Translations under genes and position numbers: made by a program | The notes under the pieces: generated by a model | The model's database searches: none | Seen by the model: the letters and a program-made list of their open reading frames with translations, nothing else | Told to the model about the DNA's origin: nothing | Shown: one piece after another, positions 1 through 64,000 of the stretch | Numbering within the stretch: position 1 is the stretch's first letter | Layout of the letters: the number at the start of each line of letters is the position of its first letter | Source of the DNA: Planctomicrobium piriforme | GTDB lineage: Bacteria > Planctomycetota > Planctomycetia > Planctomycetales > Planctomycetaceae | Length of the DNA stretch: 64,000 nucleotides | Assembly: GCA_945860955.1 (NCBI GenBank) | Contig: CAMATH010000026.1 | Location: forward strand, 1-64,000 | Direction of reading: 5' to 3'

Positions 1-99
1 CCATACATTCCCCGAAAAACCGACTTTGAGTAAATACCAGTTTCCGAGGGGTTATTGAGCAGTTACCCATGACACACTGTCACAATTGAGACCGTTGAA

Positions 100-981
100 A
101 TGAACTTCAGTCAGTCAGTTCGACTTGTTTGGCCGGACCCGGGATCCGTGCGGGCGGGTTCGCTTTATCGGTTGACTATTCCTTGTTACCTGCCTGTCCC
201 AGATCGCGGTCGGTCAGCGGCGAACGGGGAGATCGAGATCCCGTTGGATCCCTCGGTTGATTTACTGATTTCCCGGCCCCGGAGCGAACACTATCTGCAA
301 TTTACGACGACGTTCCACCAATTGGCCGATGCCGGCCTGTGTCCACACGAGCCGCCGCACCACCGCACAATTGTTCTCGACAGAGTCTGTGGCGAACTCA
401 GTGGCGGAACGAGACTTCCCGGCATTGTCTTTGACAATGGAATGGGTTTTCCGATCATCTCCGAACGCGTGGCAGACATGCTGCAACGGTCCCGGTTGAC
501 CGGCTATTTGCTGGTTCCGGTTGAGGTGACCGAAAATTTGAGCGAATGCTTCATCGCCCCGCGACTGTTTGTTTTGTGCTTTACCGGGAACAAATGCGAG
601 CGAATTCGCACTGTCGACGGCGGGGTCAATTCGTGCAACCGATGCCAGAGTTGCCCCTTTGTCTGTCCGGGGTGTGGTCACATGTTCCCCATTTGTTCAA
701 CGTGTGGTGTACCGATGGTGTCGATCGTTGCGAACGGGATTCGTGGTGTTCCCGATCTGCCAATCACGGTGGAGGGGATCTCGTACGCGGCCCAGGACGT
801 CCTCGACGGTACGCAATATGACGGTTCCGATTTTGTGGGTGGCGGATTCGGAGACTACTTTATTTCCCGAAATGCGCTGCGGTGGTTTGTTCGGAATCGG
901 ATCGCGCCGATCAGAGCGACTCCGGTCCTGCTCGCGGACTCACGGGACCCTGTGGGTCCGCGCCCATCCGGGGAAAAATGA
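100..981 (+). CDS. Cys-rich hypothetical protein, possible immunity protein
   Basis: I do not recognise this 293-residue family with certainty. There is no signal peptide or membrane segment, so a cytoplasmic protein is likely. The clearest feature is a cysteine cluster at residues 179, 182, 185, 189, 192, 199 and 202 (CxxC, CPGCG and CSTCG spacing), which could bind zinc. A stretch near residues 108-142 (IVFDNGMGFPIISERV followed by a GYLLVPVEV strand) resembles the core of some polymorphic-toxin immunity families. That likeness, and the position directly upstream of SUKH-like and Imm1-like genes, is the only basis for the immunity suggestion. The stop codon overlaps the next reading frame (ATGATGA near 978), which suggests a shared transcript. 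The ORF is uninterrupted, unlike the next gene. Confidence 0.6.
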   Translation: MNFSQSVRLVWPDPGSVRAGSLYRLTIPCYLPVPDRGRSAANGEIEIPLDPSVDLLISRPRSEHYLQFTTTFHQLADAGLCPHEPPHHRTIVLDRVCGELSGGTRLPGIVFDNGMGFPIISERVADMLQRSRLTGYLLVPVEVTENLSECFIAPRLFVLCFTGNKCERIRTVDGGVNSCNRCQSCPFVCPGCGHMFPICSTCGVPMVSIVANGIRGVPDLPITVEGISYAAQDVLDGTQYDGSDFVGGGFGDYFISRNALRWFVRNRIAPIRATPVLLADSRDPVGPRPSGEK

Positions 982-1585
982 TGACACCACTTTCCATTCG
1001 GCATATCGCCAGTCTTGAGGCTTCGTTGACGGCGGGAATCGCCGATTCGACGGCCTTCTCGGAGACGATTGGAGGAACTTCGGCAGGCCAGGGCCTATGG
1101 AGGTTGTTTTCTGGTTCGTGGCCGCTGGGGGGATTGCGGGTTGGAATTCCAGGGCGTGGAAGCCTCTTTGGCAATCGTTTCTCCCGACCGGCCTGTTTTG
1201 TTTCGGAGAAGATGTCTTCGGCAGTCAATTGGCCGTTGTCGAAGGGTTCAAGAACGCCGTCCTTTGGAACCACGAGAACGGGGAGTGCTTCAATCTTCTC
1301 GTTTCACCCTGCGAGCTATTGAGAACTGTGCTTGGGAGTGGACTCGACTGGATTGATTTCTACTCCGAGGGGTCATTGGCCGTTGCGAGGCTGTATGGTG
1401 CGGTGCCGCTCGATAGTCACCTTCACTGGACCACGCCGCTCATTCTCGGGGGGCGAGTGTCACGTGACAATCTGACTGTCGTTGAGCGGGAACAGCATCT
1501 TGCCGGCCATGCGAAACTGTGGTCTCAGGTTGGGGGGCTTCCGATTGGAGCGGTCGATCTTTCTTCCGCCATCAAACGACTCTAA
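978..1585 (+). pseudogene. SUKH/SMI1-KNR4-like immunity gene, apparently broken by two frameshifts
   Basis: Three successive frames each carry a plausible part of one protein. Frame a starts at the ATG at 978 (MTPLSIRHIASLEASL). Frame b, roughly 1040-1195, reads LEELRQARAYGGCFLVRGRWG and then LEFQGVEASLAIVSP. Frame c, roughly 1190-1585, reads FCFGEDVFGSQLAVVEG, then WIDFYSEGSLAVARLYG, then HWTTPLILGG. The FGEDVFGSQ...VVE...W pattern and the late W...TPLILGG pattern are what I associate with SUKH (SMI1/KNR4) immunity proteins. Both shifts are +1, one between about 1030 and 1065 and one near 1190-1200 close to a TTTT run. If intact it would bind and neutralise a partner toxin. Sequencing errors could also explain two shifts, so the pseudogene call is provisional. 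Only the C-terminal frame forms a long ORF. Confidence 0.5.
1475..1513 (+). repeat. 39-bp repeat, copy 1 (3' part of the SUKH-like gene)
   Basis: This segment near the 3' end of the SUKH-like gene matches 4740-4778 at 35 of 39 positions without gaps. It encodes VVEREQHLAGHA in the SUKH-like frame. Confidence 0.7.
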
Positions 1586-1604
1586 CCGGCGTGGGAAATA
1601 CGCG

Positions 1605-2720
1605 ATGAACGCCATGTTCTTTGATTTGGATTGCGACGAACACCCGCTGAACGGATCCGCGGTGGCATCGGCTGAGGCGGTGCGGTCGTTGTTCGAAGGA
1701 CTCAATGGGCGTCGTGCGTTCATGTTTCAGCTCCAGTTGGAGGATGGAAGTACGCTGGACATTGGTGTCGCCGACTGTATCGGCTGTGTGCAGCACACTC
1801 CACGTGATGGAATGACGTCGTCCCGAATGGCGACGACGCCGACGAGTCCTCCCTTGGGTGGCGGCGATACGGAGTTCTCTGTCGGCGGAACTGCGACTCC
1901 CATAGACAATCGGTACTGCGTTCCGCTGTCGTTGGTTGTACAGATCGCGATACAAATGATCGTAGGAGATGGTACGATTGCCGAAATCGTTTGGGAGGAT
2001 TTGGCGACTGGATGTTCGGGAATAATGACTGACAACAACCCCGGGATTGACGCACAGGACGATGTAACGACCGCATCGGAACGCCAGAAGACGATACGGG
2101 AGTTTTGTTCGCAGATGTCGATATCTTTGGTGATCACCCTGGCGGCAATCTGTGTGCCAATAGCCCTCTCACTTTCCCTTCCTTTGGAATGGGTGATTGG
2201 TGAGCGGCTGACCAGTCTGGCGACGGCGTTTGGAATGGGTTCCATTGTTGCCATCACGGCGGCGTTCGGTATCTACCGCAAAGCACCTACCTACTTTGCA
2301 TCGCTCTCTGCCGATTGCAAGTCCGGAAGCTGTGAGCGATTGTCGATCTGTGCCCATCGGGCAGTCGCGTTCGAAACCAGTGTGACAGCCCCGGCAATCG
2401 CAATCGGTTGCGGAGACCGTACACTGATCGTCTTTGGTGGATGGTGGACAAATCGGTCACGACGCCCGGACATCACTTGGAAGTCGGTAGAACCGCATCC
2501 TGAGTTCCCGGCAAAACGATTCGTGATCCGTCGACTCACCCGGACGGGTCGTGTACTTTCCGTGCAGATCGAAGGCGATCGGCTTCCGGTGGAGAGGTGG
2601 ATTGACCCTCAAACGATGAATTTGCCGACGCTGAATGCCGACTTTCCACTTTCTGTCGACGTGGTTCTCTTGGAACGCCCACTGGATTCACTGATTGGAT
2701 ACAACCCCAATTGGAACTGA
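1605..2720 (+). CDS. Imm1-like N-terminal domain with two-helix membrane anchor
   Basis: The start is placed at the ATG at 1605 because upstream codons in this frame overlap the previous gene. The product is 371 residues. Residues 1-140 resemble the Imm1 immunity fold: a short acidic N-terminus, LFEGLNGRRAFMFQLQLEDGS, DIGV, a later strand and a terminal IAEIVWEDL. Residues about 165-225 contain two hydrophobic helices (SLVITLAAICVPIALSL and LATAFGMGSIVAITAAFGI) that should span the membrane. The C-terminal 145 residues form a soluble domain I do not recognise. Imm1 proteins are normally short and soluble, so an extension with a membrane hairpin is unusual. The gene follows the SUKH-like remnant by about 20 bp and may be cotranscribed with it. 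Confidence 0.55.
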   Translation: MNAMFFDLDCDEHPLNGSAVASAEAVRSLFEGLNGRRAFMFQLQLEDGSTLDIGVADCIGCVQHTPRDGMTSSRMATTPTSPPLGGGDTEFSVGGTATPIDNRYCVPLSLVVQIAIQMIVGDGTIAEIVWEDLATGCSGIMTDNNPGIDAQDDVTTASERQKTIREFCSQMSISLVITLAAICVPIALSLSLPLEWVIGERLTSLATAFGMGSIVAITAAFGIYRKAPTYFASLSADCKSGSCERLSICAHRAVAFETSVTAPAIAIGCGDRTLIVFGGWWTNRSRRPDITWKSVEPHPEFPAKRFVIRRLTRTGRVLSVQIEGDRLPVERWIDPQTMNLPTLNADFPLSVDVVLLERPLDSLIGYNPNWN

Positions 2721-2795
2721 TGGTGAACTGGGGCGACTCCCTTATGCGATCGAGAACCGCCATTTCCTTCTCTTATCCTTGGATCCGCGGGGACG

Positions 2796-4601
2796 GTGAT
2801 GCGCAGACTGGACCTTGAAGACTGCCTCCGGAATGCTGGCGCGGAATGCCAGACTCTCGCGGACGGCGGACTGTGTGTCCGCATGTCCGGGTCACGGGTT
2901 TCGAACGCGGCCCTGCAATTGCTTTCCGGGAGAGATGACATCACGGATGTGGAGATTCGGTCTGTAAGTGATGGCGGTACTCAGCTTGTCGAGCAAATCA
3001 GCCGGGTTGTGGGCCTAGGGTCTCTCAGTATGCTGGATGCGGACATCAACCCCGAGCAACTGGGGGTGTTGAGTCAACTGCGACATCTTGAAACTTTGAA
3101 ATGGACTGGCAAGTCGCCTTTGGCCGATCGGACGCAGGGAATTGCCAAAATTCACTCGCTGCGGGAGTTGTGGCTGGATCATTCCGGCATTTCCGATGCG
3201 GGATTGCTCAAACTGAACTCTCTGGTCAATCTGCAACGTCTGTACCTTGGACAGAACGCCGTCCATACCGGGCTCGCGGTGTTGACTGACTTGGTGTCAT
3301 TGTGTGACGTCAGCCTGACGAACACCAACGCGGGCGACGATACGATGGTCGCTTTGTCTGGTCTACCGGCACTGGAGCGACTCTTTCTCGACGGCTGCCG
3401 GATTTCTGAACGGGGCCTCGTCCTGCTCGCCAACTGCCCAAGGCTGGTTTACCTGGTGATCGGTGGTGCGGAAGTGACTGGGCCCGGAATTCAGGCATTG
3501 GTGACGCGGGGGGTGTTAAAAACGTTCGTACTGTCTGCACCGGGGATCTCCGACGATATTCTCGATTCGCTAGCGGGGTTCACTTCGCTGGAAAGTCTGA
3601 CGATCCGGAACAGCAATCTCTCGAGAAATAGCGCATTTCGCTTACGCAGGGCATTACCCGACTGCGACCTGTCTATTGAACCCGACGGTTGGTCGAATTC
3701 CGACCCCCAATGCGCTGAACTTGTGGCATACCTCCAGAAACTGGGTGACGAGGTCACAGTCACCGACCAGGGCTTCATTCGGAACGTCGCCCCCGATGCG
3801 GAAGTCGCCGACGAGTTCTGTGTTCGCTTCGGCGCCACCTGGGGAATTCATGATCTCTGTTTCAATGGCGGACTGTCGACAAAGGGTTTGAGGTCGCTCG
3901 CCGGTTCGGAGACGCTTCGAGAGTTGTGGCTGCGTCGCGGCGATGTCGGGCTGGATCTAGATTCCGAGTCGCTCCAGGTTCTGGCAACATTTCCCAGACT
4001 CGCAAGGCTCGTGATCACGCTGCCACAGCCGTACGAAGTGAGTCTGCGTCATATCGCGGAATGCGGTCGGCTGACACGTCTGGAAATCGAACACTCTGCC
4101 CCAATTGACGACGCTTCCTGTTTGCTTGGTGGTTGTACGTCAGTGGAGTGCCTGCGCATTGGCCCGGATGTTCGATGGGGACGTGGCCTCTCGGTGCTGT
4201 TGCAAATGCCCAGTCTGTGTGAATTGACGTTATGGGGGACGGAAACAGACCCCGGTGAGCTGGAATGGGTTCGGCATCATCCCACATTGAAGGAATTGAA
4301 TCTGAGTGATCAACAGCTTTCACTCGACGACTGGTTGGCCATTTCTCAAAGTCGTCCGTTGCGGATGATCTCGCTCAATCGCATCGCGTTGAGCGCGAAT
4401 TCGCTTCTCGCGTTACGCGGGTTCAGTCGACTCGAGCATCTGACCATTGTGAACAGCCCCATTGATGAGGAGTGTGTGGAAGCAGTTGCGAGGCTTCGAA
4501 TCAGCGGGTCGCTCCGAATTGAGAACTGTGGACTCTCGCTTGGACAAAAGTCTCGGATAGAAACGTCGCTGGCACCAACCTGCAAAACAAGCCTTTCGTA
4601 A
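2796..4601 (+). CDS. Leucine-rich repeat protein, cytoplasmic
   Basis: This 601-residue protein is built almost wholly of leucine-rich repeats of the bacterial/RNI type. Examples are LRELWLDHSGISDAGL, LQRLYLGQNAVHTGLAVL and LERLFLDGCRISERGLVLL, with further sets after residue 340. No signal peptide is present. A non-repeat cap near residues 8-60 is echoed near residues 308-370 (ELVAYLQKLGDEVTV), so the protein looks like a tandem duplication of a cap plus repeat block. GTG at 2796 is followed at once by ATG at 2799, and either could be the start. Such repeats make protein-binding surfaces. In planctomycetes they often sit in variable islands, which fits the neighbouring immunity-like genes. 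No enzymatic domain is visible. Confidence 0.75.
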   Translation: MMRRLDLEDCLRNAGAECQTLADGGLCVRMSGSRVSNAALQLLSGRDDITDVEIRSVSDGGTQLVEQISRVVGLGSLSMLDADINPEQLGVLSQLRHLETLKWTGKSPLADRTQGIAKIHSLRELWLDHSGISDAGLLKLNSLVNLQRLYLGQNAVHTGLAVLTDLVSLCDVSLTNTNAGDDTMVALSGLPALERLFLDGCRISERGLVLLANCPRLVYLVIGGAEVTGPGIQALVTRGVLKTFVLSAPGISDDILDSLAGFTSLESLTIRNSNLSRNSAFRLRRALPDCDLSIEPDGWSNSDPQCAELVAYLQKLGDEVTVTDQGFIRNVAPDAEVADEFCVRFGATWGIHDLCFNGGLSTKGLRSLAGSETLRELWLRRGDVGLDLDSESLQVLATFPRLARLVITLPQPYEVSLRHIAECGRLTRLEIEHSAPIDDASCLLGGCTSVECLRIGPDVRWGRGLSVLLQMPSLCELTLWGTETDPGELEWVRHHPTLKELNLSDQQLSLDDWLAISQSRPLRMISLNRIALSANSLLALRGFSRLEHLTIVNSPIDEECVEAVARLRISGSLRIENCGLSLGQKSRIETSLAPTCKTSLS

Positions 4602-4739
4602 TGTGAAGATGCGGACCACCCAGTGAACAGTGAGAACGTGCGTCGCTCCATTAGCGACTCGGTGGCGTGACTCAGTTCACTCGCGGAGCTTTGAGTGGCC
4701 GCAGGGACCGAGTTCCAACGGGGGTCTTGTGCCAACCGG

Positions 4740-4778
4740 ACTGTGGTTGAGCTGGAACAGCATCTTGTCAGCCATGCG
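4740..4778 (+). repeat. 39-bp repeat, copy 2 (orphan remnant of a SUKH-like gene end)
   Basis: This segment lies in the gene-free stretch 4602-4875 and matches 1475-1513 at 35 of 39 positions. It can be read as VVELEQHLVSHA, followed by a diverged tail. No complete upstream part of the gene is visible, so it looks like the last remnant of a second SUKH-like gene left after deletion. The rest of 4602-4875 holds nothing else I can name. Confidence 0.6.
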
Positions 4779-4875
4779 TCGGTACCTGGCATTGCTCCGA
4801 TTGAGAGGGGATCGTTAAATTCTTCTGGTCCGATGCGACTCACAAGCCTGCTCTCGGTTGCTGACGACGGTTTCA

Positions 4876-5509
4876 ATGGACGTCAACCCAAGAGCAACCG
4901 TCGTGTTCAAAGTGCATTGCCAGTCGGGCCGATTCGTGTCCCGGGCAATGTCTGTTGTGTTGGCAACCAGTCTCCTGGCGGCGCACGCTGGTGTGTCGTC
5001 GGCCCAGAATCCGGCGACGCCAACACCAATCGGGCCAGTTGGTGAAGGGGCGAAGACTCCCTTAAGGGGATCGCCGGGATTGATCCTGAGCCTGTCGTAC
5101 AGCCCCGACGGGGAACTCATGGAGAGTGGCGGTGCTGATGGGAATGTCAGACTCTTCGACGCCGCTACGGGCAAAGTGATCCGAACTCACCTGAAGCATG
5201 TCGGTCGCGCCGCCGGTGTCGCGTACTCTCCGGACGGGAAGTGGATCGTCAGCGGAAGTTCGGACAACACCCTGACGCATCTGGGATGCAAAGACGGGGA
5301 TCGAGACGCGGACGCTCCAGGGGCACGAAGAGGGGGTGAACGCGGTCGCGATCCGCGAAGATGGCAAACAGATCGCGAGCGGCGGCGACGACCAGTTGGT
5401 CATGCCCTCCCGCTCCAGGCTGCAAATGGGAATGTTGACGCGGTTGGAGTTTTCAGGTGGCCGATTCCCCCGATTATTGAAGCGTAGTGCGCCGTTGCCA
5501 AATGAGTGA
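4876..5509 (+). pseudogene. Secreted WD40-repeat protein, frameshifted and truncated
   Basis: The ATG at 4876 begins a protein with a cleavable signal peptide (hydrophobic MSVVLATSLLAAHAGVSSA core). WD40 blades follow, with LSLSYSPDGELMESGGADG, VRLFDAATGKVI and VAYSPDGKWIVSGSSDN. The frame fails at DNTL. Dropping one base, the A at 5275, restores RIWDAKTGIETRTLQGHEEG and then VNAVAIREDGKQIASGGDD in the other frame. Blade sequence stops at about 5405 and is followed by unrelated sequence up to a stop at 5507. An intact WD40 propeller needs about seven blades and only about three remain. The gene is therefore both frameshifted and cut short, and probably makes no folded product. Confidence 0.75.
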
Positions 5510-5539
5510 GAGCCGAATCTTACGGGCCAAGTCGCCATT

Positions 5540-6142
5540 CTAATCAACTTCGAAGCCCTCGGACCTCAGGCATTCGGCCACCTCGTGGGCGATAATGAGG
5601 GCCTCTCTTTGATAAACTTCAGGATCGGGTTGTGTGTCATCTGGAGCGAACCAGCCGTAGGTGAGATAGTCAGAAAGATTGCGGCTTTCGGCCAAATGTT
5701 CCGGCAAATTCTGATCAATGAAGAACGAGTAGCCCCGGACGCGGTCGCGAAAGCCGGGACATCGCTGGTCGATGAGATCGATCCGATCCGGAAGTTCAGC
5801 GCCTGTGCAGGAGTTACAGCAGGGCGAAGCCTGCCACAGCAGGATGTCTCGTTCGCGCAAAACTCGCTCGACTCGGTCGAGACGGTCGCAATCCGTCTCC
5901 TCGGGCCAAGAGAACATTTCGGCCGAGACCTCGGCTGCGAGTCGGTCGACCTGCTCTTTGGTGAACTGCAGGAATTCGTCCCACTCATCCAGAGGACATA
6001 CGTCCTGCATCCAGACATCGCGACTATGCTCCAGGACCCCCTGGGGGTCAAATCGTGCCAGCCGAAGTTCACCGAGAATTGCCGATGAGAGCCTCTCGCG
6101 AAGTTCGTCTCGGGATTTGTCATCCCATATTTCCATGGTCAT
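5540..6142 (-). CDS. DUF6891-like hypothetical protein
   Basis: This 200-residue soluble acidic protein has no signal sequence. Two features match what I recall of the DUF6891 family. One is the segment WPEETDCDRLDRVERVL followed by a CCNSC cysteine cluster (residues about 107-111), and the other is VRGYSFFIDQ. The family has no assigned function. A near-terminal IIAHEVAECLRSEGFEV resembles the C-terminal helix seen in such proteins. Two start codons (MTM) lie two codons apart. The gene converges with the broken WD40 gene, and its upstream side faces about 240 bp of sequence in which I see nothing. Confidence 0.6.
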   Translation of the reverse strand: MTMEIWDDKSRDELRERLSSAILGELRLARFDPQGVLEHSRDVWMQDVCPLDEWDEFLQFTKEQVDRLAAEVSAEMFSWPEETDCDRLDRVERVLRERDILLWQASPCCNSCTGAELPDRIDLIDQRCPGFRDRVRGYSFFIDQNLPEHLAESRNLSDYLTYGWFAPDDTQPDPEVYQREALIIAHEVAECLRSEGFEVD

Positions 6143-6381
6143 CGCAGTGCCTTCTGGATCCAGTCTGAATCATGCAGAGAACTGCCAACGAAAGACACCA
6201 CCCCCACCGGATTCAGGTTCACACGATAACAGCAGTTCTGTCTGGGTGTCCATGATCGACTGCGCCGAATCGATCGGTTCCCCCGATATTTCCGGCCGGT
6301 CGCAGTTCGGATTGTACGGGCTGTTCCGGGTTCGCGTGCGGGCGCTTCTGGCTTGGCGGGCGAGCGCCGATATTCGAGAGC

Positions 6382-6693
6382 ATGACCAACCATGAACTCG
6401 AACTGTGTGACGCCAACCCCGAATGGACGTTGGTTCTCCAAGCGTACCAACTGGCACAGCAGTCGACGGAAAAGGGCTGGGTGCCGCGAGTCGCGGGGGT
6501 GACAGACGTTCCCGTGGAACGGCTGTCGTCCATCCATGGCAAACTGATCGCGCTGGGGATGCTGCGATTTGAACTGGCGGGCCGAACCGAGGGGGTGGTG
6601 TACCAGGTGACACCGCTCGGCCGGCAGGCGGTGCTTCCGCCTGCCGAGCGTCAGATCATTCCCGAGTGGATGCTCTCGGAAGAGGCGGCGTGA
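6382..6693 (+). CDS. Small winged-helix (MarR/PadR-like) protein
   Basis: This 103-residue protein is predicted mostly helical, with a recognisable winged-helix order. The helix LVLQAYQLAQ comes first, then a helix-turn-helix with VPVERLSSIHGKLIALGML, and then a wing FELAGRTEGVVYQVTPLGRQAV. The TPLGR ending of the wing is common in MarR/PadR-like DNA-binding domains. There is no ligand domain. It may act as a transcriptional regulator, or simply use the fold for protein contacts. The stop overlaps the GTG start of the next gene, so the two are probably translated together. The target is unknown. Confidence 0.6.
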   Translation: MTNHELELCDANPEWTLVLQAYQLAQQSTEKGWVPRVAGVTDVPVERLSSIHGKLIALGMLRFELAGRTEGVVYQVTPLGRQAVLPPAERQIIPEWMLSEEAA

Positions 6694-7085
6694 CGCGCGT
6701 GGAGCGATCTGTCGAGTTGTTCATCGCCGTGTCAACGTTCATCGTGGCGGTGTCCCATATCGTTCTGCCGACAGACTGGGCGACTCTGTATCGACAACTG
6801 CACGAATTGCGACGTACCGGGGCATTCATCAACGGGATGATCACATTGATTCCCGGGGTGTTGATTGTCGCTGGCCACTGGGTATGGTCGTTTCCCGGGA
6901 TTGTCGTCACCCTCTATGGGATCTTGCTGGTTATCAAATCGGCGGTTTGCCTGCTGTTCCCGGATGTCGCCCTGCGCTCGATGCGTCGCGGGGGTGACTC
7001 TCCCCGCGGCTTCGTCGGCGCCGGCGTGGTGCTGTTGTTTCTCTCCGCGTGGACGTGCTTTTCCCTTTGGATAACTAGGGGCTGA
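6690..7085 (+). CDS. Small multi-pass membrane protein
   Basis: The start chosen is the GTG at 6690, which overlaps the stop of the winged-helix gene (GTGA), giving 131 residues. Four hydrophobic segments are visible: ELFIAVSTFIVAVSHIVLP, MITLIPGVLIVAGHWVW, IVVTLYGILLVIKSAVCLL and GAGVVLLFLSAWTCFSLW. I do not recognise the family. Overlap with a possible regulator suggests that the pair works together or shares regulation. No catalytic motif is seen. Confidence 0.6.
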   Translation: MTRVERSVELFIAVSTFIVAVSHIVLPTDWATLYRQLHELRRTGAFINGMITLIPGVLIVAGHWVWSFPGIVVTLYGILLVIKSAVCLLFPDVALRSMRRGGDSPRGFVGAGVVLLFLSAWTCFSLWITRG

Positions 7086-7231
7086 CTACGTACCACATGG
7101 CGTGGCAGCCCTCAAACAATCGACAACACCGTTCGGCCATGGCATTTCGTCGGATTGTCGGTAGCATGTATCCCGGTATCAGCGGGCGGCCGGTTCGCTG
7201 ATTCAGTCGTCGCTCCCTGGGAATCACCTTC

Positions 7232-10200
7232 ATGAGTCGTCTGTCTGTCGGGTTGGTGCTGGTGTTGGCGTTGCTGCGCGTCGGGGTTCCCCGCGATGTC
7301 GCCGCTCAGGAAAAGACCAAGCCCATCAAAGCGCTTCTGATCACCGGTGGCTGTTGCCACGACTACGCGCGACAGAAAGAGCTTCTCAAGCGGGGGATCG
7401 AAGCGCGGGGGATGATCGAAGTGACTCTTGTCCACTCGGCGGACAAAAGCACCAAAGCCCGGTTCGACATGTACGACAACCCCGACTGGGCGAAGGGGTA
7501 CGATGTCGTGATTCATGATGAATGCTCGGCGGACGTCACCGAGCAACCGTACGTCGACAACATCCTCAATGCCCACAAAGGCGGAGTCGCCGCCGTCAAT
7601 CTGCATTGTGCGATGCACTGTTACCGCATCGGTCGGGACGACTGGTTTCAATTCGTGGGGATTCACTCGACCGGCCACGGTCCGCAGAAACCAATCGACG
7701 TGACTTTCGTCGATCGCGAACACCCGGTTTCGCGTGATCTGGAGAATTGGACGACGATCAACGAGGAACTCTACAACAACATCAAGTTGTTCGAAACGAC
7801 CGTGCCGCTCGCGCGGGGACGACAGGACACGGGCAACAAGGTCGACGACTTCGTGGTCGCCTGGGCGAACACGTTTGGCAAAGCGCGTGTCTTCAGCACA
7901 ACGCTCGGTCATAACAACGAGACCGTGGCCGATCCCCGGTACCTCGACCTGGTGACACGCGGCCTGCTGTGGTCGGTCGACAAACTGACTCCCGAGTATC
8001 AGCGCCCCTTCGCCGTCCCCAAGAAGGAGCTGGTTCCTGTCAACCTCGCGCGGGGCAAACGCGCGACCGCGTCGAAATCGCAGGAGGGACATCCGCCGGA
8101 ACACGCCGTCGATGGCAAAGACGAAACCCGCTGGTGTTCACCCGACGCCGCTCCGGGCCAGACCTGGCAGGTCGATCTCGGCGAACCTCAGGAATTGACC
8201 GGTTGCCGAATTGTCTGGGAACAGGACGACACGAACTACCGCTATCTGATCGAAGGATCCCTGGACGGCAAGGAATGGCAGACACTGTCTGACCAGCAGA
8301 AGACGGAACTGCGCGAGCAGACTCAAACGCTGAAATTCTCGGCGAAAGAGATCCGGCATGTGCGTATTCATATCACGGGGTTGGCTCCCGGACGTTGGGG
8401 GAGTTTCTTTGAATTCGAAGTACACGGAACCCGCATGGAGGAACGCGTGGTTGGCGTGGGGGATGCTTTCAGACCCCGCTCAATCCAGGGGACCGGTGCA
8501 CTGGCGGGCATCAAGGCCCCCACCGGCTTTGCGGTGTCGCTGTTCGCCGCTCCGCCGCAGGTGACTTATCCTGTCTGCCTCGCGAGTGATCCCGAGGGGG
8601 CGGTGTATGTGGGAATCGATGAAAACGGTTCACTCGACAAGCAGCCGGGCCGGGGACGCATTGTGCGCTGTCGCGACACGAACGGCGACGGAGCCGCCGA
8701 CGAGTTTATCGAATTTGCCAAAGTCGACAGCCCGCGCGGCATCATCGTGACGGGCGGGGCGAATGGACGGGGGACGGAATTGTTTGTCCTGCATCCTCCG
8801 CACCTTTCGGTGTTTCACGACCGCGATGGGGATGGGGTTTCGGAAGAAAGCCAAATCCTTGTCCGGAACATTGGCTTTGGCCTCGATTTTCGCGGAGCCG
8901 ACCATACGACCAATGGCATTCAACTCGGGATCGACGGCTGGATCTACGTCGCCGTTGGGGACTATGGTTTCATCCAGGCGACCGGATCCGACGGACGCAC
9001 GGTGCAGATGAAAGGGGGCGGCATCGCGCGGGTTCGCCCCGATGGATCCGAACTTGAACTGGTCTCGCGCGGCCAGAGGAACATTTACGATGTCGCCGTC
9101 AGCCCGCTGCTCGACCTGTTCACCCGGGACAACACCAACGACGGGGGAGGCTGGAACGTGCGGCTGAGCTATGTCCCGCATGGTGCCCAGATGGGTTATC
9201 CCTCGTTGTTCCTGAACTTCGCCGACGAGATTGTCCAGCCGCTCGCGGATTACGGCGGGGGATCACCGTGCGGATCGTTGTACATCGATGAACCCACATT
9301 GCCCGGCGAACTGGGGCAGTCGCTTTATACGTGCGATTGGGGACGTAGCGTTGTCTATCGGCATCCGCTCAGTCCCAGCGGGGCCGGCTTCGTCGCGGAA
9401 CAGGAACCGTTCCTCGAGGTTCCGCGTCCCACGGATATGGATGTCGATCGGTCGGGAAACATCTATGTGAGCAGTTGGAAGGATGGAGGATTCAATTTCG
9501 GCAATCCCAACGTGGGATACGTGATCAAGGTGAGTCCACCCCGCAGCGCGCAGGAGGACGTTCCCACCGCAGTGGCCAACGATCGAAGTTCCACGTCAAC
9601 AGACAACGTGCTCGCGCGGCTCGCTTCGCGCAGCCACACCACGCGCATTCAAGCCCAGCAGGAGATCCTTCGCTCGAAACCGTCCGATGTGTTGGTCGCA
9701 GGACTGGAAAAGCTGGCAGGCACCGAAAGCCCCTTGCCCGTCCGCGTGGCTGCAATGTTCACGTTGAAGCAGTGGCAGGGGGCGAAATCTCATCCGTTTC
9801 TAATGTCATTGGCGAGCGACGCGACGATTCGCGAATTCGCGCTGCGGGCATTGGCCGATCGGGAGACCGAATTGGGGGATGTCTCGGTCGATCCGTTCGT
9901 TGCCGGCCTGAAGGATTCGAATCCCCGTGTGCGTTTGCAGGCGGTGCGCGGACTGGGGCGGTTTGACTTGGTTTCAGGGGACCGGGCCCGAGCGGTCGCA
10001 AGTCGGATGCTGCCTTTGACAATTGACCGTGATCCCCTGGTCGCACACCTCGCCGTGCGCAGTCTGGTCGCGTTGGGTGCCGCTGAAGCGTGTCTTACGG
10101 GATTGACCGCGGAGTCGCTGGAAATCCGCCAGGGGGCGGGCAAGGTGCTGATGCATCTGCATGATCCCGTCGTTGTGGCCAAACTGGTCGAGTCGCTGGA

Positions 10201-11596
10201 ACGGCCCGTGGTCGCCAACACTCTGGATACAACGCGTCCCGGCAGTATTGACCGCGCGACTCGCCAGATTGTGCTGTTGGCGCTGTGCCGGCTCTATCAT
10301 CAGGAGGCCCCCTACACGGGGGACTGGTGGGGAACCCGGCCCGATACCAGCGGCCCGTATTACAAGCCAGCCAACTGGTCGGAATCGGAACGAATCGCCA
10401 GCGCGCTGTCCCGGGAATTGACGGCGGGTGAACCCGACGTGGTGAAGTTTCTGCTGCCCCAATTGCGACGGCACAAAATTGAAATCCCGGGGATGCAGGA
10501 ACGGCTGGTGAAGCTTGCGACGTCCGACCGTGACTTCTTTTCCACCGGAGCCAACCTGTTGAGTGATGGGTCCGGTCCGCTGACTCCCGACGCGGTCGAG
10601 TTGCTGGAGGTGGCGGCTACGGCGGCGAAAGGTGACGTGGCGCTGCGGGTCGCGGCGCTTCGCGGATTCCAGCGACGGATCGATCAGCCCGGAGTGTTTG
10701 ACGCCGCGATCCGCAGCTTCACCGAGGCGGTCGATGGGGAAGGGTTGGCGCAGGTTTCGCAAACGTGGAACGAATTCATCCGCGAACCAAAACTCTCGGC
10801 TCAAGTGGATGCTCTGGCGCGGCACATTGACTCTGCCGATTCTCGGGGGGCGGAGCTCGTGTACGCCGCTCTGTCGTTTATTTCGGAATCGCCGCAGGCA
10901 CCCCAGTTGTCGCGAAACAAGGCGCTGGCGCTTGTTGAAGCGGCCTGGGCGCGTCCCGAGACCGCGGTCCGCCTGTTGCGGGGAATCGGTCGGGGAAAAC
11001 TGGAGGCGCAGGTCTTTCAGATTCAGCAACAATTGAAGTCGGAATCCGCCGCGGTTCAGGAAGCGGCACGCTTCGCCGTCAGTCGACTGGAACTTGATCA
11101 GGAGCCACCCATTGATCCCGCGAAACCACTGCTCGGGGCATTGAAATTCGAAGAGATCGTGGCGCAGGTCGGTTCACAGAAGGGGGATGCCAAATACGGT
11201 CAGCGGCTGTTCAGTCGGCAGGGCTGTGTGGCGTGTCACTCGGTCTCCGCGAGCGAACCGGTCAAAGGTCCACTGCTGTTGGACATCGCCAAACGGTACA
11301 AGCGGCACGAGCTGGTCGAATCGATCGTGAAACCGAGCGCGAAGATCGCCCAGGGATTCGAGTCGCAGTACTTCCTGAGCAACAGCGGCAAGATTTACGA
11401 CGGCTTCGTCGTCCGAGAGTCGGGAGAGGAAATCGAGCTGCGAAACGTCGCGGGCGTCTCCACGATTCTGAAAAAGGATGAGATCGAAGAACGTGGCAAG
11501 CGCGACGTGTCGATCATGCCGGCGGGCTTGGTCGACAAGCTCAGTCCGCAGCAGTTCGCGTCACTGCTCGATTACCTGGAGTCGCTGAAGAACTGA
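7232..11596 (+). CDS. PVC-type multidomain protein: ThuA, F5/8 discoidin, beta-propeller, HEAT, cytochrome c
   Basis: This 1454-residue exported protein starts with a signal peptide (LVLVLALLRVGVPRDVAAQ). The order seen is: a ThuA-like domain (about 30-265, with IKALLITGGCCHDY); an F5/8 type C sugar-binding domain (about 275-405, NLARGKRATASKSQEG then WQVDLGEPQELTGCRIVWE); a six-bladed PVC-type membrane-bound dehydrogenase propeller (about 425-780); HEAT-like helical repeats (about 800-1290); and a c-type cytochrome whose haem motif CVACH is at residues 1332-1336. This architecture is characteristic of planctomycetes and verrucomicrobia. It is thought to serve extracytoplasmic oxidation of sugars or polysaccharides with electrons leaving through the haem; the substrate is unknown. 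The gene stands alone on its strand, with divergent spacing on both sides. Confidence 0.9.
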   Translation: MSRLSVGLVLVLALLRVGVPRDVAAQEKTKPIKALLITGGCCHDYARQKELLKRGIEARGMIEVTLVHSADKSTKARFDMYDNPDWAKGYDVVIHDECSADVTEQPYVDNILNAHKGGVAAVNLHCAMHCYRIGRDDWFQFVGIHSTGHGPQKPIDVTFVDREHPVSRDLENWTTINEELYNNIKLFETTVPLARGRQDTGNKVDDFVVAWANTFGKARVFSTTLGHNNETVADPRYLDLVTRGLLWSVDKLTPEYQRPFAVPKKELVPVNLARGKRATASKSQEGHPPEHAVDGKDETRWCSPDAAPGQTWQVDLGEPQELTGCRIVWEQDDTNYRYLIEGSLDGKEWQTLSDQQKTELREQTQTLKFSAKEIRHVRIHITGLAPGRWGSFFEFEVHGTRMEERVVGVGDAFRPRSIQGTGALAGIKAPTGFAVSLFAAPPQVTYPVCLASDPEGAVYVGIDENGSLDKQPGRGRIVRCRDTNGDGAADEFIEFAKVDSPRGIIVTGGANGRGTELFVLHPPHLSVFHDRDGDGVSEESQILVRNIGFGLDFRGADHTTNGIQLGIDGWIYVAVGDYGFIQATGSDGRTVQMKGGGIARVRPDGSELELVSRGQRNIYDVAVSPLLDLFTRDNTNDGGGWNVRLSYVPHGAQMGYPSLFLNFADEIVQPLADYGGGSPCGSLYIDEPTLPGELGQSLYTCDWGRSVVYRHPLSPSGAGFVAEQEPFLEVPRPTDMDVDRSGNIYVSSWKDGGFNFGNPNVGYVIKVSPPRSAQEDVPTAVANDRSSTSTDNVLARLASRSHTTRIQAQQEILRSKPSDVLVAGLEKLAGTESPLPVRVAAMFTLKQWQGAKSHPFLMSLASDATIREFALRALADRETELGDVSVDPFVAGLKDSNPRVRLQAVRGLGRFDLVSGDRARAVASRMLPLTIDRDPLVAHLAVRSLVALGAAEACLTGLTAESLEIRQGAGKVLMHLHDPVVVAKLVESLERPVVANTLDTTRPGSIDRATRQIVLLALCRLYHQEAPYTGDWWGTRPDTSGPYYKPANWSESERIASALSRELTAGEPDVVKFLLPQLRRHKIEIPGMQERLVKLATSDRDFFSTGANLLSDGSGPLTPDAVELLEVAATAAKGDVALRVAALRGFQRRIDQPGVFDAAIRSFTEAVDGEGLAQVSQTWNEFIREPKLSAQVDALARHIDSADSRGAELVYAALSFISESPQAPQLSRNKALALVEAAWARPETAVRLLRGIGRGKLEAQVFQIQQQLKSESAAVQEAARFAVSRLELDQEPPIDPAKPLLGALKFEEIVAQVGSQKGDAKYGQRLFSRQGCVACHSVSASEPVKGPLLLDIAKRYKRHELVESIVKPSAKIAQGFESQYFLSNSGKIYDGFVVRESGEEIELRNVAGVSTILKKDEIEERGKRDVSIMPAGLVDKLSPQQFASLLDYLESLKN

Positions 11597-11755
11597 CGGG
11601 AGGATCGTCGCGTAATCGCGACGATTGGGTGAGCTGGAGGAACACGAACCTGCGTTCTGGGAACCGGAACAAAAACCTTGGCGTTCGCGTGGCCTAGAGT
11701 TCCGTTGGTTGACGGATGCTGGAATTCCAGACGGAACCGATTGGTCGTCCTGTTC

Positions 11756-11790
11756 GAGACGTGGTTCAATTTTCAATTGAACCACGTCTC
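11756..11790. terminator. Perfect 16-bp palindrome with 3-nt loop, terminator-like
   Basis: GAGACGTGGTTCAATT at 11756-11771 is followed by TTC and then its exact reverse complement at 11775-11790. It lies between the convergent ends of the giant cytochrome gene and fliJ, where a bidirectional terminator is expected. No run of T follows on either strand, so it is not a classical intrinsic terminator. A protein-binding dyad or the end of a small mobile element is also possible. Nothing else is visible in 11597-11891. Confidence 0.5.
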
Positions 11791-11891
11791 GGCAAAATCT
11801 CTCGCGATCCCCCGGCGCTGGTAGCTGACTGCGAACGCTCCAGGGGACTCTTTTCCATCGTGGACGATCGCCGTAGAATAGCCGTAGTGCC

Positions 11892-12341
11892 TCATTCACT
11901 GCGAGTTGAAGGCGGGTTACGCGCTCCCCAGGCGTCTTCCAGTTCAAATTGCGCGCGTCGCGCGACTTGGCGATCGATTTCTGCCTGTTCCTTTTCGCGC
12001 AACCGCTCCAGCATCTGGAGTTTCTGGTCCGCCACGACCACCCGCTGGCGCTCCCCCTCTACACGGCGCGCCGCCGCCTCGAGTTCGACCGCCATTCCTT
12101 CAATCGCGGCGAGAAGTTGAGTCACGTGGGCCCGGTGAGCGGCAAGCGCCCGAACGTCGATCAAGTCGGTCTGCTCGCTCTGTCGGGCGGCCGCCACCGC
12201 CTGCGCGTGTTCGTGCCGCAGCGAATGTTCGTCTGCCAGAAGTCGGGAGTGATGCCGACTCGCCACTGCCAGTTCCTGAACACGCTGGTCTCGTTCGGAT
12301 TTTCGGATCCGGATCAGACTGTGCAGGCGGGCGGGAGACAT
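11892..12341 (-). CDS. fliJ: FliJ-like flagellar export chaperone
   Basis: This 149-residue protein is almost entirely a charged coiled coil. Typical stretches are LHSLIRIRKSERDQRVQEL at the start and RQRVVVADQKLQMLERLREK followed by an EQAEIDRQ stretch near the end. Size, coiled-coil hairpin form and position just after fliI fit FliJ, the central stalk of the flagellar export ATPase. FliJ is poorly conserved in sequence, so context carries most of the weight. It is the last gene of the cluster, about 96 bp downstream of fliI, and ends at the convergent palindrome. Confidence 0.75.
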   Translation of the reverse strand: MSPARLHSLIRIRKSERDQRVQELAVASRHHSRLLADEHSLRHEHAQAVAAARQSEQTDLIDVRALAAHRAHVTQLLAAIEGMAVELEAAARRVEGERQRVVVADQKLQMLERLREKEQAEIDRQVARRAQFELEDAWGARNPPSTRSE

Positions 12342-12437
12342 GGTGGTGTCTTGTAGGAACGGGTCAGGAAGTGCGATGCGGTGTGCCGGTACTCCGCGAA
12401 TGGAAAGACAACATTCGGAACCGGGGTGAACTGGAAA

Positions 12438-13784
12438 TTAGAACGCCGCGCAGCGGTCGGCGAGCGTGAGCAACCATCGCTGAAGTTCACCCCAGTTGGT
12501 CCACTCATCGCGTTCCTGACAGAGAAACGACAGGATCTCCTGCCGGTGCGCGATCGCCAGATCGACCGCGCGCTGACTCCCCGACTGATACGCCCCGATC
12601 GAAATAAGATCCTCCGCCTGATGGTATGCCGCCAGGAGTTTGCGAATGACACCGGCCGCGTGCTTGTGGTCCCCCGGTACAATGTCGCTCATCACCCGGC
12701 TGAGACTTGCCAGAATGTCGACCGCGGGGAAATGGCCTTCATGCGAAAGTTTGCGAGACAGCACCACGTGTCCGTCGAGCGTTCCACGCACCGCGTCGGC
12801 GATCGGTTCGTTCGGGTCATCCCCTTCAACAAGCACGGTATACAGGCCGGTGATGCTGCCAGAATTCGTTCGGCCGCTGCGTTCAAGAATCCGGGGCAAC
12901 AGCGCGAAGACACTGGGGGGATAGCCACGCGTCGCAGGTGGTTCGCCCGCCGCCAGACCGATTTCCCGCTGCGCGAGGGCGAGACGAGTGATGCTGTCGA
13001 CAACCAGCAGCACATTTTTGCCCAGATCCCGAAAATACTCCGCGACCGCTGTTCCCACGCTGGCGGCGCGCCGGCGAATCAGGGGCGATTCATCGCTGGT
13101 CGCCGCGATCACCACCGACCGCGTCATTCCTTCGGGTCCGAGATTCTCCTCCAGAAACTCCCGGACTTCACGGCCACGTTCGCCGATCAGAACAACCACG
13201 TTCACGTCGGCGGAGCTGCGCCGGGCGATCTGGCCCAACAGCACGCTTTTTCCCACGCCCGAACCGGCGAAAATTCCCAGACGTTGACCGACACCGCAGG
13301 ACAGAAAGCCATCGATCGCGCGTATCCCCGTCGAGAGCGGAGACTCGATTCGCGGGCGATTGAGCGGCGAAGTGACTTCCGGAACGAACGACACCCGGTC
13401 CGTAAGTCGCGGCGGCGTGCCCCCATCGAGCAACCGGCCAGAGCCGTCGAGAACCCGCCCCAACAGTCCCTCACCCACACGCAGTGTCGGGGCCGACCGG
13501 GTCAATGAGACGCGACTTCCCCGGCGAACTCCTGCCAGATCCGCCTCACACAGGAGGATTGTTTCCTCATCACGGAAACCAACGACTTCGGCTTTCAGGG
13601 GACTCGCGCCATCGCGATCGATCTGGCACCACGCGCCCAGCGGCGCGGGGAAGTCGGTAGCGGAAACCGCCAGGCCGGAAAGTCTCGAGACACTTCCCGA
13701 CAATCCATAGGGAACGACGCGCGCCAGTTGACTGGCCCAGCCAATCGAGGGGGTGTTGAGTACAGCGGTTGACATGTCGCTCAC
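12438..13784 (-). CDS. fliI: Flagellum-specific ATPase FliI
   Basis: The 448-residue protein is the ATPase of the flagellar type III export apparatus. The nucleotide-binding loop is FAGSGVGKSVLLGQIA, the Walker B strand is NVLLVVDSITRLALAQREI, and the family signature GLAAGEPPATRGYPPSVF follows. Length is normal for FliI (about 440-460). The N-terminal beta-barrel and C-terminal helical region with ISIGAYQSGS are also present. The start overlaps the fliH stop (ATGA), so the two are translationally coupled. FliI acts as a cytoplasmic hexamer with FliH and FliJ. Confidence 0.93.
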   Translation of the reverse strand: MSDMSTAVLNTPSIGWASQLARVVPYGLSGSVSRLSGLAVSATDFPAPLGAWCQIDRDGASPLKAEVVGFRDEETILLCEADLAGVRRGSRVSLTRSAPTLRVGEGLLGRVLDGSGRLLDGGTPPRLTDRVSFVPEVTSPLNRPRIESPLSTGIRAIDGFLSCGVGQRLGIFAGSGVGKSVLLGQIARRSSADVNVVVLIGERGREVREFLEENLGPEGMTRSVVIAATSDESPLIRRRAASVGTAVAEYFRDLGKNVLLVVDSITRLALAQREIGLAAGEPPATRGYPPSVFALLPRILERSGRTNSGSITGLYTVLVEGDDPNEPIADAVRGTLDGHVVLSRKLSHEGHFPAVDILASLSRVMSDIVPGDHKHAAGVIRKLLAAYHQAEDLISIGAYQSGSQRAVDLAIAHRQEILSFLCQERDEWTNWGELQRWLLTLADRCAAF

Positions 13785-14479
13785 TCCCCGGTCAGTTCAG
13801 CGACCATTCGCGCCAATTGAGTCTCGACGCGCGCGTCGATCGATCCCGACGCCAACTCGACAAAACACCCGCCCGGAGCGATCGACGGATCGACCACAAT
13901 CCGGCAGCCCGGGTTCAACGCCTGTCGCGAACCGGTTCCCTGAACAAGCGAGACGTCGCACGGATTCACCCGCAGAGAGACCTGGGGAATGCCCGCCGCG
14001 AGTGACAGCGCGTCTCGCAACATGCCGTCCGCGAGATGGGGCCGCGCTGTCAGTTCGGCGCGCACAATGCGGCCTGCCATCGCCGCCGCGAGTTCCATCA
14101 CCTGGATTTCCGATCGGGCCACCCATTGTTCCCGTTCCACCGTCAGTTTCGTCAGCAGGTCATCCACCGCGTGCAGCAACGGTCCGACCTGCTCCCGGGC
14201 GGCGTCGACCGACCGCAGCGCGGCGCGGCGTTCGATCTCCTGTTGCATCGTTTCATGGGCGGCGGCGCAACCGGCCGCATACCCCTTTTCTGTTGCCTGA
14301 TGGCGCAGCGCATCTGCTTCGGCGCGAGCCGCCTCCAGCAACCGTTCTGCCTCGACCCGGGCTGATGTCACAAGATCGGTGCATTGCCGTTTCAGATCGG
14401 TGTATTGCAGCGCCGCGGCGTCGGAACCGAGTGGCGACGGTCCCTTGATGATTCGAGCGGGGGTTCGCAACAGGCTCAT
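13781..14479 (-). CDS. fliH: FliH, regulator of the flagellar export ATPase
   Basis: This 232-residue protein has an N-terminal charged segment, a long Ala/Glu-rich coiled coil (SARVEAERLLEAARAEADAL) with a GYAAGCAAAHE stretch, and a C-terminal globular part with LAAAMAGRIVRAEL and GCRIVVDPSIAPGGCFVEL. The last pattern is typical of FliH/YscL. It dimerises, binds the FliI N-terminus and links the ATPase to the C-ring. The start overlaps the stop of the upstream fliF-fliG fusion by four bases, and its own stop overlaps the start of fliI, so all three are tightly coupled. Confidence 0.88.
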   Translation of the reverse strand: MSLLRTPARIIKGPSPLGSDAAALQYTDLKRQCTDLVTSARVEAERLLEAARAEADALRHQATEKGYAAGCAAAHETMQQEIERRAALRSVDAAREQVGPLLHAVDDLLTKLTVEREQWVARSEIQVMELAAAMAGRIVRAELTARPHLADGMLRDALSLAAGIPQVSLRVNPCDVSLVQGTGSRQALNPGCRIVVDPSIAPGGCFVELASGSIDARVETQLARMVAELTGE

Positions 14480-16608
14480 GTCGCCGTTTCTTCCATCGCG
14501 CGCTGGCGATTCGTGCGTCGGCCGCGCCAGCGCAGGGGAGTCAGTTCATGGGCGATCGCCCGTTGGGCCGCGTCTACGTCGGCCAGTCGTACGGGGCCGA
14601 GTTGGTCCAGCGCACTCTGAAGCGCGAGCGCGTCCGCCGACGTCAGACTGTCACGCAGTTTCGTAACAATGGAATCATCCGCCCCTTTGAGCGCAATCGC
14701 CCAGTGTTCCAGATCGAATGAGGCGAACAGCTCGCGTAACGATCCGTCATCCAACATTCGCAGGTCGTGAAATTCCGCTTGGGGAATGGATTGGGGAGTT
14801 GCGACACGACGCGACGTGTCGCGGCCGAGCGTTTCTAAAATCGGCGAACTCGGTTCATTCACCCGGGCCGATGGCGGCAGTGTGGAATCGGCTGAAATGT
14901 CGCGGGCCGCGTCGAGACGCGATCGCCGAAGGGTTCTCAGGCGTTCTTCCAGCACACTGGCGAATTCGGCGAGAACCGTGGGGGATGGAGCGTCGAGTGT
15001 CGCCATTCGGCGGACGATATCGAGCCGCACGCCGGCGGGCATCAGCCGCAACACGAATGCCGACTGTGCCGGCGGCAGTCGCGAGAGGATGACCGCGATC
15101 GCCTGGGGCGGTTCGTCCCGCAGCAGAGTCCGCCATTCATCGGCAGAACAATCGTGCAGCATAGCGAATTCGCGTGGGGCATGAGGTACCTGTTCATCCG
15201 CCCGGGCGGTGGATCCCCGCTCTAGGGAGACGGAATTCTGGGCCAGTTCCGTCAGATCCAGACCTGAATCGTCGGGACTATGGTGATTTGCTGGGTCCGC
15301 CGTTGAATCGCGCGAATCGGCGTCGTCATTAGTCAATCGACCGTCCGCATCGCCCGCAGATGAAGCGTCGGAAGCTGGCACTTCTGGAGAGGAACCACGT
15401 CGCGCGATTCGGGGAAGTGTGCAGACAATCGCCAGCAGAGTCGCCAGCCCCACCAGTGCGCCCGGCCAGGTTTGCAGCCAGGCCATGATCTGCTGTGTGG
15501 CCACTTCTGTTTCGCTGGCCGAGGCAGATTCGCCGGTGGTTTCTCCCCGAAACACGATGCGCACGACATCCTTCGTGCTGAAGCCCGATTCCAGGCAGAG
15601 TGTCTTCAGGACGATCTGCTCGACCTTGCGGCGGAGGTCGATTCGTGTCGGGCGGGGTTTTTCACCCGGTGCGGGAGGCCGGGCGGATCGAGGCGAACGT
15701 CCCGCCAAGGAACGTGTCACCGCCGGGGGAATCTCAACCGTGACGAAGTACTTTGATCCAGCCGACCGCGACTCGCGCTCCGTGATCTGAATCGAAACTT
15801 CGGGAATCCAGGCGAGTTTTTGAGACAGTTCCGACTCGACACTCGCGGCGGTCGGTTCGAGTTCCTGTGGTGGCCTCAGGTCGCTCGCGCGAAAGCCAGC
15901 GGCATGCAGGGTGTCGTCTTGCTCAGCCGATGCCGTCCGGACGAGTTTCGCCCCCTGGGGACTATGCTCGATCAGCGTCACATCGTCCGCGGTCGCGAGT
16001 CCAAACGCACTGGCGACAGCGGTCTTCAACGACTCGGCGAGTTCTGGTGAGACGGCCTTTCCCGCCCGCGGAGTGATTCCCAGAACGGCCGTCGTGCGTC
16101 CTTCGCTTGAAAACGTGCGGCGTTTCGCGCGGTTCCACATCAGTCGGGCGTCGGCGATGTTCGGGTCGGCCTTGAACATCTCAATGAGTTCATTGGCGCG
16201 TGCCGAGTCCATCAGTTCCTGACGATGGCTCTCGCTGACCGGCCACGCCGACTGACTGAGGGCCTTTTCGTAATGCTCGCCAAACGACGACTTGCCATTG
16301 GCGTCATGAGAGAGCAGCGATTCACACCGTGCGCACTGATCGGCGGGCACGAAGATCCGCCCCCCCGAAACACGCAGACCGTTCACCCCAGCCTGCTTCA
16401 ACGTCCCCTGTGCCGTCCGCAACTCGGCGGCCACAAACACCCTGCCGCCAAACAACGGCTTGTCGGCGGTCGCGTCCTCCTGAGACCACAACCAACCTAC
16501 CGCCACGACACACGCCACCCCGGCCGCCAACAGCGCATAACGCCATTGTGGCGGCATCTGCGCGAGCAGATTTCGCACTGGGGCGGCAAGTGTTGACCAG
16601 GAATTCAT
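14476..16608 (-). CDS. FliF-FliG fusion: MS-ring protein joined to switch-ring domains
   Basis: One uninterrupted ORF of 710 residues. Residues 1-400 are FliF-like: a membrane helix at about 23-41, a ring-building region (PLFGGRVFV, then GRIFVPADQ, then FKADPNIADARLMW and KAVSPELAESLKTAVASAFG) and a second membrane helix at about 378-398. After a 75-residue acidic, probably disordered linker comes a FliG middle domain at about 483-560, in which EPPQAIAVILSRL matches the FliG EHPQ region. A FliG C-terminal domain follows at about 612-693 with FHDLRMLDDGSL, ALKGA and GPVRLADVDAAQ. The FliG N-terminal domain, which normally grips the FliF tail, is absent, and the usual FliF cytoplasmic tail is replaced. 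The role would be a single chain building both MS ring and rotor-facing C ring. FliF is usually about 550 and FliG about 330 residues, so both halves are short. No frameshift is needed to read the fusion. Confidence 0.85.
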   Translation of the reverse strand: MNSWSTLAAPVRNLLAQMPPQWRYALLAAGVACVVAVGWLWSQEDATADKPLFGGRVFVAAELRTAQGTLKQAGVNGLRVSGGRIFVPADQCARCESLLSHDANGKSSFGEHYEKALSQSAWPVSESHRQELMDSARANELIEMFKADPNIADARLMWNRAKRRTFSSEGRTTAVLGITPRAGKAVSPELAESLKTAVASAFGLATADDVTLIEHSPQGAKLVRTASAEQDDTLHAAGFRASDLRPPQELEPTAASVESELSQKLAWIPEVSIQITERESRSAGSKYFVTVEIPPAVTRSLAGRSPRSARPPAPGEKPRPTRIDLRRKVEQIVLKTLCLESGFSTKDVVRIVFRGETTGESASASETEVATQQIMAWLQTWPGALVGLATLLAIVCTLPRIARRGSSPEVPASDASSAGDADGRLTNDDADSRDSTADPANHHSPDDSGLDLTELAQNSVSLERGSTARADEQVPHAPREFAMLHDCSADEWRTLLRDEPPQAIAVILSRLPPAQSAFVLRLMPAGVRLDIVRRMATLDAPSPTVLAEFASVLEERLRTLRRSRLDAARDISADSTLPPSARVNEPSSPILETLGRDTSRRVATPQSIPQAEFHDLRMLDDGSLRELFASFDLEHWAIALKGADDSIVTKLRDSLTSADALALQSALDQLGPVRLADVDAAQRAIAHELTPLRWRGRRTNRQRAMEETAT

Positions 16609-16703
16609 GCGATCGGAGGAGGCCTTGTACGCGATTCCCGACGAGGGAGGGGGGCGCGGACAAGGGGAGGGGCCGAGCGTGATATCCCGGATTGGCGATC
16701 AGG

Positions 16704-18689
16704 TCAAGGTGCGTTTTTCTGAACCTCCGGTTTCGCCCATTCCCCCCGCATCCATCGCAGTAACAGATCGAGATCGCGATCGGACAGCCGCTCGGTGTCG
16801 AATGCGGGCATCACGTTCTTCTTGCCGTAGAACTTCCGTTCACCGGGGTTCCGCACAAAGTCCCGCAACCAGGCGACCGAACCGTAACCGTCGAGTTCAG
16901 GAGCGGGACTCAGTCCGCCACTTCCCGAGCCATCGGGGTCGCCCGACTTCAGTGAGTGACACTGCAAACACTGGGCGAATTCCAGCGGTTCTCCCTGGGC
17001 GTTCATCACGTCACCACTAAACACTTCCTGGCCAAGTTTCAACTCTTCTTCCGAGAACCCGCTGGCGTCGCCGCGTCCCGACTCTTTGGCGATCAGCGCC
17101 GCCACCGCCCGCACGTGTCGGTCTTCCAAAGGTCCGTTCGGCTTGACGTTCTCCTCCAGCCACTTGCGCATCTCTCCATTCTTGATCCGTTCGCCCCCCT
17201 TGATCTGGTCGGTCTGACCGAAAAACTTCGGCCCCGTCGGGTCTTTGAGAAACGCGGACAACCAGTCTTGTCCGCCGAAACCCGCCAAATCGGGAGCCGT
17301 CCCCGCGACAGGACGTTCGACCCCATCGACCAGCTCCCGCTTGGCTTTTCCCGTGCCATCGTGTCCGTCCCAGGTGTGGCAGCCGGCGCAATGTTCGGCG
17401 AACACCAATGGTCCGCGCACCCGCGGGTCGTTTTGCAACAGGGCGACCGGTCCATCGGGCGGAACGCCGTTTTCGCGGGCCAGCCACAGCGCGCGGGAGG
17501 CAAGCGCCTGCTCCTGCGATTTCGCTTTGGCGAACGCCGGATCCGCATGATCGTTCTTCCAGCCGTACCATAGGAGCGAGGCGGACCCGCCAATGAGTCC
17601 CAACACCAGGATCGACGCCAGCCCCCGGCCACCCGTTTGTCCGACCACTTTGTCGTAGAACGGGACGAGTGACAACAGAATCACAATGACCAATGGCAAT
17701 GCCCCCGTGACCAGCACCTCGCGGTCGGACGGAACCATGTGCCGCAGTTCGTAGAGCGGTCGGACGTACCATTCGGGCCGGGCCAGATAGGGCAAATCGG
17801 GATCGGCAGGAGCCTGTAAGGTGATCTCGTTCGGAGGGAGTTCCAGATCCGCTGCGATTCCCTCGGGGTTGGAAAACAGCCGCGACCCGAACAGCGTGAC
17901 CCCCGTCGCGATCAGCATCAGAATGAAGAACACCAACAGATTGCGGCTCGTTTGAAACGGCCAGTAGGGGAGCGAACCCGCATCGGACGAAGCCTGTGGC
18001 AGTGCGACGATCGGCAGATCGCCCCCCCTCTTCGTCGCGCAATTCGACATCAGTTTTTCGCGGCGAACCAGCGAGAAGTGAATCACCAGCAAGAGTGTCG
18101 CCAGCACCGGCAGCACCACCACATGCAGGGTGTACAGTCGGGTGAGCGTAAGACTGCCGAATTCACTTCCTCCGATCAACAGCGTCTTCATCGTCGGTCC
18201 GACAACCGGCATCGTGCCCACGATACTGGTCTCGATCTGATACGCCTGGTATCCCTTTTGATCCCAGGGAAGTGGGTTCCCGGTCACCGCCAAAGCGAAC
18301 ACCAAACTGGCGAGAATCAGACCGCTCCAATACGTCACTTCCTTCGGCCGTCGATAGGCGGCGCTCACCACCACGATCAAGAGGTGCATCACCATGCCGA
18401 TGAGCATCAGGTGTGACGTGGTATGGTGCAGCCCGCGCACAAACGAGCCGAACATGGTCTGCGTTTCGAGGTACTGCACGCTTCCCCAGGCGGCTGCCTC
18501 GGACGGACTGTAAACCGTCATCAGCAGCGTGCCGGTGATCAGCTCGACGCCAAACATCAGGGCCAGCGAGCCTCCCCAGACGTACCGCCAACTGGCTGCC
18601 TTGCTGACGGGAAAATTCAACAACACCAGGGCATGCAGCAAGCCACGATAACCGGTCCGGTCATCCAGCCAGTCGAGGACCTTAGACAA
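16704..18689 (-). CDS. Cytochrome b6-type protein fused to two c-type haem domains
   Basis: This 661-residue protein is the quinol-oxidising core of a bc/b6f-like complex. Haem-ligand histidines lie in RGLHHTTSH (H88) and at H102, H189 and H204. The 15-residue offset of the last pair is as in b6 rather than mitochondrial cytochrome b. The Qo-site PEWY motif is present in ARPEWYVRPLYELR. After the last membrane helix come two cytochrome c domains with CAGCH (434-438) and CLQCH (574-578). The fused c domains would replace a separate cytochrome c1/f. It overlaps the Rieske stop by 8 bp, so they form one operon. The flagellar fusion gene follows about 95 bp downstream on the same strand, perhaps cotranscribed but functionally unrelated. 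Confidence 0.9.
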   Translation of the reverse strand: MSKVLDWLDDRTGYRGLLHALVLLNFPVSKAASWRYVWGGSLALMFGVELITGTLLMTVYSPSEAAAWGSVQYLETQTMFGSFVRGLHHTTSHLMLIGMVMHLLIVVVSAAYRRPKEVTYWSGLILASLVFALAVTGNPLPWDQKGYQAYQIETSIVGTMPVVGPTMKTLLIGGSEFGSLTLTRLYTLHVVVLPVLATLLLVIHFSLVRREKLMSNCATKRGGDLPIVALPQASSDAGSLPYWPFQTSRNLLVFFILMLIATGVTLFGSRLFSNPEGIAADLELPPNEITLQAPADPDLPYLARPEWYVRPLYELRHMVPSDREVLVTGALPLVIVILLSLVPFYDKVVGQTGGRGLASILVLGLIGGSASLLWYGWKNDHADPAFAKAKSQEQALASRALWLARENGVPPDGPVALLQNDPRVRGPLVFAEHCAGCHTWDGHDGTGKAKRELVDGVERPVAGTAPDLAGFGGQDWLSAFLKDPTGPKFFGQTDQIKGGERIKNGEMRKWLEENVKPNGPLEDRHVRAVAALIAKESGRGDASGFSEEELKLGQEVFSGDVMNAQGEPLEFAQCLQCHSLKSGDPDGSGSGGLSPAPELDGYGSVAWLRDFVRNPGERKFYGKKNVMPAFDTERLSDRDLDLLLRWMRGEWAKPEVQKNAP

Positions 18690-19203
18690 GGGGCACCTGC
18701 TCCAGAATTCCGGGTTCGAATTTCGCGAAGACGATGCTCACCCAAGGCTCGCCACCCACCGATTCAATCTTGGACTCTAGCCGGTCGAGACCGCGTTTTT
18801 GCGGGCCGGCGATTGTCGTTCCATTCGCGGCGTAACTCGCCGCGTGACACGGGCAGAAGAACTGCTTCTCTTCCGCGACATAGTCGACGGGACACCCCAG
18901 GTGCGGACAGACGACCGAAAACACGTCGACCTGCGATTCCCCCGTGCGGACCACCCAGACGGCACCGATGGTTCCCTCGGCGTATTTCGTCCAGGCATCC
19001 GTCCGCTGGTCGCGCAACACGACCCGGCGGGGGACACCCACTTCGAGATCTTTGACGCGAACGAGTTTTCGCGACTTGGAGGATTTGGATTTTCGACGGA
19101 ACGGTTCGGTCAGAAACCCAACGCCCGGCACCGCCAGCAGCGCCAGATAGGCACCACTCAGCATGGCCGAGGCCCAGTGAAAGAAACTACGGCGTTGCAT
19201 CAT
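18682..19203 (-). CDS. Rieske [2Fe-2S] protein of the bc complex
   Basis: The 173-residue protein has a twin-arginine-like N-terminus (QRRSFFHWASAM) followed by a hydrophobic anchor, as in Rieske subunits inserted by Tat. Cluster-binding motifs are CPHLGC (C99, H101, with C104 for the disulphide) and CPCH (C117, H120, with C119). The following ASYAANGTTIAGP segment is the usual third loop. The gene directly precedes and overlaps the cytochrome b gene. Together they should carry electrons from quinol to the fused haem c domains. Confidence 0.93.
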   Translation of the reverse strand: MMQRRSFFHWASAMLSGAYLALLAVPGVGFLTEPFRRKSKSSKSRKLVRVKDLEVGVPRRVVLRDQRTDAWTKYAEGTIGAVWVVRTGESQVDVFSVVCPHLGCPVDYVAEEKQFFCPCHAASYAANGTTIAGPQKRGLDRLESKIESVGGEPWVSIVFAKFEPGILEQVPLV

Positions 19204-19232
19204 CTTCCGGGTGGCAGGAGATGTGAACGGAC

Positions 19233-19279
19233 GAAAAAAAACGCCACCCCCGGCGCACAGCGGCGCTGGGGGTGGCGTT
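19233..19279 (-). terminator. Intrinsic terminator after the DUF1501 gene
   Basis: A 17-bp stem with one mismatch (arms 19240-19256 and 19263-19279, GC-rich, GCCACCCCC against GGGGGTGGC) is followed on the minus strand by eight T. It lies between the stop of the DUF1501 gene and the Rieske start, so the two minus-strand genes are separate transcripts. Confidence 0.85.
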
Positions 19280-19416
19280 CATCGCCAGTTCGGTGGATCC
19301 GGTCTACCCTTCGCGAGTAGAAGTCAAACTCTAGGGTCGAACGTATCGGGGACGGCTTGTTTGAGTCAATAATCCGCGCGACTTACGAGCGGGATTCTTG
19401 TGATCGGGAAGGCGCG

Positions 19417-20877
19417 TCAGGCGATCAATTCGGGTACCACGGTACCGTGGACATCGGTCAGTCGGAAGTCGCGGCCGGCGAAGCGGTAGGTGAGCCGGGT
19501 GTGGTCGAATCCCAACAGTTGCAGCAACGTCGCATGCAGGTCATGCACATGGACTTTGTTTTCGACCGCGGCGAAACCGAATTCATCGGTCGCCCCATGA
19601 ACGTAGCCCCCTTTCACACCGCCCCCCGCCAGCCACAGCGTGAACCCGTGGTGATTGTGATCGCGGCCGTTGATTTTGCCGGCGTTCGCCCCGGGCTGAG
19701 GAAGTTCCACCGTCGGCGTCCGACCGAACTCCCCCCCCCAGATCACCAGCGTCTCGTCCAGCAGTCCCCGCTGCTTGAGATCGACCAACAGCGCGCCGAT
19801 CGCCTTGTCGCACTCACCGGCGAGCCGACGGTGGTTCACTTCGATGTCGTCGTGATTGTCCCACGGTTGACCCGCGCCGTGCCAAAGTTGCACATACCGC
19901 ACTCCGCGCTCGACCAGTCGGCGCGCCACCAGGATCTGGCGGGCTTGTGTCCCGGTTCCATACATCTCGAGAATGTGTTTCGGCTCTTGCTGGATATCGA
20001 ACGCGTCGGTCGCCTCCATTTGCATGCGGTAGGCGAGTTCCAGCGAGTGAATCCGTGCTTCCAGCGGTCCTTCGTGATGCCGTTTCTCGGCGTGTCGACG
20101 ATTGAGTTCCTGCACCAGGTCGAGTTGTCGGCGTTGCTGCGCCATGGTCAATGACGGGTTCCGCACGTTGGCGATCAACTTGTCGATCGCGGTGTGCTGC
20201 GAGTCGATGTACGTCCCCTGATACGCCCCGGGAAGAAACGCCGACTGCCAGTTCTCGGCGTCTTTGATTGGATAACCACTGGGGCACATCGCGATGAACC
20301 CTGGCAGGTTCTGGTTCTCGGTCCCCAGCCCATACGTCACCCAGGAACCCATGCTGGGGCGGACCAGCGTTTCGTCGCCGCAGTTCATCAGCATCAGCGA
20401 CGGCTCGTGATTCGGGACGTTCGCGTGCATCGAGCGGATGACGCACAGATCGTCGGCGCACTTCCCCACATGCGAGAAGATCTCGCTGACCTCCAGTCCC
20501 GACTGGCCGTACTTTTCGAACTTGTACGGAGAGGGAAACGCCGCTCCGGTCTTCCGTTCGGTTCGCAGGTTTTCGTTGGGCAGGTTCTGCCCGGCGAACT
20601 TCGCCAACGACGGTTTGGGGTCAAACGTGTCGACGTGCGACGGGCCGCCATTCAGAAAAATGTGAATGACGTGCTTCGCCTTCGCCGAAAATTGCGCGGA
20701 ACGCGGTACCATGGGATTGCTGAAACCCTCCGCCGCGTGCGCCACCGGGGACACCCCCGCGTCTCCCAGCACTCCGGCCAAGCCCAAGGCCGCCAGGCCG
20801 GTACCGGACCGCGACAACAGTTCCCGACGGGTCAGCGCGGAACCAAAACCACCAAACGGGGAGGATGCGAGATTCAT
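19417..20877 (-). CDS. DUF1501 family secreted protein
   Basis: The 486-residue protein carries a Tat signal (LTRRELLSRSGTGLAALGLAG) ending near AHA. It then shows typical DUF1501 signatures: KHVIHIFLNGGPSHVDTFDPK, LSMD-type metal-site context, VRYVQLWHGAGQPWDNHDD, VIWGGEFGRTP and NGRDHNHHGFTLWLAGGGVKGG. DUF1501 proteins have an alkaline-phosphatase/sulfatase-like fold; their substrates are unknown. In planctomycetes they are usually paired with a DUF1549/DUF1553 cytochrome gene. None is adjacent here; the upstream side is a repeat-filled spacer. Start context and length are normal. Confidence 0.9.
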   Translation of the reverse strand: MNLASSPFGGFGSALTRRELLSRSGTGLAALGLAGVLGDAGVSPVAHAAEGFSNPMVPRSAQFSAKAKHVIHIFLNGGPSHVDTFDPKPSLAKFAGQNLPNENLRTERKTGAAFPSPYKFEKYGQSGLEVSEIFSHVGKCADDLCVIRSMHANVPNHEPSLMLMNCGDETLVRPSMGSWVTYGLGTENQNLPGFIAMCPSGYPIKDAENWQSAFLPGAYQGTYIDSQHTAIDKLIANVRNPSLTMAQQRRQLDLVQELNRRHAEKRHHEGPLEARIHSLELAYRMQMEATDAFDIQQEPKHILEMYGTGTQARQILVARRLVERGVRYVQLWHGAGQPWDNHDDIEVNHRRLAGECDKAIGALLVDLKQRGLLDETLVIWGGEFGRTPTVELPQPGANAGKINGRDHNHHGFTLWLAGGGVKGGYVHGATDEFGFAAVENKVHVHDLHATLLQLLGFDHTRLTYRFAGRDFRLTDVHGTVVPELIA

Positions 20878-21026
20878 GAGTGGCGAAGGATGTGTAGCGC
20901 GGGACGTAGTTCGCGAGGCGGGTGAGGGATTCGCGAGGTGGGATCAGACCGCACAGCGGTCGCGGCGATTGCTGATTATACTCCACGAGGCCGAAACCGC
21001 GACATTGGACGTGAGCCGGATGGGGA

Positions 21027-21206
21027 CGTGGGAACGAAGCCCTCGTTCCCAAGGTCTCGTTCCCAAGGTCTTCTTGGGAACGTCCCCTTCCGAAGCTCTG
21101 CTTCGGGGGGCAAACAATTCAGTGGCGGTGTCAACGCTCTCTGCGATGCGCTCACGAAGCAGAGCTTCGGACGATGCGTTCCCAAGCAGAGCTTGGGAAC
21201 GAGGGC
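21027..21206. repeat. Cluster of short palindromic intergenic repeats
   Basis: The gene-free stretch 20878-21274 contains several related dyads. GTTCCCAAG occurs at 21045 and 21059, CTTGGGAAC at 21073, CCGAAGC-TCT-GCTTCGG at 21090-21106, CGAAGC-AGA-GCTTCG at 21155-21169 and GTTCCCAAGC-AGA-GCTTGGGAAC at 21178-21200. The shared centre (TCT/AGA between arms) suggests one REP-like family that is copied by homology. They could fold as a chain of hairpins between the divergently placed ends of DUF1501 and xerD. Confidence 0.8.
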
Positions 21207-21274
21207 TACTGTACCACGGTGCGGCGGGCGACTTCCAACTGCGCGTTCTGCCCCCGGCCCCGCAATCGCGACTC

Positions 21275-22240
21275 TCAGCCGCGGGGATGACATTCCTCAT
21301 GGATCGCCTTGAGTCGCGAATGTTCGACGTGCGTATAGATCTGCGTCGTCGCGATGCTGGCGTGTCCCAGCAGTTCCTGGAGGGCGCGCAGTTCAGCACC
21401 TCCGGCGAGCATGTGCGTCGCAAAGCTGTGACGGAGGGTGTGGGGACTGACATCCCCGCTCGCCCCCGCCCGGCGGGCGTATTTTTTGACGAGACTCCAG
21501 ATCATGATGCGGCTCAAGGGCCGCCCGGTCCGGCTGATGAACAGAGCCTCGGGTTGCCGGAAGCCGGCGAGCAAGGGGCGTTCGTGTTGCAAATACGCCT
21601 CCAGCGCCAGCCGCGCGACCGGATTCAGCCGCGCCAGTCGCTCTTTGTTCCCTTTCCCAATGCAACGGCAGTAACTCTCATCGAGATGCACGTCGCGCAC
21701 AGTCAGGCCGGCGACTTCCGACGCACGACAGCCGGTGGCGTACAGGACCGAGAGCAGCGCCCGGTCACGCAGCATGTAACGGTCTCCTGGCCCCGGGGCG
21801 GCGAGCAGGCGGTTCACCATGTCGGGACTCATCACGTGCGGCAGATGCTGCCACAGTTTCGGCGAGTTCAACAGGTCGGCCGTGCTTTCCTTGATCACCC
21901 CTTCCAGCACGAGGTAGCGGAAGAACATTTTGACCGAGACGAGATGCCGGGCGATCGACGAGGCGGCCAGTCCCCGTTCCTGCAGGTGCTGCAAATTCTT
22001 TGACAACACGTGCAGGTCGACCTCCGCGAGCGACTTCGGGGCTTGCGTGACAAACCACTCGAAGAACTGCTCAAGGTCCGAACGGTACGCCGTGACGGTA
22101 TTGGCGGCCATTCCCGCTTCGGCCTGAAGGTATTTCAGGAACGGATCGAGATGGCTCGTGGGATTGTCGTAGCGGGTCGGCTCAAACGTCGAGCCGGGAG
22201 GAGGGCGTTTGCGTGGAGGCATACCGGGGCCATCGGGCAA
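21275..22240 (-). CDS. xerD: Tyrosine recombinase XerD-like
   Basis: The 321-residue protein has an N-terminal SAM-like DNA-binding domain (FLKYLQAEAGMAANTVTAY) and a C-terminal catalytic domain. All expected residues are visible: R172 (TGCRASEVAGL), K196 (GKGNKER), H267 and R270 (HTLRHSFATH), H293 (LLGHASIATTQ) and the nucleophile Y302 (IYTH). Length fits the housekeeping XerC/XerD pair that resolves chromosome dimers at dif. No integrase-type neighbours or attachment-site repeats are seen, so it is probably chromosomal rather than a mobile integrase. XerD versus XerC is a judgement from overall likeness only. An alternative start lies at MPPRK, six codons in. Confidence 0.88.
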   Translation of the reverse strand: MPDGPGMPPRKRPPPGSTFEPTRYDNPTSHLDPFLKYLQAEAGMAANTVTAYRSDLEQFFEWFVTQAPKSLAEVDLHVLSKNLQHLQERGLAASSIARHLVSVKMFFRYLVLEGVIKESTADLLNSPKLWQHLPHVMSPDMVNRLLAAPGPGDRYMLRDRALLSVLYATGCRASEVAGLTVRDVHLDESYCRCIGKGNKERLARLNPVARLALEAYLQHERPLLAGFRQPEALFISRTGRPLSRIMIWSLVKKYARRAGASGDVSPHTLRHSFATHMLAGGAELRALQELLGHASIATTQIYTHVEHSRLKAIHEECHPRG

Positions 22241-22381
22241 ACGGGGTCAGGAACTTGAGAAAAACCGAATCCGGGAGCCCTGTGTCTGGCAGGGCTGCGA
22301 ATTGTTGAACCTGTTTGAGGGACGCTCGCGGGGATTGAAATCCAGGCTGCGGTGGCCGTCGCTTTGGCGGAACTCCGGGCT

Positions 22382-24667
22382 TCAAAAATCCTTTCGGCTG
22401 ATATACCAGCACGTCACTCCCAGAACGATGATAACGAACGCCGAACTGTGTTTGAGCGTTCCCCAGGCGTCGAGTTTTGTTCGGGACTCCTCAATTTCTT
22501 CCGATTCCGCGTCGTCGTCCGAATTCTGATCCGATTCCGTCAACAGCCATGTGGTGACGTTATTGAGTTCGACCGGCTTACGGACCACCGCGTAAAGAGG
22601 CTGAACGCCGTAGTGGTACGCCATGTCGACCAGTTCCAGTGGTGCGGCGGCAGCCGATTCTTTTTTGAACGGATCGAGTTGATACCGCGTGACACGCGTC
22701 TCGCGGTCGACCACCAGAATATGGTTCGGGCCATCAAACGCGACCGCCGACACGCTTCCCTGTCCTGACACCGGAAGCGGTACCTCTCGTTTCTGCCGGG
22801 CGTCGTACATCCACAGGTCTCCGCCGTGGAAAACGATCGCCCCCCAGTGACCGTCGGGAGAGACCGACATCAGATGGGGCGCGTCCCACCAGTTGGGGTG
22901 GAATTCGTGTCGGGGGGAAAGATCGGTCGACTCCCGGACCAGAATCCGGCCATCTTCCAGCGCGACAATCACGCCCCCCTCGACGGCCAGGCACATTCCT
23001 TTGCGGGCCTTCTTTTTGTCGTCGATCTTTGTCTGCGCCCGCTGCGAGTATTTTCCCTCGGAGTTCGGTTCCAACAGCGTCAGTTCGCCTCCCGCAAACG
23101 TCGCGACACAGCCGGACGCGGGATCGAACGACGCCGTGCTGTCGTTCCCGAGTTTCAGGCGGGGCTGCGGCCCCAGGAATAGGAATTTCCCAGACTTCTT
23201 GGAAAGTGGTTTGTCCGCCGGCTCTTCGAGCCGAAACACACCGTCGGTCGCGACCGCCAATAACCGCTGGTTCTGGTCGATGAACAGAGCTCGCGTTCCC
23301 GCGGGGGTCGGCGGACCATCCTTGCGCATCCAGCCATCACCCGGCTCGGCGTAATGCAGGCTGATGGTGGGGGGGAAGAGCTGAAAGCCGCGACGCCCCT
23401 GTTGCGGAGGCATCTGGATCGCGTACAGCCGGCGATGCGTGCTGTCGTATACCGGGCCAATCATCTGGGGAGCCGGTGCCACCGGCGGCACGCGACGCTG
23501 CTCGCCTGGTACGGTGAAAACGTCGTCCCAGCGTTGCTCTGTGGCGTTCCATTCGCGCGCCTGACCACGTTCGGTGACTCCGATACGCGACTCGCCGACG
23601 GCCGTCAACTGGATCATCCGCTTGGGGTTCATCGCCCAGACTTCCATCGTTGACTTGACGATCAGAACCACGTATCCCACCCCCCAGAAGGCGATTGTCA
23701 ACACAATAGCCACAATCGTGTTCCGCCACACAACCCCCGCCAGGGCGCAGACGGAATAAAACACGATGTACATGAAGAGGAATACCGGGATGCACCACCA
23801 CAGTTTGGAAATCCACAGATCGAACCGCAATCCCATCACCAGCCACATCCCGGCGATGAAGTACAACGCGTTCAGTCCGATGAACACGCAACCCCCCAGG
23901 AACTTCGTCAAAAACACCAGCGAGCGGGAGACCGGCTTGCTGAGCAGCAAATCAATCGAACCGGCCTCAAACGTCTGTGTGATCATCGACGCGGTCACCA
24001 GAATCGCCGCGAACCCGCCCAGCGCCCCCACCACCACGTTGACGATTCCCGTGACGAACAACCGGAGGATCGGCGTGAGCTGCGCGCGTGTCAGAGGCAA
24101 CCCTCCTCCCAGTGTCCACCACAGGTACGTCACGTTGGTGTCGGTGCTGTTGTTACGCGGAATTTCTTCTGGAAACACCCCTTCGATCAGCAGTCGGTTG
24201 AACCGGGCCAAGTCATCAGTCGATAGTTTGTCGACCCCTTGCGCCCGCAGTTTTTGAGCCTCGTCGGAAAGCGTGACTCCTTCCCAGTCGGCGGCGGAAT
24301 AGAGTCCGCGATCGGTGATCGCCTGATTGAATTCGTCCAGGACGCGCGCCGCGACACGAAAGGGAAACTCTCCCCCCGGCTCGGCGACCGCTTCCTTCAA
24401 AGCCCCCTGCACATCGTCGGGCAGACGCTTCCAGAGCTGTTTGGCCGGCGATGGAGTCTCCGCCGTCCCCTGTTCGACCAGTTTCGCCGCCAGATCGCCC
24501 CAGCGCGTGACCGAATTGCGGGCGAACTGTTTCGCCTTCTGCTCGCTGAGTCCGAATGGCGCGATCAGGCAGAGAAACAGCGTCGCCAGAACGAGCAGGA
24601 TCCACAACACCCGCGACGCGAGCGCTTCACGGAACGAGTCCTTCAAAATCCCCAGATAGGGTCTCAT
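22382..24667 (-). CDS. ABC-2 type permease with large insert before the last membrane helix
   Basis: The 761-residue protein begins with a membrane helix (VLWILLVLATLFLCLIAPFG) and a soluble loop of about 160 residues. About five further helices follow (for example LFVTGIVNVVVGALGGFAAIL and FLFMYIVFYSVCALAGVVW). The sequence ITQTFEAGSIDLLLSKPVSR is typical of ABC-2 permeases such as the NosY/YhaP kind. Between about residues 360 and 735 lies a soluble domain with repeated short strands and SPDGHWGAIVFHGGDLWMYDARQ, which resembles WD40/YVTN propeller blades. A final helix (FVIIVLGVTCWYISRKDF) closes the chain. The start overlaps the stop of the ATPase gene (ATGA), so the pair forms one transporter. 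The substrate is unknown. Confidence 0.82.
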   Translation of the reverse strand: MRPYLGILKDSFREALASRVLWILLVLATLFLCLIAPFGLSEQKAKQFARNSVTRWGDLAAKLVEQGTAETPSPAKQLWKRLPDDVQGALKEAVAEPGGEFPFRVAARVLDEFNQAITDRGLYSAADWEGVTLSDEAQKLRAQGVDKLSTDDLARFNRLLIEGVFPEEIPRNNSTDTNVTYLWWTLGGGLPLTRAQLTPILRLFVTGIVNVVVGALGGFAAILVTASMITQTFEAGSIDLLLSKPVSRSLVFLTKFLGGCVFIGLNALYFIAGMWLVMGLRFDLWISKLWWCIPVFLFMYIVFYSVCALAGVVWRNTIVAIVLTIAFWGVGYVVLIVKSTMEVWAMNPKRMIQLTAVGESRIGVTERGQAREWNATEQRWDDVFTVPGEQRRVPPVAPAPQMIGPVYDSTHRRLYAIQMPPQQGRRGFQLFPPTISLHYAEPGDGWMRKDGPPTPAGTRALFIDQNQRLLAVATDGVFRLEEPADKPLSKKSGKFLFLGPQPRLKLGNDSTASFDPASGCVATFAGGELTLLEPNSEGKYSQRAQTKIDDKKKARKGMCLAVEGGVIVALEDGRILVRESTDLSPRHEFHPNWWDAPHLMSVSPDGHWGAIVFHGGDLWMYDARQKREVPLPVSGQGSVSAVAFDGPNHILVVDRETRVTRYQLDPFKKESAAAAPLELVDMAYHYGVQPLYAVVRKPVELNNVTTWLLTESDQNSDDDAESEEIEESRTKLDAWGTLKHSSAFVIIVLGVTCWYISRKDF

Positions 24668-25611
24668 TTGGTCTTCATGATTTGGAGGAACGCCTCTTCC
24701 AGCGTGTCGCGCCGGCGGACGATTTCGAGAATGCTGATCGACGCACCCCGCAGCGCGTCAATGGCCGAGTCGAGCTGTCCCTGCTCGCGGATTCGCAACG
24801 ACAACCGCAATCGGTTTTCCGACTGGGGAGCGACCGATTCGACGTCATGGTCCTTCAAGACCTGCCAGACCGTTTGAGATTCCCCCACCACCAGAATGTC
24901 CAGCCCCGCTTCCCGGCGGCGGGTGATCTCTTCGATCAACCCTGACTTGATCACTTTCCCCTTGTCCATGATCGCGACGCGATCGCAGACCAATTCGATT
25001 TCCTGCAACAGGTGGCTGTTGATGAAGACCGTCTTTCCCTCTTGTTTCAACCGCCGCAACACCTCCCGCATTTCGCTCCGTCCGACCGGGTCGACGCCAT
25101 CGGTCGGCTCATCCAGGATCAGCAAATCCGGATCATGCAGCATCGCCTGCGCCAGTCCCAATCGCTGTTGCATTCCCTTGCTGAACTTGGTGACCGACGT
25201 GGAACCCCAGCCCTTCAATCCCACAGTCTCCAGCAACCCGTCCCGCTTGCTGCGAACCTGCCGGGGGGACATGCCACTCAGGCTCCCATAGTATTCGAGT
25301 GCGTTGTACGCGTTCAGGTGACGGGGAATGCGGTGAGTTTCCGGCAGATACCCCACCCTGCGCCGGCCCCGTCGATCGCCGGCGGGGAACCCCAGCAGTT
25401 GGGCCGACCCGTTCGACTTGCGGACGATTCCGATCAAAACTTTGATCAGCGTGGTCTTGCCGGCGCCGTTCGGACCCAACAGTCCGAATATCGTCCCCCG
25501 CGCGACCTCGAGCGAGACCCCCCGCAGCGCCTGGATCGACTTCCGGAAAATCAGGCCGTCTCGATAGGTTTTCTCGAGGTTTTCGACAACGATGGCGGGA
25601 GATGAGTTCAT
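24664..25611 (-). CDS. ABC transporter ATP-binding protein
   Basis: The 315-residue ATPase has Walker A GLLGPNGAGKTTLIKVL, signature FSKGMQQRLGLAQAML, Walker B LLILDEPTDGVDPVGR and the switch histidine in FINSHLLQEIE. A C-terminal extension of about 85 residues (LDILVVGESQTVWQVL onwards) is as in the DrrA/NosF-like group of ABC-2 ATPases. It is the first gene of a two-gene operon with the permease that overlaps its stop by four bases. About 240 bp of unrecognised sequence precede it. Confidence 0.93.
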   Translation of the reverse strand: MNSSPAIVVENLEKTYRDGLIFRKSIQALRGVSLEVARGTIFGLLGPNGAGKTTLIKVLIGIVRKSNGSAQLLGFPAGDRRGRRRVGYLPETHRIPRHLNAYNALEYYGSLSGMSPRQVRSKRDGLLETVGLKGWGSTSVTKFSKGMQQRLGLAQAMLHDPDLLILDEPTDGVDPVGRSEMREVLRRLKQEGKTVFINSHLLQEIELVCDRVAIMDKGKVIKSGLIEEITRRREAGLDILVVGESQTVWQVLKDHDVESVAPQSENRLRLSLRIREQGQLDSAIDALRGASISILEIVRRRDTLEEAFLQIMKTK

Positions 25612-25851
25612 GGCGGCGGGTTGGAGGCCGTTTCAAAACCGGTTGAAGTCACGGAAGGTGACACCGGTGTGCGACAGACATCTTACCCAAGAATTCGTCC
25701 CAGGGTGTCCGGACTTGCCGAAAAAACTTTTGGTTCGACCTTTTATCGTAATGTGCCGGATCTTCGCCTGCGAGAATTCGGACAGTACGCGGGATGCTCT
25801 CCAAGTCTTGACTCAATCGGCTTCCGCAACCAAGTGACTTGGGCCGTGGCG

Positions 25852-28800
25852 TCAATCACCAATCACCTCTCGCATCAGTCGCTTGAGAACTGACAAATCG
25901 GCCTGGATGTCTTTCATTGTGCCTCCAGACCGCAGACGATCTTCACACGCGCCCGCGACTTCCGTGATCTTGGGGAATCCGTAGTTGGTTCCAGTTCCCT
26001 TCAAACGATGAGTCGTGCGGCTGATTTCGTCGGTGTCGCCATTCGCTTCCGCTTCCTCGATCGATTTGAGATAGCGCCGCAGTGAGTTGCGATACTGTGC
26101 GAGAAGGCGAATAAAGGCTTCGGTCGCGGGGGGTGGAGAGGCTTTCTCCGTGAGAAGCGGCGTGTCCAGCGCGGTTGCTGGGGTTGGCGTCGCGTCGGTC
26201 GCTATGACCTGTTCTCCGTAGTGAATGGAGATGGAATTCGGCCGCTCGATCACCATGGGGCGTGACGCGTTCACTTCGGCTTGCAGCGCCGCCGTGTCGG
26301 AGAGACGCGCCGCCAAGTCGGCGGCCTGAACCAGGGTCGCCACCAGGGTCTGGCGACGGACCGGTTTCGCGAGAAACAGGTCGCATCCCGCCTGCCTGCA
26401 GCGTTCCTGATCCGCCGGCATGGCGAATGCGGTCAGGGCGACCACAGGAGTCTTCACCCCCCGTTTCCGCAGCAATGCCGTGGCCTGAAATCCATCCAGG
26501 ATTGGCATCTGCATATCCATTAAGATCACCTGAAATGGATTTCCGGCGACGAGATAGGCTTCCACCGTATCAACCGCCTGCTGTCCGTTGGTGGCGACTG
26601 TGACGTGGACTCCCAGCGGCTCCAGCAGATGGGTGAAGATCGACACGTTGTCGTTGTTGTCGTCGACAACCAGCACTTTGAGTCCCTGCAGATTCCGCCC
26701 GGTATCGACCGCTCCCGCAATTCCCGACGGGCGTTCCAGCCCGGCCGACAAGGTCGAATGCTCCAGCTCACTCTCCGGTGCCTGCTCCATCGGGAATACG
26801 AATGTGAACTTCGTACCGATCTCCGGGGTCGATTCGATTTCGATCCGCCCACCCATCAACTCGGCAAGCCGCTTTGAAATCGCCAGGCCCAGCCCTGTGC
26901 CCCCGACTTGCAACGTGTCGCGATGCACTCTCTGAAACGGCTGAAAGAGCAACGCGATCTGTTCGGAATTCATCCCGACCCCCGAGTCGGTGACGCTGAT
27001 CCGCAACTCGGGCTTGTCCTCTTCAGTAGTAGCCTTTGCAAGGTCAACCGCGACGTGGACATCGCCACGCGAGGTGAACTTGATCGCGTTGGAAACAAAA
27101 TTGGTGAGAATCTGCCGCAATCGGGTCGGGTCGGACAGGATCCGACGGGGAAGACCCGGGCCGTGCTGGACACTGAAGCCGAGAAGTTTCTCGGTGGCCC
27201 GGGGACGAAACAGACTGGAAACCTCCTCGACAATCGCGACGAGATCGCACGGCCGGTGTTCGACAGTCAGCCGACCCGCTTCAACTTTCGAGAGATCGAG
27301 CAGGTCATCGAGGAGCATCCCCAGGTGCTGGGCACTGCGCAGAATCTGGCGGGCCCAGCGGGCGTCGCGATCACTGCGATTTTCGGCAGATGACAGCAGG
27401 TCGGCGTAACCGGTGATCGCGGTCAACGGCGTGCGCAATTCATGGCTCATGTTCGCCAGGAATTCACTCTTGGCGCGACTGGCCGACTCAGCGCGATGAA
27501 CGGCCTTTTCCAGGGCCGAGGCGTCTCGGTGACGTTTCATCGCGATGCCGGCCAGGTTCGAGCCGATCTCCAGCATCACCAACTGGTCGGCCCCTGGTGC
27601 CCCCGCGACGGTTCGTGTGATCGCGAACGCCCCCAACACGTCCTGCTCAGCGCGAATGGGATGCGCCCAACTGGCGGCCAGGTTGTATTTCTTCGCCAAG
27701 TCGCGCTCCAGCGCCCAGTGGGGATCGTTGTGGCAGTCCGCGACATAAATGGGTTGGTTTTCAAGGACACTCGCTACGGCCGACCCATGACCGGGCACCA
27801 GTTCAAATGAATGTCCCTTCTTGACTTCCTCGGGATCGAAACTGGGGGCCGCAATCAGGTTCAGCAGGCGGGCGTCATCGTCGACCGAAAGAACAGTACA
27901 TGACGAATGTTTCACAAACATTTCGACCAGTTTGCAGAGCGTGTCGAGAATCTCTTGCAGGGGTAGGCCGGTGGCGACCTGTTCGAGAACCTCACTTTGC
28001 ATCTGCAACCGCATCTCCTGCCGTTTGCGGTCGGTGATGTCGGACTCGATCGCCATGTACTGGGTATGGCGGCCTTCGGCGTCGAGAATCGGTTGTGCCT
28101 CGATCGAGACCCAGTACTTCCGTCCGGATTTCGCATAGTTGAGGATCTCGGAACGGAACCCAGAGCCCGCGCGAACCTGGCGACGCATGTAGTCGATCGT
28201 TACTGGATCTGTCTCCGGTCCCTGCAGAAACGAACCCGGGGTCCGTCCCAAGACCTCTTCCCGCGTGTAGCCGGTCATGCGAACGAACCCTTCGTTCACG
28301 TATTCAATCCGCCCCAGCAGATCGGTGATGACGACCGCGTTGTCGGTGCGGGCGGCAACGACGGCGAGCTGGGTATTCTCGGCTTCCGCACGCATCCTGC
28401 GCAATTCGGCCCCTGCCCGCTCGGCACACATCTGCAGGGCTGTGTCGGCGAGACCCCGATCACGAATCGGACGGTCATCGTGGATCGACAGCCAACCCAG
28501 AATCTCACCGTCCGAGTCGCGGAGAGGTGCCGCCAGCAGGCAATCGTCCGGTTCCGTTTGCTCGGTTCGTGCAAGGATCGCATCCAGGCCCAGGCGATTC
28601 CCATCCTCTCGGGGCCAGGCGGCCAATTGCCGGGTTCCCTTGCGACCGATTTCGAACACGTCGACCCACTTCACACTCAAGACGCGCGACAGCGACGCCG
28701 TCAGGGAATCAAAAAATTCACCCCCCGTGCGCCCCGCAGTATCGTAAAGGGTCTGTTCAAGAATCTCGTGCGTTCGCTGGGCGACGGTGATGTCGCGATA

Positions 28801-29736
28801 GTGCCACAAGTGGCCCAGGTAGTTGCGGTCAAAAAAGATCGGAACATAGTCGCGTTCCAGAATTCGCCCGTCGAGTAGTCGCAATTGCTCGGACGCGACC
28901 ACCTCCCGTTTATCGATGATCTGTTCGATTCGCTTTTGAAATTCCAGTGGCGCGTCGAATGCCGCCCGCAACTCGCCGCAGGTCGTGCGGGTATCGAACC
29001 CCACCAGCAGGTTCGGCACGATGGGGATGTTGAACATTCGGCAAAACGACTCATTCACCAGCACAATCGAGCGTGCTTCATCCTCGACCAGCACCCCCCC
29101 TTGCAGGCTGTTGATCAGCGTCTCGAATCTAATCCGCGCCTGCCGAAGCCTGCGTTCATTGTCCTTCCGTTCGGAAACGTCGCGAACATGCTGGCACAAA
29201 TAGCGCCGTCCGCCAAAGTCAATGAAGCTCGCCGTCACCTCGGCGGGAAAGACGTCACGTGAACTGTTGATCAGTCTAGCCTCGAGCGTGGTCGTGGGGC
29301 GCTCGCGCAACTGATTCCAGTGTTCGTTCCAGCGATCGGACGTGAGGCCAAGTTCGACCTCGTACGCCCGCAGCGTCAGAACGTCTTCGCGATGGTACCC
29401 CAACAGTCGGCAGGCGGCGTCGTTGGCGTAGACGAACCGCCCGGTGGAATCGATCCAGAAAATCGCGTCGCCCGCCCGGTCGACGGTGAATTGCGTCAAC
29501 CGCAGTTGGGCCTCGGTTCGATTCCGTTCTTCAATCTCCGCCTGAAGCCGGACATTCGCTTCAGACAACTGCTGCATCCGGTCCTTCACCCGCTGCTCGA
29601 GCGATTCATTCAACCCGCGCAGCCGTTCGTTGGTCTCGTAGAGTTCGCGACTCTTCGCATCCAGCAGCAGTTCGGCTTCGGTACGTGCCCGACGCTCGCG
29701 ATCGATACGGCGTTTGAGCAGCTCGGTTTCGTCCAT
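25852..29736 (-). CDS. Hybrid sensor histidine kinase with PAS, GAF, receiver and HPt domains
   Basis: This 1294-residue protein has no membrane helix, so it should be cytoplasmic. The order is: an N-terminal coiled coil (1-65, with RERRARTEAELLLDAKSREL); PAS domains (about 75-330); a GAF-like region (about 345-455); PAS-PAC (about 465-590, NAVVITDLLGRIEYVNEGFV); a second GAF (about 605-745); a HisKA dimerisation helix with phospho-acceptor H765 (FLANMSHELRTPLTAITGY); an ATP-binding domain (GVGMNSEQIALLFQPF, GGTGLGLAISKRL); a receiver with D1074 (VILMDMQMPILDG); and an HPt domain with H1243 (RTTHRLKGTG). All four phosphorelay residues are present, so an internal His-Asp-His relay is likely. 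It starts 6 bp after the H-NOX stop, which makes it the probable partner kinase of that nitric-oxide sensor. Confidence 0.92.
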   Translation of the reverse strand: MDETELLKRRIDRERRARTEAELLLDAKSRELYETNERLRGLNESLEQRVKDRMQQLSEANVRLQAEIEERNRTEAQLRLTQFTVDRAGDAIFWIDSTGRFVYANDAACRLLGYHREDVLTLRAYEVELGLTSDRWNEHWNQLRERPTTTLEARLINSSRDVFPAEVTASFIDFGGRRYLCQHVRDVSERKDNERRLRQARIRFETLINSLQGGVLVEDEARSIVLVNESFCRMFNIPIVPNLLVGFDTRTTCGELRAAFDAPLEFQKRIEQIIDKREVVASEQLRLLDGRILERDYVPIFFDRNYLGHLWHYRDITVAQRTHEILEQTLYDTAGRTGGEFFDSLTASLSRVLSVKWVDVFEIGRKGTRQLAAWPREDGNRLGLDAILARTEQTEPDDCLLAAPLRDSDGEILGWLSIHDDRPIRDRGLADTALQMCAERAGAELRRMRAEAENTQLAVVAARTDNAVVITDLLGRIEYVNEGFVRMTGYTREEVLGRTPGSFLQGPETDPVTIDYMRRQVRAGSGFRSEILNYAKSGRKYWVSIEAQPILDAEGRHTQYMAIESDITDRKRQEMRLQMQSEVLEQVATGLPLQEILDTLCKLVEMFVKHSSCTVLSVDDDARLLNLIAAPSFDPEEVKKGHSFELVPGHGSAVASVLENQPIYVADCHNDPHWALERDLAKKYNLAASWAHPIRAEQDVLGAFAITRTVAGAPGADQLVMLEIGSNLAGIAMKRHRDASALEKAVHRAESASRAKSEFLANMSHELRTPLTAITGYADLLSSAENRSDRDARWARQILRSAQHLGMLLDDLLDLSKVEAGRLTVEHRPCDLVAIVEEVSSLFRPRATEKLLGFSVQHGPGLPRRILSDPTRLRQILTNFVSNAIKFTSRGDVHVAVDLAKATTEEDKPELRISVTDSGVGMNSEQIALLFQPFQRVHRDTLQVGGTGLGLAISKRLAELMGGRIEIESTPEIGTKFTFVFPMEQAPESELEHSTLSAGLERPSGIAGAVDTGRNLQGLKVLVVDDNNDNVSIFTHLLEPLGVHVTVATNGQQAVDTVEAYLVAGNPFQVILMDMQMPILDGFQATALLRKRGVKTPVVALTAFAMPADQERCRQAGCDLFLAKPVRRQTLVATLVQAADLAARLSDTAALQAEVNASRPMVIERPNSISIHYGEQVIATDATPTPATALDTPLLTEKASPPPATEAFIRLLAQYRNSLRRYLKSIEEAEANGDTDEISRTTHRLKGTGTNYGFPKITEVAGACEDRLRSGGTMKDIQADLSVLKRLMREVIGD

Positions 29737-29742
29737 GCCAGG

Positions 29743-30285
29743 TCAATTCCGCTTCAGATGGAACCGGATCTGGGTGCCGCCGCTTCCCGCGGCCTCCTCC
29801 CGAGTCATTTCCACCGATTCCTTGAAATGCGCGAAACAACCTCGCAACAGCCCTTCGGCGAGATCACCGAACGCCCGTTCTGAATGGTAATCGAGAACCA
29901 GTTCGTGCGGTCCCAATCGCTCGTGTTTGAAGGTCGGCAACTGGGCGTCGGGGTACAGCTTGCGGACTTCGACGTGAATGACCCCTTCGACTTTTTCGAG
30001 CAGGGAGAACGAGTCGGTACTGGTTTCGAGCAAAACCGGATATCCCCGCGCCAGTGTCGCGAACAGATGTTCGCCAAAATCCCGGAGCAGCGTGTTGGGA
30101 GAGTGCCCGGTCTGCCGGCAGAGTTCCGTCAAAATCGCCACAAGTTCCGCATGGTCATAGGTTCCAACCGCAGTGTACGCCCCCCCCGATTTCAGGTCGC
30201 AGTTGGCTAATGCCAATTCCACAACGCTCGCCCCCAATCGACCGTCGGCAAAGTCCAGAAACTCCGTGAACACGACCCCCTTCAT
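29743..30285 (-). CDS. H-NOX haem nitric-oxide sensor
   Basis: The 180-residue length is that of a stand-alone H-NOX domain. The N-terminus MKGVVFTEFLDFADGR, the proximal haem histidine H104 in VIHVEVRKLYPDA and the haem-propionate motif YxSxR at 133-137 (YHSER) are all present. The position that is Tyr140 in oxygen-binding Thermoanaerobacter H-NOX is Leu142 here by eye, which predicts a nitric-oxide-selective sensor rather than an oxygen sensor. In other bacteria stand-alone H-NOX proteins inhibit an adjacent histidine kinase when NO is bound. The 6-bp gap to the hybrid kinase fits that arrangement. A hairpin sits about 40 bp upstream. Confidence 0.92.
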   Translation of the reverse strand: MKGVVFTEFLDFADGRLGASVVELALANCDLKSGGAYTAVGTYDHAELVAILTELCRQTGHSPNTLLRDFGEHLFATLARGYPVLLETSTDSFSLLEKVEGVIHVEVRKLYPDAQLPTFKHERLGPHELVLDYHSERAFGDLAEGLLRGCFAHFKESVEMTREEAAGSGGTQIRFHLKRN

Positions 30286-30324
30286 CGATGTTTCGCCTTG
30301 TGCTAGCAGCTCTGGTGACTCGCA

Positions 30325-30368
30325 CCATTTCCGGAAAACCCAAACTCCAGGAGTCGGGCCGGAAATGG
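30325..30368 (-). promoter_or_regulatory. Long imperfect hairpin upstream of the H-NOX gene
   Basis: CCATTTCCGG at 30325-30334 pairs perfectly with CCGGAAATGG at 30359-30368, and the loop contains inner complementary pieces (CCC/GGG and ACTCC/GGAGT). It ends about 40 bp before the H-NOX start, where an operator or a structured 5' leader would lie. No T-run follows, so termination is less likely. The rest of 30286-30634 shows nothing I can name. Confidence 0.5.
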
Positions 30369-30634
30369 CTCCGGTGAGCTATCATAACGCGGCGCGCGCC
30401 AAAATCACCTCACCCGACTGGCCTGGGCAACAAATTTGCCTTCGCTCGTCTCGGTGAAACAGCCGGGACGGGCACTCAACTTCCGGGTTTCGGCACACTT
30501 GCCGGAGGTGGAGCAGGTGCGGTGGGGGGCACGCCAATGATCGCGTGGCCGGTCTCAAGGCGTTGATTCCACTGGCGCAAGAGATCGCCGATCGATCGGA
30601 CCGCTCCCAGAAAACCAGTCGACTGCGCCGCAGG

Positions 30635-31018
30635 CTACTTTTTGCTGCGTTCGACGAACGCGGAAATGATCTGCGACATCCGCTCCACGTCGTTCGGATC
30701 GCTCTTGTCGCAGGCACCGTCACACCCCAGATTGACGAGCTGTTTCAACGTCTGCCGATCCAGATAGGCGGAAAATGCCACAATCAGCGCGTGGGGATTC
30801 GACGCCCGAATTGCGCGTGCCAGATCCGCCGCCAGACACGTTCCATGAAAGTCGTTGTCGATCAGGAAGATATCGTACGTTCCCGACGCGTCCGGGTTCA
30901 GCCGAATCTCAATCTTCGCCGACGGGAACCGGGTTTGCAGCAGGTATTGCAGCCATTCCGCAGCATCTTGGTCATCGTCGACAATTAGCACAGTCGGTTC
31001 GTTTGACATCGGGTTCAC
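30635..31018 (-). CDS. Stand-alone response-regulator receiver domain
   Basis: The 127-residue protein is a CheY-like receiver without output domain. The acidic pocket is in VLIVDDDQDA and the phospho-acceptor aspartate in YDIFLIDNDFHG, followed by LIVAFSAYLD with the conserved Ser at the switch position. The usual final Lys is in GACDKSDPND. It could take phosphate from the HPt domain of the hybrid kinase two genes downstream. The start overlaps the stop of the TPR gene (ATGA). A gap of about 350 bp separates it from H-NOX, so the signalling genes may be two transcripts. Confidence 0.88.
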   Translation of the reverse strand: MNPMSNEPTVLIVDDDQDAAEWLQYLLQTRFPSAKIEIRLNPDASGTYDIFLIDNDFHGTCLAADLARAIRASNPHALIVAFSAYLDRQTLKQLVNLGCDGACDKSDPNDVERMSQIISAFVERSKK

Positions 31019-33522
31019 TTTCTTTCGTCGGATCCGGATTCCGTCTCAGTCACAGGTGCGCTCGAATTCATGCCGGCTCCAGCTTCCAGTCGAGCCAGCG
31101 TATCCGCATAGGCTTCGTTTTGGGGAGAGAGTTCCAACGCGCGTCGGGCCATTCTCAACGCTTCCTCACGCTCGGCAGGTCGGTTGAGCAACTGCATCGC
31201 GAGGTTGTTGAGCGCGACATGCTCGTCGGGGTCGATCCGTAACAACTCGCGGTACGCCGCCTCAGACAACTCAAAATCTTGTACCAGGTCGGACAATTCG
31301 GCCAGCACCAACAACCGCAACACCACGCTGTCGTTCATCTTCGCCGGATCTTCAATTCCCCCGTTCTGTTCTGCCTTTCCATCCTTCAACCGAAACCGGC
31401 GTTCCGTCGCCAGACGTTCTGACAGGCGCGTCGCCGACACCCACATTCTCACCAGTTCTCCAGCGTCGGTCCAGTTGCCCTCGGTTCGGCAGGCGAGCGC
31501 CAGACGCATCGCGTCGGTCCCGCGTCGCCAGTCTCCTTCGATCGCCTGAAGGAAATGTTCCGACGCCTTTCTTCGATCGTGCATTCGGGCCAGTGCCAAC
31601 CCCGCCAGCAGGTGCGCGTCGGGATGTTTGGGCATCTTTTCAATGACCGGGCGAACCAGCGTCGCCGCCTCGGCGGCAGTCTTCTCACTCATGTCGGTTG
31701 TCAACAACTCGCGCGCTCGGGTGAGACGCCAACGAATCGCCGACGGAACGGATTGCGAATCATCCCGCGCCGTTGTCGGAGGAGCGACGATGGGCGATTT
31801 CACGGTGGAATCGACGCGCGGTGCCTCTTCGCCGTCAGGGTTTTCGGCGGCACGCGACAGGCGATCGTACTCGGCGCGCAGCAACTTGATCTCCGCGCCC
31901 CCCGCCAACAGAGAAATGCGGGACTTTTCAATTTGTTCAATCAAGGCCAGGGCGGCGGGAAAGTCGCCCAGTCGCATCAGCGTTTGGATACGCAGCACAT
32001 CGACCGCGTCCCGGCGGTTGGCGGGGACTTTTTGATGGATCATCGCCAGCCACTCACGCAGTCCGACCAACGTTCCCGGCCCGTCCCACGCCCCAGGTTC
32101 GGCGACCATCAACCACGCCGTTCCAAACGCCAGCGCGGCATCGGGAGAATCGGGCTCGAGGCTGAACGCGCGGAACGCGGCGCCGTACGCTTCATCGGAC
32201 AGGCCGGCCCGAATGTACGCCGCCGTCTCTAACGAACGGGGCCCCAGCCAGAGCGGCGCGAACCGTGAACAACGGTTCGCGGCCTGTGCCGCCAGCCGGT
32301 ATTCCTCCATGCGCATCCAGCATTCCGCGAGTGCGAAATGTAAAACGGGGGCGGATCCGGTGACCCGCAGCGCGTCTTCAATCGCCTCGACACCGGCCGC
32401 CGGGTTGCAGGTATCGGAAAACACAACCGCCTTCAGAGCGGGGATCCACAGAGCCTCCCCCGTGGTTGGCTGACTGGAGCCCGAAAGTCGTTCGACTTCT
32501 TTTCTCGCGACGTCGTCCCCTTCAACCGAACGCTTCGCCAGCGCTCGCAAGGCCGCCAGCTCGGGATCGGTTGCGAGTACCGGCTGCCGCGATTTCAACT
32601 TTTGGGCGATCAGCTCGGGACGCCCCCCCTCCCATGCCCGGCGAGCGAACAGCAACTCGAGACGCGGATCACTGAGCGCCGTTGTTTGCCGCGCCAGCAG
32701 GGGAAGTACCAATTCCGACAACCCCGCCTCATCCAGGCCAGGAATCAACCAGCGGAGATAGTCGGCGTCTTCCGGGGCCGACTCGGCGGCTGCGCGAAAC
32801 AACGGCGCGGCAGCGTCTTTACCCGTCGCGATCCGGGCCTCGAGCGCCAAAACCCCGCGCCAGCGAGCGTCAGGGTTTTCGCGTCCCAATCGGGAACGCA
32901 ACGCGTCGGCGATCGCGACGGTGGACCGGCCCGCGCCCTTCTCCACAAGCACCTGATCAGACAGCAATCGCCAGTCGTCGGGATGTTTTTCAAGTCCCTG
33001 CTCCAGAACGAGCTGGGCTTCCGGAGCATTGCGGGTCGCCAACAGGGCACTGGACCACAAATGCGCCGATTCAGCGTCGCTGCTGTCGAGCTCCCAGGCT
33101 TTCTTCCCGGCCCGAATCGTGGACTGCCAGTCTCCGGCTCCCGCTGCCAGCCGGGCGTAAGCACGCCAATGGGCGGCTGATGAGGGATCGAGATCGACAG
33201 CGCGCCGCCACGCGGTCAGCGCCTGAGAAAGGTGGCCCTGGTCGGGAGCCAGAACCTGCTCTCGGACTCGGGCGTATTCGGCCCACCCTTCGGCGTCGTC
33301 CGAATTCGACCGCAGTGCGTGCCCGAGAGATTGAACCGCCTGAACCGACTCACCCCGTTGCGCGGCGGCCAAGCCGGTCTCGCGCATCGCCCCTTCCCGC
33401 TCCCACCGCAGCCAGACTCCAACAGAGACGCCAGCGACCGCCATCAATAGCGCCCCTCCTCCCACGACATACCAAAGTCGAGAGATTCGTGAACTGCGGC
33501 GGCCAGTACGTGAGAGTGACAT
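31015..33522 (-). CDS. Membrane-anchored TPR-repeat protein
   Basis: The 835-residue protein has a basic N-terminus, one membrane helix (LWYVVGGGALLMAVAGVSVGVWL) and then a long periplasm-facing solenoid of tetratricopeptide-like helices. Examples are ALTAWRRAVDLDPSSAAHW, AHLLAGLALARMHDRRKASE-type segments and HVALNNLAMQLLNRPAEREE. A low-complexity linker lies near residues 565-600. Such proteins scaffold complexes. Its specific role is unknown. It is translationally coupled to the receiver gene, which links it to the signalling locus. The upstream 610 bp are gene-free. Confidence 0.82.
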   Translation of the reverse strand: MSLSRTGRRSSRISRLWYVVGGGALLMAVAGVSVGVWLRWEREGAMRETGLAAAQRGESVQAVQSLGHALRSNSDDAEGWAEYARVREQVLAPDQGHLSQALTAWRRAVDLDPSSAAHWRAYARLAAGAGDWQSTIRAGKKAWELDSSDAESAHLWSSALLATRNAPEAQLVLEQGLEKHPDDWRLLSDQVLVEKGAGRSTVAIADALRSRLGRENPDARWRGVLALEARIATGKDAAAPLFRAAAESAPEDADYLRWLIPGLDEAGLSELVLPLLARQTTALSDPRLELLFARRAWEGGRPELIAQKLKSRQPVLATDPELAALRALAKRSVEGDDVARKEVERLSGSSQPTTGEALWIPALKAVVFSDTCNPAAGVEAIEDALRVTGSAPVLHFALAECWMRMEEYRLAAQAANRCSRFAPLWLGPRSLETAAYIRAGLSDEAYGAAFRAFSLEPDSPDAALAFGTAWLMVAEPGAWDGPGTLVGLREWLAMIHQKVPANRRDAVDVLRIQTLMRLGDFPAALALIEQIEKSRISLLAGGAEIKLLRAEYDRLSRAAENPDGEEAPRVDSTVKSPIVAPPTTARDDSQSVPSAIRWRLTRARELLTTDMSEKTAAEAATLVRPVIEKMPKHPDAHLLAGLALARMHDRRKASEHFLQAIEGDWRRGTDAMRLALACRTEGNWTDAGELVRMWVSATRLSERLATERRFRLKDGKAEQNGGIEDPAKMNDSVVLRLLVLAELSDLVQDFELSEAAYRELLRIDPDEHVALNNLAMQLLNRPAEREEALRMARRALELSPQNEAYADTLARLEAGAGMNSSAPVTETESGSDERK

Positions 33523-34133
33523 GAAATCGTTGAAAAAACTGCGTCCGCATCCCTGGCAAGCTCAGGCTGCTAGACTTTGCCCACCATCACGAGCAAAGTC
33601 AATGCCGGACTTTCTAGAGAATTCGCAGGCCCACTGTTTTGGACCCCGTTTTTGCCCCTGAACGGGACGCCATCCGGGCGATTCTGAATACCACAACTTG
33701 TTTCTTGGCAATGAGTTGGATAAATACCCGCGAAGCCAGAGCGGGGCCAGTAGCGGATCAGAGAAACTCTCGAAAAACACAAATTCTTCAAATTCCGGAT
33801 CCTCAGAAATAGACGATCCATGTCATTATGAAACAAAAGTTAACAAATTGACAAATTAGTTAACCAAATTTCAGTGGGGGCACTGCCATTTTCAACGGTG
33901 GCTCGCTTCGCTGGCCACCAAGTAGGACGTTGCTTTTCAACGACCCCGCTTGCCGGAAAAAAAATGGGGAACCATGGCAACCAACTCAGACGTTTGCGTG
34001 GCAGGACGGCTCGCTGGCTCGTCCACCCGAAATCGCGGATTGTGTTCCGTTGCAGATGCCGGCCCTCCGGACGGGTCAGTGCCCCGTCCTAATGCGGCCT
34101 GTTCCCGACGTCGAAATACAGACCGAGTCGATT
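33523..34133. other. 610-bp gene-free stretch with a hairpin after the exosortase gene
   Basis: No convincing ORF is present. An AT-rich patch near 33825-33870 could hold promoter elements for the TPR gene. GGACGGG at 34069-34075 pairs with CCCGTCC at 34083-34089, a short hairpin lying just beyond the exosortase stop on the minus strand and possibly ending its transcript, though no T-run follows. Near 33895-33919 GGTGGC faces GCCACC across a short loop. Confidence 0.4.
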
Positions 34134-35723
34134 CTATTTTTCCAGAAGATCCGGATAGTTCGCGACAGCCTGCAGCCAAGGTTCGATCGACGACATGATC
34201 TGATCGACAAATTGCTCCCGCCGACCGCGATCGACTGTGTCCGGAAACAGAATCTGGATTCGTGCCAGTCCGGTTCTCGGGGCGGTCAACAGCCGCCGCC
34301 ACAGGGGGCGGTCGGAATCGGGCAGTCGGCCACCATCGACGACATATTCCGTTACGATCAGCCCAGTTCCAGGTGTCGCACGACGCTCAAACGAATAGTC
34401 GTTTCCCGCTCGACTTCCGGTCGAGACCTGGACCGGCCGAATATCGGTCGCCAAGCACGTCCATCCCAAGGAAGGATAACAGCGGGGAGCCGAATGACCG
34501 CGGTGTGTTCTGCCGTCGGCATGAAAACTGATCAGTACCTGCGCCGTCTCGGCGGTCGTCCAGTTTTTGTATCCCCGGTAAACTGTCTGGTCGGCTTGCA
34601 ATCGGTCGGCCTGAGCGGCGGGCAAGGGAATTTCAGCACCAATCCAGTCGGAAAAATGACTGGGAACAAAGTCGCCCAATGTCTCGGCGAGCCTCCGCCC
34701 CATCGCGGGATCGGGGCGAACCAACCCAGGCTGCCAGAAGACAAAGAGAATGGGAATTGCAGGCCACCACCAGCGGAACCGATGCGGTCGCCGGACCATC
34801 TGCGAACTGTGTGCCGGCACCACCAATGTGACAGGCGAAGCGCCCGAGTCAGGCAATGGCACAATCGATCGTCGTTTGCCACGAGTCAGCAGCACGAGGG
34901 GAATCAGTACCGCCAGTCCCAACAGTATGAATCCCAGGCCGTCATGAACTTGTTCCGCGAGGACGGGCCGGTTGAGATCGTACAAGTACAAAGTCGCCAG
35001 CACTCGGAGAAAATTGAGGATTAGAGCGCAGACGGGGGCGGAACAGACGATCATTATCCGGCGTCGGAACGACTGTGAGGAAATACACGACGCGGTCAAA
35101 GCCGCCAGAGTTGTCGGCCACAACAGGCGGAAACCCGCGCAACCCTTTTCGAGGGCGACATCGTGGCCATGCACAACGATCACCTGGCCATCGACGATCC
35201 AGTCTCGTTGTGTGAGCCAGGCGACGGAATCAATCAGGTGAAGTTGCGTTTTTGTCAGCGGAGTGGTGAACAGTGAATCGACCGCTCCCGGAAGTGGGAC
35301 GCAAAATAGGAGGATTGCGATTGGGTGGAGCAGCGCCCGAGCGGTCCGGCGGGAAAGTGGCCACAAAAACGCGCCGATCGTGATCACGACGGCGGCGACG
35401 TGCCAGGGAAATCTGCGATCGTCAATCCAGCCCCACAGCCCCAATGCCATTCCGAGAGTTAACAGAATGGGAGAGTAATCATTCCGGCCGCGCAGCTCGT
35501 TGAAAACACGTCGCCGATGCCAGATCGCCAGAATTGTCGCTGGCGGGGCGAGCAACAAGTGACTTGCGTCGGGGTTTGTCGCCCCGATTTTGAACATCTC
35601 CCACCAAGCCGGGAGTGTCGTCAGCAACCCCACCAAACCGCTCAACAGAAACGAAACGACTCCGTAGGGAACCCGCGTCACAAGAATCGCGGGGGATGAA
35701 GGACTCTCCTGCGACTGGCCCAT
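34134..35723 (-). CDS. Exosortase fused to EpsI domain
   Basis: This 529-residue protein has about eight membrane helices in the first 310 residues. The exosortase catalytic set is visible: Cys in LEKGCAGFRLL, Arg in LNFLRVLATLY and His in QVHDGLGFILL. After a further helix (WWWPAIPILFVFW) comes a soluble EpsI-like domain with YPSLGWTC and SFERRATPGTGLIVTEY. Exosortases cut and anchor proteins with PEP-CTERM-like tails; an EpsI domain often accompanies them. I saw no PEP-CTERM substrate in this window. It follows the lipoprotein gene by about 36 bp on the same strand. Subfamily assignment (planctomycete-type) is uncertain. Confidence 0.85.
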   Translation of the reverse strand: MGQSQESPSSPAILVTRVPYGVVSFLLSGLVGLLTTLPAWWEMFKIGATNPDASHLLLAPPATILAIWHRRRVFNELRGRNDYSPILLTLGMALGLWGWIDDRRFPWHVAAVVITIGAFLWPLSRRTARALLHPIAILLFCVPLPGAVDSLFTTPLTKTQLHLIDSVAWLTQRDWIVDGQVIVVHGHDVALEKGCAGFRLLWPTTLAALTASCISSQSFRRRIMIVCSAPVCALILNFLRVLATLYLYDLNRPVLAEQVHDGLGFILLGLAVLIPLVLLTRGKRRSIVPLPDSGASPVTLVVPAHSSQMVRRPHRFRWWWPAIPILFVFWQPGLVRPDPAMGRRLAETLGDFVPSHFSDWIGAEIPLPAAQADRLQADQTVYRGYKNWTTAETAQVLISFHADGRTHRGHSAPRCYPSLGWTCLATDIRPVQVSTGSRAGNDYSFERRATPGTGLIVTEYVVDGGRLPDSDRPLWRRLLTAPRTGLARIQILFPDTVDRGRREQFVDQIMSSIEPWLQAVANYPDLLEK

Positions 35724-35759
35724 TCGACGATGATTCTTCGGGGGATTTCCGCGAGAATC

Positions 35760-36578
35760 CTAACGCTTTCCACACTTTTGTGGCGCAATGCCTTGGGATT
35801 CGCCGCGCGGCGGGGTATCGGTCGGCCTAGTCTTACCCGCTGCCGGTTTCGATTTCAATCCGGGAATCACGATCGGCCCCTGCCCGCGACGACGCGGCAA
35901 CTGCTTTCTGCCGCCAAACATCGACTTGACCGTAGTCGTCAGCCAGGTTACGCCGGTCTGATCGGGTGGCCCGACCCCCGAGGGAATATCTCCAAATGGA
36001 TTTGTGCGTCCGCGTTCCGTTCCCAAAAAAAACCACAGCGCGAAGCCCGCCATTAAGGCCAGCAGGGAAACCACCGCGATTGCCCCTGCGGCCCCAGCCT
36101 GTGTGCGCAACGACTCGATTTTGTCAAACAGCGAAGGCGTCGCGGTGGAGTTCTGGTTATCGGATTCCGACTCCCGTTCCGGTTTGGGCTTGGGGGAATT
36201 GGACGTGAATTCCGCAGAGGTAGACTCCACCTCGCTTGACACAAGCGTCAAATCCGCCCTCACCGTTGGCCATTGACCGTTGACTTTCGGTTTTCGTGCC
36301 GAACTATCGCTTCCCCCAAAAAAAGCCTGTCTTGCCGTTCGCGTGGGATCACTTCCGACGATTCCAGAATTCACCCCGCCTTCCGATTCACCGACACCGG
36401 CTTCGAATTTGGGGAGTTCCAGAGCGCGCCCTTCATTGAGCTGTTCGCGTCGAGGTTCCAACTCTTCACCAGCCGGGCCACCAGAGATCCTCCCCGCGCA
36501 GCCGAGTACCACCACTGTGACCGCGATGGCAAGTGCGGCGCGTGGTGCCGGAATCCCCAAGTTATAGTGTCCCCACAT
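35760..36578 (-). CDS. Putative lipoprotein with second membrane segment
   Basis: The start is placed at the ATG at 36578, which has a GGAAGGGG Shine-Dalgarno at proper distance, rather than 30 bp upstream. The product is 272 residues. The N-terminus has a hydrophobic stretch ending in VVVLGC, a plausible lipobox. Then comes a low-complexity, acidic Ser/Glu-rich region, a clear membrane helix (AGAIAVVSLLALMAGFALWFF) and a basic Pro-rich tail. I do not recognise the family. Close spacing to the exosortase gene suggests a shared operon and perhaps an accessory role in the same surface-protein pathway. Confidence 0.6.
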   Translation of the reverse strand: MWGHYNLGIPAPRAALAIAVTVVVLGCAGRISGGPAGEELEPRREQLNEGRALELPKFEAGVGESEGGVNSGIVGSDPTRTARQAFFGGSDSSARKPKVNGQWPTVRADLTLVSSEVESTSAEFTSNSPKPKPERESESDNQNSTATPSLFDKIESLRTQAGAAGAIAVVSLLALMAGFALWFFLGTERGRTNPFGDIPSGVGPPDQTGVTWLTTTVKSMFGGRKQLPRRRGQGPIVIPGLKSKPAAGKTRPTDTPPRGESQGIAPQKCGKR

Positions 36579-36833
36579 CAAAAACCCCTTCCGTATCCCA
36601 CAAGCCACTTCGAATGAATCAAAGACGCACTCCTACAATTTTATGCGTTGTCTTTTTTTTTCCAAGCCCCCGAAACGGAGTTTCCAGCAATTTCACACAG
36701 TCCACACACTTCACTAGTGTTCTTGTGAGCACATATCTTCCGGTGACTCGTCGTCGAAATTCGGGCAAATTCCGCCCCCAACGCAGGCTGAGGGTGTTTC
36801 GAAACGAAAAATGCAAAAACGAAAAAATAGTGG

Positions 36834-36862
36834 TTGACTCTCATGAAACCCGAATGTAGAAA
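36834..36862 (+). promoter_or_regulatory. Possible sigma-70-like promoter for the aroF leader
   Basis: TTGACT at 36834-36839 is followed 17 bp later by TAGAAA at 36857-36862. The -35 box is good and the -10 box is weak. It would start a transcript near 36869 that contains the short leader ORF. Confidence 0.35.
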
Positions 36863-36983
36863 GGTAGAGCGTACGGAGCCGTTGGTCAGACGTGGCCAGG
36901 CTGGATGTAAAACCGTGAGTAGGCGTCACAGTGGAAACGCCGAAACCGGGTGGTCCCCCGTTCGGAAGGAGGTGGTTTAGTAT

Positions 36984-37016
36984 ATGTGTTGTACTTCCCA
37001 GAGGTGTGCTGCCTGA
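36984..37016 (+). CDS. Very short Cys-rich leader ORF (MCCTSQRCAA)
   Basis: ATG at 36984 opens a ten-codon ORF, MCCTSQRCAA, ending in TGA. A near-perfect Shine-Dalgarno (AAGGAGG at 36966-36972) lies 11 bases upstream in a region with no other gene. Three of ten residues are cysteine, two of them adjacent, which is what a translation-sensing attenuator for cysteine or sulphur supply would look like. Its last three codons form one arm of a 9-bp inverted repeat. Against the idea, the next gene is DAHP synthase, for which an aromatic-residue leader would be expected. Chance cannot be excluded for so short an ORF. Confidence 0.4.
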   Translation: MCCTSQRCAA

Positions 37017-37081
37017 TAAGCAGTTGACGGGCTGCGAAGTGTTGTCTCGTCGATCTCTGTCGGAGCAACCGCTCAGGCAGC
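37008..37081 (+). promoter_or_regulatory. 9-bp inverted repeat joining the leader ORF end to downstream RNA
   Basis: GCTGCCTGA at 37008-37016, the end of the leader ORF, is matched exactly by TCAGGCAGC at 37073-37081. A ribosome paused on or released from the leader would open or allow this pairing. Shorter competing pairings (CTGC/GCAG) occur inside. Confidence 0.45.
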
Positions 37082-37332
37082 GTGAAAACCTTTCCTGGAT
37101 TGTTTGATGTTGATCTGATTGATGTCAGGTCGATTGATTTCAGCCGGGAAATCGTTCAGCGGTCTTGTCGCTGGATCGAGTATCTACGGAACCCAGCAAC
37201 AAGTTCTTCCTCCTTTTGTCGACCGTCTTGTGAACAACCGATTCGATAGCGTGAACCCAGCCTTTCCGGCCGCAACGTGCGGTCAGTGGTGGCGGTTTAC
37301 CTATTTTTATCGGAGCTCCCAGGGCTCGACGC

Positions 37333-37392
37333 GATGTGCGGTTTGCTGAACACCGCCACACAAACGTGACTCGTGACAGGCCCTGAGATCTC
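37333..37392 (+). repeat. 60-bp repeat flanking aroF, upstream copy
   Basis: This segment matches 38623-38682 at 49 of 60 positions with no gaps, including the blocks GAACACCGCCA, GACTCGTGAC and GAGATCTC. Its right end overlaps the left arm and loop of the terminator at 37376-37419. Confidence 0.75.
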
Positions 37393-37419
37393 CGGATTTC
37401 AGGGCCTGTTTTTGTTTTT
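37376..37419 (+). terminator. Strong intrinsic terminator upstream of aroF
   Basis: ACAGGCCCTGA at 37376-37386 pairs perfectly with TCAGGGCCTGT at 37399-37409 and runs into TTTTTGTTTTT (37409-37419). It lies 90 bp before the DAHP synthase start on the same strand and has no ordinary gene in front of it, so it ends either a small RNA or an attenuated leader transcript. Confidence 0.88.
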
Positions 37420-37508
37420 ACCCTTCCCGTTTTTCAACCCCGCCGTTTTCAACCCACCATCCGCCAGCGCACTGCTTCGCATCAGACTGGCCTGTCGAGG
37501 AGTCAATT

Positions 37509-38522
37509 ATGATCGTCGTTCTCAAGCCGCTCTGTTCCCAAACCACCATCGAACGACTTACCCGGCGGATCGAAGAACTGGGAATGAAGCCCCATATCAT
37601 CATCGGGGTCGAGCGGACAGTCATAGCCGCCACCGGTCCGGAACGCGAAGGAATGCAGGCTGAGCTGGAAGCCGACCAGGAAGTCGAGCGGGTCATGCCG
37701 ATTCTGGCCCCCTATAAAATCGCCAGTCGTGAAACCCGCAGAGATCCCACGGTGATCACCGTGGGCAGCCTGACGATCGGCGGTGGAACAATTGGCGTGA
37801 TCGCCGGGCCGTGTTCCGTGGAAGGGGAGGAGTCGATCATCGAAATCGCGAAGATCGTCAAGGCGGCGGGAGCGACTGCGTTGCGCGGAGGCGCATTCAA
37901 ACCCCGCACCAGCCCTTACGCCTTCCAGGGAATGAAGGAAAAGGGACTGGAATTCCTGGCAGCCGCCCGCGAAGTGACCGGGCTTGCGATTGTCACCGAA
38001 GTCATGACCCCCCATCATGTCGAACTCGTCGCGAAATACTCCGACGTGTTGCAGATCGGCGCTCGCAACATGCAGAACTATCACCTGCTGCAGGCGGTTG
38101 GCGAAACCCGGAAGCCGGTGCTTTTGAAGCGGGGACCGTCAGCGACCATCGAAGAATTCCTGCTGGCCGCCGAGTACATTCTCGACCAGGGGAACCAGCA
38201 GGTGATTCTGTGCGAACGGGGAATTCGCACGTTCGAGACGCACACCCGGTTCACACTGCCACTCGCCACAGTCCCGTACCTCCGTGAGAAGACCCACCTG
38301 CCGATCGTCGTCGATCCCAGTCACGGGACGGGCGTCGCATCACTGGTCCCGTCCATGTCGGCCGCGTCGGTCGCCTGCGGAGCCGACGGCTTGATTCTTG
38401 AGGTCCACCAAAATCCGGCGAAAGCGGTGAGCGACGGAGCACAGACACTGAACCCGGCGCAGTTCGAAGCGACCATTGCGACGTGCCGCAAGGTGGCTGG
38501 GGCGTTGGGAAAAACGATGTAG
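37509..38522 (+). CDS. aroF: DAHP synthase (3-deoxy-7-phosphoheptulonate synthase)
   Basis: The 337-residue enzyme condenses phosphoenolpyruvate and erythrose 4-phosphate, the first step of aromatic amino-acid synthesis. Residues 1-75 form a ferredoxin-like (ACT-like) regulatory domain, as in Thermotoga and Bacillus type I-beta enzymes. The barrel carries the metal and substrate motifs [43 protein letters not shown] and VVDPSHGTG, and LILEVHQNP near the end. Length is typical of the Thermotoga type. It stands alone, between the upstream terminator and the second copy of a 60-bp repeat. The N-terminal domain suggests feedback inhibition by Tyr or Phe. Confidence 0.95.
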
Positions 38523-38622
38523 GATCGACTCCCGCCACTGTCGAGGGTCAAGGTCGCGTCGACGATGGTTTGTCGCTTTCGACTTTCCAACCCAGAATCG
38601 GATTCCATATCTCCACCGTCGT

Positions 38623-38682
38623 GATGTCCGGTCGGCGGAACACCGCCAGTCAATTGGGACTCGTGACCGGCCCGGAGATCTC
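38623..38682 (+). repeat. 60-bp repeat flanking aroF, downstream copy
   Basis: This is the partner of 37333-37392 (49 of 60 identical). It lies 100 bp after the aroF stop. No terminator hairpin follows this copy. The remaining sequence up to the GTPase start at 38817 shows nothing else. Confidence 0.75.
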
Positions 38683-38816
38683 ACGACGGAATTGGCATGG
38701 TTTCAGCGTCGCATTTTCCACTGAGCCGAATATAACCAAGCGCCGACAACCGCCTGCGGCGTAGTCCAAAACGACTTCAGGCTGACCTCCTACTTGACCG
38801 TCTCCCCAAAAATCTC

Positions 38817-39806
38817 ATGGCCGTCAACGCGACACCCCAGTACAAAAAAGCCGAAGAAGAGTATCGCCGCGCGCAGTCGGTGGACGAGCAGATTCGCTGT
38901 CTCGAGCTGATGCTGCAACTGCTCCCTAAACACAAAGCTTCCGAAAAGGTCCAGGCCGACCTGAAGACGAAGCTCAAAGAAGCGCGGGCCGAGCAACAGC
39001 AGGAGAAGTCGGCTCCCAAAAAGGGGAAGACGTTCAAATTCCCCCGGCAGGGGGCCGGTCAGGTGGTGATTGTCGGTGGCCCCAACGCGGGGAAGAGCCG
39101 TTTGCTCAAAGAGCTGACGAGCGCCACCCCCGAAGTCGCCCCTTATCCTTTTACCACCCGCGAACCGCAACCCGGAATGATGCCGTGGGAGGATGTTGTC
39201 ACCCAGTTGATCGACACTCCTCCAATCACCGACAGCATGTACGAAGTCTATCTGACGAACATCATCCGCTGCGCCGACGCGGTGCTACTCTGCTTCGACG
39301 GAAGTTCCGATGATGCCCCCGAGCAGACACTGCACGTCATCGAGCAGATTGAGTCGCGAAAGACCGTTCTCGGAACACAAACCGGTTTCGCCGACGACGA
39401 TTTTTCGAAGGTCTCGGTTCGGACTCTGTTCGTGGTGACTCACGCCGACGACCCGGGCTGTGCCGATCGGGTCGCTTTCTTTCGCGAGATGCTCCCCCGG
39501 GAATTCGAAACCATCGAAGTCGAATTCGACCGTCCCGACTCGATCGCTCTGCTACGTTCCAAGATCTATGAATTGCTGGGGGTGATGCGGATTTACACCA
39601 AGCAGCCTGGCAAACCGGCCGACCGAACCGCACCGTTCACGGTCCCCATCGGAGCCACGGTCGAAGAGCTCGCCGGCCGGGTACACAAGGATCTCGCCGA
39701 GAGCCTTACCCACGCCCGCATCTGGGGTTCGGGAGTTCACGACGGACAAAGTGTCGGCCGGGAACACGTCCTCTGCGACCGCGACCTGGTGGAACTGCAC
39801 GGGTGA
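38817..39806 (+). CDS. DRG/Obg-like GTPase with TGS domain
   Basis: The 329-residue protein starts with a helical, charged segment (YKKAEEEYRRAQSVDEQIRC) like that of DRG proteins. The G domain has G1 GGPNAGKSRLL, G2 PFTTREPQPG, G3 QLIDTPPI and a G4-like VTHAD in place of NKxD. The C-terminal about 75 residues form a TGS domain (FTVPIGATVEELAGRVHKDL ending in LVELHG). Such GTPases bind ribosomes or RNA. The altered G4 may change nucleotide specificity. It is a single gene, about 115 bp ahead of the serine hydrolase. Confidence 0.85.
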   Translation: MAVNATPQYKKAEEEYRRAQSVDEQIRCLELMLQLLPKHKASEKVQADLKTKLKEARAEQQQEKSAPKKGKTFKFPRQGAGQVVIVGGPNAGKSRLLKELTSATPEVAPYPFTTREPQPGMMPWEDVVTQLIDTPPITDSMYEVYLTNIIRCADAVLLCFDGSSDDAPEQTLHVIEQIESRKTVLGTQTGFADDDFSKVSVRTLFVVTHADDPGCADRVAFFREMLPREFETIEVEFDRPDSIALLRSKIYELLGVMRIYTKQPGKPADRTAPFTVPIGATVEELAGRVHKDLAESLTHARIWGSGVHDGQSVGREHVLCDRDLVELHG

Positions 39807-39922
39807 CCGGATCCGGCCGAAATCGTCATTCGATGTGCTGACTTGACATTCCCGATATCTGCCATTGAGATCAGCCACCGAGCTTTCACGACTTCAACGA
39901 TTGATCCCCCGGGAGACTGAGC

Positions 39923-41227
39923 ATGAACAATGGCCGGCGATTCTGGTTTGTCCGCGCATTGCTCTTGATCGCCTGGCTGGCGATGGCAACTGCGGTTCCT
40001 TCCACATCGGCATTTGGCCAGGCGCTTGCGGAGGCAGTTCCCGAATCGGTTGGATTATCGTCCAGTCGACTGACCCGACTGACCGCTGCGCTCGACGGAT
40101 ACGTCAGCCAGGGGCGGCTTCCCGGGGGGGTGGTCCTGGTCGCCCGAAAGGGAAAGGTCGCGTACCTCCAGGCATTCGGCCAGCTTGACCGCGAGACGAA
40201 CGTCGCCATGCCGCCGGACGCCATTTTCCGCATCGCGTCGCAAACGAAAGCGGTTGTCAGCGTCGGCGCAATGATTCTGCAGGAGGAGGGAAAACTACTG
40301 ATCACGGATCCGGTCGGGAAGTACATCCCCGAGTTTAAAGAAACCACGGTCGCGGTCCCCAAACCGGAAGGGGGATACGATGTCGTGAAAGCCAAACGTC
40401 CGATTGCGATTCGCGATCTGCTGACGCATACTGCGGGGATCGGTTACGGCAGTGGCCCGGCCCGAGACAAGTGGGTGGAAGCGGGGATCACCGGTTGGTA
40501 TTTCGCCGACCGGGATGAGCCAATCGCCGCCACGGTCGCCCGCATGGCCGCGCTCCCTTTCGATGCCCAGCCGGGTGAAAGCTATGTCTATGGTTACAAC
40601 ACCGACATCTTGGGGGTGGTGATCGAAAAGGCGAGCGGCAAGCCCCTGGACGAGTTCCTGACGACGAAGGTACTGGAGCCGCTCGGCATGAGTGACACCC
40701 ATTTTTATCTTCCGGAAGCGAAAAGCTCGCGTCTGGCGGTTGTCTATTCTCCCAAAGGAACCGACCAGTTGGCTGTCGCTCCCGGTCCGGGTGGGATGGA
40801 GGGGCAGGGGGCCTACGTTGAAGGTCCGCGAAAGAGTTTTTCGGGAGGGGCCGGCCTCCTGTCGACCGCGCGAGACTATGGCCGTTTCCTGCAGATGATG
40901 CTGAATGGCGGCGAACTCGATGGTCGACGCATTCTGTCGCGGAAGACCGTCGAACTGATGACCGTGAACCACCTTGGTACGGTGAAATTTCCCTGGAATT
41001 CCGGAACGGGTTTCGGTCTCGGCTTCTCGGTTCTCGAGGATGTCGGAACCCGCGGCACGCCCGGCACGATTGGCGAGTTTGGCTGGGGCGGTGCTTACCA
41101 TTCGACCTATTGGGTCGACCCGAAGGAGCAGCTTGTGGTCGTGTACTTCACCCAACTGCTCCCTGCGGGCAGTATCGACGACCACGGGAAACTGCGGACC
41201 CTGGTGTACCAGGCGATTGCGGACTGA
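39923..41227 (+). CDS. Secreted serine hydrolase, beta-lactamase class C family
   Basis: The 434-residue protein has a signal peptide (FVRALLLIAWLAMATAVPS ending near AFG). The catalytic SxxK motif is S106-Q-T-K109 in FRIASQTKAVVSVGAMI. Downstream TAGIGYG and YVYGYNTDILGVVIEKASG match the middle of the fold, and the C-terminal GFGLGFSVLED then FGWGGAYHSTYWVDP takes the place of the KTG region. Members act as esterases, D-aminopeptidases or penicillin-binding-like enzymes. True beta-lactam hydrolysis cannot be inferred. It is followed within about 50 bp by the propeller protein on the same strand, so the two may share a transcript. Confidence 0.88.
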   Translation: MNNGRRFWFVRALLLIAWLAMATAVPSTSAFGQALAEAVPESVGLSSSRLTRLTAALDGYVSQGRLPGGVVLVARKGKVAYLQAFGQLDRETNVAMPPDAIFRIASQTKAVVSVGAMILQEEGKLLITDPVGKYIPEFKETTVAVPKPEGGYDVVKAKRPIAIRDLLTHTAGIGYGSGPARDKWVEAGITGWYFADRDEPIAATVARMAALPFDAQPGESYVYGYNTDILGVVIEKASGKPLDEFLTTKVLEPLGMSDTHFYLPEAKSSRLAVVYSPKGTDQLAVAPGPGGMEGQGAYVEGPRKSFSGGAGLLSTARDYGRFLQMMLNGGELDGRRILSRKTVELMTVNHLGTVKFPWNSGTGFGLGFSVLEDVGTRGTPGTIGEFGWGGAYHSTYWVDPKEQLVVVYFTQLLPAGSIDDHGKLRTLVYQAIAD

Positions 41228-41278
41228 TGCGCCCCGCGCGGCGGGTGGTGTTGAACCGTTCTACTCTAGGAGATTCTC

Positions 41279-42832
41279 GTGGCGGCACTGAAACTTCGCT
41301 GGATTTGCCTGCTCTTCCTCGCCGGTGCGCACTTGGCTGCGGCGACTCCTTCCGCTGCGGCCGAACCGGCCGAGATCGGGTCGCGGCGCGAGTTGTTCGT
41401 CGAAGAATCTCTGATCGAACAGTTGTCTGGAAAGGCGGAATTGCGGCTACATCACCCCACCCCCCGTGAGGTGGCGATCACGTTCGAGTTGCCCTGGGAG
41501 GGAAACGCGAGTGGATATGCCACGGTGATCCCGGATGGCGACCGTTATCGAATGTACTATCGCGGTCACCGCTACATCATCGATCCTCCGCCGTTGCGAC
41601 AGGCACAGGCGGAGGTGGTCTGTTACGCCGAGAGTCCGGACGGTATCCACTGGGTCAAACCGAAACTCGGTCTGTTTGACTGGCCCCCCACGATGAACAA
41701 CACAGGGAGCAAGGAGAATAACATCCTGTGGCGCGGGGGATACGAAACGCATAACTTCGCGCCGTTCAAAGACTCCAATCCCGATTGTCCCCCGGATCAG
41801 CTCTTCAAAGCGGTGGGGGGAACGACCAGCAGCAAAGGACTGTTGACTTTCAAGTCCGCCGACGGAATTCACTGGTCGAAACTCAGCGAGGGACCAGTCG
41901 TCACCCAGGGGGCGTTCGATTCTCACAACACCGTGTTTTGGGACGCGGCACATCGTCGGTATTCGATGTATGTCCGGTACTTCAGCGAGGGAGAATTTCG
42001 CGGGATTCGCTCGATCGGCATGGCATATTCCCGCGATTTCACGACTTGGTCGGAACCCGTGGGACTGAGTTATCCCAATTCCCCGCCCCAGCAGATGTAT
42101 ACCAACCAGATTGCTCCGTACTACCGCGCTCCGCATTTGCTGCTGGGATTTCCCACACGGTTTGTATCGCGGCCGCTTTCAGACCATGCGAAGCGCCTCG
42201 AACCGGTCAAAACGCGTTCTCAATTCATCGCGTCACTTCAGGGAAGCAATGCCTACTCGGGAGCTGAGGTGACTGATGGCGTGTTCATGGCGAGTCGGAA
42301 TGGACTTTCGTTCCGGCGCTGGGACGAGGCGTTCCTGCGACCCGGGCCGCAGGGCGAAGGCCGCTGGATCTACGGCGATAACTACCAGAGCTACGGATTG
42401 TTTGAAACGAAGTCGGCAACACCAAACTGCCCCAACGACCTTTCAATGCATTTCAACGAAGGGTCGTGGCGGGATGACCTGCATCGTGTGAGGCGGTATA
42501 CCCTGCGATTGGATGGTTTCGTCTCGCTCAACGCTCCCTTGGCTGGAGGAGAACTCCTCACAAAACCGCTGAAATTCTTGGGAAAACGGCTGTCCCTCAA
42601 CTACGCCACCTCCGCCGCTGGCAGCCTGCGTGTTGAAATCCAGGATTCCGAGGGGTCACCAATCCCAGGATACTCTCTGGCTGACGCCGACGAACTGTTC
42701 GGCGATTCCATCGACGAAACGGCGCGTTGGAACGGGCGGAGCGATGTTGGGGAACTCGTCGGCCGGGTCGTGCGGCTGAAGTTTGTTTTGGCTGATGGCG
42801 ACCTGTATTCCTACCAGTTCCCAAAAGACTGA
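41279..42832 (+). CDS. Secreted five-bladed propeller protein, glycosidase-like
   Basis: The GTG start at 41279 follows an AGGAG Shine-Dalgarno. The 517-residue protein has a signal peptide (LRWICLLFLAGAHLAAAT). Repeated propeller blades contain GDRYRMYYRGHRY, ESPDGIHWVKPKLG, KSADGIHWSKLSEGP, RYSMYVRYFSEGEF and AYSRDFTTWSEP. This pattern is seen in the arabinanase/levansucrase (GH32/43/68) fold. A C-terminal beta-sandwich-like part starts near residue 405 (YTLRLDGFVSLNAPLAGGELLT). Planctomycetes have many such proteins of unknown substrate, and I cannot assign catalytic acids. It probably acts on extracellular glycans. Confidence 0.75.
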   Translation: MAALKLRWICLLFLAGAHLAAATPSAAAEPAEIGSRRELFVEESLIEQLSGKAELRLHHPTPREVAITFELPWEGNASGYATVIPDGDRYRMYYRGHRYIIDPPPLRQAQAEVVCYAESPDGIHWVKPKLGLFDWPPTMNNTGSKENNILWRGGYETHNFAPFKDSNPDCPPDQLFKAVGGTTSSKGLLTFKSADGIHWSKLSEGPVVTQGAFDSHNTVFWDAAHRRYSMYVRYFSEGEFRGIRSIGMAYSRDFTTWSEPVGLSYPNSPPQQMYTNQIAPYYRAPHLLLGFPTRFVSRPLSDHAKRLEPVKTRSQFIASLQGSNAYSGAEVTDGVFMASRNGLSFRRWDEAFLRPGPQGEGRWIYGDNYQSYGLFETKSATPNCPNDLSMHFNEGSWRDDLHRVRRYTLRLDGFVSLNAPLAGGELLTKPLKFLGKRLSLNYATSAAGSLRVEIQDSEGSPIPGYSLADADELFGDSIDETARWNGRSDVGELVGRVVRLKFVLADGDLYSYQFPKD

Positions 42833-42847
42833 CCAGAGAGACAGCCA

Positions 42848-43045
42848 TCAAACTGCGGCGGAAATATCGGCTGCGATAGACACACAGCCAAACGCCACCG
42901 CGACCGACACTGCGCAGATCAACAACACGAATCTCCAGCCCAAAGAGATTCCCCGGGCAGCTTTTGCGATTAACAACCCAACCGCGAAAACCGGTAAGAC
43001 TCCCGAAATCAGGAGCAATACCGGGATCGCGTTCAAGGCCAACAC
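42848..43045 (-). CDS. Small membrane protein downstream of sdhB
   Basis: The GTG start at 43045 lies five bases after the sdhB stop. The 65-residue product has two hydrophobic segments (AIPVLLLISGVLPVFAVGLLI and FVLLICAVSVAVAFGCVSI). Placement right after sdhCAB suggests a cotranscribed membrane protein, but no Shine-Dalgarno is obvious and the family is unknown to me. Confidence 0.4.
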   Translation of the reverse strand: MLALNAIPVLLLISGVLPVFAVGLLIAKAARGISLGWRFVLLICAVSVAVAFGCVSIAADISAAV

Positions 43046-43050
43046 TGCGA

Positions 43051-43811
43051 TTACGTCAGCCCGACAACTGTCGCGCGAATGTATTCGCGGTTCAATCGGG
43101 CGATGTTCTCGACCGAGATGCCCACGGGACAGGCCGCTTCACACTCATTGGTGTTCGTGCAACCGCCGAAGCCCTCAGAATCCATCTGGGCGACCATTCC
43201 CTGGACCCGTTGCGTTCGTTCCGGCTGCCCCTGGGGCAACAGCGCCAGTTGCGACACCTTGGCAGACACAAACAGCATCGCCGACGCGTTCTTGCAGGCC
43301 GCCACACACGCGCCGCAACCAATGCAGGTCGCCGCCTCAAACGCCTTGTCGGCGTTTTCTTTGGGAATCAGAATGGCGTTGCCGTCGGGAGCGTTGCCGG
43401 TGTTGACCGTAACATAACCCCCTTTGGTCATGATCCGATCAAACGCCGAGCGATCGACCACCAGATCCCGCAACACCGGGAACGGCTTCGCCCGCCACGG
43501 TTCAATGACGATCGTGTCACCGTCCTTGAACTTCCGCATGTGGAGCTGGCAGGTCGTCGTCTTCCGTTCCGGACCATGCGCCTGGCCGTTGATCATCAGG
43601 CTGCACATGCCACAGATTCCCTCGCGGCAATCGTGATCAAACGCGACCGGCTCTTCGCCGTTGATGATCAACTGCTCGTTGAGGACGTCGAGCATCTCGA
43701 GGAACGACTGATCCGGCGAGATGCTGTGCACTTTGTACGTGCGGAATTCACCAGCCGAGGTGGGGTTTGCCTGACGCCAAACCTTCAGCGTCAGACTCAT
43801 CGTCGGGCTCA

Positions 43812-43812
<1 letters not shown>
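43051..43812 (-). CDS. sdhB: Succinate dehydrogenase iron-sulfur subunit
   Basis: The 253-residue subunit passes electrons from SdhA flavin to quinone. The [2Fe-2S] ligands are in [20 protein letters not shown] with a later CQLH. The [4Fe-4S]/[3Fe-4S] motifs are [13 protein letters not shown] and [16 protein letters not shown]. It starts inside the sdhA stop (TAATG overlap). The type resembles the epsilon-proteobacterial/Bacteroides fumarate reductase-like B group with one cytochrome subunit. Confidence 0.95.
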
Positions 43813-45743
<1,931 letters not shown>

Positions 45744-45756
45744 GTCTTAAGTACCT

Positions 45757-46428
45757 TCACTTCGAATGAAACGCCCAGGCCCACAGCGGAAAGCTGGAGA
45801 AGCCCAGAGCGACGACCAGTGCGAACAGGGTGCTCAGCGTTTTCACCCCGGAATTGTACTTCGGATGATTGAAGCCCAACGTCTGAAAGGCGCTTTGGAC
45901 GCCGTGCAGCACATGGTATCCCAGCGCGAAGCTGCCAATGATGTAGACAATGGCTGTCAACGGATCCCGCAGCAGAATCTGAGCCTTTGCGAAGGGGGTC
46001 TCACTCTCAACCGCCGGGTTTCGCAACTCGAACTTGAAGTCGCTCAAATGCAGCAGGAGGAACAGGAGAACGACAATCCCCGTTCCGTACATGACGGAAG
46101 AGGCGGGCTTCAGAAACGGCCCCGGAGGGAGTTTGGACTGCCGCATTTCATAGCCGATGGGACGCGCCGCCCGGTTTTCCAGGGTCGTGCGGACCGCCGT
46201 CACCAAGTGCATCACAAATAGCAGCAACAACCCCACTTCCGCGATCGGAAGCAGCAGTTTCTGCGAGTGCAGCGCCTCGGCATAGTGGTTGTACTGCTCG
46301 GCACCGACGTACAACAGCAGATTCCCGCCCAGATGGGCCGCAAGGAAGCCACACAACGCCAGCCCGGTTATCGCCATCACCAGCTTTTTGCCGATGGACG
46401 AACTGAAAGCTTTGATCACCCAGCTCAA
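45757..46428 (-). CDS. sdhC: Succinate dehydrogenase cytochrome b558 subunit
   Basis: The 223-residue protein has five membrane helices. Candidate haem-ligand histidines lie in GFLAAHLGGNLLL, LLFVMHLVTAVR, LFLLLHLSDF and GYHVLHGVQSAF, as in the two-haem b558 family. It anchors SdhAB and reduces or oxidises quinone. It is the first gene of the operon, 13 bp before sdhA. No sdhD is present or expected in this family. Confidence 0.92.
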   Translation of the reverse strand: MSWVIKAFSSSIGKKLVMAITGLALCGFLAAHLGGNLLLYVGAEQYNHYAEALHSQKLLLPIAEVGLLLLFVMHLVTAVRTTLENRAARPIGYEMRQSKLPPGPFLKPASSVMYGTGIVVLLFLLLHLSDFKFELRNPAVESETPFAKAQILLRDPLTAIVYIIGSFALGYHVLHGVQSAFQTLGFNHPKYNSGVKTLSTLFALVVALGFSSFPLWAWAFHSK

Positions 46429-46596
46429 GCGTTACTCCTTGCGATTCGGTCCGGAAACCACGCCCGGATTATAGAGACGGCTACGGAACCTTCAATGCAG
46501 TCGGGCCGGGAGGGGAATCTACCGGTTTTTCGCAGGGATTCCACGGATCCGGGAAGGGACGCGAACCAAAAAACCCGGAAATGGGAATGAAAATTG

Positions 46597-48942
46597 TCAC
46601 GATTTCCCACGCTGTCCCTTCTTCTTCGGACCAGTTTTCGCCCCTTTCTGCAATTTCTTGGCCGAGGATTTCCCCCCGGGCTTCTTCCCCAATTTCCCCA
46701 GGGACGCTGCACCAGGTGATTTTCCCCGACGCGGGAATTTCGGGCCGGACTCAGCCTGGGGCGTGTCCGATGCGGCAGCCTTCTTGGCAGCATTCCCGGC
46801 ACGAGAGCCCACCAGTCGCAGCTCCAACTTGCGGCGGTCGATATCAACATGCGCGACGACGACGCGCACCGATTCCCCCAACTGGTGCGTTCGTCCACTC
46901 CGCCGGCCGACAATTGCCTGGGCCTCGCGCTCGAAGTAGTAGAAGTCATCATCCAGCGACGAGACCTGCACCAATCCCTCTGCCGGGACTTCGATGAGCT
47001 GGCAGAAGAATCCATATTCGGCGACCCCGGTGATCACCGCCTGGAATTCCCGACCGATTTGGCCGTTCATGTAGACCAGAAGTTTGACTTTGATCAACTC
47101 CCGCTCCGCCTGCTCGGCCCGGCGCTCGGTTTGCGAGCAATGTTCACCCGCCAATCGCAAGTCGTCCGGACTGCGGTTTCCCTTCCGATAACCCGCTTCC
47201 CCTTCCGTCAATCCGTCGAGCAATCGATGGATTGTCAGATCGGGATACCGGCGGATTGGACTGGTGAAGTGACAGTAGTTTTCCGCAGCCAGCGCGTAAT
47301 GACCGAGTTCTTCCGGGGAATAGGTCGCCTGTTTCAGACTGCGTAACAGCGCGTAGTTGATGGCCTGGCGATGGGGCGTGTCGCGAACACGTGCCAGCAG
47401 CGACTGCAAGTCGCCCCGGCTTTGCAGCCGTTTCACGTTGTAGCCCAACGCCTGAACGAATTGGGTCAGGCCACGCAACCGCACGATGTCGGGATCGGGG
47501 TGCACCCGGCGGAGAAACGGGACGCCGCGATCGGCGAGCGCCGTCGCGACCGCCACATTGGCCGCCAGCATGAATTCCTCAATGATCTGGTGACTGGCAT
47601 CGTGGGGGACTAGGTGAGCCCCCTGAACCCGACCCTGTCTGTCGATATCGACTTTGACCTCGGGAAGTTCCAGCTCAATCGCCCCCGCATCCAGCCGGCG
47701 TTTTCGCAGGATCCGCGAGAACTTCAGCATCCGCCCCAGCAATTCGAAGACTTCAGTCGAAATCCCGGGAGGCGGAACCGCCCGTTCCAGCAGCGGCATG
47801 ACTTCTTCATAGGCGAATCGCTTGGTTACCCGAATCGCGCTGCGATGAAATTCCGCATGGATGGGTATTCCTTCGGCATTGAACTCAATCAATGCGGTGC
47901 GTGTGAACCGAACCCGTCCCTGTTGCAGGCTGGCGAGCGCGTTGGAAATCAACTCGGGCAACATCGGCAGAACACGGTCGGGCAGGTAGACGCTTGTGCC
48001 TCGGCGGTACGCCTCACGATCCAGTGCCGACCCGACCGGGACAAAATGGGCGACGTCGGCGATATGGACACCGAGCAGCCAATGGCCGCGTTCAATGATC
48101 TTTAACGAAATCGCATCGTCAAAATCGCGGGCGTCGACCGGATCGATGGTGACGATGGTCTGTTCGGTCAGATCGAGTCGGTCTCCCAGTTGCGATTCGT
48201 CGAACCGCTCAGCTTGGTCGCGAGCGTCGTCAAGAACCGCCTCGGGAAATTCGTCGGACAGTCCGAATTCGTGGATGATCGAGAGCGTGTCGACCCCCGG
48301 GGCGTTCCGCGCCCCCAGAACCCGTGTGATCACCCCTTCCCCGCCTCGAAACGAGGTGGGAAATCGCACCATTTCGAAGACGACTTTGTCGCCGGGCCGC
48401 GCCCCCTTGGCCCCCGGATCGCCCACCAGAACCGGCAACGGAAATGCCGAACCGTCCACCTGGACGAACCCGTCTCCATCAGTTTCGCAGTAGACTCCGA
48501 CAAACGTGCGCGTCGCCCGCTCGACGATCTCCACCACGCGACCGCGGATGCGCTGATCCCGATGGTCGCCGCGGAGCAGTTCCACCAGAACCCGGTCCCC
48601 GGTGTGCGAGTCCCCAAGATTCTCGGCCGGTATGTAAACATCGGCGGGAGGATCGCCACTTTTGGTTGCACCGGCCCGCACAATCAAAAACCCCGCACCG
48701 GCGGCGGTTTTCCGGATCGTCCCTTCAAGCAATCCCTTGCGCGAGGTGGGCCGCAGCGTCCCGTCGGCCGCCCGGCGGATTTTTCCCGTCGCCAGCAGGC
48801 GTTCCAGTGTGGCGCGAAACGCCTCACGTCCCTTTTTGGCAACGTTCAATTGCCGGGCGAGTTCCCGGTCGGCAACGGGCTGATAACCAGGACGCGATAT
48901 TGTCTGCTGGATCTTGCGGGAGAGTTCATCCATTTGGTTCAA
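46597..48942 (-). CDS. rnr: Ribonuclease R
   Basis: The 781-residue exoribonuclease degrades structured RNA 3' to 5'. It has an N-terminal winged-helix segment, cold-shock domains, the RNB catalytic domain with VTIDPVDARDFDDAISLKII, and an S1 domain near residues 635-715 (GVAEYGFFCQLIEVPAEGLV). A Lys/Gly/Pro-rich tail (KFPRRGKSPGAASLGKLGKK and beyond) probably binds RNA. HLVPHDASHQIIEEFMLAAN and HFTSPIRRYPDLTIHR are family hallmarks. Length and order match RNase R. It is monocistronic and faces away from the sdh operon. Confidence 0.94.
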   Translation of the reverse strand: MNQMDELSRKIQQTISRPGYQPVADRELARQLNVAKKGREAFRATLERLLATGKIRRAADGTLRPTSRKGLLEGTIRKTAAGAGFLIVRAGATKSGDPPADVYIPAENLGDSHTGDRVLVELLRGDHRDQRIRGRVVEIVERATRTFVGVYCETDGDGFVQVDGSAFPLPVLVGDPGAKGARPGDKVVFEMVRFPTSFRGGEGVITRVLGARNAPGVDTLSIIHEFGLSDEFPEAVLDDARDQAERFDESQLGDRLDLTEQTIVTIDPVDARDFDDAISLKIIERGHWLLGVHIADVAHFVPVGSALDREAYRRGTSVYLPDRVLPMLPELISNALASLQQGRVRFTRTALIEFNAEGIPIHAEFHRSAIRVTKRFAYEEVMPLLERAVPPPGISTEVFELLGRMLKFSRILRKRRLDAGAIELELPEVKVDIDRQGRVQGAHLVPHDASHQIIEEFMLAANVAVATALADRGVPFLRRVHPDPDIVRLRGLTQFVQALGYNVKRLQSRGDLQSLLARVRDTPHRQAINYALLRSLKQATYSPEELGHYALAAENYCHFTSPIRRYPDLTIHRLLDGLTEGEAGYRKGNRSPDDLRLAGEHCSQTERRAEQAERELIKVKLLVYMNGQIGREFQAVITGVAEYGFFCQLIEVPAEGLVQVSSLDDDFYYFEREAQAIVGRRSGRTHQLGESVRVVVAHVDIDRRKLELRLVGSRAGNAAKKAAASDTPQAESGPKFPRRGKSPGAASLGKLGKKPGGKSSAKKLQKGAKTGPKKKGQRGKS

Positions 48943-49068
48943 TCTACCACGGGCCGGCCGTACTTGGGAACTGTCGGGTTCTGTTCGGTCGCGCGACGGT
49001 GTGATTGACTTCCGGTGTTCGACTCGTCAGTGAACCCTCCTCCTATTTCCTGATCCCTCCGAGAATCC

Positions 49069-49998
49069 ATGCCGGATCTTGATAAAGCGTCTTCATCCGC
49101 CGTGACGCCGGACGAACCTCCTCTTGACGATCTGATGATCGCGATGGATGTCGTTGACACGCTCCGCCGGGAGCAGCACGCGATCGATCGTGAACTCAAT
49201 TCCGACGAACAGGAACAACGACTGATCGAGCGCCTGCGGCAGATGTACACGTCCCAGGGAATCGAGGTCAGCGACCAGATTCTCACCGAGGGGGTTGAGG
49301 CACTTCGCCAAGACCGCTTTCGTTACGAATCGGCCGCCGCCGGCTTCGAACGCAAACTCGCTGAGTTCTATATCGACCGCTGGCATTGGTTGGGCCGACT
49401 GGGGACGCTGGTCGCGGTCTGTGCGGTCATCGGCGCGGGATACTGGCTGTTCGTCGCGGGACCACGGGCTCGGGTGCGTCGCGACCTGCCGATTGAAATC
49501 GCCAGGCTGGAAGAATCGATCACCACGGAGACTCAGGAGACTCCCACCCAAGCGCAGGCGAAACGACTCGCCGACGAAGGGCGACAGGCGTTGTCCAAAG
49601 ACGATTCGCAACTCGCCAAACGCAAGCTCGGCGAACTGCGGCAGTTGAAGGGAGAGTTGGATGTCGAATACGAACTGAGAATTGTTGCGAAAGGAGCGAC
49701 AGGTGTCTGGCGTGTCCCCAGGGAAAATCCCACCGCCCGCAATTACTACATCGTGGTCGAAGCAGTGACTCCGGATGACAAAATCCTGAAGCTTCCCATT
49801 GTGAGCGAGGAGACGGGGGCGACGCAGTTCGTTTCGAAATGGGGACTACGTGTCGAAGAAGTTGTCGCCCGACAGGTTGAAGCGGACAAAAAGGACGACG
49901 GTATCATCCAAGACCGCACGTTCGGCGTGAAGCGTCGCGGAACCACGAAGCCCGAGTACCTCATTCCCACAACGGGCGACGCGATCACCGAGTGGTGA
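49069..49998 (+). CDS. DUF6384-like membrane-anchored protein
   Basis: The 309-residue protein begins with an acidic segment with LDDLMIAMDVVDTLRREQ and a coiled-coil region up to residue 105. One membrane helix follows (LGTLVAVCAVIGAGYWLFVAG). The rest is a second coiled coil (ARLEESITTETQETPTQAQ) and a C-terminal beta-rich domain (YELRIVAKGATGVWRVP, RNYYIVVEAVT). This matches what I recall of DUF6384, whose function is unknown. It is followed within 85 bp by a long coiled-coil gene on the same strand, forming a likely two-gene operon. Confidence 0.7.
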   Translation: MPDLDKASSSAVTPDEPPLDDLMIAMDVVDTLRREQHAIDRELNSDEQEQRLIERLRQMYTSQGIEVSDQILTEGVEALRQDRFRYESAAAGFERKLAEFYIDRWHWLGRLGTLVAVCAVIGAGYWLFVAGPRARVRRDLPIEIARLEESITTETQETPTQAQAKRLADEGRQALSKDDSQLAKRKLGELRQLKGELDVEYELRIVAKGATGVWRVPRENPTARNYYIVVEAVTPDDKILKLPIVSEETGATQFVSKWGLRVEEVVARQVEADKKDDGIIQDRTFGVKRRGTTKPEYLIPTTGDAITEW

Positions 49999-50080
49999 TT
50001 GAACTGCTTGACCAAATGGTCATCAATTCACCCGAGAACAGCACCCAGTCACTTCCACCGCGACACCCGAAAGATCCACC

Positions 50081-51598
50081 GTGGCCACCGGAATCGAAAC
50101 GCTCTCTTCGATCGACCAGACACTCCAGCAGGTCCGACAAGGGATGCAGGAGACCGATCGAGAGATTCAGCGTCAGACGCAGGAGCAGGTGAAGCTCCGG
50201 CAAGAGCAGGCTTCGCTGTTTCGCGATCTCGCCCGGGTGCGTTTGAACCTGATCAACCAAGGGGCGATCGTCGCGGGATTCGACGACGCGGAACGTCACG
50301 TTCAGGATTTGCTCCGACGCCGCAACGAGAAACTCGAGCTGCTGGAACGCCAGGGAGCGGAGATTCAGACGAGACGGAAGGAACTCGAGGAACAACGCGC
50401 GGCCCAGCAAAGTCAAATCGCCGCCGCCTCGTCGGAACTCGACCGAGTTGAGGGAGAGGTTCAGCGGCGGTTGCGGGGGGAACCCGCCTATCAAACGCAG
50501 TTGGCAAAAGCCCAACAGGTCGATGGGGTCGCCCGGCACGCGGAAGAGAAATCCCTTCAGGTGGAACGCGATCACGCCGAGAAAGGAAAGCCATTCGAAG
50601 CGGATCGACTGTTCCAGTATTTGTGGAATCGCCAGTATGGAACGTCTCATTACCGGGCGAATCGCCTGCTCGAGCGGCTGGATGGCTGGGTCGCGAGATT
50701 GTGCCGATATTCCGAATCGCGGCCCAACTATCAGGCGCTGAGGGAAATCCCGCAACGGCTGGCGACTCACGCGAAACGTTCACGGCAGTTGGCCGACCGG
50801 GAGTTCGCCACGCTGAGCAGTCTGGAAGCGGCGGCGGCTGAAGCGGGTGGCGTTCTTCCGCTGCGCGAGCGTGTCGAACAGGAACGACAGGCGGCCGACC
50901 GGCTCGACGCCGCGATTAAAGCTCAGGAAGAGCAGTTCGAGGGGATCATGCGGCAAAGGTCGAAATTCGCGGGCGGGGAGGATGACGACTTTCGCTTGAG
51001 TCAGGAGACGTTGATGCGGCAACTGCAACGGGAACCGTTGCCCGAACTGATGCGACAGGCCGAAGCGACCCCAACTCCCGAAGACAACGTGATCGTCCGC
51101 CGACTCGCCGACCTGGAACAGTTCCATGGACAGGTTCTGGTCTCATTGGAACGCGCCAAGCAGTTGCACGAACGCAACCTCGACCGGGTTCGGCAACTGG
51201 AACAAGTCCGCAGAGATTTCAAACAGAACCGGTTCGATGACGTTCACTCAGTCTTTCCGGATGGCGCGATCGTCGCCACGATGCTGACCAGCTTTCTGCG
51301 AGGTTTGACGACGTCGGGCGAATTGTGGAACACAATCCAGCGGCAGCAGCGGTACCGCAAGATGGACGCAGATCCCACATTCGGCAGCGGCAGCATTCTG
51401 GGGCCGGGGGGTGGTACCTGGAGTTTTCCATTTCCCACTGGAGGGGGCGGATTTGGTGGCGGTTTTCCGGGGGGGATCCCAGGAGGATTTGGGTTCCCCA
51501 CCGGAGGCGGACGGTCTTCTGGAGGCCAGGATTCCGGGGGCAAATCAGGGGGCGGGTTCGCGCCCGGCCAGGACTTTCGCACGGGCGGAACGTTTTAG
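50081..51598 (+). CDS. Long coiled-coil protein with Gly-rich tail
   Basis: The GTG at 50081 begins a 505-residue protein. Residues 1-155 are almost unbroken coiled coil (TLQQVRQGMQETDREIQRQT and LEEQRAAQQSQIAAASSELD), residues 170-240 are globular with YLWNRQYGTSHYRANRLLER, and another coiled coil spans about 265-400. The tail from residue 430 is rich in Gly, Pro and Phe (GGGTWSFPFPTGGGGFGGG), a composition seen in disordered, phase-separating or surface-binding tails. No signal peptide is visible. It probably works with the upstream DUF6384 protein, perhaps as a membrane-tethered cytoplasmic scaffold. The family is unknown to me. Confidence 0.65.
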   Translation: MATGIETLSSIDQTLQQVRQGMQETDREIQRQTQEQVKLRQEQASLFRDLARVRLNLINQGAIVAGFDDAERHVQDLLRRRNEKLELLERQGAEIQTRRKELEEQRAAQQSQIAAASSELDRVEGEVQRRLRGEPAYQTQLAKAQQVDGVARHAEEKSLQVERDHAEKGKPFEADRLFQYLWNRQYGTSHYRANRLLERLDGWVARLCRYSESRPNYQALREIPQRLATHAKRSRQLADREFATLSSLEAAAAEAGGVLPLRERVEQERQAADRLDAAIKAQEEQFEGIMRQRSKFAGGEDDDFRLSQETLMRQLQREPLPELMRQAEATPTPEDNVIVRRLADLEQFHGQVLVSLERAKQLHERNLDRVRQLEQVRRDFKQNRFDDVHSVFPDGAIVATMLTSFLRGLTTSGELWNTIQRQQRYRKMDADPTFGSGSILGPGGGTWSFPFPTGGGGFGGGFPGGIPGGFGFPTGGGRSSGGQDSGGKSGGGFAPGQDFRTGGTF

Positions 51599-51642
51599 GA
51601 CAGGACATCGTGTGGGTCAAAACCCACTCGAAACATGCACCG

Positions 51643-52465
51643 TCACTTCGGCTGCGCGTCGGACTCTGTGGTGGAAAACCGTTTTTTTGCCCATTCCACG
51701 AAGTGCGGCAGATTGGGACCACTGGCGTGTCCACCGTCATGCTGCCGCCAGACGAGAACACCGTCCAGCAGCCCCGTGTTCACCGCCGGCATTTTTTCGG
51801 TGTGATAGTCTTCGGACACACCCAGAGTTGGCGCGCCAAACAGCCGATACGCCGGTTGCGCCGCCACGGTGGCCATATAACTCCCCTGCTGATCGAGCCA
51901 ATTGGCGTCCCCTTTTTCCGGAATTCCATAACTGATGAACGTCGAACGCGGGATTCGTTTCAAGGTAATCGAGCGCCCGCGAGGCCCCCCAACCCCAGGC
52001 GCGTAAGGCTCCCCAGTCATCCGGTTTTCGACGCTGACCCCGGTTTGTCAAACCGATAATGCCGCGGGTCAGTCCCGCGCCGTTGTCGGCCTAAATGCTG
52101 TTGGGAATCCGAATCGCGTACCCCCAACCCGCTTTGGCCAAAATCTCCGGCGGCGTCGGCCCGGGAATCCGGAACGCGGGCCGATTCGTGGTGGCACCCG
52201 GCCGGCTCCATCCGAAGAAGCTGAACATCATCAGCGTCGGGACTGGTTTTTCCACCCCCTTCGGACGCCCGACCTTCAGTTGAATCTTGACGTCGATCGT
52301 CGGACAGCGGGAGTTGTCCACCACTCCTTCCAGCGTCGTCTCAACCATTGCGACTTCGCCAGACTTTACCTCGGATTCGTCGAGGACATTCCATGGTCTT
52401 CCACCGTCGTGAACGTCACAACGGCTGACGGAGAATTCTCCTGGGCCAGAACAATACCCGGCCAT
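51643..52465 (-). pseudogene. Glucuronoyl-esterase-like gene (CE15 type), inactivated
   Basis: Pieces of one esterase remain in two frames. From 52465 the frame reads KPVPTLMMFSFFGW and AKAGWGYAIRIPNSI, then an in-frame stop at 52091-52093. The TAG stands where many homologues have CAG (Gln) before ADNGAGLTRGIIGL. The same frame continues to DDWGALRAWGWGASRALDYL. Near 51943 the sequence jumps, in another frame, to FISYGIPEKGDANWLDQQG and HDGGHASGPNLPHF. The missing middle (about 150 residues in relatives) includes the nucleophile GHSR segment. The N-terminus also looks incomplete. Nonsense mutation, deletion and frameshift together mean no activity. Confidence 0.82.
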
Positions 52466-52653
52466 GGGTGAATCCAGCCGATTGATGCAACAACGAACAC
52501 TAGGAGCGAGCCCGAGTGGAATGCAGTCAACGGAGTACTCCAGACTCAGTGGGAAACGTCAACAATTCAAGGGAGCTGACGCTCCCCGCTCGCCTGTTTC
52601 GAACTGACGTGGGACGAGTCCGAAATGCCCCACTTTATCCCGCGATATCGTCA

Positions 52654-53973
52654 TCAGGCCATTTTCGGGCGTTTCTTGGCGTTTACGCCCGACTTGCGTC
52701 CTTCCCCCAGTTGCTGCAACGCCTTTCTCAGTTCCACGGGACTGAGGTACCCGTCGCCATTCGCGTCGAGGCGGTCAAAGTTCTCTTTCAATCGGCCGCG
52801 GGCTTCGTCTTTGGAGATTTTGCCATCGCCGTTGACGTCGAGTTTTTGCAGCCGACCTTGTGGGGACTGCGAACCGGCCTTTGAATCACCCGGCTTGGAT
52901 TCTGTGGGTTTGGAAAGCGCCTTCGGAACCGGTATCCCGGTTTCACCGTCCGGGCGGCGCGGGCGATTGGGACGGGGAGATTCGCTATTGGGTGTCCCCG
53001 GCCGCTCGGGACGCGGTCCCCCGCCGGGTTGCCCCTCAGGGCCAGCACCGGGACGCCCCATTTGTCCACGTCCCCCCATCAGTTCCGGCACATCCAGAAC
53101 GCCGTCGCCATTCGCGTCCAGTTCCGCCAGCAAGTCCCCCGCTTTCTGCAACTCTTCCTTCGACAGTTTGCCGTCGTGGTCGGTATCGAGTTTCCTGAAG
53201 AACGACGGCAATGGACGCTCCATCGGCCCGTCGGGGCGAGGGCCCGCAGGATCGCCCGGCTGACCGGGATTCCGCCCCCGTGCCATCAGTTGCGTCAGTT
53301 GCTCGATCGAAAATTCTGTTTTGCCGGCGCGGTCAAACAGCGGCCGAAAGCGATCCCGCATCGCTTCAGGAATCTCTTCCAGTGTGACCTTTCCGTCCCC
53401 GTTGGCGTCTAACCGTTTGAGCATTTCACCCGGATTGTCACCCCGCCCCCCCCCCTGCCCCGCCCGCATCGCCTGAGCCATTTCCCGGCCAAACTCCTCC
53501 GTACTCAGCTCTTTCTTTCCCGCCTTTTCGAAGATCTCTTTCGCCCGATCCCGCATCCGTTCGGGCAGTTCATCCAGAGCGATTTTTCCGTCGCTGTTTT
53601 TATCGAGCCGTTGGACGAACTCGCGGGGATCAAACTGTGGCTCCCCTCCCGGCGGACGTACGCGGGGTGAGTCCCCTTCGGGGGAAGCGGGTTTCCGCGC
53701 CTGCGGTATGGCCGCCGCCAGAAACTCTTCGCGTGTCAACTCACCATTGCCGTCTTTGTCGCCGACGCGCAGGAATCGCTCGAACGCCTGCTTCCGCTCG
53801 GATCCCGCCTCGTCCGCCGTCAGCTTGCCGTCGCCGTTCGTGTCGAGTTCGTCGAACAATTTCTCGGGGGTCTTCTCGACCAACGGGGCGTCCTGCGCCA
53901 GCACCACCGTCCATGGAGAGAGGGCGACAACTGTTCCAACCAACAGTCGGCGAACCGGACCGGCAAGCGTCAT
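52654..53973 (-). CDS. Secreted protein with eight EF-hand loops
   Basis: The 439-residue protein has a signal peptide (LLVGTVVALSPWTVVLAQ). Eight calcium-binding loops of the DxNxDG type are visible: DTNGDGKLTADE, DKDGNGELTREE, DKNSDGKIALDE, DANGDGKVTLEE, DTDHDGKLSKEE, DANGDGVLDVPE, DVNGDGKISKDE and DANGDGYLSPVE. Two further loops (KAGKKELSTEE, RAGKTEFSIEQ) are degenerate. Pro/Gly-rich linkers separate them. Planctomycetes commonly export such proteins, probably as calcium-dependent scaffolds or binding partners in the cell envelope. It is divergent from the HtrA-like gene, with a shared promoter region of about 225 bp. Confidence 0.88.
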   Translation of the reverse strand: MTLAGPVRRLLVGTVVALSPWTVVLAQDAPLVEKTPEKLFDELDTNGDGKLTADEAGSERKQAFERFLRVGDKDGNGELTREEFLAAAIPQARKPASPEGDSPRVRPPGGEPQFDPREFVQRLDKNSDGKIALDELPERMRDRAKEIFEKAGKKELSTEEFGREMAQAMRAGQGGGRGDNPGEMLKRLDANGDGKVTLEEIPEAMRDRFRPLFDRAGKTEFSIEQLTQLMARGRNPGQPGDPAGPRPDGPMERPLPSFFRKLDTDHDGKLSKEELQKAGDLLAELDANGDGVLDVPELMGGRGQMGRPGAGPEGQPGGGPRPERPGTPNSESPRPNRPRRPDGETGIPVPKALSKPTESKPGDSKAGSQSPQGRLQKLDVNGDGKISKDEARGRLKENFDRLDANGDGYLSPVELRKALQQLGEGRKSGVNAKKRPKMA

Positions 53974-54198
53974 GACATATCCTTTTGTTCAGTGAGTCCT
54001 GGCTCTGGAAGCGGAATGGGGTGCGCAACGCACATTCCCTTCGTACTGAACACCGTCGACACGGGAAATGTTGCGACGCAGGAATTCCACCAAACGTGGT
54101 GGCATCCCGCCGCCCGGCGCGATAACTTCAACACTCGTATTGGTTTCGCGTTCTGGAACCTCTGTGCCGGTCTTGTGTTGCGTCCCTGGAATTCCTGC

Positions 54199-56211
54199 AT
54201 GTCACTTCTGGCTCCGCGCGCGGCGACTCGTCGAAACCCGATCCCTCTGCGGGCGATCTGGATCCTGCTCGGCTGCCTCGGCCTGTTGACGGCGACCCGC
54301 TCGGTGGCGGCGCAACAGGATCTCGACGCGAAAGAGGAGGCGGCCTTCCGTCAGGCGGCGGCACTCGTTGCCCCTTCGATCATCAAGATCGAGACGGTCG
54401 GCGGACTCGACCGGGTGCAACAGGTGCTGCTGGGCACAGGCCCGACCACCGGCGTCGCCGTCGCTGCCGACGGCTATATCATCTCCAGCGCCTTCAACTT
54501 CATCTCGCGCCCCGCGACGATCCTGGCGACGCTTCCCGACGGTCGGCGATTACCCGCGAAACAGGTCGCCACCGACCACTTGCGGATGCTGACGCTGCTG
54601 AAAATTGAAGCCGACAATCTGGTGCCGGCACAGGCCGCCCCGACCGGGGACCTGCGTGTCGGACAGTGGGCAATTGCGATGGGAAAGTCGCTGGACGAGA
54701 CCCCCAGTGTTTCGCTGGGAATCGTGAGCGCTTTGGGCCGGGTCTGGGGCAAGGCGATTCAAACTGACGCCAAAGTCTCCCCCGTGAATTACGGCGGTCC
54801 CCTGGTGGGTGTGGAGGGCAAGGTGATGGGGATCCTGGTGCCACTCTCTCCCATGGCGACAGGGGATGTCGCGGGGGTCGAATGGTACGACTCGGGAATT
54901 GGTTTCGCGATTCCGCTCGCCGACGTCTACGCGTCGCTCGATCGTCTGAAGACCGGCAAAGATCTCTTCCCGGGACTCATGGGAGTGACGCTCAAGGGTC
55001 AGGATCTCTACGAGAAGCAGGCACAGATCGACCGTGTTCGGTACGGCTCGCCGGCGTATGAGGCGGGCGTGAAGGATGGCGACACCATTGTCGAACTCGA
55101 CGGCAAACCGATTCGCGCTCAGGCGCAAATGAAGCACGTGCTGGGGAACAAGTACGCGGGAGATAAGGTGCAACTGACCGTTTCCCGCGGAACCGACCGG
55201 ATCACCCGGGAACTGACGCTGACAGACAAACTCGTGCCGTACGAATCGGCGTTTCTGGGAGTGCTGCCGGTGCGAACGGGGGCTAACCAGCCAGCGAAAC
55301 CGGGAGTTGTCGTCCGGTATGTCTACGCCGACAGCCCGGCGGCTCGAGTGGGTATTGAGCGAGGTCAGGAAATCGTTCGCGTGGGTGCCGACCCTGTGAC
55401 CAATTCGGACATGCTGTCTGACAAGATCAGCCGAATGCAACCGGGGGAAAAGGTCAAACTGGCTGTCGCGACGGCGGGACAGGAGCGCGAGGTGGAGGTG
55501 GTTCTGGGGTCGATGCCGACCACAGTGCCGGTCGATATTCGCCCGTCGCCGCAGCCCCCGCGCGAGAAGGATCTCGCCGACGCCACGCTGAAGCTCGGCC
55601 GATTCAGTGAAAAGAGCGAAGCACACGATCACGAGTATTGGGCATTTGTCCCCGAGGACTACAATCCGGACTTTGAATACTCGCTGCTGGTCTGGCTGCA
55701 TCCGCCGGGTGATTCGATGGAGGCGGCGATGCTCAAGGCCTGGCAGACGCACTGTGAGGAGTGGGGAATCATTCTGCTGGCCCCGAAGGCGAAGAACCTG
55801 GCGGGCTGGACTCCCGACGAGACGGAATTCGTCAAAGATCTGACCGAACAGTTTCAGCAGAAGTACAAGATCGATCGGACGCGAACGGCGCTGCACACCC
55901 ATGCGGCCACCGGCATGTTCGCGTTCGGCCTGACCTTCAAACACCGCACGCTGTTCCGCGGCATGATCGGCTCGGCCTGCTCGCTTCCCGGACCACCGCC
56001 CGACAATGAACCCGAGTCCCGCCAGCAGTTCCACCTGACCAGTGTCGACACCGATCCACTGCATCGCCTGGTTCTGATGACGGCGAAGGCGCTGCGCGAT
56101 CAGACGTTTCCCGTGGTGCATACCATTCTGCATGCCGGTGGAGGGAAATACCCCGGCGGCAGCACGCTGCTGGAAATGGCGATCTGGCTGGATTCGCTCG
56201 ATCGGATCTAG
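54199..56211 (+). CDS. HtrA-like pseudoprotease with two PDZ domains and a hydrolase-like C-terminus
   Basis: The start is set at the ATG at 54199, which opens a signal peptide (AIWILLGCLGLLTATRSVAA); upstream in-frame codons show no coding features. The product is 670 residues: trypsin-like HtrA domain (about 40-250), two PDZ domains (about 260-450) and an alpha/beta-hydrolase-like domain (about 465-670, YSLLVWLHPPGDS). The expected catalytic His, Asp and Ser of HtrA align with F99, M130 and Y198 (VNYGGPLVG instead of GNSGGP). The nucleophile elbow of the hydrolase reads THAATG, so Ser is replaced by A569. Both enzymes look inactive by eye. It may be a periplasmic binding or chaperone-like scaffold. 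Confidence 0.75.
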   Translation: MSLLAPRAATRRNPIPLRAIWILLGCLGLLTATRSVAAQQDLDAKEEAAFRQAAALVAPSIIKIETVGGLDRVQQVLLGTGPTTGVAVAADGYIISSAFNFISRPATILATLPDGRRLPAKQVATDHLRMLTLLKIEADNLVPAQAAPTGDLRVGQWAIAMGKSLDETPSVSLGIVSALGRVWGKAIQTDAKVSPVNYGGPLVGVEGKVMGILVPLSPMATGDVAGVEWYDSGIGFAIPLADVYASLDRLKTGKDLFPGLMGVTLKGQDLYEKQAQIDRVRYGSPAYEAGVKDGDTIVELDGKPIRAQAQMKHVLGNKYAGDKVQLTVSRGTDRITRELTLTDKLVPYESAFLGVLPVRTGANQPAKPGVVVRYVYADSPAARVGIERGQEIVRVGADPVTNSDMLSDKISRMQPGEKVKLAVATAGQEREVEVVLGSMPTTVPVDIRPSPQPPREKDLADATLKLGRFSEKSEAHDHEYWAFVPEDYNPDFEYSLLVWLHPPGDSMEAAMLKAWQTHCEEWGIILLAPKAKNLAGWTPDETEFVKDLTEQFQQKYKIDRTRTALHTHAATGMFAFGLTFKHRTLFRGMIGSACSLPGPPPDNEPESRQQFHLTSVDTDPLHRLVLMTAKALRDQTFPVVHTILHAGGGKYPGGSTLLEMAIWLDSLDRI

Positions 56212-56356
56212 GCGTCGTCGTCAAATCTATCCGAAAATCGCTGGCTTTCGGCCGTGGAACTCAAATGTTCTGCGCTCCAACCCGCAAGCGACCATCGGGA
56301 GCTGTCAATCGCAACTTCGAGCGGCAGCTCGGACCGGGTCAAGGGCCGCGCCCTTG

Positions 56357-58969
56357 TCAGGTGGGGAGGTGGTTGGTGCCTTCGCGCTGGCCGGCGATGT
56401 ATTGTTCGATGAAGCCGATCGCTTCGGGAACCTGGTCGGCCTGTACAAGAATCAGATCGCCGGTTTTGAGCATTCGCAGCCCCGCTTCGATCGCGCGGAA
56501 TTCGCCGCGTGTCTCGAAGATCTCGGTCACGCGGGTCGACTTGGTCAGGCCGCGGCGCATCAAAGTCACCACTTCGCCATCCGCCCGGCCGCGCGTGCAT
56601 TTGTCTTCGTAGATGATCACGTGGTCGAACGCGTTCCCCAGAATCTCGGCCTGGCGGATGATATCGACATCGCGCCGGTCGCCGGCGGCGGTGTAGACCA
56701 CTAGTCGCCGGGCGTGGGGAATCCGCCCGATCGCGTCCACCAGCGCGATCAACGCGTCGACGTTATGGCCGTAGTCGACAATCAAAGTCGAGCCTTCAAA
56801 CTCGATCATGTTGAACCGGGCCGGGGCACGCTTGGTGTCGTTGATGAATGTGGACAACGCCGACTGAATCGCGTCGAGCGGCACCCGGCACGCCCACGCC
56901 GCCCCCAGCGCCGACAGCACGTTGTCGACCTGAAACCCGATTCGGCCATTCTGCGTGAGAGGAATGTCCGAGAGCTTCGCGACCGCTTCCTCCCACGCCC
57001 CCTCGGCACGGTAGACACTGTCCCCTTGGACGAAAGCCGCCCGTCCACCCCGTGAACGGTGAGCGACAATCAACGGATGAGCCGCGTCGCGGGCGAAAAA
57101 GATCACTCCGCCCGGACAGTAGGGGGCCATCGCCACGGTCATCGGATCGTCGGCGTTCAAGACCGCGAAACCGTTCGGGGCGACATTTTCGACGATTACG
57201 CGTTTGACAGCCGCAAGTTGCTCGGCAGTGTCGATTCCCCCCAGGCCGAGGTGATCTCCTTCGCCGATATTGGTGACGACAGCGGCGTCGCAATAGTCAA
57301 ACCCCAGCCCTTCACGCAGGATCCCCCCCCGTGCCGTTTCAAGAACCGCCGCCTCCACCTGCGGATTGAGCAGCACCGATCGGGCGCTTTTCGGCCCGCT
57401 GCAATCGCCCGTGTCAATTCGACGATCGTTCAGAAAAATGCCGTCGGTGCAGGTCATCCCCACCTTCAGCCCTTGCGCACGGAAGATGTGGGAAATCAGC
57501 CGCACTGTGGTCGTTTTGCCGTTGGTTCCGGTGACGGTCGCCACCGGAATCCGCCCGTTGTCGCCGTCGGGGAACATCGTGTTGATGATCGCCTCCCCAA
57601 CCGGCCGGGCCTTTCCCGCCGACGGTTCGAGGTGCATCCGCAGCCCCGGGGCGGCGTTGACTTCGACAATCACCCCGTGCTGTTCTTCGAGCGGTCGCGA
57701 AACATCGACACACACGGCGTCGATGCCAGCAATGTCGAGCCCCACCACGCGGGCCGCGTCGACGGCGCGAGCCGCCAGATCGGGATGCACTTCGTCGGTC
57801 ACGTCGGCCGCCGAACCGCCAGTACTGAGATTCGCATTGCGACGCAGCACCACCACCTGGCCTGCCGCAGGCACGGCGGTTCCCGTCATCCCCTGTTCCG
57901 CGAGGACAGCCAGCCCGATCGCATCGAGTCGCAACTTGCTGAGCGGGGTCGCGTGGTCCTCACCCCGCCGCGGATCCTGGTTCACCACATCGACAAGTTG
58001 TTCAATCGTCATTCGTCCGTCCCCCACGACCTGCGGCGGTTCGCGACGGGCGGCGGCGATCACCTGGTCGCCAATCACCAGAAGGCGGTGATCGCAGCCG
58101 GGGGCGAACCGCTCAACCATGATCGACGAACCTTCCTCGCGGGCGGCGGCGAAGGCGGCTGCAACCTGTTCCCGTGTTGTCAGGTTGACCGCGACGCCAC
58201 GTCCCTGATTGCCGTACTGTGGCTTCACCACGACCGGCAGACCGATCTCACAGGCGATCGCCCACGCCTCCTCGGCGTCCTTCACCGGACGCCCCTCAGG
58301 AACGGGGACACCCACCGCCTTGAGCAGATTCTTTGTCAGCTCTTTGTCCTGAGCGATCGATTCTCCGATGGCGCTGGTGCGGTCGGTCTCGGCGGCCAGA
58401 ATGCGGTGCTGCTTCGATCCCCATCCGAATTGAACCAGGCTTCCTTCGTTGAGGCGACGATAAGGAATGCCACGGCGCTGCGCCGCCCGCACGATCGACC
58501 CGGTGCTGGGCCCCAGGCGAATATGCTGATCATGCGAACGCAATTGCCGCACGATCCCCGCGACATCGCACGGCGTATCGTGAATGGCGGCCTGAATGAC
58601 CCGCTTCGCTCCATCGACCGCGGACCGTCCGGTGTCCTCTTCCCCGAATTCGACCAGAACCCTCAGCACGCCAGCTTCGGTCGCGGGTACGGTTTTGCTG
58701 AACGTCGCCCCCACCCCGGCCTGCTGCTGCATTTCGAGCGCGATCCGTTCGAGCGTGTGTGCGAGCGTGAGGCTTCCCAGCGGTCCGTCGGCACGGGGAG
58801 TCGACGCCGGCCCCGTCAATGTCGGAAACCACTCGCGCAATCGGGCTTCAAAGCCGGGGATTTCCCGGACGGGGAATTTCATGGCCCCCAAATCGACGGT
58901 GACTTCCAGTGCCGTGACTCGGGTCCAGACATTGGGGCCCCGCAGGGCGCGAATCTGGCGGATTTCCAT
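56357..58969 (-). CDS. cphA: Cyanophycin synthetase, second gene of the tandem
   Basis: The 870-residue protein has the three CphA parts: an N-terminal domain (MEIRQIRALRGPNVWTRVT), an ATP-grasp domain with VPVPEGRPVKDAEEAWAIA, QYGNQGRGVAVNL and FAPGCDHRLLVIGD, and a Mur-ligase-like domain with P-loop VTGTNGKTTTVRLISHI and GARGGILREGLGFDYCDAA-type sequence. It makes the Asp/Arg storage polymer by adding Asp and then Arg with ATP. All major motifs are intact. It lies 143 bp after a second copy on the same strand. Which copy adds which residue, or whether one uses dipeptides (CphA2-like), cannot be told from motifs alone. Confidence 0.92.
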   Translation of the reverse strand: MEIRQIRALRGPNVWTRVTALEVTVDLGAMKFPVREIPGFEARLREWFPTLTGPASTPRADGPLGSLTLAHTLERIALEMQQQAGVGATFSKTVPATEAGVLRVLVEFGEEDTGRSAVDGAKRVIQAAIHDTPCDVAGIVRQLRSHDQHIRLGPSTGSIVRAAQRRGIPYRRLNEGSLVQFGWGSKQHRILAAETDRTSAIGESIAQDKELTKNLLKAVGVPVPEGRPVKDAEEAWAIACEIGLPVVVKPQYGNQGRGVAVNLTTREQVAAAFAAAREEGSSIMVERFAPGCDHRLLVIGDQVIAAARREPPQVVGDGRMTIEQLVDVVNQDPRRGEDHATPLSKLRLDAIGLAVLAEQGMTGTAVPAAGQVVVLRRNANLSTGGSAADVTDEVHPDLAARAVDAARVVGLDIAGIDAVCVDVSRPLEEQHGVIVEVNAAPGLRMHLEPSAGKARPVGEAIINTMFPDGDNGRIPVATVTGTNGKTTTVRLISHIFRAQGLKVGMTCTDGIFLNDRRIDTGDCSGPKSARSVLLNPQVEAAVLETARGGILREGLGFDYCDAAVVTNIGEGDHLGLGGIDTAEQLAAVKRVIVENVAPNGFAVLNADDPMTVAMAPYCPGGVIFFARDAAHPLIVAHRSRGGRAAFVQGDSVYRAEGAWEEAVAKLSDIPLTQNGRIGFQVDNVLSALGAAWACRVPLDAIQSALSTFINDTKRAPARFNMIEFEGSTLIVDYGHNVDALIALVDAIGRIPHARRLVVYTAAGDRRDVDIIRQAEILGNAFDHVIIYEDKCTRGRADGEVVTLMRRGLTKSTRVTEIFETRGEFRAIEAGLRMLKTGDLILVQADQVPEAIGFIEQYIAGQREGTNHLPT

Positions 58970-59112
58970 AACAAATTCCTGAGCACAAGGATCTCTCGGG
59001 GCGCTGGGTGGGACAGAGCGCTCGGCGGGATATCAGGCTGGGTGAGTTCGGGGGGGCGTCAAAACGGTTCGAGGGTCACGCGGTTCAAATTGGGCGGCGG
59101 CTGGCGTTGTCG

Positions 59113-61782
59113 TCAGGTGACGGCCGCGGATTGTGAATCGGTCGAGTGCGCGATCGGTTTTCCATCAACTTGTCGGCCACTTGGAACAGACAGCATCCGC
59201 TGCACCAGATCGACGGTCGCCTCGACTCCGTCGTCTTCCGTCTGGACGAGCAACAGCTCGCCGGCGGCAATCTGGATCGCCGCCTTTTGAAGCGCCGCTC
59301 GCTGTTCTGGAACGTCGAGCCATTCGGTCGCGCGGCGTTTCGCGGCACGATCGGCCCCCGTCCGGAACAATGCGAACAATTCCGCCGGAGTCCGGTCGTT
59401 ACACGAACTGTCGAAGTAGATTGTCACCCGATCGAACGAACTGGCGAGCAACTCGCCCTGTTCGATCAGGTCGGCGTCGCGGCGCCGTCGGCCGGCGGAA
59501 TAAACCACGCTTCGCCGACTCACTTTCAAACCATCGAGACTCGCGATCACCGAGCGGAGCGCCGACGGGTTGTGGCAATCGTCAACCACCACCGTCGCCC
59601 CCTTGGTCTCAAACGTGTTGAATCGTCCGGGGAGCTGCGTCGGTCCCCCCGAGAACGACTCCAGTCCTGACCGGAGCTGTTCCAGCGACAGTCCCAAATG
59701 CCAAGCGGCCGCTGTCGCCGCCAGTACGTTTTCAATCTGAAAACCGAGTCGCCCGCCCCAAGTGAGTGGAACCTGGTTCGCGGGGATGACGGACCGCTTT
59801 GACGCTCCCTCAACCAGAACGATCGCTCCCTCTTCGAGCACGACGGCGCGTTTCCCGGCGGCGACATGAGCGGCGACCACCGGATGATTAGGATCCAGGC
59901 AGAAAAAGATCACCGCGCCGGCGGAGAGGTCGGCCATTTGCGCAGTCTGTGGGTCGGCGGCATTCAGAACCGCCGCCCCGGTCGGCAAGACGACGTCGAC
60001 CCCACACCGCTTCACGGAAAACATCTGCTCGGGAGTATCGACATACGACTGACCCAGGTGGTCACAGCCGGCGATGTTCGTCACGACGGCGACATCGCAG
60101 CGATCGAAGCCGAGCCCTTCCCGCAGAATCCCGCCCCGTCCCGCTTCGAACACCCCTGCCTCGACGAGCGGGTTCAACAACACTTTGCGGGCGCTCCGCG
60201 GTCCGCTGCAATCGCCCCCTTCGATCCGCCGACCCATCACGTTGATGCCATCGCTGGTCGTCTCGCCGACCGCGCGGTTCTGATGCGTCAACAAATGATT
60301 GATCAGCCGGGTGACGGTTGTCTTGCCATTGGTCCCGGTGACGCTGACGATCGGGATCCGCCCATTCGCGGTTCCGGGAAACAGCATTCCCACAATCGCG
60401 TCGCCGACCGGGCGCGGTTTCCCCACCGAAGGCTTCAGGTGCATCAGCAGACCCGGGCCGGCGTTGACTTCTACCACGACCGCCCCTTGTTCTTCCAGCG
60501 GCTGCGAGATGTCGGTCGCCACTATGTCGAGGCCGGCGATATCCAGCCCGACCGTCTTCGCCGCCAGGACGGCGTGCAACGCGACGGTGGGATGGACAAG
60601 ATCCGTCACGTCGATCGACAGATTGTCGTTCCGTTGCACCAGGATGGTGGTTCCCGCGGAGGGAATCGAATCGGGAGTAAAACCCTGGCGTTCGAGTTGC
60701 AGCAACGTCACTTCGTCGTATTCGATGAAGCTCAGTGGGAACGACTCATCCTCGCCCCGCCGGGGATCGGAATTCAACTGCACGTCGATCAGCTCGCGCA
60801 GTGTGAGCTTGCCGTCAGCCGAGACCGTCACCGCCTCGCCCCGGACCGCCGCCACGAGATTGTCTCCCACCACCAGCAGGCGGTGTTCATCCCCGGCGGC
60901 GAACCGTTCGACAATGACCCCCGACCCTTCCCGCGACGCGCCCTGGAACGCCTTTTCAATGTCGTGCCGGGCAGTGAGGTTGGTGAACACGCCCCGGGCG
61001 TGGTTCGCGTCCCGCGGCTTCACGACCACCGGAACGCCAATCTCGCTCGCAGCCTCCCAGGCGTCATCCGGCGTGTCGACGACACGTCCCTCGGGGACCG
61101 GTACGCCGACCGCCCGCAACAGCGACTTGGTCAGTTCCTTGTCCTGAGCGATCGATTCGGCGATGGCACTGGTCTGGTCGGTCTCGGCGGTCCAGATCCG
61201 GCGTTGGGCGATTCCCTGTCCCAACTGCACCAGACTCCCGGAATTCAACCGCCGGGTCGGGATGCCCCGGGCTTCGGCCGCCGCGACAATCGCCAGGGTG
61301 CTGGGGCCCAAACAAACTCGGTCCACCAGTCCATGCAGCCGTTTGACTTCCGCCTCGACGTTGTAGGGACGGTCGTAAATCGCGGCCAGCAGCAATTCGC
61401 AACCAGCGAGCAGGCAGGCCCGGGCCACCTGCTCGTCGCGATAGCGCATGACGACCTTAAATACCCCTTCCTCCGATGTTTCTCGCGCCTTTCCGAACCC
61501 GACGGGGGTTCCCGCCAAAGTCTGAAGTTCAAGCGAAACATGTTCGAGAATGTGGGCGGGGTAGGTTCCGTCGCGCAGCCGCTGGAAGAATCCCCCCCGT
61601 TCGCCGTAGCTGCAGCGATGCTCGATCATCGAGGGGAGCCAGCTCATCAGCCGCTCGTTGAAACCCGGGATCGAGGTGGAAGGGGAGTCTTTGAGATCCT
61701 GCAGGTCAACCCAGGCTTCGAGAACCGGGTGCCGGGACCAGATATTAGGACCCCGAAGTGTGAGGATCTTGCGGATTTCCAT
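59113..61782 (-). CDS. cphA: Cyanophycin synthetase, first gene of the tandem
   Basis: The 889-residue protein has the same layout as its neighbour: N-terminal domain (MEIRKILTLRGPNIWSRHP), ATP-grasp (VPVPEGRVVDTPDDAWEAA, HRLLVVGDNLVAAVRGE), and Mur-ligase domain (VTGTNGKTTVTRLINHLL, GGDCSGPRSARKVLLNPLVE). The two proteins are clearly homologous throughout but diverged at many positions, so this is not a recent duplication. The C-terminal part (WLDVPEQRAALQKAAIQIAA) is longer than in the neighbour. No cyanophycinase is present in the window. The two genes probably form an operon. Confidence 0.92.
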   Translation of the reverse strand: MEIRKILTLRGPNIWSRHPVLEAWVDLQDLKDSPSTSIPGFNERLMSWLPSMIEHRCSYGERGGFFQRLRDGTYPAHILEHVSLELQTLAGTPVGFGKARETSEEGVFKVVMRYRDEQVARACLLAGCELLLAAIYDRPYNVEAEVKRLHGLVDRVCLGPSTLAIVAAAEARGIPTRRLNSGSLVQLGQGIAQRRIWTAETDQTSAIAESIAQDKELTKSLLRAVGVPVPEGRVVDTPDDAWEAASEIGVPVVVKPRDANHARGVFTNLTARHDIEKAFQGASREGSGVIVERFAAGDEHRLLVVGDNLVAAVRGEAVTVSADGKLTLRELIDVQLNSDPRRGEDESFPLSFIEYDEVTLLQLERQGFTPDSIPSAGTTILVQRNDNLSIDVTDLVHPTVALHAVLAAKTVGLDIAGLDIVATDISQPLEEQGAVVVEVNAGPGLLMHLKPSVGKPRPVGDAIVGMLFPGTANGRIPIVSVTGTNGKTTVTRLINHLLTHQNRAVGETTSDGINVMGRRIEGGDCSGPRSARKVLLNPLVEAGVFEAGRGGILREGLGFDRCDVAVVTNIAGCDHLGQSYVDTPEQMFSVKRCGVDVVLPTGAAVLNAADPQTAQMADLSAGAVIFFCLDPNHPVVAAHVAAGKRAVVLEEGAIVLVEGASKRSVIPANQVPLTWGGRLGFQIENVLAATAAAWHLGLSLEQLRSGLESFSGGPTQLPGRFNTFETKGATVVVDDCHNPSALRSVIASLDGLKVSRRSVVYSAGRRRRDADLIEQGELLASSFDRVTIYFDSSCNDRTPAELFALFRTGADRAAKRRATEWLDVPEQRAALQKAAIQIAAGELLLVQTEDDGVEATVDLVQRMLSVPSGRQVDGKPIAHSTDSQSAAVT

Positions 61783-61975
61783 TAGGAACCCCCTGGGGAA
61801 CCGAAGTGACTGGCGAATCCATCGAGGTAGTGGCCGCGGGTGGAGCGCACGGGGAGGGCTTTGAAAGGCGGGGAGTTCGGAAGAGGTGCTTCTCTTCCGT
61901 GAAAACTCGGGCTATTCTATCGGTGACCGCGGTGAATGTATATCACCAAAACACTGCCCTCCAAGGCCTTCCCCC

Positions 61976-64000
61976 GTGAGTGACCCCGCCGACGACTGGT
62001 ACCGACTCGCCCCCGATCTCAAGCGGAGGTTTGAGTCGGAACTTCAATCAGGAGAATCGGTTGCGGCGGCATTCCGCCACGATTTGGGGCCGGAGAGAGA
62101 GTATCGGTCCGGGCTGTTGTTGCTCACCGATCGCCGGCTGCTTTGGGGTCTCTTTCCGAACGACGGCGACCCCGCCAGTCCACTTCTCGAATCCATTCCA
62201 CTCGATGCAATCCACAAGGTCACGCTGCGGGATCGGGGCGGAATGGGCGTCCTGGAGGTTCTGGGCGCGGATCGTCGGCTTGGCGTGTGGTACTACACCA
62301 TCACTTGTGCCGAGTCCGCGAAAGAGCTGCTCGACGCTTGGTCTGACCATCGCGCGGGTCGGCCTAGAAAGCTCTCGCTCACCCCGACCGAGCCGACCGA
62401 CGAAGGGTTTACCCCCCCGGGAGACGCGTCGATCAGCTCGCTGTTTCGACTCCTGGGATTCGTCCGTCACCGGTTTGGACATGCCTTCTGGGGAGCCCTC
62501 CTCACCATTCTGACGACCTTCGCCAGCATGGTCCCCCCGATTTACCAGAAGTCGTTGATCGACGATTTCATCCGCTACGACAACGAACAGCGAACCGTCC
62601 AGGCGGCCGCCGACGCGGGAGGGCCCCAGAACAATCCCCCCGCAGTCAATCAGAATGATGCGGGAAAGACGACTCAGCCTCCTCTGACCAAACCCGAACT
62701 CAAGAGCCGGGTCACCTACTACCTTTTGGTTATGGTCGCCGCCGGCTTTTTGGCCTGGGCGTTCGCCTGGGCCCAGGGCTGGGTTCTGGCCTGTCTTTCA
62801 GAACGCATCTCGGCGGACCTACGCAACCGGACGTATCAGCACCTGCAACAGCTTTCGCTTGACTTCTTTGGCGCGAAACGGACGGGTGATCTCGTCGCTC
62901 GCATCAGCTCCGACACCGACCGCATTTGCAGTTTTCTGTCGGACAATTTGATGGATTTTGTCACCGACACTCTCACCATTATTTGGACGGTGATCGTGCT
63001 GTACTGGATGGATCCCACTCTGGCGACCGCCACACTTTGCACGTTTCCGATTGTCGCCTGGCTGACCTTCAGCATTCGCGGCAAGCTGACCCACGGGTTT
63101 TCCACCGGCTACCGCGCCTGGGGGGACATGACCAGCATTCTCGCCGACACCATCCCCGGCATCCGCGTCGTCAAAGCGTTCGCACAGGAAAAGCGAGAAG
63201 TCGAGAAGTTCCGCGACGCCAACCAACGGATTGTGAACGCCAATGACCGGGTGAACGTGGTCTGGACGTTCTTCTGGCCGATGGTCGCGTTTCTCAATCG
63301 TATCGGTTTGATTGTTGTTCTGGCCGTCGGTTCGTGGCTGATTCTGGGGGAAAGTGCCACCGTCACGATCGGCACCTTGTTCGCGTTCAACAGTTACATT
63401 GGCAACTTCTACACCCGGCTCGAATCGATGAGCCGGATGGCGACCAGCACCCAGCGCGCCGCCGCCAGCGCCCAGCGGATCTTCGAAATCCTCGACCGGG
63501 TGCCGAGTGTGCCCGAGCCGGCCCATCCGGTCGCGGTCGGAAGGATCGAAGGTCGAATCGAAGCCCGGAACATCAGCTTCCGGTACGGTAACCGCCAGGT
63601 GATGGACGACGTGAGCCTGTCGATCGCCCCGGGGGAAATGATTGGCCTCGTGGGGACCACGGGAGCGGGCAAAAGCACCTTCGTGAACCTCATCTGTCGG
63701 TTCTATGACGTCTCGGCGGGCGGGATCTTCGTCGACGGGAGGGACATCCGCACATTTTCCGTCAACGATTACCGCAAGAACATCGGCATTGTGCTCCAGG
63801 AGCCGTTTTTGTTTTTTGGAACGATCGCCGAGAACATCGCGTACGGGAAGCCCGAAGCGACCCGGGCCGAGATCATCGCGGCAGCAAAGGCGGCGCGGGC
63901 GCATGAGTTCATCCTGCGACTGCCGGACGGATACGATTCGCTCGTTGGCGAGCGGGGACAGACCCTGTCCGGCGGAGAACGCCAGCGGGTGTCGATCGCG
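61976..64000 (+). CDS. ABC exporter with N-terminal PH-like domain (partial, runs off the window)
   Basis: A GTG at 61976 opens a frame that stays open to the window end (675 codons so far). Residues about 30-125 form a small beta-rich domain (YRSGLLLLTDRRLLWGLFP, IPLDAIHKVTLRDRGGMGVL) resembling bacterial PH or GRAM-type domains, which is unusual on an ABC exporter. After a linker come six membrane helices (from WGALLTILTTFASMVPPIYQ) and an ATPase with Walker A LVGTTGAGKSTFVNLICRF, Q-loop GIVLQEPFLFFG and signature TLSGGERQRVSIA at the edge. A Pro/Asn/Gln-rich insert lies in the first extracellular loop. The substrate is unknown. The C-terminal end is not in the window. Confidence 0.88.
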   Translation, partial: MSDPADDWYRLAPDLKRRFESELQSGESVAAAFRHDLGPEREYRSGLLLLTDRRLLWGLFPNDGDPASPLLESIPLDAIHKVTLRDRGGMGVLEVLGADRRLGVWYYTITCAESAKELLDAWSDHRAGRPRKLSLTPTEPTDEGFTPPGDASISSLFRLLGFVRHRFGHAFWGALLTILTTFASMVPPIYQKSLIDDFIRYDNEQRTVQAAADAGGPQNNPPAVNQNDAGKTTQPPLTKPELKSRVTYYLLVMVAAGFLAWAFAWAQGWVLACLSERISADLRNRTYQHLQQLSLDFFGAKRTGDLVARISSDTDRICSFLSDNLMDFVTDTLTIIWTVIVLYWMDPTLATATLCTFPIVAWLTFSIRGKLTHGFSTGYRAWGDMTSILADTIPGIRVVKAFAQEKREVEKFRDANQRIVNANDRVNVVWTFFWPMVAFLNRIGLIVVLAVGSWLILGESATVTIGTLFAFNSYIGNFYTRLESMSRMATSTQRAAASAQRIFEILDRVPSVPEPAHPVAVGRIEGRIEARNISFRYGNRQVMDDVSLSIAPGEMIGLVGTTGAGKSTFVNLICRFYDVSAGGIFVDGRDIRTFSVNDYRKNIGIVLQEPFLFFGTIAENIAYGKPEATRAEIIAAAKAARAHEFILRLPDGYDSLVGERGQTLSGGERQRVSIA

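Follow-up and report, generated by a model that had tools for sequence, protein, structure and literature searches.

A mini-ORF RNA with an extended Shine-Dalgarno sequence and a predicted aromatic attenuator upstream of the DAHP synthase gene of Planctomicrobium piriforme

Anatomy of the locus

The DAHP synthase gene (aroF) of the window, that is, of the whole stretch of 64,000 nucleotides that was analysed, is preceded on the forward strand by a promoter-like sequence, a mini-ORF embedded in a conserved RNA, a second ORF rich in aromatic codons and an intrinsic terminator. The features and the evidence by which they were placed are the following:

36834..36862, + strand: sigma70-like promoter TTGACT-N17-TAGAAA (TTGACT 36834-36839, TAGAAA 36857-36862), common to the RNA and the aroF leader; read directly
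36870..37200, + strand: conserved RNA body, from similarity to G003, G001, G011, G103 and G132; both ends inferred, the 5' one from the promoter and the 3' one from the conservation in these relatives
36884..36897, + strand: 5' hairpin GGUC-AGACGU-GGCC with the conserved loop AGACGU; by eye
36964..36981, + strand: extended Shine-Dalgarno (SD) sequence complementary to the 16S rRNA 3' tail (SD GGAAGGAGGTGGTT at 36964-36977); duplex and run scan
36984..37016, + strand: mini-ORF MCCTSQRCAA followed by a stop (ATG TGT TGT ACT TCC CAG AGG TGT GCT GCC TGA); in-frame closure in relatives
37008..37016, + strand: left arm of the inverted repeat, GCTGCCTGA, equal to the end of the mini-ORF; read directly
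37020..37035, + strand: hairpin GCAG-UUGACGGG-CUGC directly 3' of the stop codon; covariation
37073..37081, + strand: right arm of the inverted repeat, TCAGGCAGC; read directly
~37251..37349, + strand: aromatic leader ORF VNPAFPAATCGQWWRFTYFYRSSQGSTRCAVC followed by a stop, with the run WWRFTYFY; aromatic-rich frame at the same place in relatives
37313..37327, + strand: antiterminator segment GAGCTCCCAGGGCTC, complement of the terminator 5' arm; duplex of -15.3 kcal/mol
37375..37418, + strand: intrinsic terminator of the aroF attenuator, at which the RNA ends as well in this genus; 16-pair stem (37375-37410) and T-run
37509..38522, + strand: DAHP synthase gene, 337 aa; ORF, named as in the first-pass annotation

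The promoter-like sequence noted in the first-pass annotation is present, with 17 nt between its two boxes, and a TTGAC-16/17-TA box was seen by eye at the equivalent place in ten relatives; a stricter consensus scan did not list it. A 561-nt stretch of the locus folds more stably than its dinucleotide shuffles (z = -4.1). At the Rfam gathering threshold there were zero matches in the window, the region itself giving only noise near E = 1. A tRNA/tmRNA search found none, and a search for DNA similarity to plasmids found nothing similar. A third conserved block, UUCAGYGGUC...GUAUCUA, lies at 37154-37187 of the window and recurs in the lineages in which the RNA is fused to the attenuator (G011, G103, G132, G003 and G001).

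The same annotation had described the region as free of other genes, which does not hold, as the aromatic-rich leader ORF lies directly 5' of the terminator. The features that it noted are real, but they are split between two different elements, an anatomy in which we have high confidence.

The mini-ORF RNA and its conservation

The strong SD sequence noted earlier pairs with the 16S rRNA over 15-18 nt and is the best such match of the window. The 16S genes of the same genome end in GGTTGGATCACCTCCTTTCT, and positions 36964-36981 pair with that end without interruption. With the own-genome sequence GGUUGGAUCACCUCCUU, the 16S part up to CCTCCTT, the duplex has 15 bp and -20.6 kcal/mol. Counted with G-U pairs, the unbroken run of 18 pairs is the longest on both strands of the 64 kb (runner-up 13), a count that takes in bases possibly beyond the mature 16S end. 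Among 66 distinct members of the family, AAGGAGGTG is invariant. Some planctomycete copies (L029 and L054) carry CCACCTCC downstream.

The mini-ORF is as first described, and its frame is kept. The post-stop hairpin could be recognised in 68 distinct members, and in 66 of them the frame of the start codon reaches a stop in the 25 nt that precede the hairpin loop, compared with 14 and 6 for the other two frames. Among sixty further loci, which are mostly outside the training set of the covariance model R2 (at least one genome, Thalassoglobus, L105, is inside it) and include non-independent close relatives within a genus, all 50 scorable loci close in frame (other frames, 7 and 5). In the 66 members of the first set, start codons (GTG 39, ATG 18, TTG 9) and stop codons (TGA 29, TAA 21, TAG 16) vary and the ORFs are 10-15 codons long; overall the range is 10-16 codons. 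This pattern of closure indicates that the mini-ORF is under frame constraint. At the family level the peptide resembles VxxDCSSQRGGxA, and between families it drifts strongly (MDSFKRRWLPT, LKFRELRGSPT, MCSNPRRWLS). The reading frame of the most conserved stretch, GAGGTGG, differs by lineage (RGG or RRW), which suggests that there is constraint at the RNA level too. Cysteine is frequent in the mini-ORFs, yet missing from many members. A literature search found no paper describing these mini-ORFs, and a search with the peptide string gave unrelated matches only, among the matches listed.

The post-stop hairpin (loop YSGRCGGG) covaries: all five of its pairs changed on both sides in 66 Planctomycetota sequences, with a covariation score of 0.469 versus 0.236 for shuffled sequences and at most 0.236 when slid. 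The arms of the 5' hairpin vary yet still pair in G132, G001 and G011, as judged by eye. The inverted repeat had been described as a 9-bp repeat with the end of the ORF as its left arm; it is indeed perfect, and it is retained in close relatives with one compensatory pair, C-G to U-A. The mini-ORF and the repeat, on whose conservation in close relatives the first-pass annotation had made its reading depend, are thus both kept. Phylum-wide, the long-range helix of the ORF end has a mean z of -1.47 against shuffled sequences, with 15 of 66 sequences below -2, which is modest support. We therefore relied on the post-stop hairpin and did not take the long-range helix for a signature of the phylum. 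The loop GACGGGC is complementary to the 1400 region of the 16S rRNA, but this match was rejected as not significant, the chance of a heptamer match in the 16S rRNA being ~9% by our own estimate.

A pattern made from the first relatives found the RNA in five further-sampled genera, and with an initial covariance model it was detected throughout the phylum. When 84,980 named genomes were scanned by pattern, 90 stretches were retrieved, more than 50 of which were Planctomycetota loci (Gemmataceae, Pirellulales, Phycisphaerae and Planctomycetales). Trained on 66 distinct Planctomycetota sequences, the covariance model R2 matches the source genome in a single copy at 36960-37048 (E = 1.5e-11); R2 E-values are rough, and training members match by construction. 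Within the family, R2 matched 136 out of 170 genomes and 53 out of 58 genera, in single copy save for one genome with two, and across the Planctomycetota sample it matched 113 out of 294 genomes. No R2 match was found among the genomes listed for genus g73 (G146-G163), though sister genera match, suggesting loss or strong divergence.

A terminator-like hairpin follows the SD sequence by 133-268 nt in 37 of 50 family loci, compared with 2% of mononucleotide shuffles. In five genomes (G033, G114, G115, G116 and G112) the RNA is separate from aroF and has its own terminator-like hairpin. No conserved neighbour or downstream target gene was found, the largest shared neighbour cluster comprising 4 of 53 loci. 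The RNA is located between the promoter and the aroF attenuator only in six genomes from three genera (G000, G001 and G003; G011 and G103; G132); the locus of G011 and that of G132 are truncated at the end of a contig, and there the link to aroF is deduced from the terminator. The RNA of the source genus lacks a separate terminator. The mini-ORF RNA forms its own family and is normally free-standing. By eye, one free-standing copy lies just 5' of a tRNA nucleotidyltransferase-like gene (L016, in G112) and another 3' of a trpA-like gene (L017, in G033).

The aroF attenuator and the relation between the two elements

The terminator claimed in the first-pass annotation was recovered with its 16 pairs. 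Relatives keep it 5' of the DAHP synthase gene whether or not they have the mini-ORF RNA, and orthologues of the enzyme, 69-90% identical, are encoded directly 3' of the equivalent terminator in relatives with that side on the contig. The start codon of the aromatic leader ORF is uncertain, GTG at 37230 also being possible. Aromatic runs are found in G003 (WWYGYWY), G011 (WYEFYFWY), G103 (FWSGFYFWY), G132 (YWFEFFSWFSYW), G031 (WYRFTFWY) and G013 (FYFWF), with weaker ones in G001 (WWW) and G018. In seven of nine genomes the end-product codons are clustered, at 6-9 F/W/Y per 12 residues. An antiterminator of -15 to -26 kcal/mol (-26 in G013) is predicted immediately 3' of the aromatic run in eight of nine genomes, and on these predicted energies antiterminator and terminator are mutually exclusive. 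An aromatic attenuator layout explains the strong conservation of the terminator, which, on the sequence comparisons, belongs to an ordinary aromatic-amino-acid attenuator of aroF with a predicted amino-acid response. A partial, degenerate copy of the 3' part of this attenuator (37327-37392) is located at 38617-38682, past the DAHP synthase stop and ahead of the following gene (80% over 66 nt); by eye it has the terminator 5' arm and no matching 3' arm.

The initial reading of the locus was one attenuator, with the Cys mini-ORF as a cysteine sensor that governs termination ahead of aroF. The order of promoter, SD sequence, ORF, repeat and terminator agrees with this model, and no other terminator intervenes in the source genome. 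A predicted translation-sensing attenuator does lie ahead of the DAHP synthase gene, but the ORF that senses would be the WWRFTYFY ORF and not the Cys mini-ORF, which is separated from the terminator by ~360 nt and a complete aromatic attenuator. Moreover, the RNA stands by itself in other genomes, and in some relatives (G031, G013 and G018) the aroF attenuator has no Cys mini-ORF region ahead of it; G031 has the mini-ORF RNA on contig C8 and aroF on C12. Cysteine sensing also finds no support in the many members whose ORFs have no Cys. The mycobacterial poly-Cys leaders are Cys-responsive uORF attenuators in which a run of Cys codons lies ahead of a conserved regulated operon. Assignment to this class was rejected, as there is no conserved downstream gene and Cys is not invariant. 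A cysteine-sensing attenuator of aroF is unlikely, and the single-attenuator model as it was framed is highly improbable. We would give somewhat more room, though still little, to a tandem leader in the fused lineages (g1, g9 and g71), where occupancy of the mini-ORF would also modulate read-through into aroF in cis. The fusion is present in six genomes from three genera with a promoter in common and no separate terminator, and an RNA without its own terminator may have gained a cis role at aroF in this genus. However, the analysis showed no complementarity linking the RNA body to the attenuator, which is complete by itself.

We consider the locus best explained, with a probability of roughly 0.6, by two elements under one promoter: the structured mini-ORF RNA followed by an aromatic attenuator. 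The mini-ORF RNA is most likely a translated, ribosome-engaging regulatory RNA. As a tentative mechanism, which we hold at less than even odds, it may work as a ribosome-occupancy switch acting in trans. A 30S subunit would be recruited through the SD sequence complementary to the whole 16S 3' tail, the 10-codon mini-ORF would then be translated, and the ribosome on it would open the helix formed by the ORF end. Since the last codons and the stop of the mini-ORF form a helix arm beside the covarying hairpin, ribosome occupancy and the folded RNA would exclude each other. The signal acting in trans might be the RNA, the micropeptide or the bound ribosome, and the RNA would report or buffer translation-initiation capacity. 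The aroF attenuator would separately follow Trp/Phe/Tyr supply: a ribosome stalled on Trp, Phe or Tyr codons would favour the antiterminator and thereby allow synthesis of the enzyme. In this genus the upstream RNA would end at the aroF terminator, so that expression of aroF would depend on read-through of transcripts started at the RNA promoter.

Alternatively, the 10-16-aa peptide could be the functional product, with RNA structure only tuning its expression. The ORF is in frame in nearly all members, the family pattern VxxDCSSQRGGxA recurs, and short conserved peptides are also encoded at Ms_IGR-5 (RTREVA) and CC2171 (SHCH) loci, two sRNA families compared below. Nevertheless, the strong drift of the peptide between families and the varying frame of GAGGTGG point to constraint on the RNA, and a micropeptide gene is a possible but less probable reading. 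An untranslated sponge, whose sole action would be to titrate 30S subunits by pairing with the 16S tail and whose ORF would be a by-product, would agree with the near-complete complementarity to that tail; yet start and stop stay in frame through indels, with differing start and stop codons, and a sponge needs no stop codon, which makes it very unlikely. On the favoured reading, the retention of a single-copy RNA gene in most of the family, together with the conserved frame of its ultrashort ORF and its match to almost the whole 16S tail, suggests an unnamed general function in translation.

Comparison with known systems

In Corynebacterium glutamicum, the DAHP synthase gene aroF lies behind the leader peptide aroR with the aromatic codons Phe-Tyr-Phe (PMC11802643, PMC4046766). 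The second element described here has the same layout, but its leader carries Trp, Phe and Tyr runs and its terminator and antiterminator differ in sequence; the likeness is one of layout. Planctomycetota would join the phyla with a predicted ribosome-mediated attenuator of DAHP synthase. A precedent for action in trans is rnTrpL/peTrpL of Sinorhizobium meliloti, where the leader peptide of the attenuator has been shown to act in trans (PMC7298713). It has no sequence relation to the RNA at this locus, and there the attenuator's own leader peptide acts, whereas here a separate RNA precedes the attenuator.

Two Rfam families resemble the mini-ORF RNA. Ms_IGR-5 (RF02471), an sRNA of Actinobacteria marked as RNA-seq-validated in Streptomyces lividans (PMC8079986), has an extended SD sequence at the same place, a start ~15-17 nt after the GGAG core and a 12-codon ORF that ends just past GAGGTG(G/A)CTG, with which a downstream CAG(T/C)CACC can pair. 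The layout of extended SD sequence, mini-ORF, GAGGTGGCTG element and downstream partner can also be read in the planctomycete RNA, but as the SD sequence accounts for much of the match, homology across phyla is only possible; the peptide differs, being of the RTREVA type. The pattern made from planctomycete members retrieved four loci in Actinobacteria that are Ms_IGR-5 at gathering score, and 40 out of 60 actinomycete genomes exceeded the cut-off for this family with one copy per matching genome. Its gathering threshold (45 bits) was not reached by the planctomycete RNA, with no match in the window and 19.9 bits for the planctomycete locus L037.

CC2171 (RF01867), an sRNA of Caulobacter, likewise has GAAAGGAGGTGATCC, a start 12 nt further on, a structured 3' part and a terminator. 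Its short ORF often contains Cys ((M/V)SHC...), is ~22-35 codons long and is followed by a different downstream structure. Sub-threshold matches of the CC2171 covariance model fall exactly on planctomycete RNA loci. None of 149 Planctomycetota genomes exceeded its gathering threshold (75 bits), the best scoring about 35-37 bits. At some CC2171 loci (L187-L191), the alphaproteobacterial mini-ORF includes CTGGATC...GCCTC, a mimic of the anti-SD sequence by which the extended SD sequence could be masked.

We read 14 Ms_IGR-5 and 14 CC2171 loci and found an extended SD sequence with a mini-ORF in all of them, the frame being set by hand in L174 and L185, where the script had picked another start first. 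The CC2171 ORFs mostly begin with (M/V)S, often SHC, and those of Ms_IGR-5 are RTREVA-type 12-mers. Given the shared layout, these two 'non-coding' families are probably translated. Extended-SD mini-ORF loci outside Rfam families at gathering were also seen in Betaproteobacteria (L104 and L124) and in Thermoleophilia and other Actinobacteria (L099, L122, L126, L129 and L151), and related genomes encode similar short peptides at them.

R2 is biased on other phyla because the loci there were chosen by the SD pattern, and as the SD sequence dominates the cross-phylum matches, these RNAs may be one ancient family or convergent. It is conceivable, though doubtful, that the RNAs of Planctomycetota, Actinobacteria and Alphaproteobacteria are variants of one ancient, mostly single-copy ribosome-engaging regulatory RNA that senses or buffers translation initiation, its core being a 16S 3' tail complement with a translated ultrashort ORF behind it. 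If so, a widespread ribosome-engaging regulator would have been filed in Rfam as unrelated 'non-coding' sRNAs. The hosts of Ms_IGR-5 and CC2171 (Streptomyces, mycobacteria and Caulobacter) are genetically better tractable, so that function is directly testable there.
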